Positions 1-64,000 of a stretch of DNA of 64,000 nucleotides are shown here, piece by piece. Below the pieces are notes generated by a model. The model made no database searches and had not been told where the DNA came from. It was given only the letters and a program-made list of their open reading frames with translations. The position numbers were made by a program, and so were the translations under genes. How positions within the stretch are numbered: the stretch's first letter is position 1; each line of letters begins with the position of its first letter. This stretch comes from Arthrobacter sp. CDRTa11. Its GTDB lineage: Bacteria; Actinomycetota; Actinomycetes; Actinomycetales; Micrococcaceae. The stretch spans positions 4,464,001-4,528,000 of the forward strand of contig NZ_CP044532.1 in assembly GCF_026427775.1 (NCBI RefSeq), read 5' to 3'.

Positions 1-115
1 TTTCGGTCAGGACACGAGGTAGTGGCTCGGCCGTCTCCGTCACCAGCGGGTTCACATTCCGTCCCGTTGGCTCCCTGTTCATCAGGAGTTCACGGACGTT
101 GAGTAAGTTCTGCCG

Positions 116-1009
116 GTGAACATATTCGATCTCTCCAGTCACGGCTTCGCCGTGCTCGACGACGACGACGATGACCCGGTGCTCGTCAGCCCCGACGGCA
201 CCCCGGTGGACACCTGGCGGGAAGGTTACCCGTATCAGGCCCGGATGACCAGGGAGCAGTACGAGATGGAGAAGCGGTTGCTTCAGATCGAACTGCTGAA
301 GCTGCAGAAGTGGATCAAAGCTTCGGGCCGTCGCCTGGTGGTGCTCTTCGAGGGACGCGACGCTGCAGGCAAAGGCGGCACCATCAAACGCTTCACAGAG
401 CACCTGAACCCGCGCGGGGCCCATGTTGTTGCCTTGGAGAAGCCCAGCGAGCGTGAGCAGTCGCAGTGGTACTTTCAGCGTTATGTCGCCCATCTGCCGG
501 CCGCCGGCGAGATCATCATGTTCGACCGCTCCTGGTACAACCGGGCCGGTGTGGAGAGGGTCATGGGATTTTGCACCGATGCCCAGTACCGTGGCTTCCT
601 CAGCCAGGCTCCAGCCTTCGAGCAGGTCCTGGCCAACGACGGAATCGATGTGGTGAAGTTCTGGTTTTCCGTTTCCCGTACTGAGCAGCTGACACGCTTC
701 GCAATCCGTCAGGTGGACCCTGTCCGGCAATGGAAGCTCTCCCCTATGGATCTGGCCTCCCTGGACAAATGGGATTCCTACACCGCAGCCAAGGAGAGCA
801 TGTTTCGTGCCACTGATACTCCCTGGGCGCCGTGGACTGTGGTGAAGAGCAACGACAAAAAGCGGGCCAGGCTGGAGGCAATGCGCCATGTGCTGCACAT
901 GTTTGATTACGAGGACAAAGACGTGGAGCTGGTAGCCGAGCCGGACAGCCTGATTGTTGGCCCGGCGTCGAGGATCTTCGAAGATGGTGAGCTTCCCAGT
1001 GCCGGTTAA
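116..1009 (+). CDS. ppk2: PPK2-family polyphosphate kinase
   Basis: Predicted cytosolic kinase that moves phosphate between polyphosphate and nucleotides. The 297-aa length fits a single-domain PPK2. A Walker A-like motif (FEGRDAAGKGG) lies near residues 78-88, and the Walker B/lid segment FDRSWYNRAGVE lies near residue 135. Both are diagnostic of PPK2. The start is GTG with no strong ribosome site; an acidic run of six Asp follows at residues 16-21. The 3' end overlaps the next gene's ATG (984) by 26 nt, so the two are probably co-transcribed and translationally coupled. Whether it favours ADP or GDP, or synthesis or use of polyphosphate, cannot be read from the sequence. In this context it could regenerate ATP for the ATP-hungry synthetase downstream (inference). 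Confidence 0.93.
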   Translation: MNIFDLSSHGFAVLDDDDDDPVLVSPDGTPVDTWREGYPYQARMTREQYEMEKRLLQIELLKLQKWIKASGRRLVVLFEGRDAAGKGGTIKRFTEHLNPRGAHVVALEKPSEREQSQWYFQRYVAHLPAAGEIIMFDRSWYNRAGVERVMGFCTDAQYRGFLSQAPAFEQVLANDGIDVVKFWFSVSRTEQLTRFAIRQVDPVRQWKLSPMDLASLDKWDSYTAAKESMFRATDTPWAPWTVVKSNDKKRARLEAMRHVLHMFDYEDKDVELVAEPDSLIVGPASRIFEDGELPSAG

Positions 1010-4000
1010 GCCCGTGGCTGCCCCAGCCGTCACTGGCGGGAACGGACCGGTGCCGATCCACAGCCCCCAGCTGCCCGGGGCGCTGAATGCACCCCCTGTC
1101 CGCACCCTGGTGGAGATTTTCGAAGCGACTGTGGCGGCGCATCCGGATTCCTCCGCCCTCGACGACGGCCGTGTGTGCCTCAGTTACGCCGAACTGCAGG
1201 CGGAGGTGAAGGCCTACGCCGGCCGGTTGCGACGTTCCGGCATAGGCGTCGGGGACAGGGTGGGGGTGCGGATCCCGTCCGGCACCAACGAACTGTATGT
1301 GGCGATACTTGCCGTCCTGTTTATTGGAGCCGCGTATGTGCCCGTGGATGCGGATGATCCGGATGAACGGGCCAGGCTCGTGTTTGCCGAAGCCGGGGTT
1401 TCCGCCGTCCTGGGCGCCGGCGGCATCCAGGACGGCCTCAAATCGGGAGCCTCCCGTCCCCCTGGCGAGCCCGGGGCGGAGCCCCGTTCGGCCAGCCCCG
1501 ATGATGATGCGTGGATTATCTTCACCTCCGGGTCTACCGGAACCCCGAAGGGAGTGGCGGTAACGCATCGCGCCGCCGCGGCATTCGTGGACGCCGAAGC
1601 CCGGCTGTTCCTGCAGGAGGAACCGCTGGGCCCTTCCGACCGCGTGTTGGCTGGCCTTTCAGTTGCCTTCGACGCTTCCTGCGAAGAGATGTGGCTCGCG
1701 TGGCGGCACGGGGCCTGCCTGGTGCCGGCCCCTCGGGCACTGGTGCGGACAGGAATGGACCTGGGTCCGTGGCTTGTCACCAAGGGCATAACTGCCGTCT
1801 CCACTGTGCCAACACTGGCGGCGCTCTGGCCGGTGGAAACGCTGGACGCAGTGCGGCTGCTGATCTTTGGCGGCGAATCCTGCCCGCCGGAACTGGTAGC
1901 CCGCCTCGCCGTACAGGAACGCGAGGTGTGGAACACCTATGGACCCACCGAGGCGACCGTGGTGTCCTGTGCAGCGCTCATGGACGGATCCGACCCAGTA
2001 AGAATCGGCCTTCCGCTGGATGGCTGGGACCTGGCCGTCGTGGACTCCCAGGGGATACCCGTCCCCGAGGGCAACGTTGGAGAGCTCATCATTGGCGGAG
2101 TGGGACTCGCCAGGTATCTGGACCCGGCCAAGGATGCGGAAAAGTTCGCGCCCATGGAAAGTCTGGGATGGAGCCGCGCCTACCGCAGCGGCGACCTGGT
2201 GCGCTTTGAACGTGAAGGACTTCTGTTCATGGGCAGGGCCGATGAACAGGTCAAACTCGGCGGGCGGCGGATTGAATTGGGGGAAGTTGATTCCGCCCTG
2301 CAGGCCCTCCCCGGAATCCACGGCGCAGCCGCCGCGGTGAAGAACACCGGTGCCGGGCACCAGGTCCTGGTCGGCTACCTGGCCCCCGGGCCGGGCGTTG
2401 AACCAGACCTTTCCGCTTTCCGTGACCTCCTCGCCCGGACGTTGCCGGCCGCGCTGGTTCCCATGCTGACCGTCGTCGGCTCCCTGCCGGTGAAGACCAG
2501 CGGCAAAGTGGACAGGGCCGCGCTGCCGTGGCCCCTCATATCTCCCGGCGAGGAAAGCACCGGAAGCGCGTCCCTGGATCCGGTTGCCGCTTGGATCGCG
2601 GAGCAGTGGACAGCTGTCCTGGGCACGGCACCGGAAGGCCTGGAGGCCGACTTTTTCGCTCACGGCGGTGGCAGCCTTGCCGCCGCTCAGCTGGTGTCTG
2701 CGCTGCGGACGCGATACCCAACCATCGCCGTCGCCGATATCTATTCGCGGCCCCGGCTGGGAGCCCTGGTGGAACTGGTCCTGGCATCCGGCGATGAAGC
2801 GGCTGCTTTTCCTGCCCGTGAGCGAACCGTCAGGCCGACGGCGCTGAAATCCCAAATCTTTCAGGTCCTGATCAGTGCGCCCCTGCATGTCCTGGTTGGC
2901 ATGCGCTGGCTGACTTACCTCATGGCTGCGAACAACCTGCTGTCCATGCTGGGCCTTCTCACAGCTGCAACCACCGTTTCCTGGTGGTGGGTTTTTGCTT
3001 CCTGGGCAGTGTTCGTCAGTCCGCTGGGCCGCATGGCACTTGCTGCGGCCGCGGCCCGGATACTCCTGCGAGGCGTTGTCCCGGGCGCTTATCCCCGCTC
3101 GGGCAAGGTGCACCTGAGGCTGTGGCTGGCGGAGCAGATCGCTGACCTCACCGGAGCTGTCAGTCTCGCCGGAGCCCCCTGGATTCCGTACTATGCCAGG
3201 GCATTGGGCGCGAAGATCGGCCCGAATGTTGACCTCCATTCCGTGCCCCCTGTCACCGGGATGCTCTACCTCGGTCCGGAGGCCTCGGTTGAGCCTGAAG
3301 TGGATCTGTCGGGCTGGTGGATCGACGGCGACCTGGTCCATATCGGACGCATCCATGTTGGCCGGGGCGCCACCATAGGTTCCCGCAGCACACTGATGCC
3401 CGGTGCCCGGGTGGGAGCCGGCGCTGAAGTGGCCCCCGGCTCCGCGGTTCTGGGAAAGGTCCGCGCGAACCAGCATTATGCAGGGTCACCTGCCGTACGG
3501 CGAGGCAAGGCCCGCCCAAGCTTTCCTGCAGAGCCGGCCCGCACCGGCGGATCCCGTCTTTGGTTCCCGGCGTACGCTGCCGGTTCCACACTGCTCGCAG
3601 CGATTCCGTTGTGCTCCGTGGTGGCCGCCGCCGCCGTGGTCGCCTGGGCAGTTCGCGGCCAGGGCTCCCTGGTGCAGGCCTGGCCGATTGTGCTGGGAGC
3701 TGTGCCGTTGGCGGCCGCCGTGTGGTTCATCACCAACCTCCTGCTCACCGCGGGGCTGGTCCGTATCCTTGGGATCGGACTGAAGGAAGGCCACTACCGC
3801 GTGCGGAGCCTGACGGGATGGCGGATCTGGGCCACGGAGCGGGTGCTCGATGCAGCCCGGGACCTGCTGTTTCCCATCTACGCAAGCCTGTTTACCCCGG
3901 TGTGGCTGAGAATGCTGGGCGCCAAGGTTGGCCGGAACGTCGAAGCGTCCACTGTGCTGCTCCTTCCGTCCATGACCACGGTTGGCGACGGGGCCTTCCT

Positions 4001-4952
4001 CGCCGATGACACCATGATCGCCTCCTACGAACTTGCCGGCGGCTGGATGAAAGTGGCTCCCGCGAAGATTGGCAAGCGCGCGTTTCTGGGGAACTCCGGA
4101 ATGACCGGGCCCGGCCGCAGCGTGCCCAAGAATTCCCTCGTCGCGGTGCTCTCCGCAACACCGGCCAAGGCCAAATCAGGCACGTCCTGGCTGGGCAGCC
4201 CTCCCGTCCGGCTCAGGAGGTCAAAGCTCGACGCCGACCAGACACTGACGTTCGATCCTCCCCTTCGGCTGAAGCTCTTTCGCGCGTGCTGGGAACTGTG
4301 CCGGGCGATTCCGGTGTTCCTGACAGTGGGTATTGCCGCAGGAGTCCTGCTGGCTCTTGACCTCCTGGCGGGCAGCACCGGCGGCTACATCACGGCGGCT
4401 CTTTTGGGCGGCGTGATCATCGTGGCTGCAGGTGCCGTGGCAGCGGCGGCCTCCGTCGTCGCCAAATGGCTCCTTGTGGGGCGAATCAAGGCCGGAGAAC
4501 ATCCGCTGTGGAGTTCTTTCATTTGGCGCAACGAGGTGGTGGACACCTTTGTCGAGATGGTCACAGCACCGTGGTTCGCCCGGTCCGCAACGGGCAGTCC
4601 TGCCCTCGTGTGGTGGCTGCGTGCCCTGGGTGCTCGAATCGGCTCCGGCAGTTGGTGCGAAAGCTACTGGCTGCCTGAAGCGGACCTCGTCACCCTGGGT
4701 GAAAACTCCACCGTCAACCGCGGCTGCGTGATCCAGACCCACCTCTTCCACGACCGCGTCATGAGCATGGCCGAGGTGACCTTGGACGACGGTGCCACCA
4801 TCGGTCCACACGGCGTGATTCTGCCGGCGGCACGCATCGGCGCCGGGGGCACCGTCGGCCCGGCGTCCCTCGTCATGCGCGGCGAAACCGTTCCCGCAGG
4901 GAGTTATTGGATCGGGAACCCTGTCAGCCCCTGGTCGGGAGGGCCATCATGA
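984..4952 (+). CDS. Pls-type membrane NRPS (polybasic amino acid synthetase-like)
   Basis: A 1322-aa protein with the layout of epsilon-poly-L-lysine synthetase (Pls, about 1319 aa). An adenylation domain covers about 40-540, with A3 TSGSTGTPKG near 182, A5 NTYGPTEAT, A7 YRSGDL, A8 GRADEQVKLGGRRIELGE and A10 SGKVDR. A carrier domain follows (FFAHGGGSL, Ser near 565). Then come three membrane-segment pairs (about 630-695, 865-927, 1095-1160), each followed by a soluble C-terminal repeat rich in hexapeptide-like turns. There is no canonical condensation or thioesterase domain. Aligned by eye to GrsA, the specificity code reads D-A-E-S-I-G-T-V-V-K, which is lysine-like. ATG 984 is preferred over an in-frame TTG at 954 because GAGGAT precedes it. 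It is coupled to PPK2 upstream and by an ATGA overlap to the M1 peptidase downstream. The family is sure; the lysine product is an inference. Confidence 0.9.
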   Translation: MVSFPVPVKPVAAPAVTGGNGPVPIHSPQLPGALNAPPVRTLVEIFEATVAAHPDSSALDDGRVCLSYAELQAEVKAYAGRLRRSGIGVGDRVGVRIPSGTNELYVAILAVLFIGAAYVPVDADDPDERARLVFAEAGVSAVLGAGGIQDGLKSGASRPPGEPGAEPRSASPDDDAWIIFTSGSTGTPKGVAVTHRAAAAFVDAEARLFLQEEPLGPSDRVLAGLSVAFDASCEEMWLAWRHGACLVPAPRALVRTGMDLGPWLVTKGITAVSTVPTLAALWPVETLDAVRLLIFGGESCPPELVARLAVQEREVWNTYGPTEATVVSCAALMDGSDPVRIGLPLDGWDLAVVDSQGIPVPEGNVGELIIGGVGLARYLDPAKDAEKFAPMESLGWSRAYRSGDLVRFEREGLLFMGRADEQVKLGGRRIELGEVDSALQALPGIHGAAAAVKNTGAGHQVLVGYLAPGPGVEPDLSAFRDLLARTLPAALVPMLTVVGSLPVKTSGKVDRAALPWPLISPGEESTGSASLDPVAAWIAEQWTAVLGTAPEGLEADFFAHGGGSLAAAQLVSALRTRYPTIAVADIYSRPRLGALVELVLASGDEAAAFPARERTVRPTALKSQIFQVLISAPLHVLVGMRWLTYLMAANNLLSMLGLLTAATTVSWWWVFASWAVFVSPLGRMALAAAAARILLRGVVPGAYPRSGKVHLRLWLAEQIADLTGAVSLAGAPWIPYYARALGAKIGPNVDLHSVPPVTGMLYLGPEASVEPEVDLSGWWIDGDLVHIGRIHVGRGATIGSRSTLMPGARVGAGAEVAPGSAVLGKVRANQHYAGSPAVRRGKARPSFPAEPARTGGSRLWFPAYAAGSTLLAAIPLCSVVAAAAVVAWAVRGQGSLVQAWPIVLGAVPLAAAVWFITNLLLTAGLVRILGIGLKEGHYRVRSLTGWRIWATERVLDAARDLLFPIYASLFTPVWLRMLGAKVGRNVEASTVLLLPSMTTVGDGAFLADDTMIASYELAGGWMKVAPAKIGKRAFLGNSGMTGPGRSVPKNSLVAVLSATPAKAKSGTSWLGSPPVRLRRSKLDADQTLTFDPPLRLKLFRACWELCRAIPVFLTVGIAAGVLLALDLLAGSTGGYITAALLGGVIIVAAGAVAAAASVVAKWLLVGRIKAGEHPLWSSFIWRNEVVDTFVEMVTAPWFARSATGSPALVWWLRALGARIGSGSWCESYWLPEADLVTLGENSTVNRGCVIQTHLFHDRVMSMAEVTLDDGATIGPHGVILPAARIGAGGTVGPASLVMRGETVPAGSYWIGNPVSPWSGGPS

Positions 4953-6433
4953 CCTTGCCCTCCGGCGCTGTGGGCTCAGTCGGCTACGATGAGCGGGTGA
5001 GCCGACCTCTTGCTTCCCCCGAACAGGGCCGGACACTCACCGGGGAACCCCTGCCGGATTCCTACACGCCGGGTCACGGCTCCCCAGACTTCAGCGTTTC
5101 CCGCTATGAGCTGTACCTTGACTACCGCGTGGCCACGAACCGGCTGGACGCTCACGTGACAGTCGCCGGGACCGCCATCACCCGGCTGCAGTCCATCATG
5201 CTGAACCTCTCGGGCCTGCGGGTCATCAAGGTCAGGGTGGACGGCAAGCGCCCCGCCCGCTTCATCCAGCGCGAGGGCCGGGTTGTTATCACTCCGGCCG
5301 CGCCTCTCGCCCCCGGATCCGAATTCAGCCTGGACATCCGCTATGAAGGCCGTCCGGGGCCGCTGCGCGGAAACTGGGGCGACGTCGGCTGGGAAGAACT
5401 GACCGACGGCGTCCTGGTCGCCGGGCAGCCAACAGGAGCACCCTCGTGGTTTCCCTGCAACGACCATCCCAGCCGCAAAGCCAGCTTCGGATTCACCGTC
5501 ACCACCGACATGAACTACCAGGTGGTCTGCAACGGGACCCTGGTGTCCAGGCATTCGAAGGCCAGCCGCGAGACTTGGGTTTACGAACAGGCCGAACCCA
5601 TGGCCACTTACCTCGCCACCGTACAGATCGGCCGCTACGAGATCGTTCCCCTCGCCGGGAGCGTCCCCCCGGCGAGAGCCGCAATCGCGGGCGCGGGAGC
5701 CGCCGTCGGGGGCATGCCAGTCACAGCCATCCCAGCCACCGGAAGCGGGGTCCGGCAGCTCGTCGCTGCTCCGACGGTCCTGATGGACCGGGCGCAGGAA
5801 GCGCTCGTCCGGCAGCGCGAGATGATGGCGACGTTCGAAACCTGCTTCGGGCCGTACCCCTTTCACTCTTATACCGTCGTCGTACCGGACGACGAACTGG
5901 AGATTCCCCTTGAAGCGCAGTCCCTGTCGATAATCGGCCGGAATCATTTGGATCTGAGGTGGGAATCCCAGCGGCTGATCGCCCACGAACTGGCGCACCA
6001 ATGGTTCGGGAATTCATTGACGGCCTCCTCTTGGAAGGACATCTGGCTGCACGAGGGGTTCGCCTGTTATGCCGAATGGCTGTGGTCAGAAGCGTCGGGG
6101 CAAGGATCGGCGGCAGCCCGGGCAGAGGCTGCCTGGGACGGCCTCGCTTCGAAACCGCAGGATCTGCAGATCGGCGATCCCGGCCCGGAACTGATGTTCG
6201 ATGACCGGGTCTACAAGCGCGGTGCACTGGCCCTGCACGCGTTGAGGACAGCCGTGGGCGACGTCCTCTTTTTCGGGCTTCTCAGGGCTTGGACCGAACG
6301 AAATTGTTTCGGATCAGTGTCCACCGGCGATCTGACGATACTGGCGCAGGAACTTTGTGGCAGCGTCCCCGGCTTTGACGCCGAAGCGATTCTCCGTCCC
6401 TGGCTCTACGAATCACTCCTGCCGCAGCGCTAA
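4949..6433 (+). CDS. M1-family zinc metallopeptidase
   Basis: A 494-aa gluzincin-type aminopeptidase. The zinc site HELAHQWF begins near residue 345, and the third ligand sits 18 residues later (LHEGFA), which is the exact M1 spacing. The usual GAMEN substrate motif is replaced by PLEAQ, keeping the Glu. There is no signal peptide or membrane segment. ATG 4949 overlaps the synthetase stop as ATGA, so I prefer it over an upstream in-frame TTG at 4907. Next to a Pls-like synthetase, a zinc aminopeptidase is a natural candidate for trimming or degrading the polycationic product for self-protection; this role is inferred. The last 21 nt overlap the convergent phosphopantetheinyl transferase gene. 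Confidence 0.9.
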   Translation: MTLPSGAVGSVGYDERVSRPLASPEQGRTLTGEPLPDSYTPGHGSPDFSVSRYELYLDYRVATNRLDAHVTVAGTAITRLQSIMLNLSGLRVIKVRVDGKRPARFIQREGRVVITPAAPLAPGSEFSLDIRYEGRPGPLRGNWGDVGWEELTDGVLVAGQPTGAPSWFPCNDHPSRKASFGFTVTTDMNYQVVCNGTLVSRHSKASRETWVYEQAEPMATYLATVQIGRYEIVPLAGSVPPARAAIAGAGAAVGGMPVTAIPATGSGVRQLVAAPTVLMDRAQEALVRQREMMATFETCFGPYPFHSYTVVVPDDELEIPLEAQSLSIIGRNHLDLRWESQRLIAHELAHQWFGNSLTASSWKDIWLHEGFACYAEWLWSEASGQGSAAARAEAAWDGLASKPQDLQIGDPGPELMFDDRVYKRGALALHALRTAVGDVLFFGLLRAWTERNCFGSVSTGDLTILAQELCGSVPGFDAEAILRPWLYESLLPQR

Positions 6434-7087
6434 GGCTGCGACAGTTCCCGATGGGAGCCCAAGGCGCGCCGGCTCCAGATCGGCCAGCAGGGCTCCTTCA
6501 AGGCGTTCTGCTGTGACGTCGCATGTTGCAGGGTCCCGTCCCAGCCCCTCGCCAGTGGATTTGAGGAATGCTTCCTTCCGGGTCCAGAACCGCGCCCGCT
6601 GACCACGCCCTTCCGCTGTTGTGGCCGGCGCCAAGCAAGTGCGTTCCCGTGGAGTCAGGACAAGAGCGTCAAAGCCGGGGAATGCTGTTCTTCCCGCCTG
6701 CTCCACATCTACACCTATTCCGCTCAGGCTGCCGCCGTCAGCGGCGCCGGCCAGGACAACCCAACCGTCCGCCCGGCTCAGGCTCAGTAGAGGCCCCGCT
6801 CCCCCATCCTGGAGGAGATAGCCCGGCTGGCCATGGTCCCCTTCTCCTCCGCCGCAACGGGTACATCTGTACGCCGCCACCAAAGCTGCGGGCGAAGTAC
6901 CTGCCAGCTCCGCAGCGAACAGTCGGAGCGCCGCCCTGCCGGCCAGGAAATCAGCAGCATCGGCGGGGTTGTGAAAAGTAGCGGCGCGTCGGTGTTCGGA
7001 AGAGTCAAGCAGCTTCAACTCGGCAGGGCCGGGGGCCGCCAAGGCTGCCGCCCTGACCAGAGCCCCTCCTATTTCCGTATCGCGCAC
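6413..7087 (-). CDS. Sfp-type 4'-phosphopantetheinyl transferase
   Basis: A 224-aa enzyme that attaches the CoA-derived phosphopantetheine arm to a Ser of carrier domains. Two diagnostic blocks are seen: GIGVDVEQ (Mg/CoA site) near residue 142, and FWTRKEAFLKSTGEGL, which holds the WxxKEA motif, near residue 185. The length is typical of Sfp-type rather than AcpS-type enzymes. The start is GTG 7087. It converges on the M1 gene with a 21-nt overlap. The carrier domain of the Pls-like synthetase 1.5 kb away needs such an enzyme, so this is probably its dedicated activator, although it may be the cell's general Sfp enzyme. Confidence 0.88.
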   Translation of the reverse strand: MRDTEIGGALVRAAALAAPGPAELKLLDSSEHRRAATFHNPADAADFLAGRAALRLFAAELAGTSPAALVAAYRCTRCGGGEGDHGQPGYLLQDGGAGPLLSLSRADGWVVLAGAADGGSLSGIGVDVEQAGRTAFPGFDALVLTPRERTCLAPATTAEGRGQRARFWTRKEAFLKSTGEGLGRDPATCDVTAERLEGALLADLEPARLGLPSGTVAALALRQE

Positions 7088-7135
7088 CTTAGCAATTGTA
7101 GGGAGCCCGCGTTAACAGGTTCTCCCGCGGGATCG

Positions 7136-7909
7136 CTAGGCGGTGCTGAGCCGTCTAAGGGAGTAGTTCTTGAACCAGTGCCGGATGCCTTGAGGCAACC
7201 GTGGATAGACCACCGCAACCGTGCGCATCGTCCGGTCGAACTGCCGGTGATGCCGCGGACTCCACGGCAACCCGAAGCCTTCCCGGAGATGGTCGGGCAG
7301 GAGCCCAGCGGTGATGAAACGGACCAGGGGCATGCTCAGGCGAAGCCAGAGCGGACCGGTTGGCGGGTACATGAGGTCGCGGGCCACCCGGGCCGTGACG
7401 TCGTCGGGCTTCAGCGTCTGTATGCGCTCGTCCCAGTACGCGCGGAAGGCTGCACGGTCTGCCGGCCAGAGCTCCGGTGGCAGCTGAAGGGCTGTCCCGA
7501 GTTTGGCGTACTCACGGTAGACGCTCTCCGCCGTCTCATCGTCCAGCGCGCCGTAGATTCGTTCGTAGACAGTGACCGCTGTGTCGTAGAGGGTGGCCAC
7601 CACCCACAGCTGCGATTGCGGATCGAACGCGTCGTAGCCTGCGGAGCTGCCGTCAGGCTTGCGGCGAACCCGGGCATGGACATGATTGACTTTGCGGCGC
7701 ACCGCCTTCACCTGCTCCTCGTCGCCGTATGTCACGGCATACACGTAGGTGATGGTTGCCAGGAACCTGTCTAGCGGCCGGTCAACGAAGTTGCTGTGCT
7801 CGGCGACGCCGTGGCCCACGGCAGGGTTGGCGAGCTGCAGCAAAATGGCGCGCCCTGCCCCAGCGAGCAGGATGCCTTCGGCACCCATGTCGGCATTTCC
7901 TCGCACCAT
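7136..7909 (-). CDS. MpaB/DUF2236-family oxygenase-like protein
   Basis: A 257-aa protein with the pattern of the DUF2236 family, which includes latex-clearing protein (a haem rubber oxygenase) and fungal MpaB. Seen features are an N-terminal GAGRAILLQLANPAVGHGVAEHS block, then RFLATITYVYAVTYGDEEQ, and a central region with WVVATLYDTAVTVYE. Most actinobacterial members have no known substrate, and I cannot assign one here. It is a single gene, 48 nt upstream of the phosphopantetheinyl transferase start on the same strand, so co-transcription is possible. Confidence 0.82.
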   Translation of the reverse strand: MVRGNADMGAEGILLAGAGRAILLQLANPAVGHGVAEHSNFVDRPLDRFLATITYVYAVTYGDEEQVKAVRRKVNHVHARVRRKPDGSSAGYDAFDPQSQLWVVATLYDTAVTVYERIYGALDDETAESVYREYAKLGTALQLPPELWPADRAAFRAYWDERIQTLKPDDVTARVARDLMYPPTGPLWLRLSMPLVRFITAGLLPDHLREGFGLPWSPRHHRQFDRTMRTVAVVYPRLPQGIRHWFKNYSLRRLSTA

Positions 7910-8025
7910 TTCAACAGGGTACCGGAGAGGCCAAAATGCGGGCGACGGCGGCTGTTGGGTTCCTGCCGTTCGGAGCCCACGTTCGGAGCAGCGTTTTTGT
8001 CAGACCCTGATGGGATGCTTTTCTT

Positions 8026-10020
8026 ATGGACAGCACGGGGGCATGGCCAGCGGGGAGCGGGGCGGGCTTCGAGGCTGCCACCGGTCCTGGGATCGCCGGT
8101 GCCCTGGCCGGTATTGAAGCCTCCACGGCTGCCATTGGCCGAATCATCCGGCCCCATTTGGAGGACAGCATTGCTTTGGATAACAGCACGGCTTTGGATG
8201 ACAGCACGGCTGGCCGTGGCGCTGCCGGTGACGCGGACTCCGATCCGTTGCTGGGCTCTGACCCGTTGCGCCGGCGTCTCGACGCCTGCTTGAATGCGCT
8301 GGCTGAGGTTTCCCGCGCTGATGCAAAAAATGCGGCACTGAAGGTACATCTGGCCGCTGAAATCGTCGAGCTGGAAGAGGCCCTCGCCGCCCCAGCTGTG
8401 ACAGCGCAGGACGCCACGGCCCAGGAAATGTCGGTCACCGCGGAGATCGCGTGCGCCCTCACAGTCAGCGAACGCGCCGCGGGTGCCCTGATCTCTGAAT
8501 CCCAGGCATTGACCAGCATCCTGCCGCAGACCTTGTCCGCGCTGCAGTCCGGGTCGATTTCATGGCAGCATGCCCGGATTATGGTTGATGAAACCAGCAA
8601 TCTGGACCCGGACGGGGCGGCGGCGTTAGAGGCGCACTTCCTGGACCCCGGAGCACCCACCCCTGCCCGCGGCCCGGCCGGTGAGCTCGTCCCGTCCCGG
8701 TTCCGCGCCAGGGCCCGGTCCTGGCGCGAACGCCACCACCCCTTGTCCATCGAGAAGCGCCACGCCAAAGGGGTCCAGGACCGGCGGCTGGAGTACCAGC
8801 CGGACCGCGACGGCATGGCCTGGCTCTCCGCGTACCTCCCGGCCGATCAGGCCTCCGGGATCTGGGATCGGACCACCACCGCCGCACGCGCCCTGCAGGG
8901 CCCGCACGAGAACAGGACCCTCACCCAGCTCCGCGCCGACCTCGCCGCCACCTGGCTCCTCACCAACAACACCCACGGCACCCTGGCCGCAGCCACAGCA
9001 ATGGCCGACGACGGAACGTTGGGCGGCAGGGGCGACCGCACGTACAGCGGCACTAAAAGCGGCCAAACTCGCAGGGGTATTGGCGACCACATGATGGGTG
9101 GCACCGGCACGGCTAGCAGCATCGGCGGTACCGGCACCGGAACAAGCAGCGGCACCGGCAGCGGCACCAGCTTCGATGGCGGCAGCGGCACCGGAACAAG
9201 CAGCGACACCAGCCTCGACGGCGGCACCGACAGCCGCAGCGGTGTGCCGTCGCCGGCAGCGCAGGTGCTCATCACCGTCCCGGTCATGGCCCTCCTGGGC
9301 GCCACCGACGAGCCAGCCACCCTGGACGGGTACGGGCCCATCCCGCCGTCCATGGCCCGGCGCCTCATCAGCGACGGCGCCACGTCGTTCATGCGCGTCC
9401 TGACGGACCCCCGCGACGGCGCACCACTGGAAATCGGCCGGACCAGCTACCGCATCACCAAAGCGATGCGCCAATGGCTCCGGCTCCGGGACGGCAAATG
9501 CCCCTTTCCCGGCTGCAACAACCACTCCCTGGACAACGAAGCAGACCATCTCCTCGCCTGGGCCCGCGGCGGCACCACCGGCATATCCAACCTTGGACAG
9601 CCATGCCCAAAGCACCACCGACTCAAACACACCACGGCCTGGACCCCAACCGGAGCCAGCAAAAACAAACCACCCGGCTGGACCTCACCAACAGGACGCC
9701 ACTACCCCAGCGAACAACCCGACTGGGAACCACCACGCTGGCCAACTCAACCCGGCCGATCCCGTGCCCACCAAGACGCGGGCTCGGACATGCACCCAGA
9801 CGTGGACTCAGAGGTGCTCTCAGACACGAGCGGGGACATGGACCTGGACCCGACTCTACCCGTGGACCCGTTTCCTGAATGGAGTCTTTGGCCTGCAGCA
9901 GAGCCCGATAATCACCTTTGCTGGCCGCCTGAATACCCTCTGCCAGACGAACTCACTCCTGCGAATCTGGAATTCGCCGGCGATCCACTCCGCGATGGGC
10001 ACCTCGTGCAGCAGGCCTGA
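8026..10020 (+). CDS. DUF222 and HNH-endonuclease domain protein (13E12-repeat family type)
   Basis: A 664-aa protein of a family abundant in Actinobacteria. The DUF222 region spans roughly 60-330. A low-complexity Gly/Ser/Thr-rich insert (repeated GTGTSSGTGSGTS-like units) covers about 345-405. An HNH nuclease domain lies near 485-545, with CPFPGCNNHS, EADHLLAWARGGTT and CPKHHRLKH, so the zinc-binding cysteines and catalytic His are all present. The C-terminal ~100 residues are acidic. These proteins are often multicopy and are suspected of being mobile or related to REP13E12, but their role is not established. The insert is made of short GGCACCGG-type DNA repeats and may vary in length between strains. 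No strong ribosome site precedes the ATG. Confidence 0.88.
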   Translation: MDSTGAWPAGSGAGFEAATGPGIAGALAGIEASTAAIGRIIRPHLEDSIALDNSTALDDSTAGRGAAGDADSDPLLGSDPLRRRLDACLNALAEVSRADAKNAALKVHLAAEIVELEEALAAPAVTAQDATAQEMSVTAEIACALTVSERAAGALISESQALTSILPQTLSALQSGSISWQHARIMVDETSNLDPDGAAALEAHFLDPGAPTPARGPAGELVPSRFRARARSWRERHHPLSIEKRHAKGVQDRRLEYQPDRDGMAWLSAYLPADQASGIWDRTTTAARALQGPHENRTLTQLRADLAATWLLTNNTHGTLAAATAMADDGTLGGRGDRTYSGTKSGQTRRGIGDHMMGGTGTASSIGGTGTGTSSGTGSGTSFDGGSGTGTSSDTSLDGGTDSRSGVPSPAAQVLITVPVMALLGATDEPATLDGYGPIPPSMARRLISDGATSFMRVLTDPRDGAPLEIGRTSYRITKAMRQWLRLRDGKCPFPGCNNHSLDNEADHLLAWARGGTTGISNLGQPCPKHHRLKHTTAWTPTGASKNKPPGWTSPTGRHYPSEQPDWEPPRWPTQPGRSRAHQDAGSDMHPDVDSEVLSDTSGDMDLDPTLPVDPFPEWSLWPAAEPDNHLCWPPEYPLPDELTPANLEFAGDPLRDGHLVQQA

Positions 10021-10174
10021 GTGCCAGATCCTCACGCTGGAGAATTCTCGGGCGTACGGGCCACCTGAACCACTGGTATGACTCGGAAGCCATGCGCCCA
10101 ACACGGCCAGCGCAGTAATCCAGGTTGTTCTCTGCCGTTTCGGGCCCGCACCGTCCGGGATGACTTGTGACGTT

Positions 10175-10423
10175 CTATATGGAGACGTCCCTTTCGATTT
10201 CTTCGGCAAGGTCGTCTATCTCTTCGGGGCGCAGGTTGATTCCAGCCTTGCGGAAGCGTTCCTCAAGCACGTGGCTTACGTCATCCTGGATGTGGCCCAG
10301 CCGGATATCGTCACGGACATCTTCGGCAATGCTTTCAATAGTCTCAGGGCTGGAAACATCCACCAGGTCGTCGTCATCGCCGTCGAAAGGGACACCTGCG
10401 GTATAAGCTCCGGAGTCGCTCAT
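10175..10423 (-). CDS. Small acidic hypothetical protein
   Basis: An 82-aa protein, strongly acidic, with a DDDD run near residue 16 and a helical C-terminal half rich in Glu, Asp and Arg (LEERFRKAGINLRPEEIDDLAEEIE). I do not recognise a named family. The sequence has normal coding composition and a plausible folded helical pattern, unlike the overlapping frames. No clear ribosome site is seen. It lies between the DUF222 gene (convergent) and the MetF-like gene (same strand), separated from the latter by one copy of the dispersed palindrome. Confidence 0.6.
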   Translation of the reverse strand: MSDSGAYTAGVPFDGDDDDLVDVSSPETIESIAEDVRDDIRLGHIQDDVSHVLEERFRKAGINLRPEEIDDLAEEIERDVSI

Positions 10424-10486
10424 ATCTTATGGTGGCGGCTGGGGATTGAGTGGTCAAGAACCTTTGAGAATGGCAGGCAACCGGCC

Positions 10487-10510
10487 CGACGGCGGGACCT
10501 CCCGCCGTCG
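10487..10510. repeat. Dispersed palindrome, copy A
   Basis: A perfect inverted repeat: arms CGACGGCGGGA and TCCCGCCGTCG around a CC loop. It is one of at least six copies in this window. It lies downstream of the MetF-like gene and upstream of the small acidic gene, both on the minus strand, so it could act as a terminator for the former. Confidence 0.8.
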
Positions 10511-10584
10511 TCGGCTGCTCCTTCCGTCACGGTCTGTGGACGCCTCCATCTCGGCTCGCCGCGGAGGGCCTTCGCCCTTACCCG

Positions 10585-11436
10585 TTACTCTCGATCGTCA
10601 CGTGCTCTTCCCCGAGCCAATGCTGTCTGGAGTGCAGCGGGTGCTGATGCCAGGCCCAGCCCGGGCAGGGATTGGCCGGGAATCGAGTCGAGGCTGTTGA
10701 AGCTGTAGAGGTGGATGCCCGCGATCGCGCCGGCCTGGCTTTCCAGTCCGGACATCAGGCTTTCTGGCGAGTAGCGGTCGCCGCTCAGGAGCTTGCGGGC
10801 AAGCGGGCCTTTGCGGCTCAGGAATTTGAGCGAACTTCCCACACCGATCTGTGTTCCCAGGGAGATCAGTTTGGTCCGTGGAACGGACCCCGCCACCCCC
10901 GCCCAGATGGGGAGCTCCACGCCTTCGCGGCGCAGGACGGCCGCGAAATCGTGGATCTTCTCCGGGGAAAAGCACATCTGCGTGACCATGTGCGAGGCCA
11001 GGCTCTGCTTGGCCAGAAGGGAATCAAGCACATCCGCAGGACTTACCAACGGGTGCCCCTCCGGATATCCTGCTATGCCTGCCCGCAGCATCCCGCCCGA
11101 ATACTGCGCGATGTCCTCCAGGACAGGAAGAGCCGTTGCGTAGACCCCCGCCGGTTGCTTCCGGTCTCCACCGATCACGAACACCTCGCAGATGCCGGCT
11201 GCATCGCACTCACGAACGATCCGGGTGAGCTCGGCACGGTCGCGCAGGCTCCGCGCCGCGAGGTGCGGGATCACCTTGTAACCAAGCACGCTCAGCTCCA
11301 CGGCGGTCCGCATGGTCCGCTCGATGCCGTGATGCGGCAGGCAGGTCACCGTGAGCGTTGTGGTCAGCGGCACCTTGGCCTTGACCAGCCCAACGATTCC
11401 CGCGGAAGGGATGATCTCAATTCTGATGGGGAGCAT
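10585..11436 (-). CDS. Methylenetetrahydrofolate reductase-like protein (MetF family)
   Basis: A 283-aa TIM-barrel flavoprotein-like protein of the MetF family. Recognisable blocks are CLPHHGIERT, the FAD/folate-site-like GGDRKQPAGVY, GIAGYPEGHP, and the C-terminal HLYSFNSLDS. The canonical enzyme reduces 5,10-methylene-THF to 5-methyl-THF; this divergent type may act on another C1-folate. ATG 11436 is chosen because AGGACA precedes it and homology starts there (MLPIRIEII). An upstream in-frame extension to 11571 would run through the untranslated leader. The gene is preceded by a tandem glycine riboswitch, so expression should respond to glycine, tying it to one-carbon metabolism from glycine, sarcosine or serine. 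Downstream lies palindrome copy A. Confidence 0.85.
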   Translation of the reverse strand: MLPIRIEIIPSAGIVGLVKAKVPLTTTLTVTCLPHHGIERTMRTAVELSVLGYKVIPHLAARSLRDRAELTRIVRECDAAGICEVFVIGGDRKQPAGVYATALPVLEDIAQYSGGMLRAGIAGYPEGHPLVSPADVLDSLLAKQSLASHMVTQMCFSPEKIHDFAAVLRREGVELPIWAGVAGSVPRTKLISLGTQIGVGSSLKFLSRKGPLARKLLSGDRYSPESLMSGLESQAGAIAGIHLYSFNSLDSIPGQSLPGLGLASAPAALQTALARGRARDDRE

Positions 11437-11604
11437 TATTTGTCCTGTCGCAGCCAGGAAGCCTGTGCCGGTGGCAGGGTGCCTGCAAAGGCAGGCCCGG
11501 CATCCATATGCAGGACCGCGAAGGTGACTGTGAATCTCATCAGAGGAACTCCATCCTTCAGGTGGCGCCAAAACGCCACGTTGATTCGGGTTCCTCCCCG
11601 CTCT

Positions 11605-11792
11605 GTATTGGACCTGAGAGTTTCCGTTTTGTCCTGCTGTTCGCAGGGCGCCACTTGCACCGTCGGTGAGCCCGGTTGCCCGGACTGCTTTCCAGAGTTG
11701 CCTAGCCGCGGCGGTACGTGGGCCTGAGAGATTCCCGGAGAGGACTTGCTCCTACGGCGCCTGCAGAACGTACCGGCAGGACTCTCCCGCCG
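11605..11792 (-). promoter_or_regulatory. Tandem glycine riboswitch
   Basis: Read on the minus strand, two glycine-aptamer units lie in series. The first starts with GGGAGAGTCC and has GCCGTAGGAGCAAG and AATCTCTCAGGCCC. The second has CACCGACGGTGCAAG and AAACTCTCAGGTCC. The conserved pieces (GGAGAG opening, GCAA, CTCTCAGG) appear in the expected order in both, although the second unit's opening is degenerate. It ends about 170 nt before the MetF-like ATG at 11436. This class usually turns genes on with glycine; the mechanism here was not determined. Confidence 0.88.
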
Positions 11793-11893
11793 CAGATCAT
11801 CAGCGTGTGCCACTGGTGGGTAACACGGCTCACAGGCTATCCCGTTGCAATAAGGGATGCAAAAGCCTGAGTCAGTAATTCAGGTCAGAAATG

Positions 11894-11923
11894 TACGACG
11901 GCGGGAGGCCCCCCGCCGTCGTA
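11894..11923. repeat. Dispersed palindrome, copy B (diverged)
   Basis: Inverted repeat with arms TACGACGGCGGG and CCCGCCGTCGTA around AGGCCC. It shares the GACGGCGGG core of the family but has a longer loop. It lies directly downstream of the minus-strand DUF3846 gene and upstream of the riboswitch transcript, so it could separate the two units. Confidence 0.7.
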
Positions 11924-11935
11924 AAGTCCAGAGTT

Positions 11936-12280
11936 CTACGCGGCCAATGGCACGTCGAAGAGTTCTTCGGCGAGCCTGATGAGGTGGTGGGGAGCGTCGG
12001 TATCTTCGCCTCCGTTTCGGCGGCCAAGGAAGATGGCCGTCCCGTGGACTGTATCCTCCAGATCGACGCCTGCTTCGCGGATAAGGACCTCCGCCCGCAT
12101 ATTCGGTGAGGTCCGCCTTCCGTCGTTGTCCAGGTAGACATGCCACGTCTGTCCAGTGATCAAACCAACCTCCCCCGCGGCCACGCGCTGCAGTGCGGGC
12201 AGGTCTATCTCAACGGGTTTGAGGTGCACTGGGTGGGAGAGTCTGGCCGGGACAACTAAGGCATTACAGGAAATGATCAT
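11936..12280 (-). CDS. DUF3846-like protein
   Basis: A 114-aa protein resembling the DUF3846 family: a short hydrophobic N-terminus, then LPALQRVAAGEVGLITGQTWHVYLDNDGRRTSPNMRAEVLIREAG, a pattern of small proteins often found on actinobacterial plasmids and phages as well as chromosomes. An FLGRRN segment and an acidic C-terminus follow. Function is unknown. It lies between the 44-aa basic gene and palindrome copy B on the same strand; the 83-nt gap upstream shows no clear terminator. Confidence 0.65.
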   Translation of the reverse strand: MIISCNALVVPARLSHPVHLKPVEIDLPALQRVAAGEVGLITGQTWHVYLDNDGRRTSPNMRAEVLIREAGVDLEDTVHGTAIFLGRRNGGEDTDAPHHLIRLAEELFDVPLAA

Positions 12281-12363
12281 GGTGGTGTCCTTGGAGCTGA
12301 ATACCGGGATGGCGGGCAGCCGTGCGGGCTAGGAGTCCCGCGTTCGGCTGCCCGCTGACTTGG

Positions 12364-12498
12364 TTAGCGCTGGATCTTGCGCGGCTTTATGAAATTAATC
12401 TCGCTGTTTTCATTTTTCGCCTTTTTGTCGGCGCGCTTTTCGAGAATGGATTTGCCAACCTTCTTGGCTGCGCTGCTTTTGGGGGATTTTCCTGACAT
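12364..12498 (-). CDS. Small basic protein, 44 aa
   Basis: A short gene read by hand. The product begins MSGKSPKSSAAKKVGKSILE and continues KRADKKAKNENS, ending INFIKPRKIQR. It is about one third Lys and Arg, with no hydrophobic segment. A good ribosome site (GAAAGGCG) lies about 8 nt before the ATG. Upstream, the minus strand has a plausible -10 (TATAAG, complement of 12545-12550). I recall short Lys-rich proteins of this style in Arthrobacter relatives but know no function; nucleic-acid binding is only a guess from the charge. Confidence 0.6.
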   Translation of the reverse strand: MSGKSPKSSAAKKVGKSILEKRADKKAKNENSEINFIKPRKIQR

Positions 12499-12736
12499 CG
12501 GAATCACGCCTTTCTCTGCGTTGCGTTACCCAATACCATACCCACTTATATTTTTTATGCCAGTTCCCAAAAAGCCCGGCCAGCTGCGCTATGCAGAGGC
12601 GCGGTGGAAACCAAATGATTTGACAGAAATGGTTATGACCGCTTTCTTTATCGTGACCCTGGGCGGGTTTTTTTGTATTTTTGGTCAACCGGATCTACAT
12701 AAAACCAAAACGGAGAAATTTATGGTCAGATTCATG
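12499..12736. other. AT-rich intergenic stretch
   Basis: About 240 nt with clearly lower GC than the rest of the window, including TTATATTTTTTATG and a GGGTTTTTTTGTATTTTT tract. Frames exist on both strands, but their translations are not convincing proteins. I see a candidate minus-strand promoter for the 44-aa gene and nothing else I can name. Confidence 0.6.
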
Positions 12737-12770
12737 CAAAACGCCCGGCTAAGTTTCTCAGCCGGGCGTT
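12737..12770 (-). terminator. Rho-independent terminator of the histidine kinase gene
   Basis: A perfect 10-bp stem (ACGCCCGGCT and AGCCGGGCGT) with a 9-nt loop. On the minus strand it is followed by GTTTTGC, a short U-tract. It sits about 30 nt after the stop of the minus-strand kinase gene. Confidence 0.8.
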
Positions 12771-12798
12771 GTGTTGTGGTGGTAACTGGAGATTAGGA

Positions 12799-14007
12799 CT
12801 AGGTACCAGGTGCTGCCGGTGCCAGGTACAGGCTGACGGCGGTCCCGCCGCTCTGGCTGGCAGAGATGTCCAGGCGGCCGCCGTGGGCCGCCGCGATCCT
12901 GGCACACGTGGCCAGGCCCAGCCCGGATCCTGGCGGGTCCCCCTCCCGGTGCAGCCGGACCAGCGGCTCAAGCACCCGGCGTCGGTCCCCCGGACTGATT
13001 CCCTTGCCGTTATCCGCTACCTGGATGACGACGCCGGCCCCGAAGTTGTCTCCGTGGATCCGGATGACAGGGGGAACCCCGGACCGCCGGTAAGCCACGG
13101 CATTCTGGATGAGGTTCTGCAGCGCCACCCGCATCTGGCTTCCGTCAGCATCGAAATAGAAATCCTCACACTCCACCACGGCTTCGGCTTCCCGCAGGCC
13201 AAGGTTTAGGTCGTCGGCGACGTCCTTCACGAGGTCTGCCAGCGACAGCCGGGACCTGACCAGCGAACCACCAATGGATGCGAAGGTGAGCAGCTCCTCC
13301 ACCATGGACAGCATCCTCCGCGCACTGTGACCCACCACCTCGAGGTACTCGGCAGCTGAGTCGCTATCCGTTTCCATGGAACCTAGCTCCACGTAGCCAA
13401 GGATTGACGTCAACGGATTGCGGAGATCGTGGCTGACCCTGCCGGTGAACTCGGCCAGCCGCTCATTGCTGCCCCTGGTTTCGGTCAAGGCTTCGGCCAG
13501 CGCGCCGTGAAGGGTGGTGACACGCCGGGCCGCAAGCAGGCGGGTATGCAGGACGAAGGGGTCCAGCGGTTTGGTCACGTAATCATCAGCCCCGGCTTTC
13601 ATGCCTTGCAGGACGTCCTCCCGCGCCCCGTGGGACGTCAGCAGGACCAGGTAGGCATAGGACCCCGACTCAGCGGCGCGGATGGCCCGGCACAGTTCAA
13701 ACCCGTTGAGCCCGGGCATCATGAGGTCCGTTACCACCACCTCGGGATGATGGTCCTGGTATAGCTGCCACGCTATGTCCCCGTCGGAGGCCACAATGCA
13801 GTGATGGCCGGACTTCTCGACGGCGGCCCTGGCAACCAGCAGGGATCCTGGATCGTCGTCCACCACCAGCACCGTCATGGCTGGCAGGGGGTTATCGGAA
13901 CCTGGAAGCCCTAAGGGTTCCACGGTCGGACGCGGAACCACCATTTGTCTTTGGACCGGCCCCGTACCCACCGGAAAAGATTCCCCCACTATGTGCCCCC
14001 TGGCCAT
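12799..14007 (-). CDS. Response regulator-histidine kinase hybrid
   Basis: A 402-aa cytosolic signalling protein. The N-terminal receiver domain (about 44-160) has VLVVDDDPGS, phospho-acceptor Asp in VVVTDLMMPG and the Lys in DDYVTKPLDPF. The dimerisation/phospho-acceptor helix contains VSHDLRNPLTSILGY (His near 192). An HATPase domain has LIQNAVAYRR (N box), VADNGKGISPGD (G1) and GSGLGLATCARI (G2). There are no membrane segments, so it probably receives phosphate or partner input through REC. No separate response regulator lies beside it. The ATG at 14007 is used, but in-frame ATGs at residues 22 and 44 are possible. A terminator follows. Confidence 0.9.
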   Translation of the reverse strand: MARGHIVGESFPVGTGPVQRQMVVPRPTVEPLGLPGSDNPLPAMTVLVVDDDPGSLLVARAAVEKSGHHCIVASDGDIAWQLYQDHHPEVVVTDLMMPGLNGFELCRAIRAAESGSYAYLVLLTSHGAREDVLQGMKAGADDYVTKPLDPFVLHTRLLAARRVTTLHGALAEALTETRGSNERLAEFTGRVSHDLRNPLTSILGYVELGSMETDSDSAAEYLEVVGHSARRMLSMVEELLTFASIGGSLVRSRLSLADLVKDVADDLNLGLREAEAVVECEDFYFDADGSQMRVALQNLIQNAVAYRRSGVPPVIRIHGDNFGAGVVIQVADNGKGISPGDRRRVLEPLVRLHREGDPPGSGLGLATCARIAAAHGGRLDISASQSGGTAVSLYLAPAAPGT

Positions 14008-14123
14008 TACAAATCAGAAACGCCGCAGCGCCAGCAGACAGCCTGACGCGCCTAGGAACAGGCTAGTCCGGATTCGGTTGCGATTGGAATGGCTACTGGA
14101 GGGTGGAACCCGGGACAACTCGG

Positions 14124-14423
14124 CTAGGAGCGGGATCTTCTGCCGATTCTGAGGCCTACCCAAAAGGCCAGGACGAGCAGGCCAACAACAGCCACCGCCA
14201 AGCCGATCTGAGTCCCCTGACTGACAAAAGCCGTGCCGTTGCCAGTGAACTCCTGGTTGCTCAGCGGTGCGTAGGCGAACCAGCCAAGGCTGGTATTCCT
14301 GTTGCTCCATGCCACGAAAATACCCGCCATTACCGCGATGACGCCTGCAAGGGGAACGACGGCGGAAGAGAGTCGGCTGGGCCTGGCCGGGTTGCGTTCC
14401 CCGGATGTTTCGTTTTCCCCCAT
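14124..14423 (-). CDS. Small membrane protein, two membrane segments
   Basis: A 99-aa protein beginning MGENETSGER. One hydrophobic helix lies at about 21-39 (SAVVPLAGVIAVMAGIFVAW) and another at about 72-92 (IGLAVAVVGLLVLAFWVGL), with a polar loop between and an Arg-rich tail (RIGRRSRS). No family recognised. A much longer frame continues upstream to 16130, antisense to the glycosidase-like gene, and is not credible; the ATG at 14423 is the sensible start. Confidence 0.65.
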   Translation of the reverse strand: MGENETSGERNPARPSRLSSAVVPLAGVIAVMAGIFVAWSNRNTSLGWFAYAPLSNQEFTGNGTAFVSQGTQIGLAVAVVGLLVLAFWVGLRIGRRSRS

Positions 14424-14651
14424 GCACGTGAGTCTAGTGGGGCTCCCTATCTGTCCAGCGCGTCCACGGCGAGCGCGGGGAGGGCAAACCACAGGGAACT
14501 CTGGAAGGCACTTGGTCAGAGCCGGTAGCCTAAGAGGGCACAGCCGAAAGGGGAAGGCGGAACGCCGTAACGGCATTCCACCTGAACATGGCGATGCTGG
14601 GGAGCAGTGCCCATGCTCTGACGGCTGCAGGACCCCAGCAGGAAGGCCGTC

Positions 14652-16769
14652 ATGGGACCCAGGCCCGGAGTATCCCGACGCAGATTCATCATTTCGGCCG
14701 CCCTCGGGGCCACCGCCGTCGGCATCGGCGCTGTGGCCGTTGGCACTGGGTTGGGAAACAACCCACCGGCCGGTGAGGGTACCGGCGCGACGCCCGCACC
14801 AGGTACGGAAACGCCGCCTGCTGACCTGACCTGGATCTCCGAAGCGCGCGTCGCGGGGTTCGAGACCTTTAGGGACGATCCGGACGTTGACGCGCGCCTC
14901 GATGTCCTCGCGGCGGCGCATGTGAGCGTGGTGGTGATGGATTGCGACCTCTCGTTCTATCTGACCGACGCGACCTTCGAGGCGGATGCACTCTACTTTG
15001 ATCAGGTGGCAAAGAAATGCCACGAGCGCGGCATGAAGATACTCGTCTATTACCCGATGCTGGAGGCACTGACGGAGAACGCGCCGGATGCCGAAAGCAC
15101 TATGGGCAAGGATCATCCGGACTGGGTGCAGCGCGGCATCGATGGGAAGCCGAACATCTTTATTGGCGGCGAGGGCCGCGTGTTTTGGGTGCCGGAGGGG
15201 ACCGAGAGCGCCTGGCTCTGCCCCACCACCTCCTACCGCGATTACTTCATCAACCGGGTGAAGCGGCTGGCACAGACCTCGCTGGACGGTTTGTGGGGCG
15301 ACGTTCCGCTGCTTTCGGACATCGCCGGGGTGTGGCCTTGCACCAACGAGACCTGCGCCGCCAAGTTCCTCGCAGAGACAGGACTCGCGCAGCCCGCCGG
15401 CGTGGATTGGAACAATCCGGGGTTTCGCCGCTGGGTGGCGTGGCGCCACGGCGTCATCCATGAATTCGAGCAGGCGGTGCTTGCCGGCGCACGCACGGTA
15501 CGGCCGGACTTCCAGCTGATCGTTGAGACCGTGACCATGGACTACAACGCGTGCACCGTGCAGGGCCTTGACGGCGCCAGCCGCGATGACGGCGATGTTC
15601 TCCGCGTGTGGGAAGTTGACTGTGTCAGCGACGAGACCGGCATGCGCGAGGCGCCCGCCGATGATTGGATCTCGATGGCGATCATGATGCGCCACGGCCG
15701 CGGCTGCGCGGGCAAGAACCCGAGCTGGGTGATTTCGTACGGCAAGGAGGCAGACGACGCCGAACGTGTCATGGCCATCTCCATCGCCGGTGGCCTGCGG
15801 CCCTACGAGACCCAGATCCCGGTGCTCAACCACACGGTGGGCGACGCCTGGCGCGGCAAGATGTATGGCTGGCTCAAGGAAAACAACGACATCTGGGCCG
15901 GCCAGAGCGCCAACCCGGTGGCGGTGGTCTTCTCCAGTTTGAGCCGCGATTTCGTCGACCAGAACGCCGGTATCGGCCTCTACACCAGCACCAATCTGGC
16001 AGATAATCTCTGGTGGGCCACCGAGCCGACGGACTCGGCCAAGGCCCTGCCCTACCTGGGCGAGTACCGTGGCATCTGCAAGGCCCTGATCCACGCGCAC
16101 GCACCGTACGACGTCGTCACCACGCCGCACCTGTCCGCGGAGCGGCTCGCACCCTACCCGGTAGTGGTGGCGCCACGGCCCGCTGCGCTGTCGGATGCGG
16201 AGATCGCCAGCCTTAAGAGTTACGTCGAGGCCGGCGGCACGCTTGTGATTACCGGTGGTACCGATGCCGGCGTCTTCGATCAGAACGGTGGGCTACGGGC
16301 GGGGCCTGCGCTCCTGGAGGCGTTTGGCCTCGGCCCGGGCACCAACTGGCAGCGCACGTCGCACGGCCCAGGGGCCGTGGTGCTGGTGACCGAGCAGGTG
16401 GGGCAGAACTATTACCAGACCACGGATGCCGCCATCACAGCCGAGCTCGCAGGGATTATGGCGACGAGCCCGCGCACCGTTGTGACCGATGCGCCGCCCG
16501 CCGTCGTGATCGACCTGCGGCAGCCGGCGGAGCCCCGCATTGATGTGCTCTTCGCCAACATCAACGGCCTGGACACCAGCGGGTTCAAGGCTGAGAGCGC
16601 AAGCTTCAAGGTTGGCATCCCGTGTGGCGGGAAGACTCCGCAGGGGGTAACCGTCACGCAGCCTGGGGACCTGGCACCGGTAGAGATACCCTTCACGCAT
16701 GAAGAGGACCGCGCCGTCTTCAACGTAACGGTGGGCGCCATCCTGTTGGCACGGATCGAAGTTGCCTAG
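14652..16769 (+). CDS. Tat-exported glycoside hydrolase-like protein with beta-galactosidase trimerisation-like domain
   Basis: A 705-aa protein with a twin-arginine signal (SRRRFIISAALG) and a following hydrophobic stretch, then a Pro/Thr-rich linker to about 55. Residues about 60-400 look like a TIM-barrel glycosidase (strand-like VSVVVMDCDLSFY, MKILVYYPML, LDGLWGDVPLLSD, QLIVETVTMDYN). Residues about 410-560 look like the Rossmann-like trimerisation/GATase-like domain of GH42 beta-galactosidases (VAVVFSSLSRDF, YDVVTTPHL, GTLVITGG). I could not fix the catalytic acids by eye. It stands alone, and its codon use (more GAT, GTG and CGC) differs slightly from its neighbours, hinting at transfer. 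The substrate is unknown. Confidence 0.65.
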   Translation: MGPRPGVSRRRFIISAALGATAVGIGAVAVGTGLGNNPPAGEGTGATPAPGTETPPADLTWISEARVAGFETFRDDPDVDARLDVLAAAHVSVVVMDCDLSFYLTDATFEADALYFDQVAKKCHERGMKILVYYPMLEALTENAPDAESTMGKDHPDWVQRGIDGKPNIFIGGEGRVFWVPEGTESAWLCPTTSYRDYFINRVKRLAQTSLDGLWGDVPLLSDIAGVWPCTNETCAAKFLAETGLAQPAGVDWNNPGFRRWVAWRHGVIHEFEQAVLAGARTVRPDFQLIVETVTMDYNACTVQGLDGASRDDGDVLRVWEVDCVSDETGMREAPADDWISMAIMMRHGRGCAGKNPSWVISYGKEADDAERVMAISIAGGLRPYETQIPVLNHTVGDAWRGKMYGWLKENNDIWAGQSANPVAVVFSSLSRDFVDQNAGIGLYTSTNLADNLWWATEPTDSAKALPYLGEYRGICKALIHAHAPYDVVTTPHLSAERLAPYPVVVAPRPAALSDAEIASLKSYVEAGGTLVITGGTDAGVFDQNGGLRAGPALLEAFGLGPGTNWQRTSHGPGAVVLVTEQVGQNYYQTTDAAITAELAGIMATSPRTVVTDAPPAVVIDLRQPAEPRIDVLFANINGLDTSGFKAESASFKVGIPCGGKTPQGVTVTQPGDLAPVEIPFTHEEDRAVFNVTVGAILLARIEVA

Positions 16770-16800
16770 TCAGCTGAGGCGCCTGCGGCTGGACGATGAG

Positions 16801-17586
16801 TTACAGGGCTGGAGCTTCTTCCTCCGCCAGCCTGATCATTCGAAGTTCATCCTCTACGGCGCGGGCCGGCCAATAGTCCTTCGCCAACTCATATGCCCAA
16901 AGTCTGTCTACGCCCGGGAAGAGCTTGGTGAGCAGTCCGGCGGCCTGAAGCAGGGCGATCAGGGCCAAGGTCCTGTCCTCGGGTGCCTCGGGAGCGGGCT
17001 TTGAGGGTTTAGGCGTTCCGGTATCCAAGGCTTCCGCATCCGTCGTCCCCGCCTCAGTGGCTCCGGCAGCGGCGCCGGCCCTGGACGCCCCGCCATTGGT
17101 CGCCGGGGCATCAGGGACCGGGGCACCGGTCGCCGAACCCCTGATCGCGGCCTCGATCTTCGTCAGGACCGCCGCCTCCGGGCCATGGTCCTTCTCCGGA
17201 TACCGCACGGTCCGGAACAGACCAAGGTGTTTTTCGCCGGCATGTTCCACGATGCCCAGTGACGCCATACCCTCATAGACGCGCTGGACTTCAGCACGGC
17301 TCTCCAGATTTGAGACCCACCGCTTGGGAGTGTGCGGCCGTGATTTGTGGCGGATGAATTCCAGTTCGCGCTGGAAGCCCGTTTTGGGGGCCGTGCCGGC
17401 AGCCTTGACGTGCTTTCCCCGCAGCTCGATCGCACCAAGCTGTTCCAGCTCAGCCAGAATGGCCCCTGCCAAAGTGGTCCTGAGCGCGTACATAGGCACC
17501 TCAGGTTTGCCGTCTTTGTCGTTGGTGGCCAAAAGGAGGAAGGCTTGGGGCAGGTTCAATTCCACCGCGTGTGTTTCCGCGTCCAT
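16801..17586 (-). CDS. GPP34 (Golgi phosphoprotein 3)-family protein
   Basis: A 261-aa protein. The N-terminal part (LNLPQAFLLLATNDKDGKPEVP) is the typical opening of bacterial GPP34 proteins, followed by an all-helical region (LAGAILAELEQLGAIELRGKHVK) and a C-terminal LIALLQAAGLLTKLFP helix. Eukaryotic relatives bind phosphoinositides; the role in Actinobacteria is unknown. An Ala/Pro/Gly-rich linker lies at about 155-195. The start is ATG 17586, set by homology; an in-frame ATG 30 nt upstream is possible. No ribosome site is obvious. The gene is divergent from the NYN gene, with a dispersed palindrome between them. Confidence 0.8.
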   Translation of the reverse strand: MDAETHAVELNLPQAFLLLATNDKDGKPEVPMYALRTTLAGAILAELEQLGAIELRGKHVKAAGTAPKTGFQRELEFIRHKSRPHTPKRWVSNLESRAEVQRVYEGMASLGIVEHAGEKHLGLFRTVRYPEKDHGPEAAVLTKIEAAIRGSATGAPVPDAPATNGGASRAGAAAGATEAGTTDAEALDTGTPKPSKPAPEAPEDRTLALIALLQAAGLLTKLFPGVDRLWAYELAKDYWPARAVEDELRMIRLAEEEAPAL

Positions 17587-17639
17587 ACGACCATGGTGCG
17601 CCCGTCTGACGGCCATCACAATGCTGGATTTACAGGAAC

Positions 17640-17673
17640 GCGGACGACGGCGGGACCTCCCGCCGTCGTCCGC
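17640..17673. repeat. Dispersed palindrome, copy C
   Basis: Perfect 16-bp arms (GCGGACGACGGCGGGA and its complement) with a CC loop. This copy lies between two divergent starts (GPP34 at 17586 and NYN at 17726), a place where a terminator makes little sense, so the family is not simply terminators. Confidence 0.9.
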
Positions 17674-17725
17674 TGGACGTAGCCTGGTCCTACCCGGCAC
17701 CCAAAGCCCGTGCAACACTTGCCCA

Positions 17726-18967
17726 ATGAACGAGGCGCTCTCACCTTCCCGCAGGCCCGGCATCCGAGCAGCGATGTTTGTTGATTTCGACAATGTGTTT
17801 ACCGGTTTGCAGGCTATGGATCCGCTGGCCGCAAAGCGGTTCGCCGAAGACCCCAAGCATTGGGCGGACGCATTGTCAGCCGGGGGTTCCGGAGAGGGGG
17901 CCCGCCGCTTCCTGATCCGCAACTGCTACCTAAATCCGATGGTGTACTCGAAGTACCGGACATACTGGACCCGCGCTGGTTTCCGCGTGATCGACTGCCC
18001 ATCGCTGACGCAGCGGGGAAAGAGCAGCACGGACATCAACCTGGTGCTCGATGCCATGGACGCACTCGCCGGAAGCGGTGGCATCGAAGAGTTCTTCATC
18101 GCCTCGGCCGACGCCGACTTTACCTCCCTGATCCAGCGGTTCCGGGCCGCTGACCGGATGACCACAGTTATTGCTGCTGGCGCTGTTGCTTTCGCCTACC
18201 GGGAGATGGCGGACCACGTGGTGGAGTCCCACGACTTCGTTGCGATCCTCAACGGCACCACGGCGGAGCCCATCCACGCGGTGGCATCCGTTAAGCAGCC
18301 GCACGTCGTTGCCGCAACCAAGGCGAAGACGAAGACGAAGGCAAGCTCGCCCGCCGTCTTTGAGGTGTTGGAGTTCGTCCGTTCCGCACCAGGACCAGTG
18401 GTTGGTGCCATGGTGGCCCACCGGGCGCTTACGGCAGACCCTTCCTTGAAAACCGACTGGGGCGGCTTCGGAAAGTTTGGAACGTGGATCTCCCAGATCG
18501 GCCAGAACGTCGAATACTCGGCAGCACAGGGCGGCTGGGTCTGGGACTCGAAGCGGTTCTCCAGCGATGATCTGCCCGTGCCAGCTGACCTCCAGCCGGG
18601 CATCGAGGAGCAAGTCACCCGGGTGACGGACGTTCCGGCGCTTTCCGCGGACCAGTTCAGGCAGATTTTTCAGGCCCTGGCAGCCCGGCTTCGTCAACAT
18701 CCGCTTAACCGCACCGAACTGTCGCGGCAGGTCAGGGATGACTGCGTGAACGCGGGCCAGCCGGTCTCCCGCAGCGCGGTGAGTTTCGTCCTGCAAGGCC
18801 TCGCCTACGCCAATTTCCAGCTCAGCGAACAGGCGAGTCCAGCAGAGCTGGCAGCAGCGTGGACTGCGAACGTGGAAGAACTCTGCCGGGTGGCGCTGCT
18901 TGAGTTCGACGCCGCGGAAAAGCTCGCGGTCAAGCGCTGGGCCAGTGGCGGCCTGCTGGACAACTGA
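17726..18967 (+). CDS. NYN-domain nuclease-like protein with LOTUS/OST-HTH-like region
   Basis: A 413-aa protein. The N-terminal NYN (PIN-like) domain shows FVDFDNVFTGL near residue 17, KSSTDINLVLDAMDAL with its metal-binding Asp near 105, and IASADADFTSLIQRFRAADR near 125. All acidic positions are kept, so it is probably an active Mg-dependent RNase. A Lys-rich linker (TKAKTKTKASS) near 205 leads to VFEVLEFVRSAPGPVVGAMVAHRAL, which has the look of an OST-HTH/LOTUS RNA-binding unit, and a second helical region at 300-400. ATG 17726 starts just before the NYN domain; a longer frame upstream is antisense to GPP34 and is dropped. Confidence 0.82.
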   Translation: MNEALSPSRRPGIRAAMFVDFDNVFTGLQAMDPLAAKRFAEDPKHWADALSAGGSGEGARRFLIRNCYLNPMVYSKYRTYWTRAGFRVIDCPSLTQRGKSSTDINLVLDAMDALAGSGGIEEFFIASADADFTSLIQRFRAADRMTTVIAAGAVAFAYREMADHVVESHDFVAILNGTTAEPIHAVASVKQPHVVAATKAKTKTKASSPAVFEVLEFVRSAPGPVVGAMVAHRALTADPSLKTDWGGFGKFGTWISQIGQNVEYSAAQGGWVWDSKRFSSDDLPVPADLQPGIEEQVTRVTDVPALSADQFRQIFQALAARLRQHPLNRTELSRQVRDDCVNAGQPVSRSAVSFVLQGLAYANFQLSEQASPAELAAAWTANVEELCRVALLEFDAAEKLAVKRWASGGLLDN

Positions 18968-19050
18968 CTGAAGAGTTCGCGGAGCACTCGGGGGTATGCT
19001 GAGCGGATCATCGTGGGGATGACCGAGTGCGTCCCGGGTTTATGACTACA

Positions 19051-19090
19051 GAAGCGGACGACGGCGGGACCTCCCGCCGTCGTCCGCTTC
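19051..19090. repeat. Dispersed palindrome, copy D (longest arms)
   Basis: Perfect 19-bp arms (GAAGCGGACGACGGCGGGA and complement) with a CC loop, between two convergent gene ends (18967 and 19101). Here it is placed to end transcription from both sides. Confidence 0.9.
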
Positions 19091-19100
19091 ACTTTGCTGC

Positions 19101-20138
19101 CTACTGGCTGAAGGGGACCTTTTCCCAGATCAGGACGTCCGCCTCGGAGCTGTTGCCGGCGACCGAGAATCTGACGTAGTTGGTGGCGTTGGCGGATCCA
19201 TCCACGGTGATGCGCTGCAGGTCATCCGCGGCGGGCTGGCCGTAGATGTCCAGCCAGGGTGAACCTTCCGCCAGCGGCTGGTTCTCGGCGAAGACGTGGC
19301 TGTCGCCGTTGATGAGGTAGACCGGGCGGTCGAAGCCGTTGGTTTCCTCGATGATGGCTTGAACAATTTCCCGGAAGCCGGATACCGCTTCCGGGTTGGC
19401 CGTGGCCGCGGCAAGCTGCGACGGATCGAACATGTCGGCCTGGGTCATCAGCACCACGGCGCGGTCGTTGCGGCGCTCGGCGTCAGCAAACGTGTCGCGG
19501 ATCTGCTCCAGCACTGCGTCCGTCCGGTGCTCAACCTCAGCAAGCTGCTCGGGTGTGGCCGTGGTTTCGCCCAGGCCGCTCCACGGAAGCAGCGAGTTGT
19601 TGCTGCCCTGGATGTTCAGCACGGAGAAGGCCACCCGGTTCTCGGTGAATCGGACGTTTTCCGGCAGCCCGAGGCTCTCCTGGGTCTTGACCGGCATGGT
19701 GGTGCCCAGGGTTTTGCCGGGCTCGTCGAAGAAAACTTCCCGCAGCTTGTCCAGCCGCTCCAGCGGGTTGTAGGCACCGTTGTTGGTGCGGTGGCAGTCC
19801 ACCCATTCGTTGTCGCCCGGGGTGAAGACCAGCGGGTGCTCGAACGTATCGAACTGGGCCCGGATGCTGGCAAAGTATTCGTCGGAGCAGACGGAGGAGC
19901 CGTTCTTGATGTCGCCCACGTGTGCTACAAATTTCAGATCGTCGTCGGCGTTGATGTCCTGGATCCGGACTGGGAACTTGGCGATCTCAGCGTCGCCGTA
20001 GGGGATGTCGCCAATGACACCAAAGGTGAAGGCCTGGCTGTCGAAGGTGGTGTCGGCTGCGTTGGCCGGCTGGGACGCAAGCAGGCCGAGCGCAAGGACG
20101 GCTGCCGCCGTCGTAGTTTTCATGGTCTTCGAAGGCAT
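19101..20138 (-). CDS. Secreted calcineurin-like metallophosphoesterase
   Basis: A 345-aa protein. The signal peptide MKTTTAAAVLALGLLASQPANA is cleaved near residue 27. Metallophosphatase metal ligands are seen in order: VIGDIPYGDAE, VAHVGDIKNGSS, TPGDNEWVDCHR, and a late NGDSHVF. The enzyme should act outside the cell on a phosphoester, but the substrate is not evident. ATG 20138 is preferred with AACAGG upstream; an in-frame TTG lies at 20159. It converges on the NYN gene, separated by palindrome copy D. Confidence 0.85.
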   Translation of the reverse strand: MPSKTMKTTTAAAVLALGLLASQPANAADTTFDSQAFTFGVIGDIPYGDAEIAKFPVRIQDINADDDLKFVAHVGDIKNGSSVCSDEYFASIRAQFDTFEHPLVFTPGDNEWVDCHRTNNGAYNPLERLDKLREVFFDEPGKTLGTTMPVKTQESLGLPENVRFTENRVAFSVLNIQGSNNSLLPWSGLGETTATPEQLAEVEHRTDAVLEQIRDTFADAERRNDRAVVLMTQADMFDPSQLAAATANPEAVSGFREIVQAIIEETNGFDRPVYLINGDSHVFAENQPLAEGSPWLDIYGQPAADDLQRITVDGSANATNYVRFSVAGNSSEADVLIWEKVPFSQ

Positions 20139-20159
20139 GGGGTACCTGTTTCTACTCAA

Positions 20160-20648
20160 GGGCGAGGGATTGCCGGCTCATGGGTAGCCGGACAGAGGGT
20201 GCGTGAAAAGACTGCTGGCCGCGGAAGAACGGTGGAAAGCATTGGGGTATCCACGACGTGAACCGAAAGTGTCACGGCGGAGATCGTCTATGTGGTCTTT
20301 ATTGGGCCGCCGAGAATTCGGCAATCGTCTTGACAAACACCAGCCGCAGGGCCAATCTGATGAGCACTAATTCATGCCGGTTCCGGCGTGATTCGCCAAG
20401 ATCGTAAAACCAACCGTTCATTTCACGGTTCGGCGCTGGGCAGCCGCGATGTGGCAGAACGTGGGGACGCAATGTCTGTGCGCAATCTTCCGAAGCGTCG
20501 TATTCAGCGCGGTCTGGGCAAGGAATCCTCTAAGACACCCGGGTTCAATGGACACCGCCAACATCATGCGGTCACAGCTGCGAATCTCATCGCCAACGTA
20601 ACTCTCAACGCCCACCTATCAATTTCCGCACAATCTAAGGAGTTTCCT
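20160..20648. other. Gene-free stretch upstream of the small secreted protein
   Basis: About 490 nt holding the presumed promoter regions of the metallophosphatase (minus) and the small secreted protein (plus). Frames here read as low-quality peptides. A TTGACA at 20330 has no good -10 at the right distance. I see no RNA gene. Confidence 0.5.
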
Positions 20649-21008
20649 ATGAAAAATATCCAGACCGTACGCATGGCGGTTCCTGTAGCGGCGGCCTCCG
20701 CACTACTGCTGCTTCTCGGAGCGGCGGGGCCTGCACAGGCCGACCACACTCACGTTAAGGAAGTCGGCAACGGAGGGTGCATCGTTGTTGCCCAAGGCTC
20801 CGGAGAATCGGAAGTGGACCTTCCCTCTGCGGTGTTCCCCACTGACGGCAGCGGAAACCCGAACGTGGACATCCCTGAGGCTGATGGCCTGACCCACCCC
20901 CTCCATTTGCTGGTGCACCGCGGAGTTCCCGGAGACCACCTGAACCTTTATGTGCTTGGCAGCGCTGCAGCTTTGGCGGCATGCCCTGGCGAGTTCGTTA
21001 ACCGGTAG
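20649..21008 (+). CDS. Small secreted hypothetical protein
   Basis: A 119-aa protein. The signal peptide (MKNIQTVRMAVPVAAASALL, then LLLGAAGPAQA) ends near residue 31, giving a mature domain of about 88 residues that starts DHTHVKEVGNGGC. Two cysteines (in GGCIVVA and LAACPGEF) could form a disulphide, and several His residues (HTHVKE, HPLHLLVHRG) could bind metal. A perfect ribosome site (TAAGGAG) lies 6 nt before the ATG, which settles the start. Family not recognised. Confidence 0.8.
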   Translation: MKNIQTVRMAVPVAAASALLLLLGAAGPAQADHTHVKEVGNGGCIVVAQGSGESEVDLPSAVFPTDGSGNPNVDIPEADGLTHPLHLLVHRGVPGDHLNLYVLGSAAALAACPGEFVNR

Positions 21009-21107
21009 CAGCGGCAGCCAGAAACATGGGTTTATGTCCGAGGCCGGCCCCTCACGGGGTCGGGCTCGGACAGTACAATCCGTTGACCCGGCCTTAAGGA
21101 ACATCAA

Positions 21108-21413
21108 ATGATGACGGTCATCGTCGTGGGATCCGTGCTGCTTCTCCTTGCCGGAGTGTGGTTGATCGTCATCTGGGGCCGCGAAACCATTCAGCCGCCC
21201 GTCCAAGAGGGGCCGCTCCCGAACGGCCGCTCGGCCCGCCCGGCTGCATTGCGCCGTTTCATCTGGTGGGCCAATCTTTGGTGCATAACGGCGTTGATCT
21301 CCGGGCTGCTTGTGGCGTGGCCGGGCGGCCGTCTGGTGATGCGCATCCTGGCGGAAACGTCCCCGGACTCGGCGCAAGGCCGCCTCGCAGAAGCTCAAGC
21401 CACTGTGGGACTC
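21108..21413 (+). pseudogene. Truncated membrane protein
   Basis: The frame opens with a clear membrane helix (VIVVGSVLLLLAGVWLIVIWG), a linker, and a second membrane region (FIWWANLWCITALISGLLVAWPGG), then RLVMRILAETSPDSAQGRLAEAQATVG. From my memory of Arthrobacter proteins, this block normally continues into more membrane helices. Here the frame runs at about 21410 into sequence that is the antisense of the TetR gene, so the natural C-terminus is gone. I read it as a gene cut by a rearrangement exactly at the TetR 3' end. The open frame formally continues to 21704. Confidence 0.6.
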
Positions 21414-21980
21414 TTACTTTGCTGCGCGACTGCGACGCTGCGGAATAAACGCCCGCACAACGGCATCAATGGGCGTAAACACTTCCGCATCCGGGTCTAC
21501 AGCCATCCGCTGGATGATCATGCCGTCGCCCACGGCTGTGATGGCAGTCGCCGCTGCCACGGGGTCAGGGGCTCCGAGGGCCGCCATGGCGTTTTCGACA
21601 AAGGCGCGGAAGTAGACTCGGCCGGCAAGCAGCGGGCGCCGGACGTCTTCGTTGTGGGTGCCTTCGAGGAAGAGCACATACCGGGCAATCGTCCGGGTCC
21701 GTGAAGCGGTGGTGATGTTCTCTACTGTGCCCGCCAGCATAGTAACGAAGGCGGCGACATCAGTCGGCGGGCCTGGCGGCCCTCCAAGCGCGGCCAGATC
21801 CTGCTCCGCGACCCACTCGACCACGCCGGTCAGGAGCGCTGCGCGAGTCCGGAAATAGTTCGACGTCGAGCCCTTCGGCACCCCCGCCGCTTCATCAACC
21901 CTGATATGCGTGAGGGCCTTCAGCCCCTGCGTGCCAAGCAGTTCGACAGCGGCATCCAGGATCTGTGAACGAGTGGACAT
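21414..21980 (-). CDS. TetR-family transcriptional regulator
   Basis: A 188-aa repressor. The N-terminal helix-turn-helix region (SQILDAAVELLGTQGLKALTHIRVDEAAGVPKGSTSNYFRTRAALL) is standard for TetR, with the GxSxNYF pattern at the recognition helix. The C-terminal ligand domain is generic. A perfect 16-bp inverted repeat lies just upstream (21987-22024) and is almost surely its operator. No intact divergent target gene follows; a short doubtful frame starts at 22035. It may only regulate itself now, or its partner has been lost. Confidence 0.88.
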   Translation of the reverse strand: MSTRSQILDAAVELLGTQGLKALTHIRVDEAAGVPKGSTSNYFRTRAALLTGVVEWVAEQDLAALGGPPGPPTDVAAFVTMLAGTVENITTASRTRTIARYVLFLEGTHNEDVRRPLLAGRVYFRAFVENAMAALGAPDPVAAATAITAVGDGMIIQRMAVDPDAEVFTPIDAVVRAFIPQRRSRAAK

Positions 21981-21986
21981 ACTTCA

Positions 21987-22024
21987 TACTATAAACGTAG
22001 TGACAATCCACTACGTTTATAGTA
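21987..22024. promoter_or_regulatory. TetR operator, perfect inverted repeat
   Basis: TACTATAAACGTAGTG, a 6-nt spacer (ACAATC), then its exact complement. It starts 7 nt upstream of the TetR ATG, an autoregulation position. The AT-rich core TATAAACGTAG also resembles overlapping -10 elements, so the repressor would block promoters on both sides. Confidence 0.8.
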
Positions 22025-22034
22025 ATCTGTCTCC

Positions 22035-22226
22035 ATGGCAGGCCTAGCTGTCATCTCCACGGCCCACGGCGCAAGTTCCTCCTACAGCGCGCGGGCACTC
22101 CCACGGGTTCATCACCTGCTCGTGATCAGGAACCCGCGGCGCACATCGGCGTTCAACACGCCTGACAAAACCACAACGCCTGACCGAGACCGGCCCAGAA
22201 GCACCCTGTCGAGCATGCCGGCGTGA
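22035..22226 (+). other. Doubtful short frame downstream of the TetR operator
   Basis: A 63-codon frame (MAGLAVISTAHGASSSYSAR...) starting 11 nt after the operator, in the place where a TetR target would begin. The first ~17 residues look protein-like; the rest is Arg/Pro/Thr-rich and unlike a folded domain. It may be the remnant of a lost target gene. No ribosome site is seen. Confidence 0.25.
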
Positions 22227-22320
22227 CGCAGCGGCTGCTACGCCAACTGGCATTGCTTCCTGAAATGCTCCCGCAGGGAACGGGGGTCTCGCTTGATTCC
22301 TGGAAATGGAGGCCACCAAA

Positions 22321-23049
22321 ATGACCGATTTCTTCACTATGCAGCCCGGCGAAACTGCAGCTCCACTCCCACCGGGACCTGTCCTGTCCACGGGGTCAAC
22401 CGGCATTCGGCGGGTGCACCGCTTCCTCCTCTGGGCATACGAGGAGGCGCCCAACTTGGTGCGTTCCACCGCGCCCGGAGACACTTCCCGCGCCGCCTAC
22501 GTGGGGCAAGTACTCGGGAACTTCGACAAGGTGCTCCTTATCCACCAGGAAGGCCAGGACCTGTTCATGTACCCGCAACTGGCCGAGCGGGCTCCGGCAA
22601 GCACGCCACACGTGGAGCAGATGCTTGAGCAGCACAAGCAGATTCGAGAACGCGTCCAAAGCATCGAGCCCGTCCGCAAGCGCTGGATGCAGACAGCAGA
22701 CCCAGACGACAGGGAAGAACTCGCAAGTGGCTACGAGGACGTGCAGTCTGTTCTCAAGGAGCATCTGCGCCGCGAGGTCACCGAGGTGATGCCCGCCGTC
22801 GACCGGGTCATCACGGAGGAGGAACTTAAAGCGATGATTCAGCACGGGGTTAAGCAGCACGACAAGAAGTTCCTCGTCACCTACCTCGGAATGATTCTGG
22901 CCACGAACCCGCCGGATGACCGCAGGGAAATATTCTTTGAGGAAATTCCTGCCCCCGCCCGTCTCGGCTACCGTCTCATCGGCCGCAGGATGTACCACAA
23001 GCAGTACGCGACACTCTTCCCGGGACGCCCAATCCCGGAAACACTATAA
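22321..23049 (+). CDS. Hemerythrin-domain protein
   Basis: A 242-aa helical protein. The hemerythrin-like His/Glu pattern is visible: IRRVHRFLLWAYEE, LLIHQEGQDLFMYPQL, LEQHKQIRERVQ and LKEHLRREVTEVMPAVD. Such domains bind a di-iron centre and serve in oxygen/NO sensing, iron handling or redox protection. The C-terminal third (HGVKQHDKKFLVTYLGMILATN) is an extra helical part seen in actinobacterial forms. The ribosome site GGAGG, 8 nt before ATG 22321, decides the start over an in-frame ATG at 22306. It is a single gene just upstream of the IS element. Confidence 0.85.
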   Translation: MTDFFTMQPGETAAPLPPGPVLSTGSTGIRRVHRFLLWAYEEAPNLVRSTAPGDTSRAAYVGQVLGNFDKVLLIHQEGQDLFMYPQLAERAPASTPHVEQMLEQHKQIRERVQSIEPVRKRWMQTADPDDREELASGYEDVQSVLKEHLRREVTEVMPAVDRVITEEELKAMIQHGVKQHDKKFLVTYLGMILATNPPDDRREIFFEEIPAPARLGYRLIGRRMYHKQYATLFPGRPIPETL

Positions 23050-23152
23050 CCAGCGCGGCCACACGAGCGGCCTTGGCCCGCATGAGCGTTGCTGCCCCCC
23101 TGTGTGTCAGGCTCTTGTGTGACAGGTTTTCTGTTTGCACCGGAGGAGACAT

Positions 23153-23611
23153 ATGGGACGGGGAAGGTCCCTTATGGATTTTGTTATTCCGGTCCGTCAG
23201 TCGAATCGTCGCTTCACTGTTGACGAGAAAAACGCGATTCTGGATGAGAACGAAAAGTGCCTTGAGCTAGGCTCCAAGACCGCCCTTGCGAGGGCGGTCG
23301 GAGTCAAGGCCGAGACCATCCGAGAGTGGGCAATCGACCGGGAATCCGGTGATCTGCCGGCCGATTCAAGATGGAAGGATCCGCGATTGAATGCAGGCGA
23401 TAAGAAGCAACTCAAACGCGTTCTGAAGGAGAACGAGATTCTCAAGGCCAAGCTGGCCAGGTCCGAGGCCGCGGTGGACATCTTGGGAAAAGCTTCCGCG
23501 CTCTTGGACGCCATGGCCAAGAGCGCGGCGGCGACCGAACCGCAACTGGAGGAGCCGGAGCCGGGGCGTCCGGAGTGGTTGATGCCAAAGCCTGGAAAGA
23601 CATCGCCCTGA
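23153..23611 (+). CDS. IS3 transposase OrfA
   Basis: A 152-aa DNA-binding subunit. A helix-turn-helix (LGSKTALARAVGVKAETIREWAI) near residue 45 is followed by a coiled coil or leucine-zipper stretch (KKQLKRVLKENEILKAKLARSEAAVDILGKASAL). ATG 23153 follows a GGAGGAG ribosome site; an earlier in-frame TTG is less likely. OrfB lies in the -1 frame and overlaps by 37 nt, the usual IS3 layout for frameshift production of OrfAB, although I saw no classic A6G slippery site. Confidence 0.85.
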   Translation: MGRGRSLMDFVIPVRQSNRRFTVDEKNAILDENEKCLELGSKTALARAVGVKAETIREWAIDRESGDLPADSRWKDPRLNAGDKKQLKRVLKENEILKAKLARSEAAVDILGKASALLDAMAKSAAATEPQLEEPEPGRPEWLMPKPGKTSP

Positions 23612-24618
23612 CCTTCGCCCGGAACCTGGTCACGGCCGGCTGGTCAGCGGTCAAAGCCTGCGCCCTGGTTGGCGTGCACCGCACCGCCTGGTACCGGCAT
23701 CAGAATCCTCCCGGCCTGGCCGGGATCACCGTTCCGCATGTCGACCGTGACTACCCGAACCGGATCACCACGGCCGAGTCCGACGAGTTCATGGGACTGC
23801 TTAATTCCGAGGAATACGGGAACCTTTCGGTCACACAGGCCTATTACCGGATGCTGGACGCGGGTTACTGCCCGTTCTCGATCGCCGCAGCGCACCGGAT
23901 CGTGGCCCGGCATGGGCAGAACGGAGACCGCCGCGAACAACGCACCGGCACCGGGCCCAAAAGAGCCAAACCAGTCCACGCTGCGACGGCTCCGAACCAG
24001 CTCTGGAGCTGGGACATCACCACGCTCCACGGCCCCGGCAAACACACCTACAAGCTCTACACAATCATGGACGTGTTCTCCCGCAAGGTCGTCGGTCACC
24101 GCGTCGAATACACCGAAACGGCCGCCCTTGCCTCAGCACTTATCAGGGACGCCGTCGCCGACAACAATCACCGGCCCGCCGTGATCCATGCCGACAACGG
24201 GGCGCCGATGCGGGCAGCCACGACGTTGGACCTGGCCCGCGCCTTGGGCATCACTTTGTCCTACTCCCGGCCACGGGTCTCTGACGACAACCCCTATTCA
24301 GAGGCCTTGTTCAAAACCGTGAAATACGACCTGGACTTCCCCCGCCGGTTCCAAGATCTGCAGCACGCACGGGACCACATGGCGGCGTTCTTCACCGGCT
24401 ACAACACCCACCACCGCCACAGCGGCCTGAACTACTACACCCCGGACACCGTCCACCATGGACTCGTCCGGCAAGCACGCCAGCAACGCCAAGACACACT
24501 CGATACCTGCTACGCCCGCAACCCACACCGATACCGACACAGGCCCGCCGCGCCAGGAGTCCCACTCACAGCGGGCATCAACAACAAACAAACCACCCGG
24601 CTGTCACAAACAGCTTGA
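23575..24618 (+). CDS. IS3 transposase OrfB (DDE integrase core)
   Basis: A 347-aa catalytic subunit. The integrase core is intact: first Asp in WSWDITTLHG, second in VIHADNGAPM, and the Glu in DDNPYSEALFKTVKYD, followed by the HHRHSGLNYYTPDTVHHG block typical of IS3-family OrfB. The N-terminal HTH_21-like region has VTQAYYRMLDAGYCPFSIAAAHRI. It starts at GTG 23575, or is made as an OrfAB fusion by -1 frameshift. Confidence 0.9.
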   Translation: MVDAKAWKDIALTFARNLVTAGWSAVKACALVGVHRTAWYRHQNPPGLAGITVPHVDRDYPNRITTAESDEFMGLLNSEEYGNLSVTQAYYRMLDAGYCPFSIAAAHRIVARHGQNGDRREQRTGTGPKRAKPVHAATAPNQLWSWDITTLHGPGKHTYKLYTIMDVFSRKVVGHRVEYTETAALASALIRDAVADNNHRPAVIHADNGAPMRAATTLDLARALGITLSYSRPRVSDDNPYSEALFKTVKYDLDFPRRFQDLQHARDHMAAFFTGYNTHHRHSGLNYYTPDTVHHGLVRQARQQRQDTLDTCYARNPHRYRHRPAAPGVPLTAGINNKQTTRLSQTA

Positions 24619-24696
24619 TAAATACCGGCCCCAAGCCGTTCATGCGGGGCAAAACCGCTCGTGCGGCGGGGCCGGCCGCAGCCCCCGGCTCCTCCG

Positions 24697-25461
24697 TCAG
24701 GCTTTCGCGAGTACGATCGGCTGGTAGTAGCCGCTGACGTCAGGCATGAGCCATTCGACGGCGGTAAACCCGGCCGATATCAGCAGGCTTTCGAGTTTCG
24801 CGCGCTGCAGGGCCCGGTAGCGTGTCGTACCCGAGCTCGCCCGCCATGATCCGGCCGCCTCTTCGGCGAAAGTGAACAATTCGATATCCACATACTCCGC
24901 GTCCGCCGACCACCGCCACACCTGGCCCGATCCATGCCGCGACCCGACTTCCCCGTGGACAGAGATCGGGACCCCGTCGGGACGGATGAGTCTCAACGCG
25001 TCATAGTCGCGAAGAGAGGCGAGCAACAGCCCGGCTGGCCGCAGGCAGGCACGAACACTGCTCAAGGCATTTTGCAGGTGCTCGTCAGTGAGCAGGTGCG
25101 GCAGGGCGTTATCGCACGAGATAACCACATCGAAGGTCCCTTCGACGTGGTCGCGGATCTCGCGGACGTCGCAGATCTTGAAATCGACGTCGATTCTTCT
25201 CTCGGCCGCCTCCACGCGGGCCCGGTCAATTGCCGCTTTACTCACGTCGCTCGCTGTCACGCCGTATCCAAGCGTCGCCAGCGGCAGGGCCTGGGTTCCG
25301 ATGCCGCAGGTGCAGTCCAGCAGGCGCCCTTCCGGGATCCCGTGCTGGGCGAGGATGCCGGCGATGACCTGCCCGTGCCACTGGGCCGCTGACCACCAGT
25401 CAGCGAAGAGCCGGTGATACTCGGGCGCGAGGTCGTCATAGAACTGTTCCGGGGTGGCCAT
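24697..25461 (-). CDS. Class I SAM-dependent methyltransferase
   Basis: A 254-aa enzyme. The SAM-binding motif I is LLDCTCGIGTQALPLA near residue 45; ASDVSKAAIDRAR is motif II, and DVVISCDNALPHLL is the post-I acidic region. The fold and the ATPEQFYDDLAPEYHRLFADWW opening resemble glycine/sarcosine N-methyltransferase-like proteins, but I cannot assign the substrate. ATG 25461 is preferred with ACAGG upstream; the frame stays open further upstream into the GntR gene without homology. It lies downstream of GntR on the same strand (28 nt), possibly one transcript. Confidence 0.82.
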   Translation of the reverse strand: MATPEQFYDDLAPEYHRLFADWWSAAQWHGQVIAGILAQHGIPEGRLLDCTCGIGTQALPLATLGYGVTASDVSKAAIDRARVEAAERRIDVDFKICDVREIRDHVEGTFDVVISCDNALPHLLTDEHLQNALSSVRACLRPAGLLLASLRDYDALRLIRPDGVPISVHGEVGSRHGSGQVWRWSADAEYVDIELFTFAEEAAGSWRASSGTTRYRALQRAKLESLLISAGFTAVEWLMPDVSGYYQPIVLAKA

Positions 25462-25489
25462 ACCTGTGAAACCTCGCCTTCTCAGCCTG

Positions 25490-26230
25490 CTAGCCGGAAG
25501 ATTCGGTGTGGGAAGAGCCCAGGAATCCATGCAGCAATGAAGCCGTTCCCTGAAGATGGTTCTGGGCCGCCCGGAATGCTTCCTCGCCGTCGCCCCGGAG
25601 GATGGCGTCCATAATCTCCTGGTGCTGCCGGTTCGAGTGTTCAAGGTTGGGCTCAAGGAGGGGTATCCGGTCCAAAAGGTCATTGACCCTGGAACGGACA
25701 TCGGCCACTGCACTGGCCAGGCTTGGCGATCCCGTCACTTCCGCAATGGCCACGTGGAACCTTGCATCCTTGGGCCGGTACAGGTGGGCAGGTGCGGCCG
25801 CCACCTCAGCCAGCGTCTTCACCAGGTGGCTCCGCTGTGCCGGGGACAGCGTGGCTTTGGCTGCCAGGGATGCGGCCGCCGGTTCCAGCACGCTACGGAG
25901 GGTCAGGACGTCCTCCACCTCACCCGGGTCCAGTTCCGGGTAGGACCCCGGGCTGGCGGAGGGCCGGCTACACACATACGTTCCCCCATAACGGCCGCGC
26001 TGAACCTCGACGTATCCCGCTTTCTGCAGTTCGGCCAAGGCATCCCGCAGCGTGGCCCGGGACACCCCCAGCAGCTCCGCAAGTTCGCGTTCCGCCGGCA
26101 GCTTCTCCCCCACCGCGAAGAGGCCGAGCTTAATGTTCTGGAGCAGGCGTTCGATGGTTTCCTCGAAGGCGTTTCCGTGCCGGGCAGGACGAAGGATCCG
26201 CGTGCGGGTCTCGAACAGTTCTTCTTCCAT
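25490..26230 (-). CDS. GntR-family (FadR subfamily) regulator
   Basis: A 246-aa regulator. The winged helix is at about 20-90 (FEETIERLLQNIKLGLFAVGEKLPAERELAELLGVSRATLRDALAELQKAGYVEVQRGRYGGTYV). The all-helical FadR/FCD ligand domain has metal-ligand-like residues in DARFHVAIAEVTGS and EHSNRQHQEIMDAI. It is divergent from the permease-led catabolic operon, with a perfect 7-bp inverted repeat (26388-26405) just before the operon. It is the likely repressor, with an operon metabolite such as ethanolamine or its gamma-glutamyl derivative as inducer (inference). Confidence 0.88.
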   Translation of the reverse strand: MEEELFETRTRILRPARHGNAFEETIERLLQNIKLGLFAVGEKLPAERELAELLGVSRATLRDALAELQKAGYVEVQRGRYGGTYVCSRPSASPGSYPELDPGEVEDVLTLRSVLEPAAASLAAKATLSPAQRSHLVKTLAEVAAAPAHLYRPKDARFHVAIAEVTGSPSLASAVADVRSRVNDLLDRIPLLEPNLEHSNRQHQEIMDAILRGDGEEAFRAAQNHLQGTASLLHGFLGSSHTESSG

Positions 26231-26387
26231 GCACTCATCATAATCGGCCCGAAATAATGCCTTTGGATGGAAGCCAAAAGGCCTTTCTTACACCCTCCAC
26301 GGGGTGAATCAGCACAGAAAAACAAGGAAATGCCAAACTCGAGCTCTTGACGCCGCCGGTGATCTGCCACACACTGTAACGAGCTTA

Positions 26388-26405
26388 TGGTCTGAATCCA
26401 GACCA
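26388..26405. promoter_or_regulatory. Candidate GntR operator
   Basis: TGGTCTG-AATC-CAGACCA, a perfect dyad 25 nt upstream of the permease GTG. TGGTC/GACCA half-sites are typical of FadR-subfamily operators such as that of PdhR. It is the only strong dyad I saw between the regulator and the operon. Confidence 0.55.
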
Positions 26406-26430
26406 ATGCCCTTGGATGAAGGGATTTACA

Positions 26431-27900
26431 GTGTCATTCTCTGATTCAATCAAACCAACGGAAGACAAGCAGTATCTGGAGCATCGGCAGCTGAAGCGCG
26501 GTGCCGCGGGCTGGATCCTGCTTGCCGGCCTCGGCGTCGCTTACGTGATCTCCGGCGACTTTGCGGGCTGGAACCTTGGCCTGGCCCAGGGCGGCTGGGG
26601 CGGGCTGCTCATTGCCTTTGTACTCATGGGCATCATGTACACCTGCATGGCGTACGGCCTGGCCGAACTGTCCTCCACGCTGCCGGCCGCGGGCGCCGGT
26701 TACGGCTTCGCCCGCCGGGCGCTGGGGCCATTGGGCGGTTTTGCCACCGGAATGGCCGTCCTTATTGAGTACGCGGTCGCACCGGCGGCGATAGCCATCT
26801 TTATCGGCGGCTACGTTGAAGCCCTGGGGCTCTTCGGCCTGACGAACTCCTGGCCGGTTTACCTGGTGACCTACGCGGTCTTCGTCGGCATCCACCTTCG
26901 CGGCGTTGGCGAGGCGCTCAAAATGATCTTTGGTATCACGGCGGTGGCCGTCATCGCCCTGGTCGCCGTGGTCATCGGCCTCCTTCCGAAGTTCAATGCC
27001 CAGAACCTCTTTGACATCGTCCCGGACGGCTCCCCGGCGTCGAGTGCTTTCCTGCCGATGGGAATCGGCGGCGTGGTTGGTGCCCTGGTCTACGGGATCT
27101 GGTTTTTCCTTGCCGTGGAAGGCGTTCCCCTGGCCGCTGAAGAGACCGCCAACCCGAAGAAGGATATGCCCCGGGGCATCATGGTTGCCGTCCTGATCCT
27201 GGTGGTTTTCGGGGCACTGATGCTGGTGCTGGTACCGGGTGCTGCCGGGTCTGCGGCGATGAGCACATCCAATAACCCGCTCCCGGAGGCCCTGCGCCTG
27301 GCATACGGCGGAAACACGTTCCTGGCCGACTTCGTCAACTACGCCGGCCTGGCCGGGCTGGTAGCCAGCTTCTTTTCCATCATCTACGCCTACTCCCGCC
27401 AGCTCTTCGCGCTGTCCCGGGCTGGATATCTCCCCAAGTGGCTCTCGCTGACCGGCAAGCGCCGAACCCCTTACTGGGCACTGATCGTGCCGGGAACCCT
27501 TGGTTTCATCCTTGCGGCAGCCACCGGCAACGGCGCGCTCCTGATCAACATCGCCGTCTTTGGTGCCACCGTGTCCTATGTCCTCCTGAACCTCTCCCAC
27601 ATCGTGCTGAGGAAAAAAGAACCCGATCTGCCCCGCGGGTACCTCACCCCCGGCGGCGTCGTCACGACGTCGATCGCACTGGTTCTGGCTGCGGTGGCCG
27701 TCGTCGCAACTTTTGTGGTGGATGTGTTCGCGGCATCCATAACAGCCGCAATATTCGGCGCCGCGCTCCTCTACTACTGGTTCTTCAGCCGCCACCGGAT
27801 CGTTGCCGGCGCTCCGGAGGAGGAATTCGCGCAGCTGGCCGCCGCCGAGGCTGAACTGAAAACCGGCAAACGGGCGGCCCCCGACACCCTTTCCCTCTAA
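26431..27900 (+). CDS. APC-family permease, ethanolamine permease type
   Basis: A 489-aa transporter with about 12 membrane helices. It matches the ethanolamine-permease subgroup: YLEHRQLKRGAAGWILLAGLGVAYVISGDFAGWNLGLAQGGWGG at the start, AAGAGYGFARRALGPLGGF, and VEGVPLAAEETANPKKDMPRG in the loop after helix 6. Amino acid or amine import by proton symport is expected. GTG 26431 is chosen because GAAGGGA lies 7 nt upstream; an in-frame ATG at 26416 lacks a ribosome site. It is first in a five-gene run with the glutamine synthetase-like ligase 26 nt downstream. Confidence 0.88.
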   Translation: MSFSDSIKPTEDKQYLEHRQLKRGAAGWILLAGLGVAYVISGDFAGWNLGLAQGGWGGLLIAFVLMGIMYTCMAYGLAELSSTLPAAGAGYGFARRALGPLGGFATGMAVLIEYAVAPAAIAIFIGGYVEALGLFGLTNSWPVYLVTYAVFVGIHLRGVGEALKMIFGITAVAVIALVAVVIGLLPKFNAQNLFDIVPDGSPASSAFLPMGIGGVVGALVYGIWFFLAVEGVPLAAEETANPKKDMPRGIMVAVLILVVFGALMLVLVPGAAGSAAMSTSNNPLPEALRLAYGGNTFLADFVNYAGLAGLVASFFSIIYAYSRQLFALSRAGYLPKWLSLTGKRRTPYWALIVPGTLGFILAAATGNGALLINIAVFGATVSYVLLNLSHIVLRKKEPDLPRGYLTPGGVVTTSIALVLAAVAVVATFVVDVFAASITAAIFGAALLYYWFFSRHRIVAGAPEEEFAQLAAAEAELKTGKRAAPDTLSL

Positions 27901-27926
27901 AATTGATCAAGGCGACGGATACAAAC

Positions 27927-29309
27927 ATGACAAATCAAACAAGTGGAACCTCCAAGCACGGCCAACTGGGCGTTGACGAACTGCGGGACCTGGTAGCCTC
28001 CGGCGAAATCGACACCGTTGTTGTTGCCATCACAGATTCAATGGGCCGCCTCCAGGGGAAAAGATGCGGCGCACGGTCCTTCCTCGACGACGTACTCGGG
28101 CACGGTGCCGAAGGCTGTAATTACCTTTTGGCCGTCGACGTGGAAATGAACACCATTGACGGCTACTCCATGTCTTCCTGGGCCAACGGCTACGGGGACA
28201 TGGTGATGCAGCCGGACGTCTCCACCCTGCGCCGGGTGCCGTGGCTGGAAGGTACCGCAATGATCCAGTGCGACATCCACTGGCTCGACGGCAGCCCGGT
28301 GGTCCAGTCGCCCCGGCAGATCCTGCGCGCACAGATCGACCGCCTGGAGGCGCTGGGCTACCGGGCCCACATCGGCACCGAACTCGAATTCATCATGTTC
28401 GACGACACCTACGAAGAAGCGTGGGACAAGAACTACGAAGGCCTCTCCCCCTCGACGCGTTACAACGTGGACTATTCCCTCCTGGCCACGGCCAGGCTGG
28501 AACCGGTGATCCGAAGCATCCGGAACGGAATGGAAAAAGCCGGGCTCGTCGTCGAATCTTCCAAAGGCGAGTGCAACCTGGGGCAGCAGGAGATCACCTT
28601 TCGCTACGCAGAAGCCCTTGCTGCCTGCGACAACCATGTGTTTTACAAAAACGGGGCCAAGGAAATCGCCGCGCAGCAGGGCAAGAGCATCACGTTCATG
28701 GCGAAGTACAACGAACGTGAGGGCAGTTCCTGCCACATCCATTTCAGCCTGACGGACCTGGACGGCAACCCCGTCCTAGCCGGTGAGGGCCAGCATGGCT
28801 TCAGCCCTGTGATGGAGCACTTCATCGCCGGCCAGCTGGCCGCGCTGAAGGAGCTGGCGTACTTCGTTGCCCCGAACATCAATTCCTACAAGCGGTTTGT
28901 GGAAGGCAGCTTCGCCCCCACGGCCATCGCCTGGGGGCTGGACAACCGCAGCTGCGCACTGCGCATCGTGGGACGCGGCCCCGGCATGCGGGTGGAAAAC
29001 CGCGTGGGAGGCGGCGACGTCAACCCTTATCTGGCAGCAGCGGCCCTCATCGCAGCCGCCATCCATGGCATCGAGAACCAGCTCCCGCTCGAGCCGATCA
29101 TGACCGGGAACGCGTACCAGTCCAACGCTGACCGCATCCCGACCAACCTGCGGGACTCTCGGGCCCTGCTGGCCGACAGCGAGATTGCACGCAAGGCATT
29201 TGGCGATGAAGTGGTGGACCACTATGTCTTGGCGGCCGGCGTCGAACTGAAGGCCTTCGACAGCGCAGTGACGGACTGGGAGCGCAAGCGTGTCTTTGAG
29301 CGGCTCTGA
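27927..29309 (+). CDS. Glutamine synthetase-fold gamma-glutamyl-amine ligase
   Basis: A 460-aa enzyme of the GlnA-like group that joins glutamate to an amine using ATP. Metal/glutamate motifs are seen: IGTELEFIMFDDTYEEA, SSKGECNLGQQEITFRY, SSCHIHFSLTD and NINSYKRFVEGSFAPTAIAWGLDNRSCALRIVG. It lacks the adenylylation loop of housekeeping GlnA, as do the polyamine (PuuA, GlnA3) and ethanolamine (GlnA4) ligases. With an ethanolamine-type permease upstream, gamma-glutamylethanolamide formation is the best guess; putrescine or another amine is possible. ATG 27927 is preferred over TTG 27903. The 3' end overlaps the next gene by 20 nt. Confidence 0.87.
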   Translation: MTNQTSGTSKHGQLGVDELRDLVASGEIDTVVVAITDSMGRLQGKRCGARSFLDDVLGHGAEGCNYLLAVDVEMNTIDGYSMSSWANGYGDMVMQPDVSTLRRVPWLEGTAMIQCDIHWLDGSPVVQSPRQILRAQIDRLEALGYRAHIGTELEFIMFDDTYEEAWDKNYEGLSPSTRYNVDYSLLATARLEPVIRSIRNGMEKAGLVVESSKGECNLGQQEITFRYAEALAACDNHVFYKNGAKEIAAQQGKSITFMAKYNEREGSSCHIHFSLTDLDGNPVLAGEGQHGFSPVMEHFIAGQLAALKELAYFVAPNINSYKRFVEGSFAPTAIAWGLDNRSCALRIVGRGPGMRVENRVGGGDVNPYLAAAALIAAAIHGIENQLPLEPIMTGNAYQSNADRIPTNLRDSRALLADSEIARKAFGDEVVDHYVLAAGVELKAFDSAVTDWERKRVFERL

Positions 29310-30117
29310 TACCTACCGCCCGCGCATCGGGCTGACCACCTACTTCCAGGAAGCGTCCTGGGGCGTTTGGACAGCGGATGCGGCAATCCTGCCGGGGACG
29401 TACGTGCAGGCGGTTGTCTCCGCCGGCGGAACCCCTGTCCTCTTGCCGCCTGTCGGCACTGATCCCTCCATTGTGGAGGTCCTGGACGGGCTGATCATTT
29501 CCGGCGGCAGCGATGTTGGCCCCGAACAGTACGGTGCCGAGCCGCACCGGCTCACCCGGGCCCAACCGGCCAGGGATGAGCACGACATTGCCCTCACCAG
29601 GGCAGCGCTGGAGGCCGGGGTGCCCCTCTTCGCCATCTGCCGGGGAGCCCAGATCCTCAACGTTGCCCTGGGCGGAACCCTGCTCCAGCACATCCCGGAC
29701 GTGAACCCGGAAGCCGAATACCAGCCCGCCCCGGGTGTCTACGGCAGCGTCGGGTTCACCAGCCTGCCGGGAAGCATCACCCGGGAACTGCTGGGACCCG
29801 TGGCCAGCGCACCGTGCTACCACCACCAGGCGATTGACGGCCTGGCGGACGGGCTGCGCGTCGCGGCATCAGCGGCCGACGGCACCATCGAAGCGGTGGA
29901 AACGACGTCGGGCGGGTGGGTGCTCGGAGTCCAGTTTCACCCCGAACATAACCCCTCCGACCTCCGGCTTTTCAGGGGGTTCGTCGAGGCCGCATCCGAC
30001 TACCGCGCCGCGGCCAACCAACGCCCGGCCAACCAGCGCAAAGAAGCCAACGACAGCCCCGCAGACAACCTCCGCACAGAACGAATGGAGAACCCAATTC
30101 ATGTCCAGCACCTATGA
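29290..30117 (+). CDS. Gamma-glutamyl amide hydrolase, class I GATase (PuuD-like)
   Basis: A 275-aa hydrolase. The class I glutamine-amidotransferase triad is present: the nucleophile Cys in FAICRGAQILN near residue 117, and the His and Glu in GVQFHPEHN near 217. LIISGGSDVGPEQYG matches the PuuD opening. It should cleave the gamma-glutamyl bond of the pathway end product (gamma-glutamyl-GABA in the putrescine route, gamma-glutamylglycine in the ethanolamine route) and release glutamate. The C-terminal ~35 residues are a low-complexity Asn/Ala/Gln/Pro tail. It overlaps the ligase by 20 nt and the aldehyde dehydrogenase by 17 nt, so translation is coupled. Confidence 0.88.
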   Translation: MSLSGSDTYRPRIGLTTYFQEASWGVWTADAAILPGTYVQAVVSAGGTPVLLPPVGTDPSIVEVLDGLIISGGSDVGPEQYGAEPHRLTRAQPARDEHDIALTRAALEAGVPLFAICRGAQILNVALGGTLLQHIPDVNPEAEYQPAPGVYGSVGFTSLPGSITRELLGPVASAPCYHHQAIDGLADGLRVAASAADGTIEAVETTSGGWVLGVQFHPEHNPSDLRLFRGFVEAASDYRAAANQRPANQRKEANDSPADNLRTERMENPIHVQHL

Positions 30118-31465
30118 CGTTCTGAATCCGGCCACCGAAGAAGTCATCGAGACCATCGCCCTTGCCTCACTGGAGGAAACAGACGCCGCGATCGCCAAGG
30201 CCGAGCGGGCTTTCGCGACGTGGCGCCAAGTAGCTCCCGCAGACAGGGCGATGCTCCTGCGCCGCTTCGCCGCCGCCGTCGACGCCGACCGTGAAAACCT
30301 CGCCCTGCTGGAGGTCTACAACGCGGGCCACACCATCGGCAATGCCCGGTGGGAGGCCGGAAACGTCCGGGACGTCCTGGAGTACTACGCCGCCGCACCC
30401 GAGCGTCACCTCGGGCAGCAGATTCCGGTAGCGGGCGGAATCAACGTCACCTTCCACGAGCCCCTCGGTGTTGTGGGGATCATCGTCCCCTGGAACTTCC
30501 CCATGCCCATCGCAGCCTGGGGATTCGCCCCCGCCCTTGCCGCCGGCAACACAGTGGTGCTGAAACCCGCGGAGCTGACTCCCCTGACCGCTATCCGGCT
30601 GGGGCAGCTGGCGAAGGAAGCAGGGCTGCCCGAGGGCGTCCTGAATATCATCCCGGGCAAGGGTTCGGTCGTGGGCGAACGGTTCGTGACCCACCCGTCG
30701 GTGCGGAAGGTTGTCTTCACGGGCTCAACCGGCGTCGGCAAACGCATCATGGCGGGCTGCGCCGAGCAACTCAAGCCAGTAACGCTGGAACTGGGCGGCA
30801 AGAGCGCCAACATCATCTTCGCCGATTCCGATCTTGAAGCCGCCGCAGCGGCGGCCCCCGGAGGGGCTTTCGACAACGCCGGGCAGGACTGCTGCTCCCG
30901 CTCCAGGATCCTGGTCCAGGACAGCGTGTACGAAAAGTTCCTCGAGCTCCTGGAACCGGTGGTCAAGGCCCTGCAGGTGGGCGACCCCGGCGACGAGGAT
31001 TCCTTCATGGGACCGTTGATTTCGGCCGGCCAGCGCAACACGGTGTCCGGGTACGTCCCCGACGGATCCCCCATCGCGTTTCAGGGATCCGCCCCGGACG
31101 GCAAGGGTTTCTGGTTCCCGCCCACCGTGCTGACGCCGTCCCGGGAAGACCGGGTCATGCACGAGGAAATCTTCGGCCCTGTAGTGGCCGTGGTTCCCTT
31201 CAGCGACGAACCCGATGCGCTCCGGCTGGCCAACGATTCGATCTACGGGCTCTCGGGATCCATCTGGACCCGCGACGTCGGACGGGCGCTGAGGATGGCC
31301 CGCGGACTTGAGTCAGGGAACCTCTCGGTCAATTCCCACTCATCGGTGCGCTACTCCACACCCTTCGGAGGCTTCAAGCAGTCAGGGCTGGGACGCGAAC
31401 TTGGCCCGGACGCCCTTGACGCCTTCACCGAGACCAAAAACGTCTTCATCTCCACCAACCCCTAA
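30101..31465 (+). CDS. Aldehyde dehydrogenase (PuuC-like role)
   Basis: A 454-aa NAD(P)-dependent enzyme. Landmarks are PWNFPMPIAAWGFAPALAAGNTVVLKPAE (cofactor site), FTGSTGVGKRIM, the general-base Glu in LELGGKSANIIF, the catalytic Cys in GQDCCSRSR (C264) and EIFGPVVAVVPF. It should oxidise a gamma-glutamyl-amino-aldehyde to the acid, one step before the hydrolase. ATG 30101 with GGAG upstream sets the start; a longer frame back to 29735 is antisense-like noise over the hydrolase gene. Confidence 0.9.
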   Translation: MSSTYDVLNPATEEVIETIALASLEETDAAIAKAERAFATWRQVAPADRAMLLRRFAAAVDADRENLALLEVYNAGHTIGNARWEAGNVRDVLEYYAAAPERHLGQQIPVAGGINVTFHEPLGVVGIIVPWNFPMPIAAWGFAPALAAGNTVVLKPAELTPLTAIRLGQLAKEAGLPEGVLNIIPGKGSVVGERFVTHPSVRKVVFTGSTGVGKRIMAGCAEQLKPVTLELGGKSANIIFADSDLEAAAAAAPGGAFDNAGQDCCSRSRILVQDSVYEKFLELLEPVVKALQVGDPGDEDSFMGPLISAGQRNTVSGYVPDGSPIAFQGSAPDGKGFWFPPTVLTPSREDRVMHEEIFGPVVAVVPFSDEPDALRLANDSIYGLSGSIWTRDVGRALRMARGLESGNLSVNSHSSVRYSTPFGGFKQSGLGRELGPDALDAFTETKNVFISTNP

Positions 31466-31492
31466 CGTCGCCACCAGTAAGGAAAGCCAGAA

Positions 31493-32272
31493 ATGATTGA
31501 AGTAATCTCCAACCGCCTCAAGGGACGCAGCGCTGTGATCACCGGCGGCGCCAGCGGCATTGGACTCGCTACAGCCCGCCGCTTCGCCGCCGAGGGTGCC
31601 CATGTTGTCATCGCAGACCTGGACCCAACCTCCGGCCAGCGCGCGGCCGATGAGGTGGGCGGCCTCTACGTGAAGGTGGACGTCACCAGCGAAGAAGAGG
31701 TCAAGAACCTCTACGCCGTCACCAACGAAACCTACGGCAGCGTTGACATCTCGTTCAACAACGCCGGAATTTCACCCCCGGACGACGCCTCAATCCTCGA
31801 CACAGGCATTGACGCCTGGCGCAGGGTCCAGGAAGTGAACCTGACGTCCGTCTTCTACTGCTGCAAGTACGCGCTCCCCTACATGCAGGCGCAGGGCAAG
31901 GGCTCCATCATCAATACCGCGTCCTTCGTGGCCGTGATGGGTGCCGCCACCTCGCAGATCTCCTACAGTGCCTCCAAAGGCGGGGTGCTAGCCATGAGCC
32001 GGGAACTCGGCGTCGAATTCGCCCGGCAGGGAATCCGCATCAACGCCCTGTGCCCCGGACCGGTCAACACCCCGCTGCTGAAGGAACTCTTCGCCAAGGA
32101 CCCAGAGAAGGCGGCCCGCCGCCTGGTGCATGTTCCCCTGGGCCGGTTCGCCGAACCGGAGGAACTGGCAGCAGCAGTGGCCTTCCTCGCCAGTGACGAT
32201 TCGTCCTTCATCACAGCCTCAACCTTCCTGGTTGACGGCGGCATCTCCGGCGCCTACGTAACACCCGAGTAA
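31493..32272 (+). CDS. Short-chain dehydrogenase/reductase (SDR)
   Basis: A 259-aa oxidoreductase. The cofactor motif is VITGGASGIGLATARRF near residue 15, with NNAGI near 92 and the active-site YSASKGG near 157. VIADLD after strand 2 indicates NAD(H) preference. The ribosome site AAGGAAAG precedes ATG 31493. As the last gene of the amine operon, it could oxidise the alcohol of gamma-glutamylethanolamide to the aldehyde, a step that an amine oxidase performs in the putrescine pathway. That is the main argument for an amino-alcohol substrate. A dispersed palindrome follows 7 nt after the stop. Confidence 0.9.
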   Translation: MIEVISNRLKGRSAVITGGASGIGLATARRFAAEGAHVVIADLDPTSGQRAADEVGGLYVKVDVTSEEEVKNLYAVTNETYGSVDISFNNAGISPPDDASILDTGIDAWRRVQEVNLTSVFYCCKYALPYMQAQGKGSIINTASFVAVMGAATSQISYSASKGGVLAMSRELGVEFARQGIRINALCPGPVNTPLLKELFAKDPEKAARRLVHVPLGRFAEPEELAAAVAFLASDDSSFITASTFLVDGGISGAYVTPE

Positions 32273-32278
32273 AACAAC

Positions 32279-32314
32279 AGCGGACGACGGCGGGAAGTCC
32301 CGCCGTCGTCCGCT
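32279..32314. repeat. Dispersed palindrome, copy E
   Basis: Perfect 17-bp arms (AGCGGACGACGGCGGGA and complement) with an AG loop in place of CC. It lies 7 nt past the SDR stop and before the convergent broken hydrolase, so it is well placed as an operon terminator. Confidence 0.9.
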
Positions 32315-32331
32315 CACGTTTCACTTTGGTA

Positions 32332-33272
32332 CTAGAGCTTGGACCGGAAGAAGTCCGTGAGCTTGGCGAAGGAGATGAGGCCCACGCGGTCGTAGAGGTC
32401 CACATGGCCGGCGCCGGGGACCCAGAAGAGTTCCTTCGGTCCGGCGGCGAGCCGGTAGGCCTCTTCGCTGAATTCCCTTGAGTGCGCCTGGTCGCCGGTG
32501 ATGAAAAGCAGCGGGCGCGGGGAGATCAGGTCCAGGTCGTTGAACGGGTGGAAGTTCATGAACTTGGTGTTGGTGGTCAGGGCGGGATGCGTGGTGGTGT
32601 TCGGGTGATACCCGCGTGCCGTGCGGTAGAAGTCGTAGAACTCCCGGTCCACAGCGGTGGATTCTGCCGTGAGCACGTCCGGTGTGCCGCCGGTGTACTG
32701 GATCGCGCCGCCGGCGAACTCGACGTCGCGCTGGGCAGCTGCCTGCGGTGATGGCCTGGCGCTGTTCCAGCGTTACGGACTTGTTGAGCCCGTCGCGGTT
32801 GGCGGCGCCCATGTCGTACATGCTCACCGTGGCGATGGCCTTGATCCTGGGATCGATCTTCGCCGCGCTGATCACAAAGCTGCCGCTGCCGCAGATCCCG
32901 ATGGCCCCCACGCGCTCCTTGTCAACGAAGGCCTGCGAGCGCAGGTAGTCCACCGCGGCGCTGAAGTCTTCGGCATAGATGTCGGGCGAGACGGCGTTGC
33001 CCGGCTTGCCGGCGCTTTCTCCCCAGAAGGAGAGGTCGAAGGAGAGCGTGACGTAGCCCTGCTCGGCCATTTTGGTGGCGTAGAGGTTGGCGCTCTGTTC
33101 CTTCACGGCGCCCATGGGGTGGCCCACCACCAGCGCCGGCGCCTGCGCCAGTCAGCTTGATCAGGTTCCGGCGGGATACGCCCTGGTCCGGGAGCGTTAT
33201 CGGGGCAGCGCCGGTTCCCAAAGCAGTGTTGTCGCTTCCGTTGAAGTTCGTGCTCATCGTATTCATCCTCAT
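32332..33272 (-). pseudogene. Broken Tat-exported alpha/beta hydrolase
   Basis: Three frames must be joined to read one protein. The N-terminus (MRMNTMSTNFNGS..., Tat motif SRRNLIKLTG) is fused at about 33140 to VVGHPMGAVKEQSANLYATKMAEQGYV in another frame. The ~50 or more residues that normally lie between the signal peptide and this block seem to be missing. The middle part carries the nucleophile elbow GICGSGSF. Near 32740 (AITAG, then AAQRDVEFAGG) a second shift leads to the C-terminal frame ending PGAGHVDLYDRVG with the catalytic His. It would have been a secreted hydrolase. Sequencing error could explain the second shift, but not the deletion. Confidence 0.75.
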
Positions 33273-33488
33273 GATTGTCGGTTACGTATCGTGATGGACT
33301 TCGTCGTCTTTTCGAGCACATCACAGGCTCATTGGTCAGTGAGAGTCCCTGCTGGGACTGGTTTTGCCAGAGCCCCTGTAGCGAGGAACGCCAGGGAGGC
33401 TCTGCCATAACCCGTCTTGACAGAGCCCTTGTTACCGCCGGGCGCAGGCCGTTGGATGGAAAAGCAGCCGAAACGGATAGGAGACGCC

Positions 33489-34004
33489 GTGAAGACACTC
33501 GCCATCTTTGGGGCGGGCCTGGTCCTGACCCTCGCCGCCCTCACTGCCTGCGGCAGCACTGACGGCAGCTCCGTTGCAGATCAGCAACTCCCTACGGCTC
33601 AATCCAGTTCAGAGGACATGGTCACCATGCAAAGCTCACCCACAGCAGACGGCACACCGATCACCATAGACATCGGCGGACGGGCGGTACGAGGGATCCT
33701 CATTGACAACGCCACCGCACGCTCATTGATCGGACAGTTTCCCCTGACTCTCACGTTTAAGGACCATGGCGGCCAGGAAAAGAGCGCCCGCCTGCCAGCG
33801 CCGCTATCCCTCGAGGGCTCGCCGTCGGGCAGCGATGCGGACCCGCTGACCATCGGCTACTACGCCCCGGACCAGGTACTGGTGCTGTACTACGAACACG
33901 TCGGGCGCTTCAACGGGATCGTCCGGATCGGCACATTCGAGGACCTCGCCGCGGTACGCGACCAACCCGACGGCGTCAGCGCCAAGCTGCACCTTGCGTC
34001 ATAG
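33489..34004 (+). CDS. Lipoprotein with cyclophilin-like domain
   Basis: A 171-aa protein. The lipoprotein signal has a hydrophobic core (TLAIFGAGLVLTLAALTAC) with lipobox LTAC, followed by a Ser-rich linker. The mature domain, TPITIDIGGRAVRGILIDNATARSLIGQFPLTLTFKDHGGQEK ... LTIGYYAPDQVLVLYYEHVGRFNGIVRIG, matches the bacterial cyclophilin-like fold family (related to TM1367-like proteins). Function is unknown. GTG 33489 with TAGGAGA upstream fits better than the in-frame ATG at 33456. Confidence 0.8.
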   Translation: MKTLAIFGAGLVLTLAALTACGSTDGSSVADQQLPTAQSSSEDMVTMQSSPTADGTPITIDIGGRAVRGILIDNATARSLIGQFPLTLTFKDHGGQEKSARLPAPLSLEGSPSGSDADPLTIGYYAPDQVLVLYYEHVGRFNGIVRIGTFEDLAAVRDQPDGVSAKLHLAS

Positions 34005-34025
34005 TTGGCGGAACCAGTAATCGAC

Positions 34026-34053
34026 GACGACGGCGGGACCTCCCGCCGTCGTC
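34026..34053. repeat. Dispersed palindrome, copy F
   Basis: Perfect 13-bp arms (GACGACGGCGGGA and complement) with a CC loop. The right side continues as GTCCGCTTCCG like copy D, but the left flank has diverged. It lies between two plus-strand genes (lipoprotein and GNAT). Confidence 0.85.
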
Positions 34054-34090
34054 CGCTTCCGCCTCAGCGCTAGGCGGTAAATTTAGGGTA

Positions 34091-34564
34091 ATGATTTCCA
34101 TTGACCGGGATGACCCCGCACGCCAAGATGTCCATCAGCTCCTGAGCGAACACCTTGCGGACATGTTCGCCACGTCGCCCGCAGAAAGCGTCCACGCGCT
34201 GGACCACTCGGCCCTGTCCTCGCCATCAATCACGTTTTGGACGGCCCGCGAGGCGGGCGGCCTGCTGGGGTGCGGTGCACTCAAGCTCCTGGATTCCCCG
34301 CCCAGGTCCCCCAGGCACGGCGAAATAAAGTCCATGCGTACCGCAGCGGGTGCACGGGGACGGGGTGTGGCCACCCTTATGCTCCGGCATATCCTCGACG
34401 ACGCCCTGGCCCGGAACCTCGAGCGCGTCTTCCTGGAGACCGGAACCGAGGACTACTTCGCTCCCGCCCGGCGCCTGTACCTCCGCAACGGCTTCACCGA
34501 GTGCCCGCCTTTTGCCGACTACACCCTGGATCCAAACAGCGTTTTCATGGAACTCCGCTTCTAA
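34091..34564 (+). CDS. GNAT-family N-acetyltransferase
   Basis: A 157-aa enzyme. The acetyl-CoA site is RTAAGARGRGVATLMLRHIL near residue 85 (the R/QxxGxG/A motif), followed by LERVFLETGTEDYFAPARRLYLRNGFTECPPF, the typical late part of small GNAT enzymes. The substrate is unknown; the form resembles YybD/PhnO-like acetyltransferases. It is a single gene after palindrome copy F. Confidence 0.9.
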   Translation: MISIDRDDPARQDVHQLLSEHLADMFATSPAESVHALDHSALSSPSITFWTAREAGGLLGCGALKLLDSPPRSPRHGEIKSMRTAAGARGRGVATLMLRHILDDALARNLERVFLETGTEDYFAPARRLYLRNGFTECPPFADYTLDPNSVFMELRF

Positions 34565-34580
34565 GGAAGCGACTACTCGG

Positions 34581-35012
34581 TTAAGTCCGCAAACTAAGGA
34601 TCGCTGAATCCGCTGCCCGCCCGTCACGCCGGCTGGCCTGGCACTCAGCCGCCCGTCCCGCGACGTCGCCGTGGACGGCAGAAGTAAACGCCTCGACTAC
34701 AGCGATTTGGCCGGAGGTGTCAGGGACGCCGGGAAACTGCACCTGCGGGGCCTCAACTGCGGTCACCGGCGACTCGTGTGTGGCGCGCATGCGAAAAATC
34801 GCGACGGCAGAAATAAGGCACCAGGCAACGTTTGTGACCACTGAGGGCCACGCTTCATGGACCGCACCGTTGACGATGAAGGCACAAGCACCGATGAGGT
34901 TGGCCACCTGAAAGCGCCTACCGGCCTTCAACCAACCCATGGAAACAGACAGGTACGCCGACAGGATCAAAACTGCCCCCGACCAACCCGCGATTTCCCA
35001 CAGCAGTTCCAT
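34581..35012 (-). CDS. CBU_0592-like small membrane protein
   Basis: A 143-aa protein with about three membrane helices in the first 75 residues (LLWEIAGWSGAVLILSAYLSVSMGW, FQVANLIGACAFIVNGAVHEAWPSVVTNVAWCLISAVAIF). This pattern (G-x-x-Y...N-x-x-G-A...N-x-x-W) is that of the CBU_0592-like domain. The C-terminal half is soluble and poorly conserved-looking. Function is unknown. It is divergent from the LysR gene, which may control it. Confidence 0.75.
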   Translation of the reverse strand: MELLWEIAGWSGAVLILSAYLSVSMGWLKAGRRFQVANLIGACAFIVNGAVHEAWPSVVTNVAWCLISAVAIFRMRATHESPVTAVEAPQVQFPGVPDTSGQIAVVEAFTSAVHGDVAGRAAECQASRRDGRAADSAILSLRT

Positions 35013-35129
35013 GATGTCCTTTCAGAGGGTATTTTCCCCGGGAACGTCCCGCTTTAACAGCAATTATGGGTACGAAAAAGCTTTAGAGCAATTGCATTTA
35101 ACTGAAGGTCTGGTTTAGAACTACTTAAC

Positions 35130-36053
35130 ATGGATATCGACCCGCGCAGGCTGCGCGTTCTTCTTGCCGTTGCCCGCACGGGCGGGGTGCTCGCCGCCGC
35201 TGACGAGCTGGGAATTACGGCCTCCGCCGTCTCACAGCAGCTCACCAAATTGGAGGACGAGACGGGGCACGCCATGGTGGTGCGCACGCCCAAAGGCTCA
35301 GTTTTGACCCCCGCCGGCCTGGCAGTGGCGGAAGCCGGCGAGGAGATTGAACGCGCACTCAGCGTCGCCCGCGCCCGGATCGAAGGCGGGGCCAAGATCG
35401 CAGGGGTCGTCCGCGTCGGCGGATTCACCAGCTTCATTCGGACGGTGGTGATTCCGCGCCTGCCTGAGTGGCGCTCCCAGTACCCGCAATTGCAGATCCG
35501 GATCGTCGAGGACGACTTCCCTGCCCTGATGCGGATGCTCCGCCAGCGCCAGCTCGACGCCGTCGTGGTGGAGCTCGATTCGACGACGTCCGAATCGCGT
35601 TCACTTTCCGCCGGCATGTCCGAGGAGCCCCTGCTCGACGAGCCATGGAAACTGGTGGTTCCTGCAGGCGCCCTGCTTTCCACGGAGAACATCGATCTTG
35701 GCCGGCTGCCGCTTCCGTGGCTCGGCGTCGACCCCATAGCCGCCAACTCTGCAGTGCTTGGCAGGCTCCGTCAGTCAACGGGCACGCAGATGGAAACCGT
35801 GCATCAGTACCAGGAAACACTGACCGCCCTCGCGCTCGTCGCTGCGGGCGAGGGTATTGCTATCGTGCCCACTTTGGCGTTGAGTGGCGTCGCCCACGAC
35901 GGCGTGGACGTCCTGGACGTCCCCGGGCTCGGAACGCGACGGATCGTTCTGCGCCGGTTCGACCGACGACGGTCAACCAGTACGCCGCTGGACACCGTGG
36001 CACGCCTTCTACGGGAATCGGCCGGGGCGTTCGACACGCGGTCGGCACCCTGA
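35130..36053 (+). CDS. LysR-family transcriptional regulator
   Basis: A 307-aa regulator. The N-terminal winged helix (MDIDPRRLRVLLAVARTGGVLAAADELGITASAVSQQLTKLEDETGHAMVVRTPKGSVLTPAG) is textbook LysR, and the type I/II periplasmic-binding-like effector domain follows (VRVGGFTSFIRTVVIPRLPEWRSQYPQLQIRIVEDD). There is no clear ribosome site. LysR proteins usually control a divergent neighbour; here that is the CBU_0592-like membrane gene, 117 nt away. Confidence 0.9.
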   Translation: MDIDPRRLRVLLAVARTGGVLAAADELGITASAVSQQLTKLEDETGHAMVVRTPKGSVLTPAGLAVAEAGEEIERALSVARARIEGGAKIAGVVRVGGFTSFIRTVVIPRLPEWRSQYPQLQIRIVEDDFPALMRMLRQRQLDAVVVELDSTTSESRSLSAGMSEEPLLDEPWKLVVPAGALLSTENIDLGRLPLPWLGVDPIAANSAVLGRLRQSTGTQMETVHQYQETLTALALVAAGEGIAIVPTLALSGVAHDGVDVLDVPGLGTRRIVLRRFDRRRSTSTPLDTVARLLRESAGAFDTRSAP

Positions 36054-36057
36054 CCTT

Positions 36058-36795
36058 TCAGACAGGCCTCTCCGGGTTGGCGCCCTTGCGGACCTGCCGT
36101 AGCAGCGCAGCCCCGGTGGCCAGCTCCACAACGTAGACCAACAGGGGCGGCAAGTCACCGGTAGAAACCAGGACGGCGGCGAAGACCCCGGCCCCGCCCA
36201 CATTGAGCCAGCCCGGCCAGCGCGGGTCCTGTGGCAGGGCGCCGGAATGGGCGTGAGCACGCGCCCGTGCCAGCAACCCGCCACCCAGGGCAGCCATGCC
36301 GGCAAGGCTCAGCCCCATATACCCCTGGAACGGCCACATGGGCACCTTCCCCAACGCGAAGGCCTCCGGATCCTTGTATCGCGCCGCCAGGTGACCCAGG
36401 AACAGACACGCTCCCGTGGCCAATGGAAGTGCAGCCGCCTGGACAAACCGCTGCCCAGCCAAGGGTTGCTGACTGCCCCGATCGCTTCCAATATCCCAGT
36501 GACGGGCGAGCATCACCACCCCAACGGGCAACGCAGCTGTGCCTGCGGCCAAGAGCATTTGCTGCGTACTCCACTGCCCAGGGTTCGCGAGCAGAATGAC
36601 CAGTTTGCGCTGAGGGTCTCCTTCGACGTACACCCGCGAGACTGGCATAAAGGCCCCGGCCAGGAACGTCGCCGATCCCGCCACCATGACAGCCGCCGCT
36701 GTCGCATCTCCGCGAATTCGCCGAGCCATGGGATTACCGTAAACCTCGACGTCGGCAGAGACAAGGTTGCGAGTGACGAAGGCACCCGCTGACAT
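36058..36795 (-). CDS. Multi-pass membrane protein, unknown function
   Basis: A 245-aa protein with about six membrane helices (for example AAAVMVAGSATFLAGAFMPVS, MLLAAGTAALPVGVVMLA, AALPLATGACLFLGHLAA, GLSLAGMAALGGGLLA, LNVGGAGVFAAVLVS, LLVYVVELATGAALL). Between helices 1 and 2 is a conserved-looking VYVEGDPQRKLVILLAN loop. No family recognised. It is convergent with LysR (4 nt between stops). Confidence 0.75.
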   Translation of the reverse strand: MSAGAFVTRNLVSADVEVYGNPMARRIRGDATAAAVMVAGSATFLAGAFMPVSRVYVEGDPQRKLVILLANPGQWSTQQMLLAAGTAALPVGVVMLARHWDIGSDRGSQQPLAGQRFVQAAALPLATGACLFLGHLAARYKDPEAFALGKVPMWPFQGYMGLSLAGMAALGGGLLARARAHAHSGALPQDPRWPGWLNVGGAGVFAAVLVSTGDLPPLLVYVVELATGAALLRQVRKGANPERPV

Positions 36796-36870
36796 TGCCC
36801 ACCACAGTCGTAGGCTATGGAGTAGGCCGGACGCTTAGTGACCGGCCTCGGGTCCCGAAGGGAACGTCGA

Positions 36871-38484
36871 GTGAACGGTAGTCCTGATTACTGGTTCTTG
36901 GGTGCCGCTGAGCGGGGAAATGACGCCACCCGCGTGCACGCCGGCGGCGCAGGACTATCGTCCTGGTCCGAGGGCAACCTGGTGCGGCCCCTGATTCACG
37001 GGGCCGCCTACTTCACCCGGCTGCATGAGGAGCTGTCCGCTCTTCAGGCGGGAGACCGTGTCTGGTTCACCGACTGGCGTGGCGACGGCGACGAGCAGCT
37101 TACGGCGGACGGACCGGCGATCGGCGAGTTGTTGGCCCGGTTGGCGCGGGCGGGAGTGGAAGTGCGCGGCCTGATCTGGAGATCCCACGGCGAGCGCGTG
37201 TCCGCCCCCATGAGTAACCGGTCCAATGAGCTGCTCAGCCGCCAGATCAACGACGCCGGCGGCGAGGTGCTGTTGGATCAGCGCGTGCGCATCTTCGGTT
37301 GCCATCACCAGAAATTGTTCGTCATCCGCAGCGGCAGCGACCCGTCGCGGGATGTCGCGTTCGTTGGCGGGATCGACCTCTCCCACAGCCGGCGGGACGA
37401 CGCCGATCACGCGGGAGACCCGCAGGCGGTGGACATGGATCCCCGGTACGGGAAACAGCCTCCGTGGCACGATGCCGCCGTCGAACTGCGGGGCCCGGTG
37501 GTGGCAGATGTGCTCGAGTTGTTCGCGGAAAGGTGGAATGACCCCCATCCCCTGGACCATCGCACACCGTACCGGATGCTCCTGCAACGCCTGGCCGATA
37601 TGCCCCGGCACCCCGAACCCCTGCCCGAGACCGCGCCCCCGCCGCCACCGGCCGGCCCCCACGCCGTTCAGCTGCTGCGCACCTACGGCGTGAAGCATCC
37701 GCCGTTCCCCTTCGCCCCTGCTGGTGAGCGGAGCGTTGCCCGGGCGTACACGAAAGCTTTCGGTCTGGCCCGTTCGCTGATCTACATCGAGGACCAGTAC
37801 CTGTGGTCGGCAGAAGTGGCAGCCGGAATCGCTGCGGCCCTCGAACAGAACCCCGGGCTGAACGTGATCGCCGTGGTTCCCCGCTACCCGGATTCAGACG
37901 GTCCGCTCGGAGGGCCACCCAAGCGGCTGGGGCAACTGCGTGCCATCGAAACGATACGCCGCGCTGCACCCGACAGGTTTCGCGTGTTCAATCTGGAGAA
38001 CACAGCAGGGACCCCGATCTACGTGCATGCCAAGATCTGCATCATCGACGACACTTGGTTCACGTGCGGGTCGGACAACTTCAACCGTCGGTCCTGGACC
38101 ACGGACAGCGAGCTTACCTGCGCAGTCATCGACACCACGGCCGGTGGGCAGGAAGCGCCCGGCGCAGACACTGGACCGGGCGCTTCCCGTCCCTTGGCCT
38201 ACAGCGTCCGGCTCCAACTCTGGGCCGAACATCTGGGACTCGACGAGAGTGACCCCCAGCTCCACGATCCGGCGGACGGCCTCCGACTGTGGAACGCCGC
38301 CGCCGACGCTCTGGACCACTGGCACGAAACCGGTAGCAACTCGCCCCGGCCCCCTGGACATGTGCGGCACCACAGTACAGAACCGGTTTCGTCACTTCAG
38401 CGTCTTTGGGCGGCTCCTGCAAACCGCTTCCTAGTTGACCCGGACGGCCGCCCCCGCAAGTTGCGCGGCACTACCAAGTTTTAG
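36871..38484 (+). CDS. Phospholipase D-family protein
   Basis: A 537-aa enzyme with two HKD catalytic motifs. The first is HHQKLFVIRSGSDPSRDVAFVGGIDLS near residue 150 and the second is VHAKICIIDDTWFTCGSDNFNRRS near 385. Both keep His, Lys and the downstream Asp/Asn, so it should be active on phosphodiesters such as phospholipids. No signal peptide is seen. The start is GTG 36871 with AAGGGAA 8 nt upstream; an in-frame GTG at 36838 is less likely. It resembles actinobacterial PLDs of about 500-550 aa. Confidence 0.9.
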   Translation: MNGSPDYWFLGAAERGNDATRVHAGGAGLSSWSEGNLVRPLIHGAAYFTRLHEELSALQAGDRVWFTDWRGDGDEQLTADGPAIGELLARLARAGVEVRGLIWRSHGERVSAPMSNRSNELLSRQINDAGGEVLLDQRVRIFGCHHQKLFVIRSGSDPSRDVAFVGGIDLSHSRRDDADHAGDPQAVDMDPRYGKQPPWHDAAVELRGPVVADVLELFAERWNDPHPLDHRTPYRMLLQRLADMPRHPEPLPETAPPPPPAGPHAVQLLRTYGVKHPPFPFAPAGERSVARAYTKAFGLARSLIYIEDQYLWSAEVAAGIAAALEQNPGLNVIAVVPRYPDSDGPLGGPPKRLGQLRAIETIRRAAPDRFRVFNLENTAGTPIYVHAKICIIDDTWFTCGSDNFNRRSWTTDSELTCAVIDTTAGGQEAPGADTGPGASRPLAYSVRLQLWAEHLGLDESDPQLHDPADGLRLWNAAADALDHWHETGSNSPRPPGHVRHHSTEPVSSLQRLWAAPANRFLVDPDGRPRKLRGTTKF

Positions 38485-38550
38485 GCAGGGACAAAACCAA
38501 CGCGGCCGAGGGGGCTATGAGTGCAGCGCCGCTGAGCGCAGAATGAATTC

Positions 38551-40200
38551 ATGGTGGATGCCGCGGTGTCTGAGGGCCTTGAGGAAGGTGAGCGCCTTCT
38601 CTCTTCTACCGAGTGGGCGGCTGCGGCTTCGGCGTTTGAATCCGTGCTGGCCGTCCATGACGAACCGGCGGCACATGATGGCTTGGGACGTGCGTTGTGG
38701 TGGCTTCGCGATGTTGACCGGGCCATTGCTGAGCGCACGGCGGCTTACGCCGGTTTTCGCCGCCTCGGACAGGACGCGCGTGCCTTCCGGGCAGCAGTGT
38801 GGTTGGCGCGTGAGTATGCGGAGGTACTGGGCAGCGAGCCGGTCAGCCGCGGTTGGTTTGCCCGCGCGGAGGGTCTTGCATCCGGACTGCCCGACGGTGC
38901 CGAGGTCGGTTGGTTGGCCGTCACGCGCGGCCTGTTGCGGGCCGACCCGGCAATGGCACGGGAGGACGCCGGGGCGGCTCTGAGAGTTGCGCGGAGCTCG
39001 GGTGACCCGGATCTTGAGGCGACGGCCTTGGCGCTGCTCGGACTTGGGACTATCGCGGCCGGTGACGTCTCGGAGGGCATGACGCTCGTTGACGAGGCGA
39101 TGGTGGTGGTTACCGCCGGGGAACTTCAGGACAAGATGGTTTTCGGCGATGTGTGCTGCATGGTCACGCGGGCCAGCGAAGAGGCCTGTGATGCGTCCCG
39201 GCTGAGTCAGTGGAACAAAATCGTTATGCGTTTCATGCAACGCACTGGCCACCTCACGCTGCTCCAATTCTGCGGCACCTGCTGCGCTGAGATTTTCCTG
39301 GCCTCCGGTGACATCGCAAGCGCCGAGGGATGGCTCACCAAGACGCTGCACGAACTGGATCAGGGCGGCCACCGCGCACGGTGCATACACCCGGCAGCAA
39401 AATTAGCTGAATTGCGGCTGCTCCAGGGCCGTGTGGAGGATGCAAGCCGGCTGCTCGCGGGCTTTGAAGATCGCCCCGATGCATTGCTTGCGACGGCGGC
39501 AGTCCGCTTTGCTGCCGGTGACACAGCCGTGGCGGCCGCGCTGTTGCATCGCCGCATCCATGAGGTCGTCGGCGGCCTTCTCGCCGTCCCTTTGCTCGCG
39601 CTGCTCGCCGAGGTCCAGATGGCACAAAGCGACGCTGGCCAAGCATTGGAAACGGCCAAGCGTCTTGACGAGGTCGCTGCCGAAACTCATTGGCCGAAGG
39701 CTATCGGGGCCTCGCACCTTACGGCCGGCCGTGTCGCATCCGATGGTGGGGACGTTGCCTCGGCCCAGAAGCGGCTCGAATCAGCAATCGCGATCTTCGG
39801 TGAACTCAACATGCCACTCGAGGCCGCCCGTGCCAGGCTGTCACTTGCCGAAGCCCTGCGTGATTCGGACCGCGAAGTCGCCGTCTACGAGGCAGGTGTG
39901 GCCCTGGCCGTGTTCGACGAGGCGGGTGCCGCAGGCATGGCTGACAAGGCTGCGGCGCTTCTACGCGCCCTTGGCGGCCCCGCCCGGACGGGCCCCAAGG
40001 CTTTCGGCCTGCTCTCACGGCGGGAACGCGAGGTGCTCGAGCTGCTCGCTGAAGCCAAGACGAACGCCGAAATCGGGGCCCGCCTGTTCATCAGCGCCAA
40101 GACTGTCGAGCACCATGTGAGCAACATCCTCGCCAAGCTGCACTTGCGCAGCCGCGTCGAAGCAGCAGGGTTCGCCCTGCGCTCCTCCCGCCCTGAATAG
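38551..40200 (+). CDS. LuxR-family regulator with TPR-like helical body
   Basis: A 549-aa protein. Residues about 5-470 are Ala/Leu-rich helical repeats of TPR type (EGERLLSSTEWAAAASAFESVL, DARAFRAAVWLAREYAE, GDPDLEATALALLGLGTIAAGD). The C-terminal ~65 residues are a LuxR DNA-binding domain (LLSRREREVLELLAEAKTNAEIGARLFISAKTVEHHVSNILAKLHLRSR). It has no N-terminal ATPase domain, unlike LAL regulators. The downstream SRPBCC and cupin genes are possible targets. A stem-loop follows its stop. Confidence 0.88.
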   Translation: MVDAAVSEGLEEGERLLSSTEWAAAASAFESVLAVHDEPAAHDGLGRALWWLRDVDRAIAERTAAYAGFRRLGQDARAFRAAVWLAREYAEVLGSEPVSRGWFARAEGLASGLPDGAEVGWLAVTRGLLRADPAMAREDAGAALRVARSSGDPDLEATALALLGLGTIAAGDVSEGMTLVDEAMVVVTAGELQDKMVFGDVCCMVTRASEEACDASRLSQWNKIVMRFMQRTGHLTLLQFCGTCCAEIFLASGDIASAEGWLTKTLHELDQGGHRARCIHPAAKLAELRLLQGRVEDASRLLAGFEDRPDALLATAAVRFAAGDTAVAAALLHRRIHEVVGGLLAVPLLALLAEVQMAQSDAGQALETAKRLDEVAAETHWPKAIGASHLTAGRVASDGGDVASAQKRLESAIAIFGELNMPLEAARARLSLAEALRDSDREVAVYEAGVALAVFDEAGAAGMADKAAALLRALGGPARTGPKAFGLLSRREREVLELLAEAKTNAEIGARLFISAKTVEHHVSNILAKLHLRSRVEAAGFALRSSRPE

Positions 40201-40208
40201 GGCGATAG

Positions 40209-40232
40209 ATGGGGGCAACCCCCCATCCTTTC
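40209..40232 (+). terminator. Stem-loop after the LuxR gene
   Basis: ATGGGGG-CAAC-CCCCCAT followed by CCTTTCG, 9 nt after the LuxR stop. The stem is strong but the U-tract is weak. It probably separates LuxR from the SRPBCC gene. Confidence 0.55.
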
Positions 40233-40290
40233 GTCCCGCCGTCGTCGCATCCTTGGAGTGTCAGAAAGTCACTACACCGGGAGGTGCGGA

Positions 40291-40890
40291 ATGAAGCAGC
40301 AACGAACAGCGGGCAACGTCCTCTCACAAGAAGTGGCGGTCACCGTCCGTGAGCACACCACTGCCCCTGCATACGCAGTCTTCGATGTCCTCACCAATTT
40401 GCCTGGACACCTCCAATGGGGAGGAGCCGAGGCTTCCACGCTTCTGTCCATGGCTGCACCGGAGGGACAGGCGCCCGCCGGAACCGAGTTCAGCTCCACA
40501 GCTGAAGACCGGATCTGCCGAATCCGAAATTCGTCGGTAGTGACCGAAGCCGTTCGGCCGTTGAGGTTTGAGCAGGTCACCGAGTCCGCCCTGGTTTCGA
40601 AGAAGAACGGGACGACGGCGGACTGGGTCCTGGTGCACCGCTACGAAATCGAGGCGGACGGAAACCAGAGCAACGTCACCTACACCTGCCGGCTGGTCCG
40701 GGCGACTGGGCTGCCGGGCCTATTGGCGATGTTCGGGATCCCGGTCCTGCGGTCAATCGCCTCGGTTCAATGGGCGCGGGCAAGCAGAGCAGGACTGCGG
40801 CGGCTCATCGCCGCAGCGGAAACCGCGGCGCAGGGTGAGCCTGCGCCAACAACAAGGAAAGAACAAGACAATGGCAAAGCTAACGATTGA
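40291..40890 (+). CDS. SRPBCC-family protein (START/Bet v1-like fold)
   Basis: A 199-aa protein. VTVREHTTAPAYAVFDVLTNLPGHLQWGGAEA at the N-terminus and FEQVTESALVSKKNGTTADWVLVHRYEIEADGNQSNVTYTCRLVRATGLPGLL in the middle match the polyketide-cyclase/SRPBCC hydrophobic-ligand fold. The ligand is unknown. The strong ribosome site GGGAGGTG before ATG 40291 sets the start. The 3' end overlaps the cupin gene by 20 nt. Confidence 0.8.
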   Translation: MKQQRTAGNVLSQEVAVTVREHTTAPAYAVFDVLTNLPGHLQWGGAEASTLLSMAAPEGQAPAGTEFSSTAEDRICRIRNSSVVTEAVRPLRFEQVTESALVSKKNGTTADWVLVHRYEIEADGNQSNVTYTCRLVRATGLPGLLAMFGIPVLRSIASVQWARASRAGLRRLIAAAETAAQGEPAPTTRKEQDNGKAND

Positions 40891-41245
40891 CGATCAGACC
40901 GCCCGCGTCGAGCGGATGACAGGCTACGAGGGCCGTTACCGCGAGGAAGACGGATACACAATCGCCTTCGAAAAGTTCGACGACGGAGGCGACTTCACAC
41001 CGTATTACAAGGGCCTGCCGGATGACCGGTGCCAAAGCCACCACTGGGGGTACGTTGTGAAGGGCCGGCTCATCATGCACATGCCTGCCGGAGACGAGAT
41101 CATAGAAGCCGGAGAGGCATATTACACACCTCCGGGACATACCGACGAGCTTGATCCCGGCACGGTTCTGGTGGAGTTCAGCCCGACGGAAGAACTGGCA
41201 CGGACTTTGGCAGTAGTGGCGCAGAACCTTGAGGAAGCGGGCTAA
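40871..41245 (+). CDS. Single-domain cupin protein
   Basis: A 124-aa beta-barrel protein. Cupin motif 1 appears as CQSHHWGYVVKGRLIMHMPAGDE and motif 2 as AGEAYYTPPGHTDELDPGT, including the His residues that usually bind a metal. It could be an enzyme or a small-molecule sensor. It overlaps the SRPBCC gene (20 nt), so both come from one transcript; AAGGAAAG precedes the ATG. Confidence 0.85.
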   Translation: MAKLTIDDQTARVERMTGYEGRYREEDGYTIAFEKFDDGGDFTPYYKGLPDDRCQSHHWGYVVKGRLIMHMPAGDEIIEAGEAYYTPPGHTDELDPGTVLVEFSPTEELARTLAVVAQNLEEAG

Positions 41246-41397
41246 ACCGGCAGCGGCAGCGCTCGCGGCCAGCACTGACCGTACGCCCTGGCCAGGAATT
41301 CCGTAGTCTGCACCGCATGACATCCCCACGCGGTGACCTGACGTCACACAACGGAACGGCATCCCGCTCCTGACCAGCAACGGCCTACCCTTGACAA

Positions 41398-41955
41398 GTG
41401 ACTTTGACTACGATCCGCACCGCCGCCGCGAGCTCCCTCGCCGCCGCAGGTCTCCTGTTTACCCTCGCCGCCTGTTCAGCACCGGCCGCCACCCAGCCAA
41501 CCACCTCCGCGCCGGCTTCCACGGCAACGTCTTCCAGCAGCGCCGACTCCGGACCCTGCACCGGCGTGAAGGTCATCGTCGATTCGGGCGCCCTGAAGCA
41601 GGCTGCCGCTGACAAGTCCGTCTGCGTGCCCGTGGACGCGGCGACTCCAGCGTCCAAGGTGCTCGAAGAAGCAGGCGTCAAAACCGTAGGCACCACCCAA
41701 TACCCCAACGAACTGATATGCCGCGTGAACGGCGTACCCGCCGCCGACTTCGAGATCGTCCACAAGGGCGGCACCTACAAGGAAGAATGCAGCGGCATGC
41801 CCGCCGCCTTTGCCTACTGGGCTATGTGGGTAAAGCCGGCCACCGGTGACTGGGCCTATGCCCAGGAGGGCCTCGCCACCCTGCAGATGAAGCCCGGAGA
41901 GAGCCTGGAACTGCTCTTCTCGGTCGACAACGAACCGGCCGCCCCGAAGGCATGA
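41398..41955 (+). CDS. DUF4430 lipoprotein, likely ECF-transporter partner
   Basis: A 185-aa protein. The lipobox LAAC follows a signal helix (SSLAAAGLLFTLAAC), then a Thr/Ser/Ala-rich linker. The mature domain has VKVIVDSGALKQ, SKVLEEAGVKTVGTTQYPNELICRVNGVPA and a late YWAMWVKPATGDWAYAQEGLATLQMKPGESLELLF block. These are features of DUF4430, which is related to the C-terminal domain of transcobalamin. It overlaps the next gene by 4 nt (ATGA). I infer a surface binding or docking role for the fused transporter, with cobalamin-type ligands a possibility. I saw no cobalamin riboswitch upstream. Confidence 0.8.
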   Translation: MTLTTIRTAAASSLAAAGLLFTLAACSAPAATQPTTSAPASTATSSSSADSGPCTGVKVIVDSGALKQAAADKSVCVPVDAATPASKVLEEAGVKTVGTTQYPNELICRVNGVPAADFEIVHKGGTYKEECSGMPAAFAYWAMWVKPATGDWAYAQEGLATLQMKPGESLELLFSVDNEPAAPKA

Positions 41956-44813
41956 CGTTCCGACCCGCGCCGTTACGTGCAGCGGCGGCTCTCGCCGTCG
42001 TCTTCATCGCGGCGCGGGTCATCTACCGCATCCTTTTCTACGGGGCGGGCATCGGCGAACCGGTCCTGCTCGACCTGCCGCCGGTGCGGCTGCCTGCCCC
42101 GTTCGCCCATGTGGTCCTCCTCGGTCCCGTCACGGGACCCGGCTTATGGCAGGCGGTTCTGTCCGCCCTGCCGATCGCCGGGATCATCCTCGGTTTCGGC
42201 ATCCTCAACGCCTGGGTGGACATAGCCCGCGGTTTCGTGCACCTGGCCCGACGCGGACCCATGCAGGGCATTGCCCGGATGCTGGTGGTTGCATGGGCGG
42301 CGCTGCCGGCACTTGCCGACGCCGTCACCTCCGTGCGCCTGGCCTTCCGGTTGCGGGGCGAAAAGTTTGGAGCCCGCGCCCTGGTGCCCGTACTTGAGCG
42401 GACCCTGGAGCACGCCGGCCGGGTTGCCGCGGCCTTGGAGCTGCGCGGTTTCGGGAGCCGGGCAGCGCATAGCTCCAATAACGACGGCGACAATCCGCTT
42501 CTGGTGCGGGACGCACAGTTCCGCATTGGCGATGCGCAGGTGCGCGTTGCCGGCTTCACGCCGTCGAGCGGTTCAATCACGGTCATTACCGGGCCCACCG
42601 GCTCCGGCAAGTCCACCATCCTGCGGGGCATCGCCGGCCTCCTCTCCCACGTTGACGGCGGAGAAATCTCCGGTACCGTCCGCGTCGGCGGAGCGGACCG
42701 CGCCACCACGCCTCCACGCGATACCGCCCGCCTTATCGGCGTCATTTTGCAGAATCCGCGCGCAGCGTTCGCCAGCACCCGGGTCCGTGATGAAATCTCC
42801 CTCGCGCTTGAGCTGCGCGGCATGGCTTCCGGCGCCGTCAAGGCCCGGGTGCTGGAGGTCGCCGAGAGCATCGGGGTGGAAGCCCTGCTGGACCGGAATC
42901 TCAGTACCCTTTCGGCGGGTGAGGCCACGCTCGTGGCCATCGCCGCCGCCGTGGTGGAGCGCCCGCCCCTGCTCCTGGTTGATGAGCCCCTGGCCGATCT
43001 TGACACCTCAGCACGCCGGCACGTCATCGCCGTGCTCAGCGCCCTGGCCCACGAATCCGGTGTGTGTGTCATCGTGGCGGAGCACCGGGCGGAGCAGCTG
43101 GTACCGGTTGCCGACTCGTGGTGGACCATCGACGGCGGCGCCCTGGTGCCCGGTTCCGCGCCAGCCGCGCGTTCGCACCCTCTCGAGGCCAGTCCGACGC
43201 CGGCAGCGCCAGCGGATCTCGTGCCCGTTCTGACTGCCACTAACCTTGCCGTGCACCGCAAGGGCAAGCCACTCGTCCGCGAAGCGTCGCTGACCCTGCA
43301 CCGCGGCGAGGTGGTGGCCCTGGTGGGGCCGAACGGGGCCGGGAAGTCGTCCCTCCTGGTGGCGCTCGCGCTCGGTGAGGGAACGGGTGGTGGCGGAACA
43401 GCCGACGGCGGCACGGGCGGTCAGAACATGCTCGGCGGCGGCCGCGTCGCCCTCGTCCCGGACGCCTCGGACGATCTCTTCACCAGGGATACTGTCGCAG
43501 CAGAGCTGCGCGCCGCCGAGCGGCGCCAGGCGCGCCGAAAGAACGGCGCCAAGCCTGAGCCGGGTTCCGCAGCTTCCCATCTGGCCCGGCTGCGGGGAGA
43601 CGTCAGCATACCTATCGGACACGAGCATCCCCGGGACCTCTCTGCCGGTGAGCGCAGGATCCTTGCCATCGCGCTGCAGACCATGGACGACCCCCAGGTT
43701 CTCCTGATCGACGAGCCCACCCGCGGACTCGATCCAGCAGCGCGCGCAGCAGTCTCCACGGCACTGCGGGCCGCAGCGGACGCCGGCGCGGCCGTCATGA
43801 TCGCCACACATGACCACGACTTTGCCCAAGGCCTCGGCGCGCGGATCCTTCCGATGAGTGACGGCGTCGCGCCTTCGTCCGCGGCAGCCCATGTTCCTGA
43901 AGAGCCGCTTCCGGCTCGCCAGCCAGCAGGTGCCGGGCCACGATCAAGTGTCCTCGACGAAACAGACTCCCAGAGCGCGGCCAGGAAGCCCCGCATCCGG
44001 ATGCCGCGGGGCGTCGAGCTCGTAGTTCTCGCTGCCGCAAACATTTTGGCCCTTGCGGCGTTCTGCTGGCCTTTGCTCGCCGCGGCCCTCCCCCAGGATG
44101 CCGCCGCGGCGCTCCCGTATGCGGCGCTGGCCATCGCGCCGCTCGCCGTCGTTGCCATCGTGGTGTCGCTGGACGGCTCGGTCAGCTCCGCGCACACGGT
44201 GGCGTTGCTCGGTGTCCTGGCCGCCGTCGGCTCGGCGGTGCGGGTGGCAAGTACCGGCGTCGGGGGCGTGGAGGCAGTGTTTATCCTGCTGATCCTGGCC
44301 GGCCGGGCCTTCGGGGCCCGTTTCGGGCTGCTGCTGGGCGCCGCCACCATCGCCGTCTCCAGTGCCCTGTGGAGTGGCATCGGGCCGTGGACACCATTCC
44401 AGATCTTCGCCTGCGCGTGGGTGGGCGCCGGGGCCGGCCTGCTCCCCCGACGCGTGCGCGGCAAAGCCGAACTGTGGATGCTGTGCGGCTACGGCGTGGT
44501 GGCGTCCTACGTGTTCGGCCTGCTGACCAACCTGTGGTTCTGGCCCTTCGCGGTAGGCGCCGGCACCGGCATCTCCTACGTGCCCGGCGCACCTCTGGGC
44601 ACCAACCTCAGCAGCTTCCTGCTCTACTCGCTGGTGACGTCAACGGCGGGCTGGGACACGCTGCGTGCCGTCACCACCATCGTCGGAATCATTCTGGTGG
44701 GCCGGGCCGTTCTCGCCGCGTTCCGGCGGGTCAAGCCGGTCGCCAGCATGGGCAGGCAAGCCGCAAAGGCTCAATCAATCCAGGCCAAAGACCGGCTTCA
44801 ACTCAGGGTCTGA
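41952..44813 (+). CDS. Four-part fused ECF transporter (EcfT-EcfA-EcfA'-EcfS)
   Basis: A 953-aa protein holding a complete energy-coupling-factor importer. Residues about 1-175 form the EcfT-like membrane part, with two ARG-like coupling motifs (FRLRGEKFG, LELRGFGS). The first ATPase (about 180-400) has GPTGSGKST near 213, LSAGEATLVAIAAA and LLLVDEPLADLD. The second ATPase (about 425-640) has GPNGAGKSS near 459, LSAGERRILAIAL and LLIDEPTRGLDP. An EcfS-like membrane part with about six helices covers about 690-930. All nucleotide-binding residues look intact. Fusion of all four parts is uncommon. The substrate is unknown; the coupled DUF4430 lipoprotein hints at a cobalamin-like vitamin. Confidence 0.88.
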   Translation: MTFRPAPLRAAAALAVVFIAARVIYRILFYGAGIGEPVLLDLPPVRLPAPFAHVVLLGPVTGPGLWQAVLSALPIAGIILGFGILNAWVDIARGFVHLARRGPMQGIARMLVVAWAALPALADAVTSVRLAFRLRGEKFGARALVPVLERTLEHAGRVAAALELRGFGSRAAHSSNNDGDNPLLVRDAQFRIGDAQVRVAGFTPSSGSITVITGPTGSGKSTILRGIAGLLSHVDGGEISGTVRVGGADRATTPPRDTARLIGVILQNPRAAFASTRVRDEISLALELRGMASGAVKARVLEVAESIGVEALLDRNLSTLSAGEATLVAIAAAVVERPPLLLVDEPLADLDTSARRHVIAVLSALAHESGVCVIVAEHRAEQLVPVADSWWTIDGGALVPGSAPAARSHPLEASPTPAAPADLVPVLTATNLAVHRKGKPLVREASLTLHRGEVVALVGPNGAGKSSLLVALALGEGTGGGGTADGGTGGQNMLGGGRVALVPDASDDLFTRDTVAAELRAAERRQARRKNGAKPEPGSAASHLARLRGDVSIPIGHEHPRDLSAGERRILAIALQTMDDPQVLLIDEPTRGLDPAARAAVSTALRAAADAGAAVMIATHDHDFAQGLGARILPMSDGVAPSSAAAHVPEEPLPARQPAGAGPRSSVLDETDSQSAARKPRIRMPRGVELVVLAAANILALAAFCWPLLAAALPQDAAAALPYAALAIAPLAVVAIVVSLDGSVSSAHTVALLGVLAAVGSAVRVASTGVGGVEAVFILLILAGRAFGARFGLLLGAATIAVSSALWSGIGPWTPFQIFACAWVGAGAGLLPRRVRGKAELWMLCGYGVVASYVFGLLTNLWFWPFAVGAGTGISYVPGAPLGTNLSSFLLYSLVTSTAGWDTLRAVTTIVGIILVGRAVLAAFRRVKPVASMGRQAAKAQSIQAKDRLQLRV

Positions 44814-45031
44814 GTACATCGCCACCGTCCTGACCGATCGACGGAACCTCTAGGCGCTACTGACGAACTTCGATGTTGGGGTTGGTTTTCTATGACCACT
44901 TGGCCATCCGATGCCCCCGTCGAGTGATGAACGGTGAGCACCACTCTGCACGGGTATCCCTACGCCTTCGCGAAAACTATACGAAAGTTCCATTGTCGGC
45001 GTTTTAAGCACGGGCTCCGTTGACGTAACTC
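44814..45031. other. Intergenic region without recognised features
   Basis: About 220 nt after the ECF gene. Frames on both strands give no credible protein. I see no strong hairpin directly after the ECF stop. Confidence 0.4.
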
Positions 45032-45060
45032 TTGACCATCACGTATGTGATCAATAGACT
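45032..45060 (+). promoter_or_regulatory. Candidate promoter with palindromic operator
   Basis: -35 TTGACC, a 17-nt spacer and -10 TAGACT. The spacer contains the perfect dyad ATCACGTATGTGAT (45038-45051), so a bound regulator would block the promoter. It lies 42 nt upstream of a 49-codon gene and about 390 nt upstream of the beta-oxidation operon. Confidence 0.5.
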
Positions 45061-45101
45061 TAGTCATATGACCGACTCACTGTTTAGAAGGAGAGATTAG
45101 A

Positions 45102-45251
45102 GTGACGCGGGAAGAAGCCTACGCAGGATGCCCCTCGGATTCATACGTGGAGTTCTACGGCGGCCAATGGCTCATAGTTCCCTTTGCGCCTGTCGAACAG
45201 CCTCCCTTTTTCACATGCCTGCCTGGGAACAGGGCAGTTTACCGCCCCTGA
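45102..45251 (+). CDS. Possible 49-aa small protein or leader ORF
   Basis: A 49-codon frame starting GTG, MTREEAYAGCPSDSYVEFYG, then GQWLIVPFAPVEQPPFFTC, ending RAVYRP. It has an excellent ribosome site (AAGGAGAG, about 8 nt upstream) and a candidate promoter. The composition is ordinary and no family is recognised. It may be a true small protein or a relic of a longer gene. It is followed by 190 nt without a clear gene before the acyl-CoA dehydrogenase start. Confidence 0.45.
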   Translation: MTREEAYAGCPSDSYVEFYGGQWLIVPFAPVEQPPFFTCLPGNRAVYRP

Positions 45252-45443
45252 TTTCATTGGCGACCAGCCAAGGTTCAACCAAATGTGTTCTGCCCACTGG
45301 GGAAGTCGGCCAACGTACTGCCGATATCGGTTCAGGGACAAGCATTTAGCTGGCTCCCATTTGCCGCCACGGTGGGTTTTCCGCCCAAACTAACCGCTCC
45401 CCTGCCCTAGCAGGAGCGGAAGCCCAAGACTGAGGACTGCACG

Positions 45444-46700
45444 ATGACGACGCCGTCAATCACCGCCCAAGAGGCCCATACCCGCGTACCGGAAGAGTTC
45501 CCGGCCGGAACAGTTGAACCCGAGTATGTTCTGACCGATCCACCTGAAATTGATCCTGCCGGTGTGTTTGTCAACATCGGTGCGGCAGACCGTGCTTACT
45601 GGGCTCGCGCCCGGACCTTTGTCCAGGAGGAAGTGCTGCCGGTCATCGGCGGCTACTGGGAGCGAGCGGAGTACCCACTGCATCTAGTACGGCGGATGGG
45701 CGAGCTTGATCTGCTACGGGATGGCGTTCAGGTTGAAGGTTTCGCCCCAATGAGCAAGCTGGCAGCCGGGCTGGTGTCCATGGAGATCAGCCGGGGCGAC
45801 GGGTCCCTGAGCACCGCCATTGGCGTCCAGGGCGGACTGGCCATGCGCTCGATCGCATACTGCGGGTCAGGGGAGCAGAAGGACCGATGGCTGCCTGCTC
45901 TGTCGCGGGCGGATGACTTTGCTGCCTTCGGCCTGACCGAGCCGACCCACGGCTCGGATTCCGTAGGCCTGGAGACCTCCGCCACCCGCACCGATGGAGG
46001 TTTCCTGCTTAACGGCGAGAAGAAGTGGATCGGCAACGGTTCGATTGGCGGACTCACAGTGATCTGGGCACGAGCCGAAGACGGACAAGTCCACGGGTAC
46101 CTCGTCCCCCAGGAATCCCCCGGATACAGGGCTACGGTCATCGAAGGCAAATCTTCGCTGCGGGCCATCTGGCAGGCGCATATCCGGCTGGAGAACGTCT
46201 TCGTTCCGGCCTCTAACGAATTGCCTGGCGCCACCTCCTTCAAGGACGTCGCCCGAATCCTGTTAGCCACTCGTGTCAGCGTCGCCTGGTGCGCCGTCGG
46301 CCAGGCGACCGCCTGCTACGAGACCGCGGTACAGTACGCCGCGCAACGCAAACAATTTGGCCGGCCCCTGGCCGCATCCCAGATCGTGCAGGAACGCCTG
46401 GCCCGGATGCAGAGCGAACTGGTCACCATGCAACTCATGGCCCTGCAGGCGACACGCCTGGACGAAACCGGCAATTTAACCCCTGAGCAGGCATCTCTGG
46501 CCAAATTCACCTGTACCCGCACGGCCCGTACCATCGCCGCCAACGCCCGGGACCTGCTTGGCGGCAACGGGATCCTGGTGGCCAACCGTGTAGCCCGGCA
46601 TATGGCTGACATTGAAGCCCTCCACACCTATGAAGGCACTGAGACCATACAAGCCCTGATAATCGGGCGGTCCATCACAGGAATATCTGCATTCGCCTGA
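45444..46700 (+). CDS. Acyl-CoA dehydrogenase (glutaryl-CoA dehydrogenase-like)
   Basis: A 418-aa FAD enzyme. FAD-binding blocks are FAAFGLTEPTHGSDSVGLETSA and NGEKKWIGNGSIGGLTVIWA; the catalytic Glu is in ALHTYEGTETIQALIIGRSITG, the C-terminal signature of the GCDH-like branch; RKQFGRPLAASQIVQERLARM is also typical. It introduces the alpha-beta double bond of an acyl-CoA, possibly with decarboxylation if the substrate is glutaryl-CoA. It is first in a four-gene operon with thiolase, acyl-CoA ligase and FadB-like genes. Confidence 0.9.
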   Translation: MTTPSITAQEAHTRVPEEFPAGTVEPEYVLTDPPEIDPAGVFVNIGAADRAYWARARTFVQEEVLPVIGGYWERAEYPLHLVRRMGELDLLRDGVQVEGFAPMSKLAAGLVSMEISRGDGSLSTAIGVQGGLAMRSIAYCGSGEQKDRWLPALSRADDFAAFGLTEPTHGSDSVGLETSATRTDGGFLLNGEKKWIGNGSIGGLTVIWARAEDGQVHGYLVPQESPGYRATVIEGKSSLRAIWQAHIRLENVFVPASNELPGATSFKDVARILLATRVSVAWCAVGQATACYETAVQYAAQRKQFGRPLAASQIVQERLARMQSELVTMQLMALQATRLDETGNLTPEQASLAKFTCTRTARTIAANARDLLGGNGILVANRVARHMADIEALHTYEGTETIQALIIGRSITGISAFA

Positions 46701-46762
46701 TTTCACCGCATGGCCGCACCTACCCTTTTTCCCCCGTCATTCCTGTCCGAAAGGCAGCCCCA

Positions 46763-47959
46763 ATGAACACCGATGCCACTACTCCCGTCATTCTCGGCGG
46801 CGCCCGAACCCCCTTCGGGCGCTTCCGGGGTGCCCTCACGCCGTTCTCCGCCACCGACCTCGGTTCCCTCGCCATCCGTGCAGCTCTGGAGCGCAGCGGC
46901 GTAGCCGCCACACAGATTGATGCCGTTGTTGTCGGCCAGGTCATCCAGGCCGGCGCTCGCCAGGGACCGGCCCGGCAGGCAAGCCTGGGCGCCGGCATCG
47001 CCTGGGACGTCCCTACGGTGACGGTAAACAAGCTCTGCATTTCCGGCCTAACCGCCATAATCGACGCTGCCCGGATGATCCGGGGCGGAGAGGCCGACTT
47101 TGTCGTGGCCGCCGGCCAGGAATCGATGACCAACGCTCCGCACCTGGTTAAGGGGCTACGGACAGGTGTAACCATAGGAGACACGCCCCTGGTGGACTCG
47201 CTGAACCACGACGGTCTGCAGGACCCGTTCAGCGGTGAACTTATGGGCTCGGCCACGGACGCCGGTAACGCCGCACGCAGCATCAGCCGCCAGCACCAGG
47301 ACGAGGTCTCCGCCCTGTCCCACCAGCGCGCCGAAACCGCCCGCGCCGCGGGCATCTTCGCGGAGGAAATCGTCCCCGTGGAGATCCCGCAGCGACGGGG
47401 ACCAGCGTTGACGCTCGAGGCCGACGAAGGCATCCGCCCCGGAACGACCGTGGAGGACCTCGCGGCGCTCAAGCCGGCCTTCGCGAAGGGTGAGCAGGCA
47501 ACCATCACCGCAGGTTCCTCCTCTCCGCTCTCCGACGGGGCCGCAGCGGTGGTCATTGCCAGCAAGGCTGCCGCCAAAGCGGCAGGCCTGGAATGGATCG
47601 CAGAAATCGGCGCACACGGCCAGACCGCCGGCCCGGACGGGTACCTGCATTCTCAACCGTCACGAGCCATCGCGGCAGCACTCAAACGTGAAGGACTCAC
47701 CACTCAGCAGTTGGACCTCATTGAGGTCAATGAAGCCTTCGCCTCCGTAGTCATCCAGTCCGCCAAAGACCTTGGCATCGATCCCGACCGCATTAACGCC
47801 GAGGGCGGAGCTATCGCCCTCGGACACCCGGTCGGCGCCTCTGGCGCCCGGCTGGTCCTGCACCAGGCACTGGCGCTCAAGCGCCGCGGCGGCGGGACCG
47901 GCGTCGTTGCCCTGTGCGGCGGCGGAGGGCAGGGCGACGCCCTGATCCTCAAGGCATAA
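46763..47959 (+). CDS. Acetyl-CoA C-acyltransferase (thiolase)
   Basis: A 398-aa thiolase. The nucleophile Cys is in VNKLCISGLTAIIDAARMI near residue 91, GHPVGASGAR holds the catalytic His near 352, and the second Cys is in VVALCGGGGQGDALIL near 385. It catalyses the last, carbon-carbon cleaving step of beta-oxidation (or the reverse). It sits 62 nt after the dehydrogenase and 38 nt before the ligase on the same strand. Confidence 0.95.
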   Translation: MNTDATTPVILGGARTPFGRFRGALTPFSATDLGSLAIRAALERSGVAATQIDAVVVGQVIQAGARQGPARQASLGAGIAWDVPTVTVNKLCISGLTAIIDAARMIRGGEADFVVAAGQESMTNAPHLVKGLRTGVTIGDTPLVDSLNHDGLQDPFSGELMGSATDAGNAARSISRQHQDEVSALSHQRAETARAAGIFAEEIVPVEIPQRRGPALTLEADEGIRPGTTVEDLAALKPAFAKGEQATITAGSSSPLSDGAAAVVIASKAAAKAAGLEWIAEIGAHGQTAGPDGYLHSQPSRAIAAALKREGLTTQQLDLIEVNEAFASVVIQSAKDLGIDPDRINAEGGAIALGHPVGASGARLVLHQALALKRRGGGTGVVALCGGGGQGDALILKA

Positions 47960-47997
47960 CGACGCCCTCCCACTCATCACCAAGGACACCAGCCACT

Positions 47998-49593
47998 ATG
48001 ACAAACACGCTAGCCACTGACGACTTCAGCACGATCTCCCTCGCAGCCATCTTGGCCGAGTCAGCCGCCCGGAGGCCTCGGGCCACCGCCATCATCGTCG
48101 GAGACGAAAAGACCAGCTACGAGCAACTGTGGGAACAAACCCGGGCCTACGCCGGGGCGCTGCGCGCCCGCGGCGTCGGACCAGGCGACCCCGTGGCCAT
48201 CCTCATCCCCAACGTGGCGGACTTCGCCCGTGTCTACTACGCCGTCCTGGCCCTCGGAGGGGTCGTGGTCCCGGTCCATGCACTGCTGAAGGCCGGTGAA
48301 ATTGAGTACGCATTGCGCGACAGCGGCGCCAGGTTGCTCATCTGTGCTGCCCCCCTGCTGGGCGAGGGTGCCCCGGGCGCCGCTGCAGCCGAGGTGGAAG
48401 TGCTGACGGTGATGGCTCCGGACGCTAGTGTGTGTCCCGCCCGGCTGGAATCCGAGGCCGTCGCTGCTGACCCGATTCAAAGCTACGTCCCGCGCAAGCC
48501 GCAGGACATCGCGACCATCCTCTATACCTCCGGGACGACAGGGAAACCCAAAGGTGCCCTCGGCACGCATTTCGCTCTGATGGAACAGGTCAATGTGCTA
48601 CTGAACGGCACCTTCGATCTCCGGCCCGACGATCATGTGTTTGGCGGCCTGCCGCTCTTCCACACCTTCGGCCAGACCTGCGTGCTCAACGCTGGTCTCC
48701 GCGCCGGCGCCACCATAGTCATGTGCCCAAGATTCACCGGCGGTGCGGCGTTGGAACTGCTGCACCAACACAAGATCAACGTCTTCTTCGGCGTGCCCAC
48801 CATGTACGTGGCGCTACTGGAAGCAGCTAAGACCAATCCCGCCCGCCCCGACGGGCTGCGCTACTGCATCTCAGGCGGCGCTTCTCTGCCGGTAGCGGTG
48901 ATGGATGAATTCCGCGAGGTCTTCGGGGCCGACATCTACGAAGGCTACGGCCTGACGGAGACCTCCCCCGTAGCTAGCTTTAACCACGTGGGCACAACGC
49001 CTCGCCCTGGCTCCATCGGAACGCCCATCTGGGGCGTTGAAATTGAAATCGCCCGACCCGAGGCCACTGACAGCATTGAACTACTGCCGCTTGATGAACT
49101 AGGCGAACTGGTGATTCGGGGGCACAACCTCTTCAGGGGCTATCTGAACCGGCCGGACGCGACAGCCGAGGCGGTCATCGACGGCTGGTTCAGGACGGGT
49201 GACCTGGGTACGAAGGACAAGGACGGCTACCTGCGCATTCTGGACCGTAAGAAGGACATGATCATTCGAAACGGCTACAACGTGTATCCGCGAGAGGTCG
49301 AAGAAGTCCTGAACCGGCATCCCGAAGTGGTCAGCGCGGCAGTCTTCGGCGTCGTACACAATTTGCATGGCCAGGAAGTCGCAGCCGCCGTCGTTACCTC
49401 GCCGGGCAGCACCGTCAGGGCCGGGAACCTGGTCGAATACGCGCGCAGCCAGCTAGCCGCCTACAAATACCCGCGGATTATCAACGTGGTGTCTGAACTG
49501 CCCTTGGGACCAAGCGGAAAAATCCTCAAACGCGTGCTCGCTGAGCACTACTCAGGCGACCTCGCTTCCGTCGCCGGAGAGGACAAGCCATGA
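47998..49593 (+). CDS. Fatty acid-type acyl-CoA ligase
   Basis: A 531-aa adenylate-forming enzyme. The AMP motif is ILYTSGTTGKPKGALGTH near residue 178, YEGYGLTETSPVASFN is the A5-type motif, WFRTGDLGTKDKDGYLRILDRKKDMIIRNGYNVYPREVEEVL covers the hinge, and the catalytic Lys is in PLGPSGKILKR. It activates a carboxylic acid to its CoA ester for the operon's beta-oxidation steps. ATG 47998 is used; a longer frame overlaps the thiolase. It ends with a 4-nt ATGA overlap to the next gene. Confidence 0.93.
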   Translation: MTNTLATDDFSTISLAAILAESAARRPRATAIIVGDEKTSYEQLWEQTRAYAGALRARGVGPGDPVAILIPNVADFARVYYAVLALGGVVVPVHALLKAGEIEYALRDSGARLLICAAPLLGEGAPGAAAAEVEVLTVMAPDASVCPARLESEAVAADPIQSYVPRKPQDIATILYTSGTTGKPKGALGTHFALMEQVNVLLNGTFDLRPDDHVFGGLPLFHTFGQTCVLNAGLRAGATIVMCPRFTGGAALELLHQHKINVFFGVPTMYVALLEAAKTNPARPDGLRYCISGGASLPVAVMDEFREVFGADIYEGYGLTETSPVASFNHVGTTPRPGSIGTPIWGVEIEIARPEATDSIELLPLDELGELVIRGHNLFRGYLNRPDATAEAVIDGWFRTGDLGTKDKDGYLRILDRKKDMIIRNGYNVYPREVEEVLNRHPEVVSAAVFGVVHNLHGQEVAAAVVTSPGSTVRAGNLVEYARSQLAAYKYPRIINVVSELPLGPSGKILKRVLAEHYSGDLASVAGEDKP

Positions 49594-51737
49594 CCCCGGA
49601 CGATTACCGGACTTTGATGGAGCTCTTCCCGAACGAGACAGTTTCCCATGCCCGCCTGCAGGAAATCGAACTCCCAAGATCCGGCACCTTCGCACTGATC
49701 ACCCTGGACAACGGGCTTGACCGCAGACCTGCCACGCTGGGACCGAAGACGCTCATCGAACTTGGCTGCCTGCTCGACAGGCTCAAGGAACGGGCGGCGG
49801 CCGGGGACGTTTCCGCCGTCGGCCTTATTGGGACATCGGGCTATCTGGCCGCTGGCGCTGACCTTTCTGCGCTACGGACGCTTACTGATCCTGTCCCCGC
49901 CCGTCTCATGGCCCGCCTTGGCCATCAGACATTCAGGGCGCTGAGTACCCTGGGCGTGCCGACGTTTGCTTTCATCAACGGATCCGCCATAGGGGGCGGT
50001 CTCGAAGTCGCGCTGTCCGCGGACTATCGCACGGTATCCACGGCAGCTAAGGCTATCTCCCTGCCCGAGGCATACCTCGGATTGATTCCCGGCTGGGGCG
50101 GGGTTTACCAGTTGCCGCGACTGATCGGCCCCGGCAACGCGGTAAAGGTGATGGTTGAAAACGCCCTCAACAACAACCGAACGCTCGCTGGCAAAGCCGC
50201 CTTCGATCTTGGCATCGCTGACGCCATCTTCGCACCGGACAATTTCCTCCAGGAATCCCTGAACTGGGCCGAAACAATCATCGCCGACGAGGCCGCCGTT
50301 GCCGACATAGTTGCCCGACGTGCCGAAAAGGCAGCAAGTGACGACACCGACTGGGATGCCGCTCTCGCCAGTGGCCGGGCATTCATCGAGGCGAAGACCT
50401 CGAACGCCACCCCCGCGCCCGGCAAGGTCCTGGACCTGCTGGAGAAGGGCAGACACCTCACGGCAGAAGAGTCCGCCGACGCTGAGGTGGAGACCTTGGC
50501 AGCCCTCATGCAGACTCCGCATTTCCAGGACACTGTCTACGCGTTCCTCGATGTGATCCAGTCGCGCTCCAAGCAACCCGCGGGTGCCCCAGACACGCAG
50601 CTCAGCCGGCCGGTTACGAAGGTCGGCATCATTGGTGCCGGCCTGATGGCCAGCCAGCTAGCGCTGCTCTTTGTCCGCCAGCTCCAAGTGCCCGTGATCA
50701 TGACGGACATTGACCAGACACGGGTGAACAATGGCGTGGCGTACGTACACACACAAATTGACAAGTTGCTCGCTCAACAGCGCATCACCGACCACGCCGC
50801 CCAACGCACTAAGGCACTAGTAACCGGTTCCGTATCCAAAGAGGCCTTTGCCGACGCCAATTTTGTCATCGAAGCCGTTTTCGAGGACATGTCCGTGAAG
50901 AAGCAGGTCTTCGCCGAGGTGGAAGCCGTCGTTTCGCCTGAATGCATCCTCGCAACCAACACTTCATCCCTGTCCGTAGCGGACATGGCCGCGGATCTGC
51001 GGCACCCCGAGCGGGTTATCGGATTCCACTTCTTCAATCCAGTGTCCGCCATGCCGTTGCTTGAAGTAGTGCGTACGCCCAAGACGAGCAACGAAGTTCT
51101 GGCCACCGCGTTTGTCCTCGCCCAGACACTGAAGAAGACCGGGGTCTTGGTCCAAGACAGCCCTGCGTTCGTCGTGAACCGTGTCCTGCTGCGCCTGATG
51201 GGTGAGGTTGTCAATGCCTTCGACGATGGCACGCCGGCGGACATGGCTGACAATGCGCTCAAACCGCTGGGGCTGCCGATGACTCCGTTCACTCTGCTGG
51301 CAATGGTGGGGATTCCGGTGGTGCAACACGTGACCAAATCGCTGCACGCCGCCTTCGGCGAACGGTTCCACGTCTCCGCCAACCTGCAGATCCTCATCGA
51401 CAACGGCATCAGCTCGCTGTGGGCCAGGAACGACGACGGCGCCCTATGCGTCCCGCTTTCCACGTTGGAACTGCTCCGGTTCGGCAACACACCCAGCACC
51501 TCCAACGAACTGCTGGTCCGCGTCCAAGACGCACTGGCCCTGGAAATCGGTCTCATGCTTGATGAGGGCGTGGTCGCGGCCCCCGAGGACATCGATCTGT
51601 GCATGATTCTGGGTGCCGGCTGGCCGATGCACATGGGCGGCATCACCCCCTACCTGGACCGTGTAGGCGCCTCCCAACGAGTCAACGGGCAGACCTTCTC
51701 CAAGCGCAGACATCCCTTGACCACCAGGACCCGGTGA
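49590..51737 (+). CDS. FadB-like enoyl-CoA hydratase/3-hydroxyacyl-CoA dehydrogenase
   Basis: A 715-aa bifunctional enzyme. The N-terminal crotonase domain has GTSGYLAAGADLSAL (oxyanion hole) and NGSAIGGGLEVALSADYRTVS, with the catalytic Glu region EAYLGLIPGWGGVYQLPRLIG. A linker follows, then the HAD domain with the NAD site VGIIGAGLMASQLALLF near residue 350, TNTSSLSV, HFFNPVSAMPLLEVV (catalytic His) and a C-terminal helical domain. With the thiolase two genes upstream it completes beta-oxidation. The overlap with the ligase (ATGA) shows tight coupling. Confidence 0.94.
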   Translation: MTPDDYRTLMELFPNETVSHARLQEIELPRSGTFALITLDNGLDRRPATLGPKTLIELGCLLDRLKERAAAGDVSAVGLIGTSGYLAAGADLSALRTLTDPVPARLMARLGHQTFRALSTLGVPTFAFINGSAIGGGLEVALSADYRTVSTAAKAISLPEAYLGLIPGWGGVYQLPRLIGPGNAVKVMVENALNNNRTLAGKAAFDLGIADAIFAPDNFLQESLNWAETIIADEAAVADIVARRAEKAASDDTDWDAALASGRAFIEAKTSNATPAPGKVLDLLEKGRHLTAEESADAEVETLAALMQTPHFQDTVYAFLDVIQSRSKQPAGAPDTQLSRPVTKVGIIGAGLMASQLALLFVRQLQVPVIMTDIDQTRVNNGVAYVHTQIDKLLAQQRITDHAAQRTKALVTGSVSKEAFADANFVIEAVFEDMSVKKQVFAEVEAVVSPECILATNTSSLSVADMAADLRHPERVIGFHFFNPVSAMPLLEVVRTPKTSNEVLATAFVLAQTLKKTGVLVQDSPAFVVNRVLLRLMGEVVNAFDDGTPADMADNALKPLGLPMTPFTLLAMVGIPVVQHVTKSLHAAFGERFHVSANLQILIDNGISSLWARNDDGALCVPLSTLELLRFGNTPSTSNELLVRVQDALALEIGLMLDEGVVAAPEDIDLCMILGAGWPMHMGGITPYLDRVGASQRVNGQTFSKRRHPLTTRTR

Positions 51738-51766
51738 TACCTACCGCCCTGCTCATTCCATATATT

Positions 51767-51812
51767 GCCGGTCCGGTCCACCGCTAGGTCCACCGGACCG
51801 GCCCTTCCGCGT
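51767..51812 (+). terminator. Stem-loop after the beta-oxidation operon
   Basis: Arms GCCGGTCCGGT (51767-51777) and ACCGGACCGGC (51792-51802) with a 14-nt loop, followed by CCTTCCGCGTTT. It lies 30 nt after the operon's last stop. There is no true U-tract, so confidence is moderate. Confidence 0.55.
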
Positions 51813-52011
51813 TTAGGGCTGGCCTCACACACCTACCGGGTGCTCCCGAAACAGATAGAGTCCCGGCGTGGCACAGATGATGTATTGGCAGGTCCGTAAG
51901 CAGGCAGAACAGGACATCAATACGGCAACAGTCCACCGGCGACTCCCGGGAAACAAGACCAGGTGTGCCCTTGTAAATACAGCATTTGCCGACCCCCGGA
52001 GCGTTGGAGTA

Positions 52012-52551
52012 ATGGCCAAAAAACCCGGTGCGCGGGATGCAGTTCTCGACGCCTTTGAGGAACTCCTGATTCAAGCAGGGGAGCGCTCCGCTACCTTGGA
52101 CACTGTGGCCAAGCGGGCCGGGGTCTCTAAAGGAGGCCTCCTTTACCACTTCCCCAATAAATACGCGCTGATTACTGCCACGCTAGAGCGTCTGGACCGT
52201 CTGGCAAGTGAGGACCGGGGCCAAATGACATCCGCGCCAGAGGGACCGGCTGTGTACTTCATCCAGTCATCCCTCCGGTCCAACTCGCCCCTGCAACGCT
52301 CCCTCATGGCTGTAACGCGTCTTGCTGAGGGTGCAGATAAGGAGGCTCGCCGCTACTTTGTATCCACGCAGCAGCGATTGTTGGAACTGATTGGCGCAGA
52401 CATTGGCGAGGAAGCGGCTAAAGCGGTCCTTTACATGGGAAACGGGCTAAATTTCAACGCCATGTGGGAAAGCGGACCCTCCTGGAACGCCGACGGCCGG
52501 CAAGGAGACGCCGAGCAACTGTTGTCCGCAGTGGAGCGGCTCAGAAGTTAA
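52012..52551 (+). CDS. TetR-family transcriptional regulator
   Basis: A 179-aa regulator. The helix-turn-helix is DAVLDAFEELLIQAGERSATLDTVAKRAGVSKGGLLYHFPNKYALITA, with the GLLYHF recognition helix typical of regulators of fatty-acid and aromatic-acid pathways. ATG 52012 is chosen because GGAGT precedes it; an in-frame start at 51868 adds 48 residues with no TetR similarity. Lying just after the beta-oxidation operon, it is the likely repressor, with an acyl-CoA as inducer (inference). Confidence 0.88.
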   Translation: MAKKPGARDAVLDAFEELLIQAGERSATLDTVAKRAGVSKGGLLYHFPNKYALITATLERLDRLASEDRGQMTSAPEGPAVYFIQSSLRSNSPLQRSLMAVTRLAEGADKEARRYFVSTQQRLLELIGADIGEEAAKAVLYMGNGLNFNAMWESGPSWNADGRQGDAEQLLSAVERLRS

Positions 52552-52822
52552 CTGATACTTATCTACCATTCACGAGTCGGCCGCTCCGGCGCTCACGATG
52601 CCGAGACGTATCCGAGGGCCTATCACTCGAGCTTCCAAACGACATTTGTTGAGAATACGAGAAGAACTGCATTTCTTTCTGGTCATTTGACCTAGAAAGC
52701 CAACTGGAAGTGCTGGAAGGTGGTGTTCACGGAAAGAAGCACCGCACCGGGGGTGACCGGTCGGGACGCAAAGCAGCAGTTCCTGCCGGCGTCAAACACC
52801 CCTAGCTCAATCAAGGAGATCG

Positions 52823-54169
52823 ATGATGACTGCATCTACGCCAAACCAGCAGACGCCCGAACAGCAGGCGGCCGAACAGCAGGCGGCCGCCCTGGAGCTT
52901 GAGTGGGCCGCCAACCCGCGCTGGGAAGGTGTGACCCGGGACTACAAGGCCGCGGATGTCGTCCGCCTCCGTGGCCGTGTCTCCGAAGAGCACACTCTGG
53001 CCCGCCGCGGCTCGGAAAAGCTGTGGAAGCAGCTGACCGAGGAGCACAAGACCGGCGGCTATACGAACGCCCTGGGCGCCCTGACCGGCAACCAGGCTGT
53101 GCAGCAGGTCAAGGCTGGCCTCCGTGCCATCTACCTCTCAGGCTGGCAGGTGGCCGCGGACGCCAACAACTCCGGCCACACCTACCCGGACCAGTCCCTC
53201 TACCCGGCCAACTCGGTACCCACAGTGGTCCGCCGCATCAACAACGCCCTGCTCCGGGCAGACCAGATCGAGTTCTCCGAGGGCATCCAGACTGTTGAGG
53301 ACTGGATGGTGCCGATCGTTGCCGATGCCGAGGCAGGCTTCGGCGGGCCGCTGAACGCCTACGAGCTCATGAAATCCATGATCCAGGCCGGCGCCTCGGG
53401 TGTGCACTGGGAAGACCAGCTCGCCTCGGAGAAGAAGTGCGGCCACCTCGGCGGCAAGGTCCTGATCCCCACCCAGCAGCACGTCCGGACCCTGAACGCG
53501 GCCCGCCTGGCTGCAGACGTCGCCGGCACACCGTCGGTGGTCATCGCCCGCACCGACGCCGAGGCGGCAACCCTGATCACCTCCGACGTCGATCCCCGCG
53601 ACCAGGAATTCGTCCTCCGCGAAGGGGGCCAGCCGGTTCGCACCCCGGAGGGCTTCTACAAGGTCCGCAACGGCATCGAACCCTGCATCGCCTGCGCCAA
53701 GGCCTACGCCCCGTACTCCGACCTCATCTGGATGGAAACGGGCACCCCTGACCTCGAACTGGCCCGCAAGTTCGCCGAAGCCGTCAAGGCCGACTTCCCG
53801 GACCAGATGCTCTCCTACAACTGCTCGCCGTCATTCAACTGGCGCAAGCACCTGGACGACGCCACCATCGCCAAGTTCCAGCGTGAACTCGGCGCCATGG
53901 GCTTCACGTTCCAGTTCATCACCCTGGCCGGCTTCCACGCCCTGAATTACTCGATGTTCGACCTTGCCCACGGCTACGCCCGTGAAGGCATGAGCGCCTA
54001 TGTCGAGCTCCAGGAAAAGGAATTCGCCTCCGAATCCCGCGGCTACACCGCAACCAAGCACCAGCGCGAAGTCGGCACCGGCTACTTCGACGACATCGCT
54101 ACCGCGCTCAACCCGAACGCATCAACCCTGGCACTGGTGGGATCCACCGAAGAAGGCCAGTTCCACTAA
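52823..54169 (+). CDS. aceA: Isocitrate lyase
   Basis: A 448-aa enzyme cleaving isocitrate to glyoxylate and succinate, the first step of the glyoxylate shunt. The active-site signature [11 protein letters not shown] (catalytic Cys) lies near residue 200, with [10 protein letters not shown] before it and [16 protein letters not shown] and [11 protein letters not shown] after. A short Gln/Ala-rich N-terminal tail is present. AAGGAGATCG precedes ATG-ATG at 52823. The ~270 nt upstream must hold its promoter, but I saw no convincing operator. Malate synthase follows 69 nt downstream. Confidence 0.97.
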
Positions 54170-54238
54170 CACCTACGACGGCCGGGCCTTCCACCTCTTG
54201 AAATGAAGTGCCCGCCGTCGCCCTCCAAGGAGAAACTC

Positions 54239-55891
54239 GTGAGCTACTTCACTGACATTTTGACCATCACTGGGATTACATTAACTGCCCAGCCCATACT
54301 GCGCCAGAACGAAGTCCTCACGCCGGAGGCGCTGCAATTCGTTTCAAAGCTGCACCGGGCCACCGCTGAGCGGCGGCAGGAGTTGCTGCAGGCACGTCGG
54401 ACCCGGCGGGCCGAGATCGCTGCCGGGCAGGACCCGCGGTTCCTTCGGGAGACCGAGGACATCCGCAACGACCCGTCGTGGCGCGTCGCTCCGCCGGCGC
54501 CCGGGCTGGAGGACCGCCGGGTGGAGATCACCGGCCCGGTGGACAAGAAGATGACCATCAACGCGCTGAACTCCGGCGCAAAGGTCTGGCTCGCGGACAT
54601 GGAAGACTCCTCCACCCCCACGTGGCGCAACGTCATCAAGGGCCAGCTGAACCTCACCGACGCCCTCGAACGACGCATCGACTACACGAGCCCCGAAGGC
54701 AAGGAATACAAGCTCCGCCCCGCCGAGGATCTGCCCACCATCGTGGTCCGGCCCCGCGGCTGGCACCTGCCCGAGAAGCACATGATCATCGACGGCGCTC
54801 CCGTGGCCGGCGGCATCGTGGACTTCGGTCTGTTCTTCTTCCACAACGCCCGCCGCCTGATCGCCCAGGGCAAAGGCCCGTACTTCTACCTGCCCAAGAT
54901 CGAAAACCACCTCGAAGCCCGGCTGTGGAACGACATCTTCATCCTCGCCCAGGACCTGCTCGGCATCCCGCAGGGCACCATCCGCGCCACCGTGCTGATC
55001 GAGACCATCACCGCGGCCTTCGAGATGGAGGAGATCCTCTACGAACTGCGCGACCACGCCGCCGGCCTTAACGCCGGCCGCTGGGACTACATCTTCTCCC
55101 TGATCAAGAACTTCCGCACCCGCGGCCCCCGGTTTGTCCTGCCGGACCGCGCCCAGGTAACCATGACCCAGCCCTTCATGCGCGCCTACACCGAACAGCT
55201 GGTCCGTGCCTGCCACAAGCGCGGCGCCATGGCCATCGGCGGAATGGCCGCCGCCGTCCCCAACCGCAAGGACGAAGCAGCCAACACCAACGCGTTCGAG
55301 AAGGTCCGTGCCGACAAAACCCGCGAGGCCAACGACGGCTTCGACGGCTCCTGGGTGGCCCACCCGGACCTCGTTCCGGTCTGCCGCGAAGTGTTCGACG
55401 CCACCCTCGGCGAACGCCCCAACCAGCTGGACCGCACCCGCGAGGACGTCATCCCCGACGACCGCGCCCTCATCAACGTGGCCGCCACCACCGGGACCAT
55501 CACCGAACAGGGCATCCGGAACAACATCGAGGTAGGCATCCGCTACATCGAGTCCTGGCTCCGCGGGAACGGCGCCGTCGCCATCCACAACCTCATGGAA
55601 GACGCCGCCACCGCGGAAATCTCCCGCTCCCAGCTCTGGCAGTGGATGTACGCGTCCGCCATCACCGACCGCGGCGAAATCATCACCCACCACTGGATCG
55701 AGGAACTGCTCGACGAAGAGTTCGCACGCCTGGAACGCTTCGACGGCGACCGCTTCGAAGACTCCCGCGACATCTTCGAGGAAGTCACACTCAGCCAGGA
55801 CTTCCCCTCCTTCCTCACCCTCCCCGCCTACGCCCACTACCTCACCGAGGCCCGCGAAAAGGCCACCGAGGAAGAACTCGCCAGAGCCTAA
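54239..55891 (+). CDS. aceB: Malate synthase A
   Basis: A 550-aa enzyme condensing glyoxylate with acetyl-CoA to malate. Hallmarks are [24 protein letters not shown], the catalytic-region [68 protein letters not shown] and [15 protein letters not shown] 54239 is preceded by AAGGAG and gives an N-terminus matching the family; an in-frame ATG at 54203 is rejected. It is probably co-transcribed with aceA. A long minus-strand open frame across it is a codon-bias artefact. Confidence 0.96.
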
Positions 55892-56012
55892 AGCGGAAAG
55901 CGTCAGTCGGTCCAGCAATCCAATCGCAACAGGAGACCCGAAAGTCGGGAGCTGGGCTGACTGCGATAGGAGATGCTTGCCCCCCGTTGACGGGCAAGAA
56001 TCTCCTTCTTGG

Positions 56013-56046
56013 CTCCGCGTACCGTTCACAAGAGCGGTACGCGGAG
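56013..56046. repeat. Perfect 12-bp inverted repeat
   Basis: CTCCGCGTACCG and its exact complement around TTCACAAGAG, about 120 nt after the malate synthase stop. It could form a stable hairpin (terminator without a U-tract) or be a binding site. Confidence 0.6.
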
Positions 56047-56099
56047 ACTCAGTTGTGAGAGTTTCTGCGAGATTTGGAACGATCCCGACATTGCTCCCC

Positions 56100-56330
56100 A
56101 TGAATGAAAGAACTGACATGAACTGCGAATGTACAGACTCCCTAACGCTGAAAATATGGGACCGGTCAACTATCATCGCCACACTTGACGGCATGGTCCA
56201 GAACCTTGCAGCACGGGCCGCGACCAGGACGGACAGCGTCGTGGTAAGCCGCAGTGGGCCGGATACTTTTACTGCTAGGCTCACCGGCGACCATTCCTGC
56301 AGTGATTTGCACCAAGAGGTCCCCTGCTGA
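56100..56330 (+). CDS. Doubtful small protein, 76 aa
   Basis: A frame MNERTDMNCECTDSLTLKIW..., then ATLDGMVQNLAARAATRTDSVVVSRSGPDTFTARLTGDHSC. The amino-acid mix is protein-like, with possible strand-helix-strand order, but no family is recognised and the ribosome site is weak. A second ATG lies at 56118. The remaining sequence between 55892 and 56565 shows no other gene. Confidence 0.3.
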   Translation: MNERTDMNCECTDSLTLKIWDRSTIIATLDGMVQNLAARAATRTDSVVVSRSGPDTFTARLTGDHSCSDLHQEVPC

Positions 56331-56565
56331 CGCCTGTTCTTCAGGCGGAGAGGATTGCCGGGATCTCCCCGTAAGCCGAATAACCGCTGTATACAGCATG
56401 GTGGTCGCGCGGTAGTAGGGGTTTCCATCGACCCGGGATTCTCACGGGGAATGAGCCATGGGGACCGTCAATGATGATCGGTCTTGAGAGATACGGACAG
56501 ACGTCGCCCGGTGCCCGGCAACGGGATCCGTCCAGGCACATCACATCTTAGAGAAAAGGAAAAAA

Positions 56566-58119
56566 GTGACACGTATTGGCATTGTGGCCGAGTTGGGTCG
56601 CGAGACGAGGGTGGCGGCGACGCCTGTCACCGTGAAGCAGTTGTTGGGGTTGGGTTACGAGGTTGTGGTCGAGAAGGGTGCGGGGGAGTCCGCGTCGTTC
56701 CGTGATGAGGCTTATGCCGAAGCGGGTGCCCTGATTGTGGGCGCCGATGAGGCGTGGGGCAGCGAGGTGGTGTTGCGGATTAATCCGCCTACTGAGGATG
56801 AGATTGCCCGTCTGACCGAGGGTGCCACGTTGATCGGGTCGTTGAGTCCTGGTTTGCGGCCTGAGCTGGTGGAGGCTCTGGCTTCGCGTCCGGTCACGGC
56901 GCTGGCGTTGGATGCGGTGCCGCGGATCTCGCGGGCGCAGTCGATGGATGTGCTCAGTTCGATGGCGAACATTGCCGGGTACCGTGCCGTGATCGAGGCT
57001 GCGCACGAGTTTGGCCGGTTCTTTACCGGGCAGGTGACGGCGGCGGGCAAGGTTCCGCCGGCGAAGGTCCTGGTCGCTGGTGCCGGTGTTGCCGGGTTGG
57101 CGGCGATCGGGGCCGCGTCCAGCCTGGGCGCGATTGTCCGGGCGACGGATCCGCGGCCGGAGGTCGCCGACCAGGTGAAGTCGATCGGCGGTACCTACCT
57201 CAAGGTCGAGGTCGCCGAGGAGATGAAGTCCTCCGATGGATACGCGAAGGCGACGTCCGAGGCGTACAACGCCCGGGCCGCGGAAATTTACTCCGAGCAG
57301 GCAGCGGATGTGGACATCATCATCACCACTGCCCTGATCCCGGGGCGTCCGGCGCCGAAGCTCCTCACCGCCTCCGATGTGGCCGGCATGAAGGCTGGCA
57401 GTGTGATCGTGGACATGGCAGCGGGTCAGGGCGGGAACGTCGAAGGCTCCGTCGCCGGCGAACGCATCGTGACGGACAACGGGGTGGTGATCCTGGGCTA
57501 CACGGATCTTCCGGCCCGTTTGCCGGCCCAGGCGTCCCAGCTGTACGGGACGAACATGGTGAACCTGCTCAAGCTCCTGACCCCGGACAAAGACGGTCAG
57601 CTTCGGATCGATTTCGATGACGTGGTGCAGCGCTCGGTGACGGTGGTGCGCGACGGTGAGAAGACCTGGCCGCCGCCACCGGTCCAGGTCTCAGCCGCCC
57701 CGGCGGCCCAGGCCCAGGCCACGGCTGCCGAAACCACCGCCCCGAAGAAGAAGCAAGTCCTCGGTACCGCCGGTAAAGCGGGCTTGTTTGCCGCCGGCAT
57801 CGCGGCGTTGTTCCTGGTGAACGCGGTGGCTCCGGCGCCGCTGCCCCAGCACTTTACGGTGCTGATGCTCTCGATAGTGGTCGGCTTCTATGTCATCGGG
57901 AAAGTCCATCACGCCCTGCACACCCCGCTGATGTCCGTCACGAATGCGATCTCGGGGATCATCGTCGTCGGCGCGCTGCTGCAGGTCACCTCGGACAACA
58001 TTGTCATGCAGGTCCTGGCCGCGGTCGCGGTGCTGCTGGCCAGCATTAACATTTTCGGCGGCTTCGCCGTCACCCGGCGCATGCTCGCCATGTTCTCGGC
58101 CGGGAAGGCACGTTCATGA
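56566..58119 (+). CDS. pntA: NAD(P) transhydrogenase subunit alpha (full-length)
   Basis: A 517-aa protein. The N-terminal alanine dehydrogenase/PNT-like NAD(H) domain (about 1-370) has [62 protein letters not shown] and the RQD-loop-like region. An Ala/Gln/Pro linker follows, then about four membrane helices ([67 protein letters not shown]). The alpha1 and alpha2 parts are joined in one chain, as in E. coli PntA. It couples proton entry to NADPH formation. GTG 56566 follows AAAAGGAA. It overlaps pntB by 4 nt. Confidence 0.95.
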
Positions 58120-59594
58120 GCGCGGCCACCGAAGCAGCAGTAGCAACACTTACGAGGAGCTCTACCGTGTCTGACACCGTCTCCGGTCCGTTGACCGCCG
58201 ACTCCATCGCCGGCGCCGCCTACGTCGTCGCTGCCCTGCTGTTCATCCTCAGCCTCGCCGGGCTGAGCAAGCACGAGAAAGCCCGGGCCGGGGTCATCTA
58301 CGGCATCACCGGCATGGTCATCGCCCTGGCAGCGACGATCTGGCTGACCCTGCAGGGCGCCTGGGGCACCGGCGCCGGCCTGACCGGGCTGGGCCTGCTG
58401 GTCGCCGCGGTGGCCGTCGGCGGCGCCATCGGGCTCTGGCGCGCCCGGGTGGTGGAGATGACCGGCATGCCCGAACTGATCGCCCTGCTGCATAGCTTCG
58501 TTGGTCTCGCCGCGGTGCTGGTTGGGTGGAACGGGCACCTCGAAGCCCCGGACCTATCCCCGGACCTGACAGCGATCCACCACGCCGAGGTGTTCATCGG
58601 CGTTTTCATTGGTGCGGTGACCTTCACCGGCTCGATCGTGGCGTTCCTGAAACTCTCCGCGAGGATGAAGTCCTCACCGTTGATGCTGCCGGGCAAGAAC
58701 GCGATCAACCTCGGCGCCCTCGTCGCGTTTGTGGCTCTTACCGTCTGGTACGTCAACGACTCCCAGCTCTGGCTCCTCGTCGTCGTCACCGCCCTTGCCC
58801 TGGGGCTGGGCTGGCACCTGGTGGCCTCTATTGGAGGCGGCGACATGCCTGTGGTTGTGTCCATGCTGAACAGCTACTCCGGCTGGGCCGCCGCTGCGGC
58901 CGGGTTCCTGCTGAACAATGACCTGCTGATCATCACCGGTGCCTTGGTTGGCTCCTCGGGTGCGTACCTGTCCTACATCATGTGCAAGGCCATGAACCGG
59001 TCCTTCATCTCCGTGATCGCCGGCGGCTTCGGCATCGCCGTCCCCGCCAGCACGGGGGACGCGGATCAGGGCGAGCACCGCGAAATCACGGCCGGGGCCA
59101 CCGCTGAAATGCTGACCAACGCCTCGTCCGTGGTCATCACTCCCGGCTACGGCATGGCCGTCGCGCAAGCCCAATACCCCGTCGCCGAACTCGCCCACCA
59201 GCTCCGAGAGAGGGGTGTGAATGTCAGGTTCGGCATCCACCCGGTCGCCGGGCGCCTGCCAGGGCACATGAACGTTCTCCTCGCCGAAGCGAAAGTCCCC
59301 TATGACATCGTCCTGGAAATGGACGAAATCAACGATGACCTCGGCGACACCTCCGTGGTCCTGGTCATCGGCGCTAACGACACCGTTAACCCCTCCGCCG
59401 CAGAAGACCCGGGCAGCCCCATTGCCGGGATGCCTGTCCTGCGGGTCTGGGAAGCCGAAAACGTCATCGTGTTCAAACGCTCCATGGCCGCAGGCTACGC
59501 CGGCGTCCAAAACCCACTGTTCTACCGCGACAACTCCCAAATGCTCTTCGGCGACGCCAAAACCCGCGTCGAAGACATCCTCAAAGCGTTCTGA
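58116..59594 (+). CDS. pntB: NAD(P) transhydrogenase subunit beta
   Basis: A 492-aa membrane protein. About nine membrane helices are followed by the C-terminal NADP(H)-binding domain (about 320-490), with [68 protein letters not shown] and [28 protein letters not shown], all standard PntB signatures. The ATG at 58116 overlaps the pntA stop, but a GTG at 58167 has a better ribosome site (GAGGAGC) and would remove 17 non-conserved residues. The pair supplies NADPH during growth on acetyl-CoA-yielding substrates. Confidence 0.95.
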
Positions 59595-59681
59595 CATATG
59601 GACCACCACGATGGTTCCTGAGCAGGTCGACATCCAGCGCACAGCCAGCACTCAGGTTCAAAGATAAATATGCCGAAGGCT

Positions 59682-59718
59682 CTGAAGGCCCCTGTCTGCA
59701 TCAGACAGGGGCCTTCAG
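59682..59718 (+). terminator. Terminator-like hairpin after pntAB
   Basis: A perfect 17-bp stem (CTGAAGGCCCCTGTCTG and its complement) with a CAT loop, 88 nt after the pntB stop. It is very stable but lacks a U-tract. The rest of 59595-60019 shows no gene that I can support. Confidence 0.6.
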
Positions 59719-60019
59719 CTTGTGCCCAGACACTTGGCGTCTGCCCGTAACAGGGAGTATGCAGTGGGGAAGCATCGACAGACTGTAAGGAGGACGATGG
59801 CCGACTTCGGCTTCTCCATTATTGCTGGAGAAGCCACACATGCGGTTTGGAACACGAGGCGGACCCATGTCTAGACAGACGCAGCGTGTCATACGAGGGC
59901 CAATTGCTCCACACGCTGCAAGGAATCACGAATGTCCCCCGCCGACCGCTCATTCCTTGTCTCTCCCTCTCTGCTCAAGGCAGGAAGCTATCGATACTCA
60001 TGTTCTTCCCCGGCACAAA

Positions 60020-60059
60020 GGGAAGCGGTCCCAGGCGACGTAGCCCAAGACCGCTTCCC
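60020..60059 (-). terminator. Possible terminator of the MFS gene
   Basis: Arms GGGAAGCGGTC (60020-60030) and GACCGCTTCCC (60049-60059) with an 18-nt loop. On the minus strand it is followed by TTTGTGCC. It lies about 130 nt past the MFS stop. Confidence 0.45.
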
Positions 60060-60186
60060 GCGTTCCTTAACAAAGATGCGTGAAATATCTCGATTGACGG
60101 ATTCGTCCCGGCGGCCCATGCAGCCGATGCGAAAGCTGCCTGCAATTTAGCAATAGCGATAGTAGCACAAGGAGCGACAGTTATCG

Positions 60187-61671
60187 TTACACTGCAGTGG
60201 CACGAATCGGTGATCTGCGATTGCGGCGGGCAGTACGAGCTCGAGAAACCAGAACGGTGATCAGCACCAGCACAGCGAGGACGCTGGAGGCCCAGTAACC
60301 AGTACCGTACAGATTCTCCGTGGCGACATTGATCTCCGTTCCCGGAACCTGGACCACCGTGGCGCTTAGGACACCGGAGACCAGTGCGGTGCCGACGGCG
60401 AAGCCAACCGCCATGGCGGTCCCCGCCACGCCCGCCGCCATACCTGCCTTCTCTTCCGGCACCGCAAGCTGCACCATAGTAAAACCGGCCGCATAGCCGA
60501 TGCTGCACCCAAGTCCTAGGAAGGCAGCGCCCACGAGGTAGTGCCACTGCTGATCATGAGCCAGAGCCAGCCAAGCGAGCCCTGCCGCACAGATTGCCGC
60601 ACCCACCATCAGCACGGTCCCCCCGTGGCCCCGGGAGACCGGGCGGTCGACGACGACGCTGCCCACCAGGAACATCACTGCGAAGGGCAACATCAGCAGG
60701 CCCGTCTGCAGGGCATTGAGTCCGAGACCATAGGCATCCGCTGGGGCGAGGGCCTCCGGAGGGACTTGACTGTAGGTGCTCAGCAGCAGCAGGAACGCAG
60801 CATTCACCGATGCGAACAGGGCGATGCAGACGCACGCGGCTGTGACGAAGGGCGACTTCAGCAGGGCGACGTCGAAGACAACCGATTTGGACCGTCGTTC
60901 AACCCGCAGCCAGGCAGCCCCACCAATGACTCCGGCGACCAACGGAATCAGCGCTGCATCGCCCCATACCAGACCCTGGGTTAATGCCAACAGGATCATT
61001 GCGACCCACGCCACCATCCAGACCGTGCCAAGCACGCCAATACGGCCGGAAGGCTCGGCCGGCGGAGTGTGAGGGATGACGGTGTAGGAAACCAGTGTTG
61101 TCATGGCGAAGGCAGCAGTGAGAATCCAGAAGAGGCTGCCCAGCGACAAGTTCTCGACGACCAGGCCGCCGCCGATCATGCCGACGACGATGCCGATTCC
61201 GGTGGCGATAACCAGGACCGCGACGCCCACCCGGATGCCGTTCCCGGCGAGGTTGCGGCGGAGGAACCCCAAGGGCAGGAGCTGGGCTGCTCCGCCGAAT
61301 CCCATGAGCGCGCAACCGACCAACAGCGCGGGGTACGAGTCGCCGAGGGCGGGTACTAGGGCGCCGGTGGTGAGGACCGCAGACGCGATCACGGACGCGT
61401 TCCGGTCGCCGTACACGTCGGCGAGTCGCGGTAGCAGGATAAACCCAGCTCCCCCTGCCAAGGTGAGTGCGGTGTAGAGCCAGGTTGTCTCTGAGACCGT
61501 GGCAAGGCCGTACTGTGCCTGGATGATCGGCAGTAGCGGCGGCAGAACGAAGATGACCGCGTTGGTCAGTATGACCAGCACAGCCCCGATTCCGATCAGC
61601 GGCCCCTTGCGGGGCGTACGCCGATCCTTCAGGTCCCGACCTGGGTGGGTCTTGTCATTGATTTCAGTCAT
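60187..61671 (-). CDS. MFS transporter (DHA2-like, about 14 helices)
   Basis: A 494-aa membrane protein. The early loop RLADVYGDRNASVIASAVLTTGALVPAL is motif A of MFS exporters, and GIGIVVGMIGGGLVVENLSLGSLFWI is motif C-like of proton antiporters. About 14 helices point to the DHA2 drug-exporter group. The substrate is unknown. ATG 61671 with AAGGAA upstream is chosen; a longer frame to 61785 has no support. A candidate promoter lies 120 nt upstream on the same strand. The flavoenzyme gene lies 340 nt further upstream, also on the minus strand. Confidence 0.88.
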   Translation of the reverse strand: MTEINDKTHPGRDLKDRRTPRKGPLIGIGAVLVILTNAVIFVLPPLLPIIQAQYGLATVSETTWLYTALTLAGGAGFILLPRLADVYGDRNASVIASAVLTTGALVPALGDSYPALLVGCALMGFGGAAQLLPLGFLRRNLAGNGIRVGVAVLVIATGIGIVVGMIGGGLVVENLSLGSLFWILTAAFAMTTLVSYTVIPHTPPAEPSGRIGVLGTVWMVAWVAMILLALTQGLVWGDAALIPLVAGVIGGAAWLRVERRSKSVVFDVALLKSPFVTAACVCIALFASVNAAFLLLLSTYSQVPPEALAPADAYGLGLNALQTGLLMLPFAVMFLVGSVVVDRPVSRGHGGTVLMVGAAICAAGLAWLALAHDQQWHYLVGAAFLGLGCSIGYAAGFTMVQLAVPEEKAGMAAGVAGTAMAVGFAVGTALVSGVLSATVVQVPGTEINVATENLYGTGYWASSVLAVLVLITVLVSRARTARRNRRSPIRATAV

Positions 61672-61790
61672 ACCGGATTCCTTGCTGTTCTGACCAACGC
61701 GGGAAGGCCGGCGCCGGTGGAGGGTAGTCATCGGGGGTGAGGAGATCGATAGGGTCTGCTCATTCACCGACCGGTTGTGATTCATCTCAT

Positions 61791-61819
61791 ACGTTAGGTG
61801 GAGTAAGTCAATTGATCAA
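61791..61819 (-). promoter_or_regulatory. Candidate promoter of the MFS gene
   Basis: On the minus strand: TTGATC, 17 nt, TAACGT. The flanks hold TTGATCAA/TCAATTGA-type short dyads that could bind a regulator. It is the only promoter-like match I saw in the 341-nt gap between the MFS and flavoenzyme genes, which otherwise shows nothing recognisable. Confidence 0.4.
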
Positions 61820-62012
61820 GACCTATGACTGGATTATTTGACCAACTTGATGCTTGCCCGCTGGTTGTGAACATCACGCCCTAGCGGAGCCACGAAATGT
61901 AGACCTCTGCACATTCCCTACGGTGCCAAGGGAAGAACCGGCCCGGGGTCGGATAAGTATTCTCATCCCCTGCCAGCTGGTGAAGTGACTGATCACCCCG
62001 GACTGTCGTCGT

Positions 62013-63371
62013 TCATTGTGGCCGGCGCAGGCTCGCCAGTACGGCCTTGGCGGCTCGCTCGCCCGAGGTCGCTGCGTCTGCTAGGGACGGCAGATCGAGC
62101 TGATAGTCACCTGCGAGGTAGATAGTTCCGAGCGGATCACGCAACGTTGGAAGCGAGTTCCTTCGCCCGGGTGCCCAGAAGGGCACGACCCGACGGTGTC
62201 GCCGCACGATGCCCTCGCCCAGCTTCCCCTCAAGCTCGGGGAACACCGTCAACAGGTCCTTCGTGAATCGTGACACGATCTCCTCGTCAGATAGGTCGAA
62301 CAACGCGTCGGCCTGGGCGCCACCGGCGAAACAGGCGAGTGCTCCACCCGGCTCACGGTTGCCCCCGTTTCGCATCGCTGCGGCGTGGTTGAACATCGCC
62401 TGGAACGACAATTCCGGCGTTGAGACGGCGAAGTAGTCGTCCCAACGCTGCGGCCCGACTTCGTCGGTGAAAAATCCGACTATCACATAACGCCCGTACG
62501 TGATGTCGTTGAAAGCGTTCCGGTGCTGCTGCGAGAGGTGCGGGATAATCCGTTCGGCGACATCGCTGGGTGCAGTCACGATCGCGCGCTTCGCTCGCAG
62601 CCGTGCCGGACGGTCACCGTCCTGGTAGTCAATGACCACGCCGTCGCCGTCCTGCCGCACAGATTGCACCACCGAGTTCAGCCGGATCCGGCCACCCAGG
62701 TCCTGTACCAGTACGTCGGTCAGCGTCTGGTTGCCACCCACCGGCAGCGAGAAGTTCGGGATCTTCTCTGGGTCGGCCAGCGCGAGCCCCACCGACGTGA
62801 CGAACTGGGTGGCTGCGGTCTCCTCCAACTCGCATCCCATCCACTGCGCCGACCACGACCGGACGAGGTTGTGGGCCAGTTCTGACCGGACGCCTTTGAG
62901 CAGGTACGACCCCAGCTTGGTTTCGAGGTTGGCGCGCACCCGTTGTGCGATACTGCTCTGCGACTCGAGGAACGGCATGACCGAGAGAATGCGTGCGCCG
63001 ACAATGGCCATACCGATACGGTCCATCATGGTCATTCGCGTGCGAAACATCAGTGCGACGGGGTTCGACGTGTCGACCATTCCACCGTTAAGATACAGCG
63101 CGATGTTCTTGCCTGCGAGTGAGCCCATCTTGATGCCATGCCGATTAAGGGCTTCGATCAGCGTGCCCGTGCCCTCGGTGAACTGGGTGCCGATGTTTAT
63201 CCAGTAGTCGCCTTGCCGGACAGTCTCTACTCGTCCGCCGGTGCGATCTGTGGACTCGAGCACAACCACGTCGGTCTCCGGCGACAGTGTGGTAGCCGCT
63301 ATCAACCCCGCCATTCCTGCGCCGACGACGACCACCTCAACGGTCTCTTCCAGTACTTCCTGCGTTGTCAT
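62013..63371 (-). CDS. FAD-dependent amine oxidase-type oxidoreductase
   Basis: A 452-aa flavoenzyme. The dinucleotide motif is VVVVGAGMAGLIAATTL near residue 13, with VLESTDRTGGRVETVRQGDYWINIGTQFT (the GGR motif of flavin amine oxidases), a C-terminal YLAGDYQLDLPSLADAATSGERAAKAVLASL FAD-closing block and VVPFWAPGRRNSLPTL in the substrate region. It could oxidise an amine or desaturate a lipid or carotenoid-like substrate. It has no signal peptide. It stands downstream of a small membrane-protein gene on the same strand. Confidence 0.88.
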   Translation of the reverse strand: MTTQEVLEETVEVVVVGAGMAGLIAATTLSPETDVVVLESTDRTGGRVETVRQGDYWINIGTQFTEGTGTLIEALNRHGIKMGSLAGKNIALYLNGGMVDTSNPVALMFRTRMTMMDRIGMAIVGARILSVMPFLESQSSIAQRVRANLETKLGSYLLKGVRSELAHNLVRSWSAQWMGCELEETAATQFVTSVGLALADPEKIPNFSLPVGGNQTLTDVLVQDLGGRIRLNSVVQSVRQDGDGVVIDYQDGDRPARLRAKRAIVTAPSDVAERIIPHLSQQHRNAFNDITYGRYVIVGFFTDEVGPQRWDDYFAVSTPELSFQAMFNHAAAMRNGGNREPGGALACFAGGAQADALFDLSDEEIVSRFTKDLLTVFPELEGKLGEGIVRRHRRVVPFWAPGRRNSLPTLRDPLGTIYLAGDYQLDLPSLADAATSGERAAKAVLASLRRPQ

Positions 63372-63476
63372 GATGACTCCTGACTCAAAACTTGTTTAGG
63401 GGAAGGTGCGGCGACCCTCGGCACCAATGAGTGACGACGTTCAGGGCCTCGGGGTAAGGGACGACGTCGACGCGGA

Positions 63477-63986
63477 TCATGCCGTAACGCGAGCGCTGCC
63501 GCTGACCGCCTGGTCGTCGACGCGATTGTTATAGGCGTCGAACACCCGGTAAGCGCGGTAGTACGCGAACATCTGCAGGCCCCATGTGGACAGCGCAAAG
63601 ATGTAGAAGATCGTGCGCTCCGCGTCGTCGCCCGGGATGTGGACGAAGTCGTACGTCGCGGCGATGACGAATCCGCAGGCCGTGGCAACGGCGGCCAACG
63701 CAGCGTGACCGCGCTCATTGATATCCCAGAGGCGCTTGACGAAGTAGATCAGGAAGATCGTGGTGAGCACGTTGACCACGATGTAGAAGATCTTGCCGGG
63801 GGTGCCGATCTCATCGGCGAACTGGCTGAGGAGCAAGCCGACCACTGTTGCGAAGGCGAACACGCCGACATCCACCTTCGCGGATGGCTTGTACCGGTGG
63901 GTGACCTTCATCAGTCCGAGGACGAGGATCAGCGTGATGCCGATGGACCGCGAGAAGGCGTCCAGGAAGTATGCGAAGGTGTACAT
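63477..63986 (-). CDS. Membrane protein of unknown function
   Basis: A 169-aa protein with about four membrane helices (IGITLILVLGLMKV, VGVFAFATVVGLLLSQF, IFYIVVNVLTTIFLIYFV, AALAAVATACGFVIAATYDFVHI) and a fifth near 130 (IFYIFALSTWGLQMFAYY). Many aromatic residues occur in the last third. No family recognised. The ATG is only 14 nt from the window edge, so a longer N-terminus cannot be excluded. It may share a transcript with the flavoenzyme (105 nt gap). Confidence 0.7.
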   Translation of the reverse strand: MYTFAYFLDAFSRSIGITLILVLGLMKVTHRYKPSAKVDVGVFAFATVVGLLLSQFADEIGTPGKIFYIVVNVLTTIFLIYFVKRLWDINERGHAALAAVATACGFVIAATYDFVHIPGDDAERTIFYIFALSTWGLQMFAYYRAYRVFDAYNNRVDDQAVSGSARVTA

Positions 63987-64000
63987 TGGGCTGTCGTGAC

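Follow-up and report, generated by a model that had tools for sequence, protein, structure and literature searches.

A polyphosphate kinase 2 gene overlapping the gene of a predicted epsilon-poly-L-lysine synthetase in Arthrobacter sp. CDRTa11

Introduction

Epsilon-poly-L-lysine (epsilon-PL) is a natural and industrial food preservative. A locus of Arthrobacter sp. CDRTa11, within the 64,000-nucleotide stretch of DNA analysed here (the window), raises the question of why a gene for a polyphosphate kinase 2 (PPK2) should overlap that of a synthetase of the epsilon-PL type (Pls). ATP supply has been named as a bottleneck in epsilon-PL production (PMC10012588), and polyphosphate kinases have been engineered into epsilon-PL producers. 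Arthrobacter is among the known carriers of Pls homologues and the pls-peptidase operon has already been described (PMC8117764); the new part is the PPK2. No natural ppk2-pls neighbourhood was found in the literature searched, which included the accessible portions of PMC10012588, PMC11274744, PMC8117764, PMC10522769 and PMC8776046 and left most subscription papers uncovered, such that absence is unproven. Some members of one bacterial family share the pairing, which is similar to a construct that engineers have built deliberately. A natural pairing of this kind would provide an evolved part for epsilon-PL production, and would directly test whether polyphosphate stores power secondary metabolism. 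The reading preferred here, at a probability of roughly 0.57, is that of an epsilon-PL cluster with a co-expressed PPK2, in which polyphosphate would help to recharge the ATP spent by Pls.

Organisation of the locus

A sequence-only reading had grouped four genes at positions 116-7087, and PPK2, Pls, an M1 peptidase and a phosphopantetheinyl transferase (PPTase) were all found at their proposed places:

116..1009, + strand: PPK2, predicted class-I-type polyphosphate kinase 2 (TIGR03707, 380 bits; cut-off 302)
984..1009, + strand: PPK2-Pls frame overlap, 26 nt from ATG 984 or 23 nt from GTG 987, kept in loci L004 and L005
984 or 987 to 4952, + strand: Pls, predicted epsilon-poly-L-lysine synthetase (7wew, 666 bits; TIGR02353, 691 bits)
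4949..6433, + strand: M1 zinc metallopeptidase at the position where PldII would stand (Pfam Peptidase_M1 and Peptidase_M1_N above cut-off)
6413..7087, - strand: Sfp-type PPTase, predicted activator of the Pls T domain (PF01648, 45 bits; cut-off 25)

The same reading had linked the first three genes in a chain of overlaps, with the PPTase converging on them. The ATGA overlap of Pls and M1 was confirmed, as was the converging PPTase, which overlaps the M1 gene tail to tail by 21 nt, but the 26 nt proposed for PPK2 and Pls hold only with the ATG start. GTG 987 is the more likely start of Pls; the codon matching ATG 984 is ACG in both L004 and L005, and the next codon, GTG, is a start common to all three loci. 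To judge from the reading frames, translational coupling of PPK2 and Pls is possible. Upstream (5') of PPK2 there was no match to a consensus promoter or terminator, an absence that carries little weight in this organism. Purifying selection appears to act on all four genes, with dN/dS values against L004 and L005 of approximately 0.035-0.043 for PPK2, 0.07-0.09 for Pls, 0.11-0.13 for the peptidase and 0.22-0.23 for the PPTase.

The synthetase and its predicted product

Pls comprises an adenylation (A) domain, a T domain (GGGS at 561) and a membrane C1-C2-C3 region, and matches the Pls/PosA terminal domain model TIGR02353 over profile positions 2-695 of 695. Pfam finds only AMP-binding, PP-binding and Hexapep domains; the C and TE domains that mark an ordinary NRPS are absent. 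The domain order first proposed, A-T-TM-C1-TM-C2-TM-C3, is borne out for A, T and the full terminal domain, and in part for its six membrane segments: two clear pairs appear at a Kyte-Doolittle cut of 1.6 (approximately 863-933 and 1104-1166), and the first pair (approximately 620-703) is seen only at a cut of 1.2. The best match of the A domain is the solved S. albulus enzyme (7wew). The residues of the substrate pocket, which we take to be correctly placed by PheA position mapping, read DAESIGTVVK in 134 of 135 aligned rows, the window included, the remaining row being truncated. Epsilon-poly-L-lysine is strongly predicted as the product.

Enzymes for polymers of other diamino acids, such as ornithine, diaminobutyrate or beta-lysine, also belong to the Pls/PosA family (PMC10522769), and PosA of A. 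baumannii shares the A-T-membrane architecture. Such a product is nevertheless very improbable here, as the position tied to lysine use is Ala in DAESIGTVVK and Met in PosA (PMC10522769), and the letters at the pocket positions agree with 7wew in the alignment. PosA further differs in its ornithine pocket, DMEHNGTVSK, and in its single-gene operon (PMC10522769). For the Pls of C. variabile, the product has been proven by expression in S. coelicolor, although epsilon-PL was undetectable in C. variabile itself under the test used (PMC8117764), which counts against the preferred reading. In contrast to the window cluster with its PPK2 and PPTase, the main text of PMC8117764 contains no mention of polyphosphate or phosphopantethein.

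The peptidase and the PPTase

The M1 peptidase carries HExxH-x18-E at residue 346, and its NCBIfam matches are far under their cut-offs (e.g. PepN, 78 bits). Its gene directly follows pls and is joined to it by the ATGA overlap, as expected of a PldII-type peptidase, and in 80/80 named loci (the best 80 of at least 592) Pls is followed downstream by an M1 gene, at distances of up to approximately 2.2 kb. The pls-pldII pair of S. albulus resembles the window cluster in its Pls type, its predicted substrate and a degrading-peptidase gene that immediately follows pls and whose translation is coupled to that of pls (PMC9223678). In contrast to the window cluster, which has both, no PPK2 or PPTase beside pls was seen in the accessible portions of that description. 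A role of the M1 enzyme in epsilon-PL turnover is suggested by gene position, not by homology to a sequenced PldII. We are unsure whether the M1 gene is the equivalent of PldII, because the residues at which the active site of PldII has been modelled do not point to an HExxH enzyme (PMC9223678), whereas M1 has this motif; a search for a named PldII sequence found none.

The PPTase, of approximately 230 aa, contains an ACPS superfamily domain with the motifs GxGVD at 123 and KEAxxK at 171, and NCBIfam models match it under their cut-offs. In a search of its own genome it was the sole PPTase of Sfp size, the other match being a 118-codon frame of AcpS size. The original suggestion of a polybasic isopeptide locus agrees with the Pls-type synthetase, the predicted use of L-lysine, the peptidase occupying the PldII position and this single PPTase; the product itself is a prediction.

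PPK2 and the supply of ATP

PPK2 is assigned to class I by the class I model and by its Walker A/B motifs (GRDAAGK at residue 80, DRS at 137). The nearest solved chains are 5ll0 and 4yeg, FtPPK2 being the nearest, with an alignment that is gap-free over 251 residues and keeps the Walker motifs. Adenylation releases AMP, and adenylate kinase is assumed to be present as a housekeeping enzyme. The substrates of the class I PPK2s characterised so far are ADP or GDP and not AMP (PMC4748334, PMC8776046), a point against the preferred reading, and the predicted reaction of the cluster enzyme is likewise polyP + ADP/GDP -> ATP/GTP, with ADP or GDP rather than AMP as substrate. Adenylate kinase would consequently also be required for ATP recharging. 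No link of FtPPK2 or other class I PPK2s to peptide synthesis was seen in the accessible portions of PMC4748334, which would set the window enzyme apart.

According to the preferred reading, the PPTase would arm the carrier domain of Pls, which would adenylate L-lysine, load it on the carrier and, in its membrane region, join lysines via the epsilon-amino group. The M1 peptidase may then trim or degrade the polymer, for chain length and self-protection. The ATP consumed in adenylation would leave as AMP and be raised to ADP by adenylate kinase, and PPK2 would convert ADP to ATP with polyphosphate from PPK1, the gene for which is present in the genome, keeping ATP high during Pls activity. We hold the role of PPK2 as ATP recharger for Pls with moderate confidence.

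A man-made counterpart exists in S. albulus PL05, in which an ADP-to-ATP PPK2 (PPK2B) is combined with Pls for epsilon-PL production; it differs in the addition of the AMP-using PAP, a partner that the window cluster is without (PMC10012588). In flasks, S. albulus with PAP and PPK2B gained 21.24% in epsilon-PL and 71.56% in intracellular ATP, and 1.0 g/L polyP6 raised batch epsilon-PL production by 28.37% (PMC10012588). According to the same authors, however, the recombinant strains showed no significant change in production in pH-4.0 batch tests (PMC10012588), a result that counts against the preferred reading.

PPK2 could also act mainly in synthesis, its polyphosphate serving as a counter-ion to bind or store the polycation and so limit self-toxicity. 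Class I PPK2s can make polyP, with Mn2+ P. aeruginosa PPK2A matches PPK1 in this activity (PMC8776046), and a polyanion would be expected to bind a polycation. We consider this improbable; the preference of PPK2A for phosphorylating nucleoside diphosphates over making polyP is 75-fold (PMC8776046), a separate PPK1 exists, and the acidic N-terminal run, which might hint at polycation binding, is also found in unlinked PPK2s. Among 44 cluster-type rows, D occupies PPK2 position 17 in 42, position 18 in 43 and position 19 in 44; the corresponding counts among 21 other rows are 0, 1 and 2. The idea that this run (DxDDDDP) docks Pls or the polycation was rejected, because several unlinked out-of-family PPK2s have it too and it is thus not cluster-specific.

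Linkage of PPK2 and Pls within and outside the family

Within the family (Micrococcaceae), the cluster PPK2 type was defined by a best match of at least 459 bits, the next score being 437; some shorter, lower-scoring matches outside this set reach 68-70% identity. Among the matches listed, 46 of 295 family genomes carry this type. The linkage test compared 109 PPK2 places (46 high-tier and 63 lower) with Pls places of at least 54% identity in 126 genomes, again among the matches listed. In 45/46 genomes with the type, spread over ten genera, PPK2 and Pls share a strand and are no more than 8.5 kb apart, and Pls is present in all 46, including G198, where the two genes are on different contigs. 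By comparison, 2 of the 46 lower-tier rows (the part of the 63 in genomes with a compared Pls place) were within 20 kb of Pls; both belong to G244 and are encoded on the strand opposite to it. Of 38 linked loci fetched, at least 17 have the opposite-strand PPTase between M1 and PPK2 and are therefore not one simple transcript, which counts against the preferred reading.

Outside the family the picture is different. Other actinobacterial families commonly carry the same PPK2 type, and among 77 genomes found (18 + 59), neither Pls nor M1 lay near it in any of the 40 loci fetched, a mostly best-scoring and non-random sample in which 5/40 stretches were shortened by contig ends. The 80 named Pls loci, split by titles, comprise 31 from the family and 49 from elsewhere, and PPK2 was near Pls in 0/49 of the latter. 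The proposed conservation of the PPK2-synthetase-M1 neighbourhood is seen in the 45 linked family genomes and was not found in these out-of-family loci. A PPK2 subfamily found only with Pls was rejected on the out-of-family loci, and general PPK2 linkage for Pls was rejected at 4/80 named loci (the best 80 of at least 592) and 45/159 Pls-bearing family genomes. Exclusive dedication of PPK2 to Pls is weakened, because 113 of these 159 genomes are without the PPK2 type among the matches listed and linkage outside the family was 0/40.

These figures bear on the explanation that an ordinary epsilon-PL cluster has as its neighbour a class I PPK2 of the housekeeping actinobacterial kind, through one pheST/argCJBD insertion kept by descent, the block having moved in the window lineage. 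The frequency of Pls without PPK2 and the unlinked out-of-family PPK2s favour it, as does the usual place of PPK2 in the family, downstream of Pls in the slot between pheST and argCJBD. As the genes occupy this one common chromosomal slot in many linked genomes, linkage and co-loss are explainable by one event, and a single deletion could remove both genes. In G239 and G008 M1 is separated from PPTase-PPK2 by other genes, yet PPK2 stays on the pheT side, as position alone predicts; the insertions were rejected as a sign of functional linkage, and shifted the odds slightly from the preferred reading towards this one. We nevertheless regard it as unlikely, as G198 keeps both genes though unlinked, and the window lineage combines a new PPK2 position and a tight frame overlap with a different Pls lineage, the former flanking genes being absent.

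In the window's genome, none of the four genes is in the pheT-argC slot; the cluster is found at another place, where PPK2 precedes Pls and overlaps it by 23-26 nt, as also in L004 (A. rhizosphaerae) and L005. Its Pls falls in another lineage in the Pls tree (61 of 62 rows, one 31-aa row having been dropped; the PPK2 tree has 65 rows, and some genomes are present twice). Recharging of Pls by its own PPK2 would here amount to a natural polyphosphate-fuelled peptide polymerase, in which PPK2 is translated with Pls and stored phosphate is turned into an antimicrobial polycation under poor respiration, the coupling having been rebuilt at a new place; this extended form is put forward only tentatively. 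The family also illustrates clearly how a biosynthetic cluster can be held in one slot (pheST/argCJBD) across many members, with one lineage in which the slot is without the cluster and the genes are rearranged elsewhere.

Organisation of the locus

The new element of this cluster is the repeated association of PPK2 with Pls, of which the literature searched gave no description, while the synthetase cluster itself is of a known kind. The sequence-only reading had placed a PPK2, a Pls, an M1 peptidase and a phosphopantetheinyl transferase (PPTase) side by side, and all four were found at the positions claimed:

116-1009, plus strand: PPK2 (TIGR03707, 380 bits against a cut-off of 302)
984 or 987 to 4952, plus strand: Pls, with AMP-binding domain, carrier domain and complete Pls/PosA terminal domain
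4949-6433, plus strand: M1 peptidase, with the domains Peptidase_M1 and Peptidase_M1_N and the site motif HExxH-x18-E
6413-7087, minus strand: PPTase, with ACPS domain

The closest solved relative of the PPK2 is the class I enzyme FtPPK2, to which it aligns gap-free across 251 residues. Likeness of the synthetase to the S. albulus enzyme was borne out, the top match of the A domain being 7wew, the solved S. albulus Pls A domain (666 bits; next chain 413 bits, over two stretches). A search of the same genome gave one other ACPS-domain match only, a 118-codon frame of AcpS size. Measured against two related genomes, all four gene sequences look to be under purifying selection. The PPTase gene is adjoined by a gene for an MPAB/Lcp-type oxygenase domain protein (7136-7909; PF09995), and at 12799-14007 a receiver domain of response regulator type is fused to, and precedes, a histidine kinase.

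Known core and predicted substrate

The ten pocket positions of the A domain, assigned by PheA mapping, read DAESIGTVVK in the window and in nearly every other of the 135 aligned Pls rows (134 in all, the exception being truncated), and the letters are identical in the 7wew alignment. In PosA, the ornithine enzyme of A. baumannii, the pocket is DMEHNGTVSK, and Ala in place of Met is tied to lysine use in the account consulted (PMC10522769). The pocket, the match to 7wew and the Met/Ala contrast together lead to lysine as the predicted monomer.

Jiang et al. describe homologues of Pls in coryneforms, Arthrobacter included, with a pls-peptidase operon, and the product of one such Pls was proven via expression in S. 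coelicolor (PMC8117764). In S. albulus, the epsilon-PL-degrading peptidase PldII is reported to be translationally coupled to pls (PMC9223678). Among 80 named loci (the best 80 of 592 confirmed), Pls has an M1 gene downstream in every case, a PPTase within 6 kb in 31 and a PPK2 in four. Pls plus peptidase is therefore the already-known core of the cluster. The active site of PldII, as modelled, does not suggest an HExxH enzyme (PMC9223678), whereas the window M1 peptidase carries HExxH-x18-E, a difference which, as far as the model goes, counts against this gene being PldII.

Association of PPK2 with Pls in the Micrococcaceae

In a family sample of 295 genomes, Pls was present in 159 (E 1e-150 or better) and PPK2 of any kind in 290. 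The best PPK2 match reached at least 459 bits in 46 genomes, the next score down being 437, and 45 of these PPK2 genes, spread over ten genera, have the same orientation as Pls and are no more than 8.5 kb away from it. PPK2 is downstream of Pls in 44 of the 45, most commonly in the order Pls, M1, PPTase (reverse), PPK2 or Pls, M1, PPK2; among the 45 it is upstream in the window's genome only, and the named loci L004 and L005, from related genomes, are arranged alike. The unlinked exception, G198, belongs to the window's genus and retains Pls; its PPK2 (87% identical; L105 3195-4100) is on a separate contig from Pls, beside genes read from their translations as dnaK, grpE and dnaJ. Lower-scoring PPK2s gave a partial control: among the matches listed, 46 such rows came from genomes where Pls had been located, and two of them lay within 20 kb of it, both on the opposite strand in genome G244. 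On the PPK2 tree of 65 rows, 43 of them linked and 22 not, the linkage label has to change three times, a figure reached by none of 500 shuffles; the result is descriptive only, because near relatives make any label cluster.

G244 carries two Pls genes, one of the window's Pls lineage (L085, G244:C1:3749000-3768000) with an other-clade PPK2 upstream of it, 2.5 kb away and oppositely oriented, possibly a further association or chance. At L132, a second Pls-like gene (12-3431; 49% identity) lies on the opposite strand, upstream of the linked Pls-M1-PPK2 cluster.

Possible ATP recharging

Each lysine would cost Pls one conversion of ATP to AMP. Characterised class I PPK2s, in the reports consulted, use ADP or GDP and not AMP (PMC4748334, PMC8776046), so recharging would require an adenylate kinase, whose presence is assumed, in addition to PPK2. 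Polyphosphate could be supplied by PPK1, the gene for which is present elsewhere in the window's genome. For S. albulus given PPK2 and the AMP-using enzyme PAP, flask increases of 21.24% in epsilon-PL and 71.56% in ATP are reported, as is a gain of 28.37% in batch production of epsilon-PL with 1.0 g/L polyP6; the same authors also state that the recombinant strains showed no significant change in production in batch tests at pH 4.0 (PMC10012588). By analogy with this engineered strain, it is plausible that PPK2 recharges ATP for Pls, a clean and testable hypothesis.

Possible shared descent, and a cluster outside the usual slot

The ordinary rival for the link is shared descent. In many relatives, with PPK2 present or absent, the cluster sits between pheST and argCJBD, and this shared slot makes linkage a weaker argument for function: one insertion passed down to all descendants would give the same picture. 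Of the 41 linked loci, 27 have a cluster-side PheT-like gene and 25 an ArgC-like gene; for the 19 unlinked loci the figures are 16 and 12. Families were named by reading sequences, and the counts are bounded by stretch length and our own gene calls. Further cluster-side families are PheS, ArgJ, ArgB and ArgD, and a quinone-oxidoreductase-like gene adjoins Pls.

The window cluster sits outside this slot, which in its genome is occupied by an oxidoreductase-like gene and a desaturase-like one, with none of the four cluster genes looked for there. In a quick tree, the window Pls forms a separate lineage with those of L004 and L005, and the sister loci L006, L085 and L086 (the last near a contig end) are without this PPK2 type next to Pls. 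The window PPK2 groups with those of L004, L005 and G198 (support 100/99). PPK2 either came along when the cluster moved, taking up a new position in it, or newly joined it; whichever history applies, its reading frame overlaps that of Pls in three genomes. Elsewhere, L103 holds a degenerate, frame-broken PPK2 fragment (8873-9126; G000:C1 2428872-2429125) that corresponds to residues 1-85. Over residues 21-85 it shares 83% identity with the window PPK2, and the types nearest to it are those of the window, L004, L005 and G198; it is a remnant of another PPK2 copy.

PPK2 beyond the linked genomes

Outside the family, PPK2 at E 1e-138 or better was found in 18 further genomes of 396 in an order sample and 59 of 394 in a class sample, and loci from 40 of these 77 genomes, mostly the best-scoring, were fetched. 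The proposed PPK2-synthetase-M1 neighbourhood held in 45 family genomes and broke down outside the family, with neither Pls nor M1 within about 8 kb of PPK2 at any of the 40 loci (five stretches were shorter). An acidic N-terminal run was rejected as a mark of the cluster, since a number of out-of-family PPK2s carry the same run, and PPK2 was rejected as a Pls-specific enzyme, being widespread and away from Pls at all 40 loci. The window-type PPK2 is therefore a class I enzyme widespread in actinobacteria that has joined the pls neighbourhood in one family. Within that family, 113 of the 159 Pls-bearing genomes are without this PPK2 type, which is dispensable there; in most of the 46 genomes that bear it, a single deletion could remove both PPK2 and Pls. 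At one further locus (L226, G432:C78:10351-12119), two PPK2 genes of the window type lie side by side, converging, about 60 bases apart.
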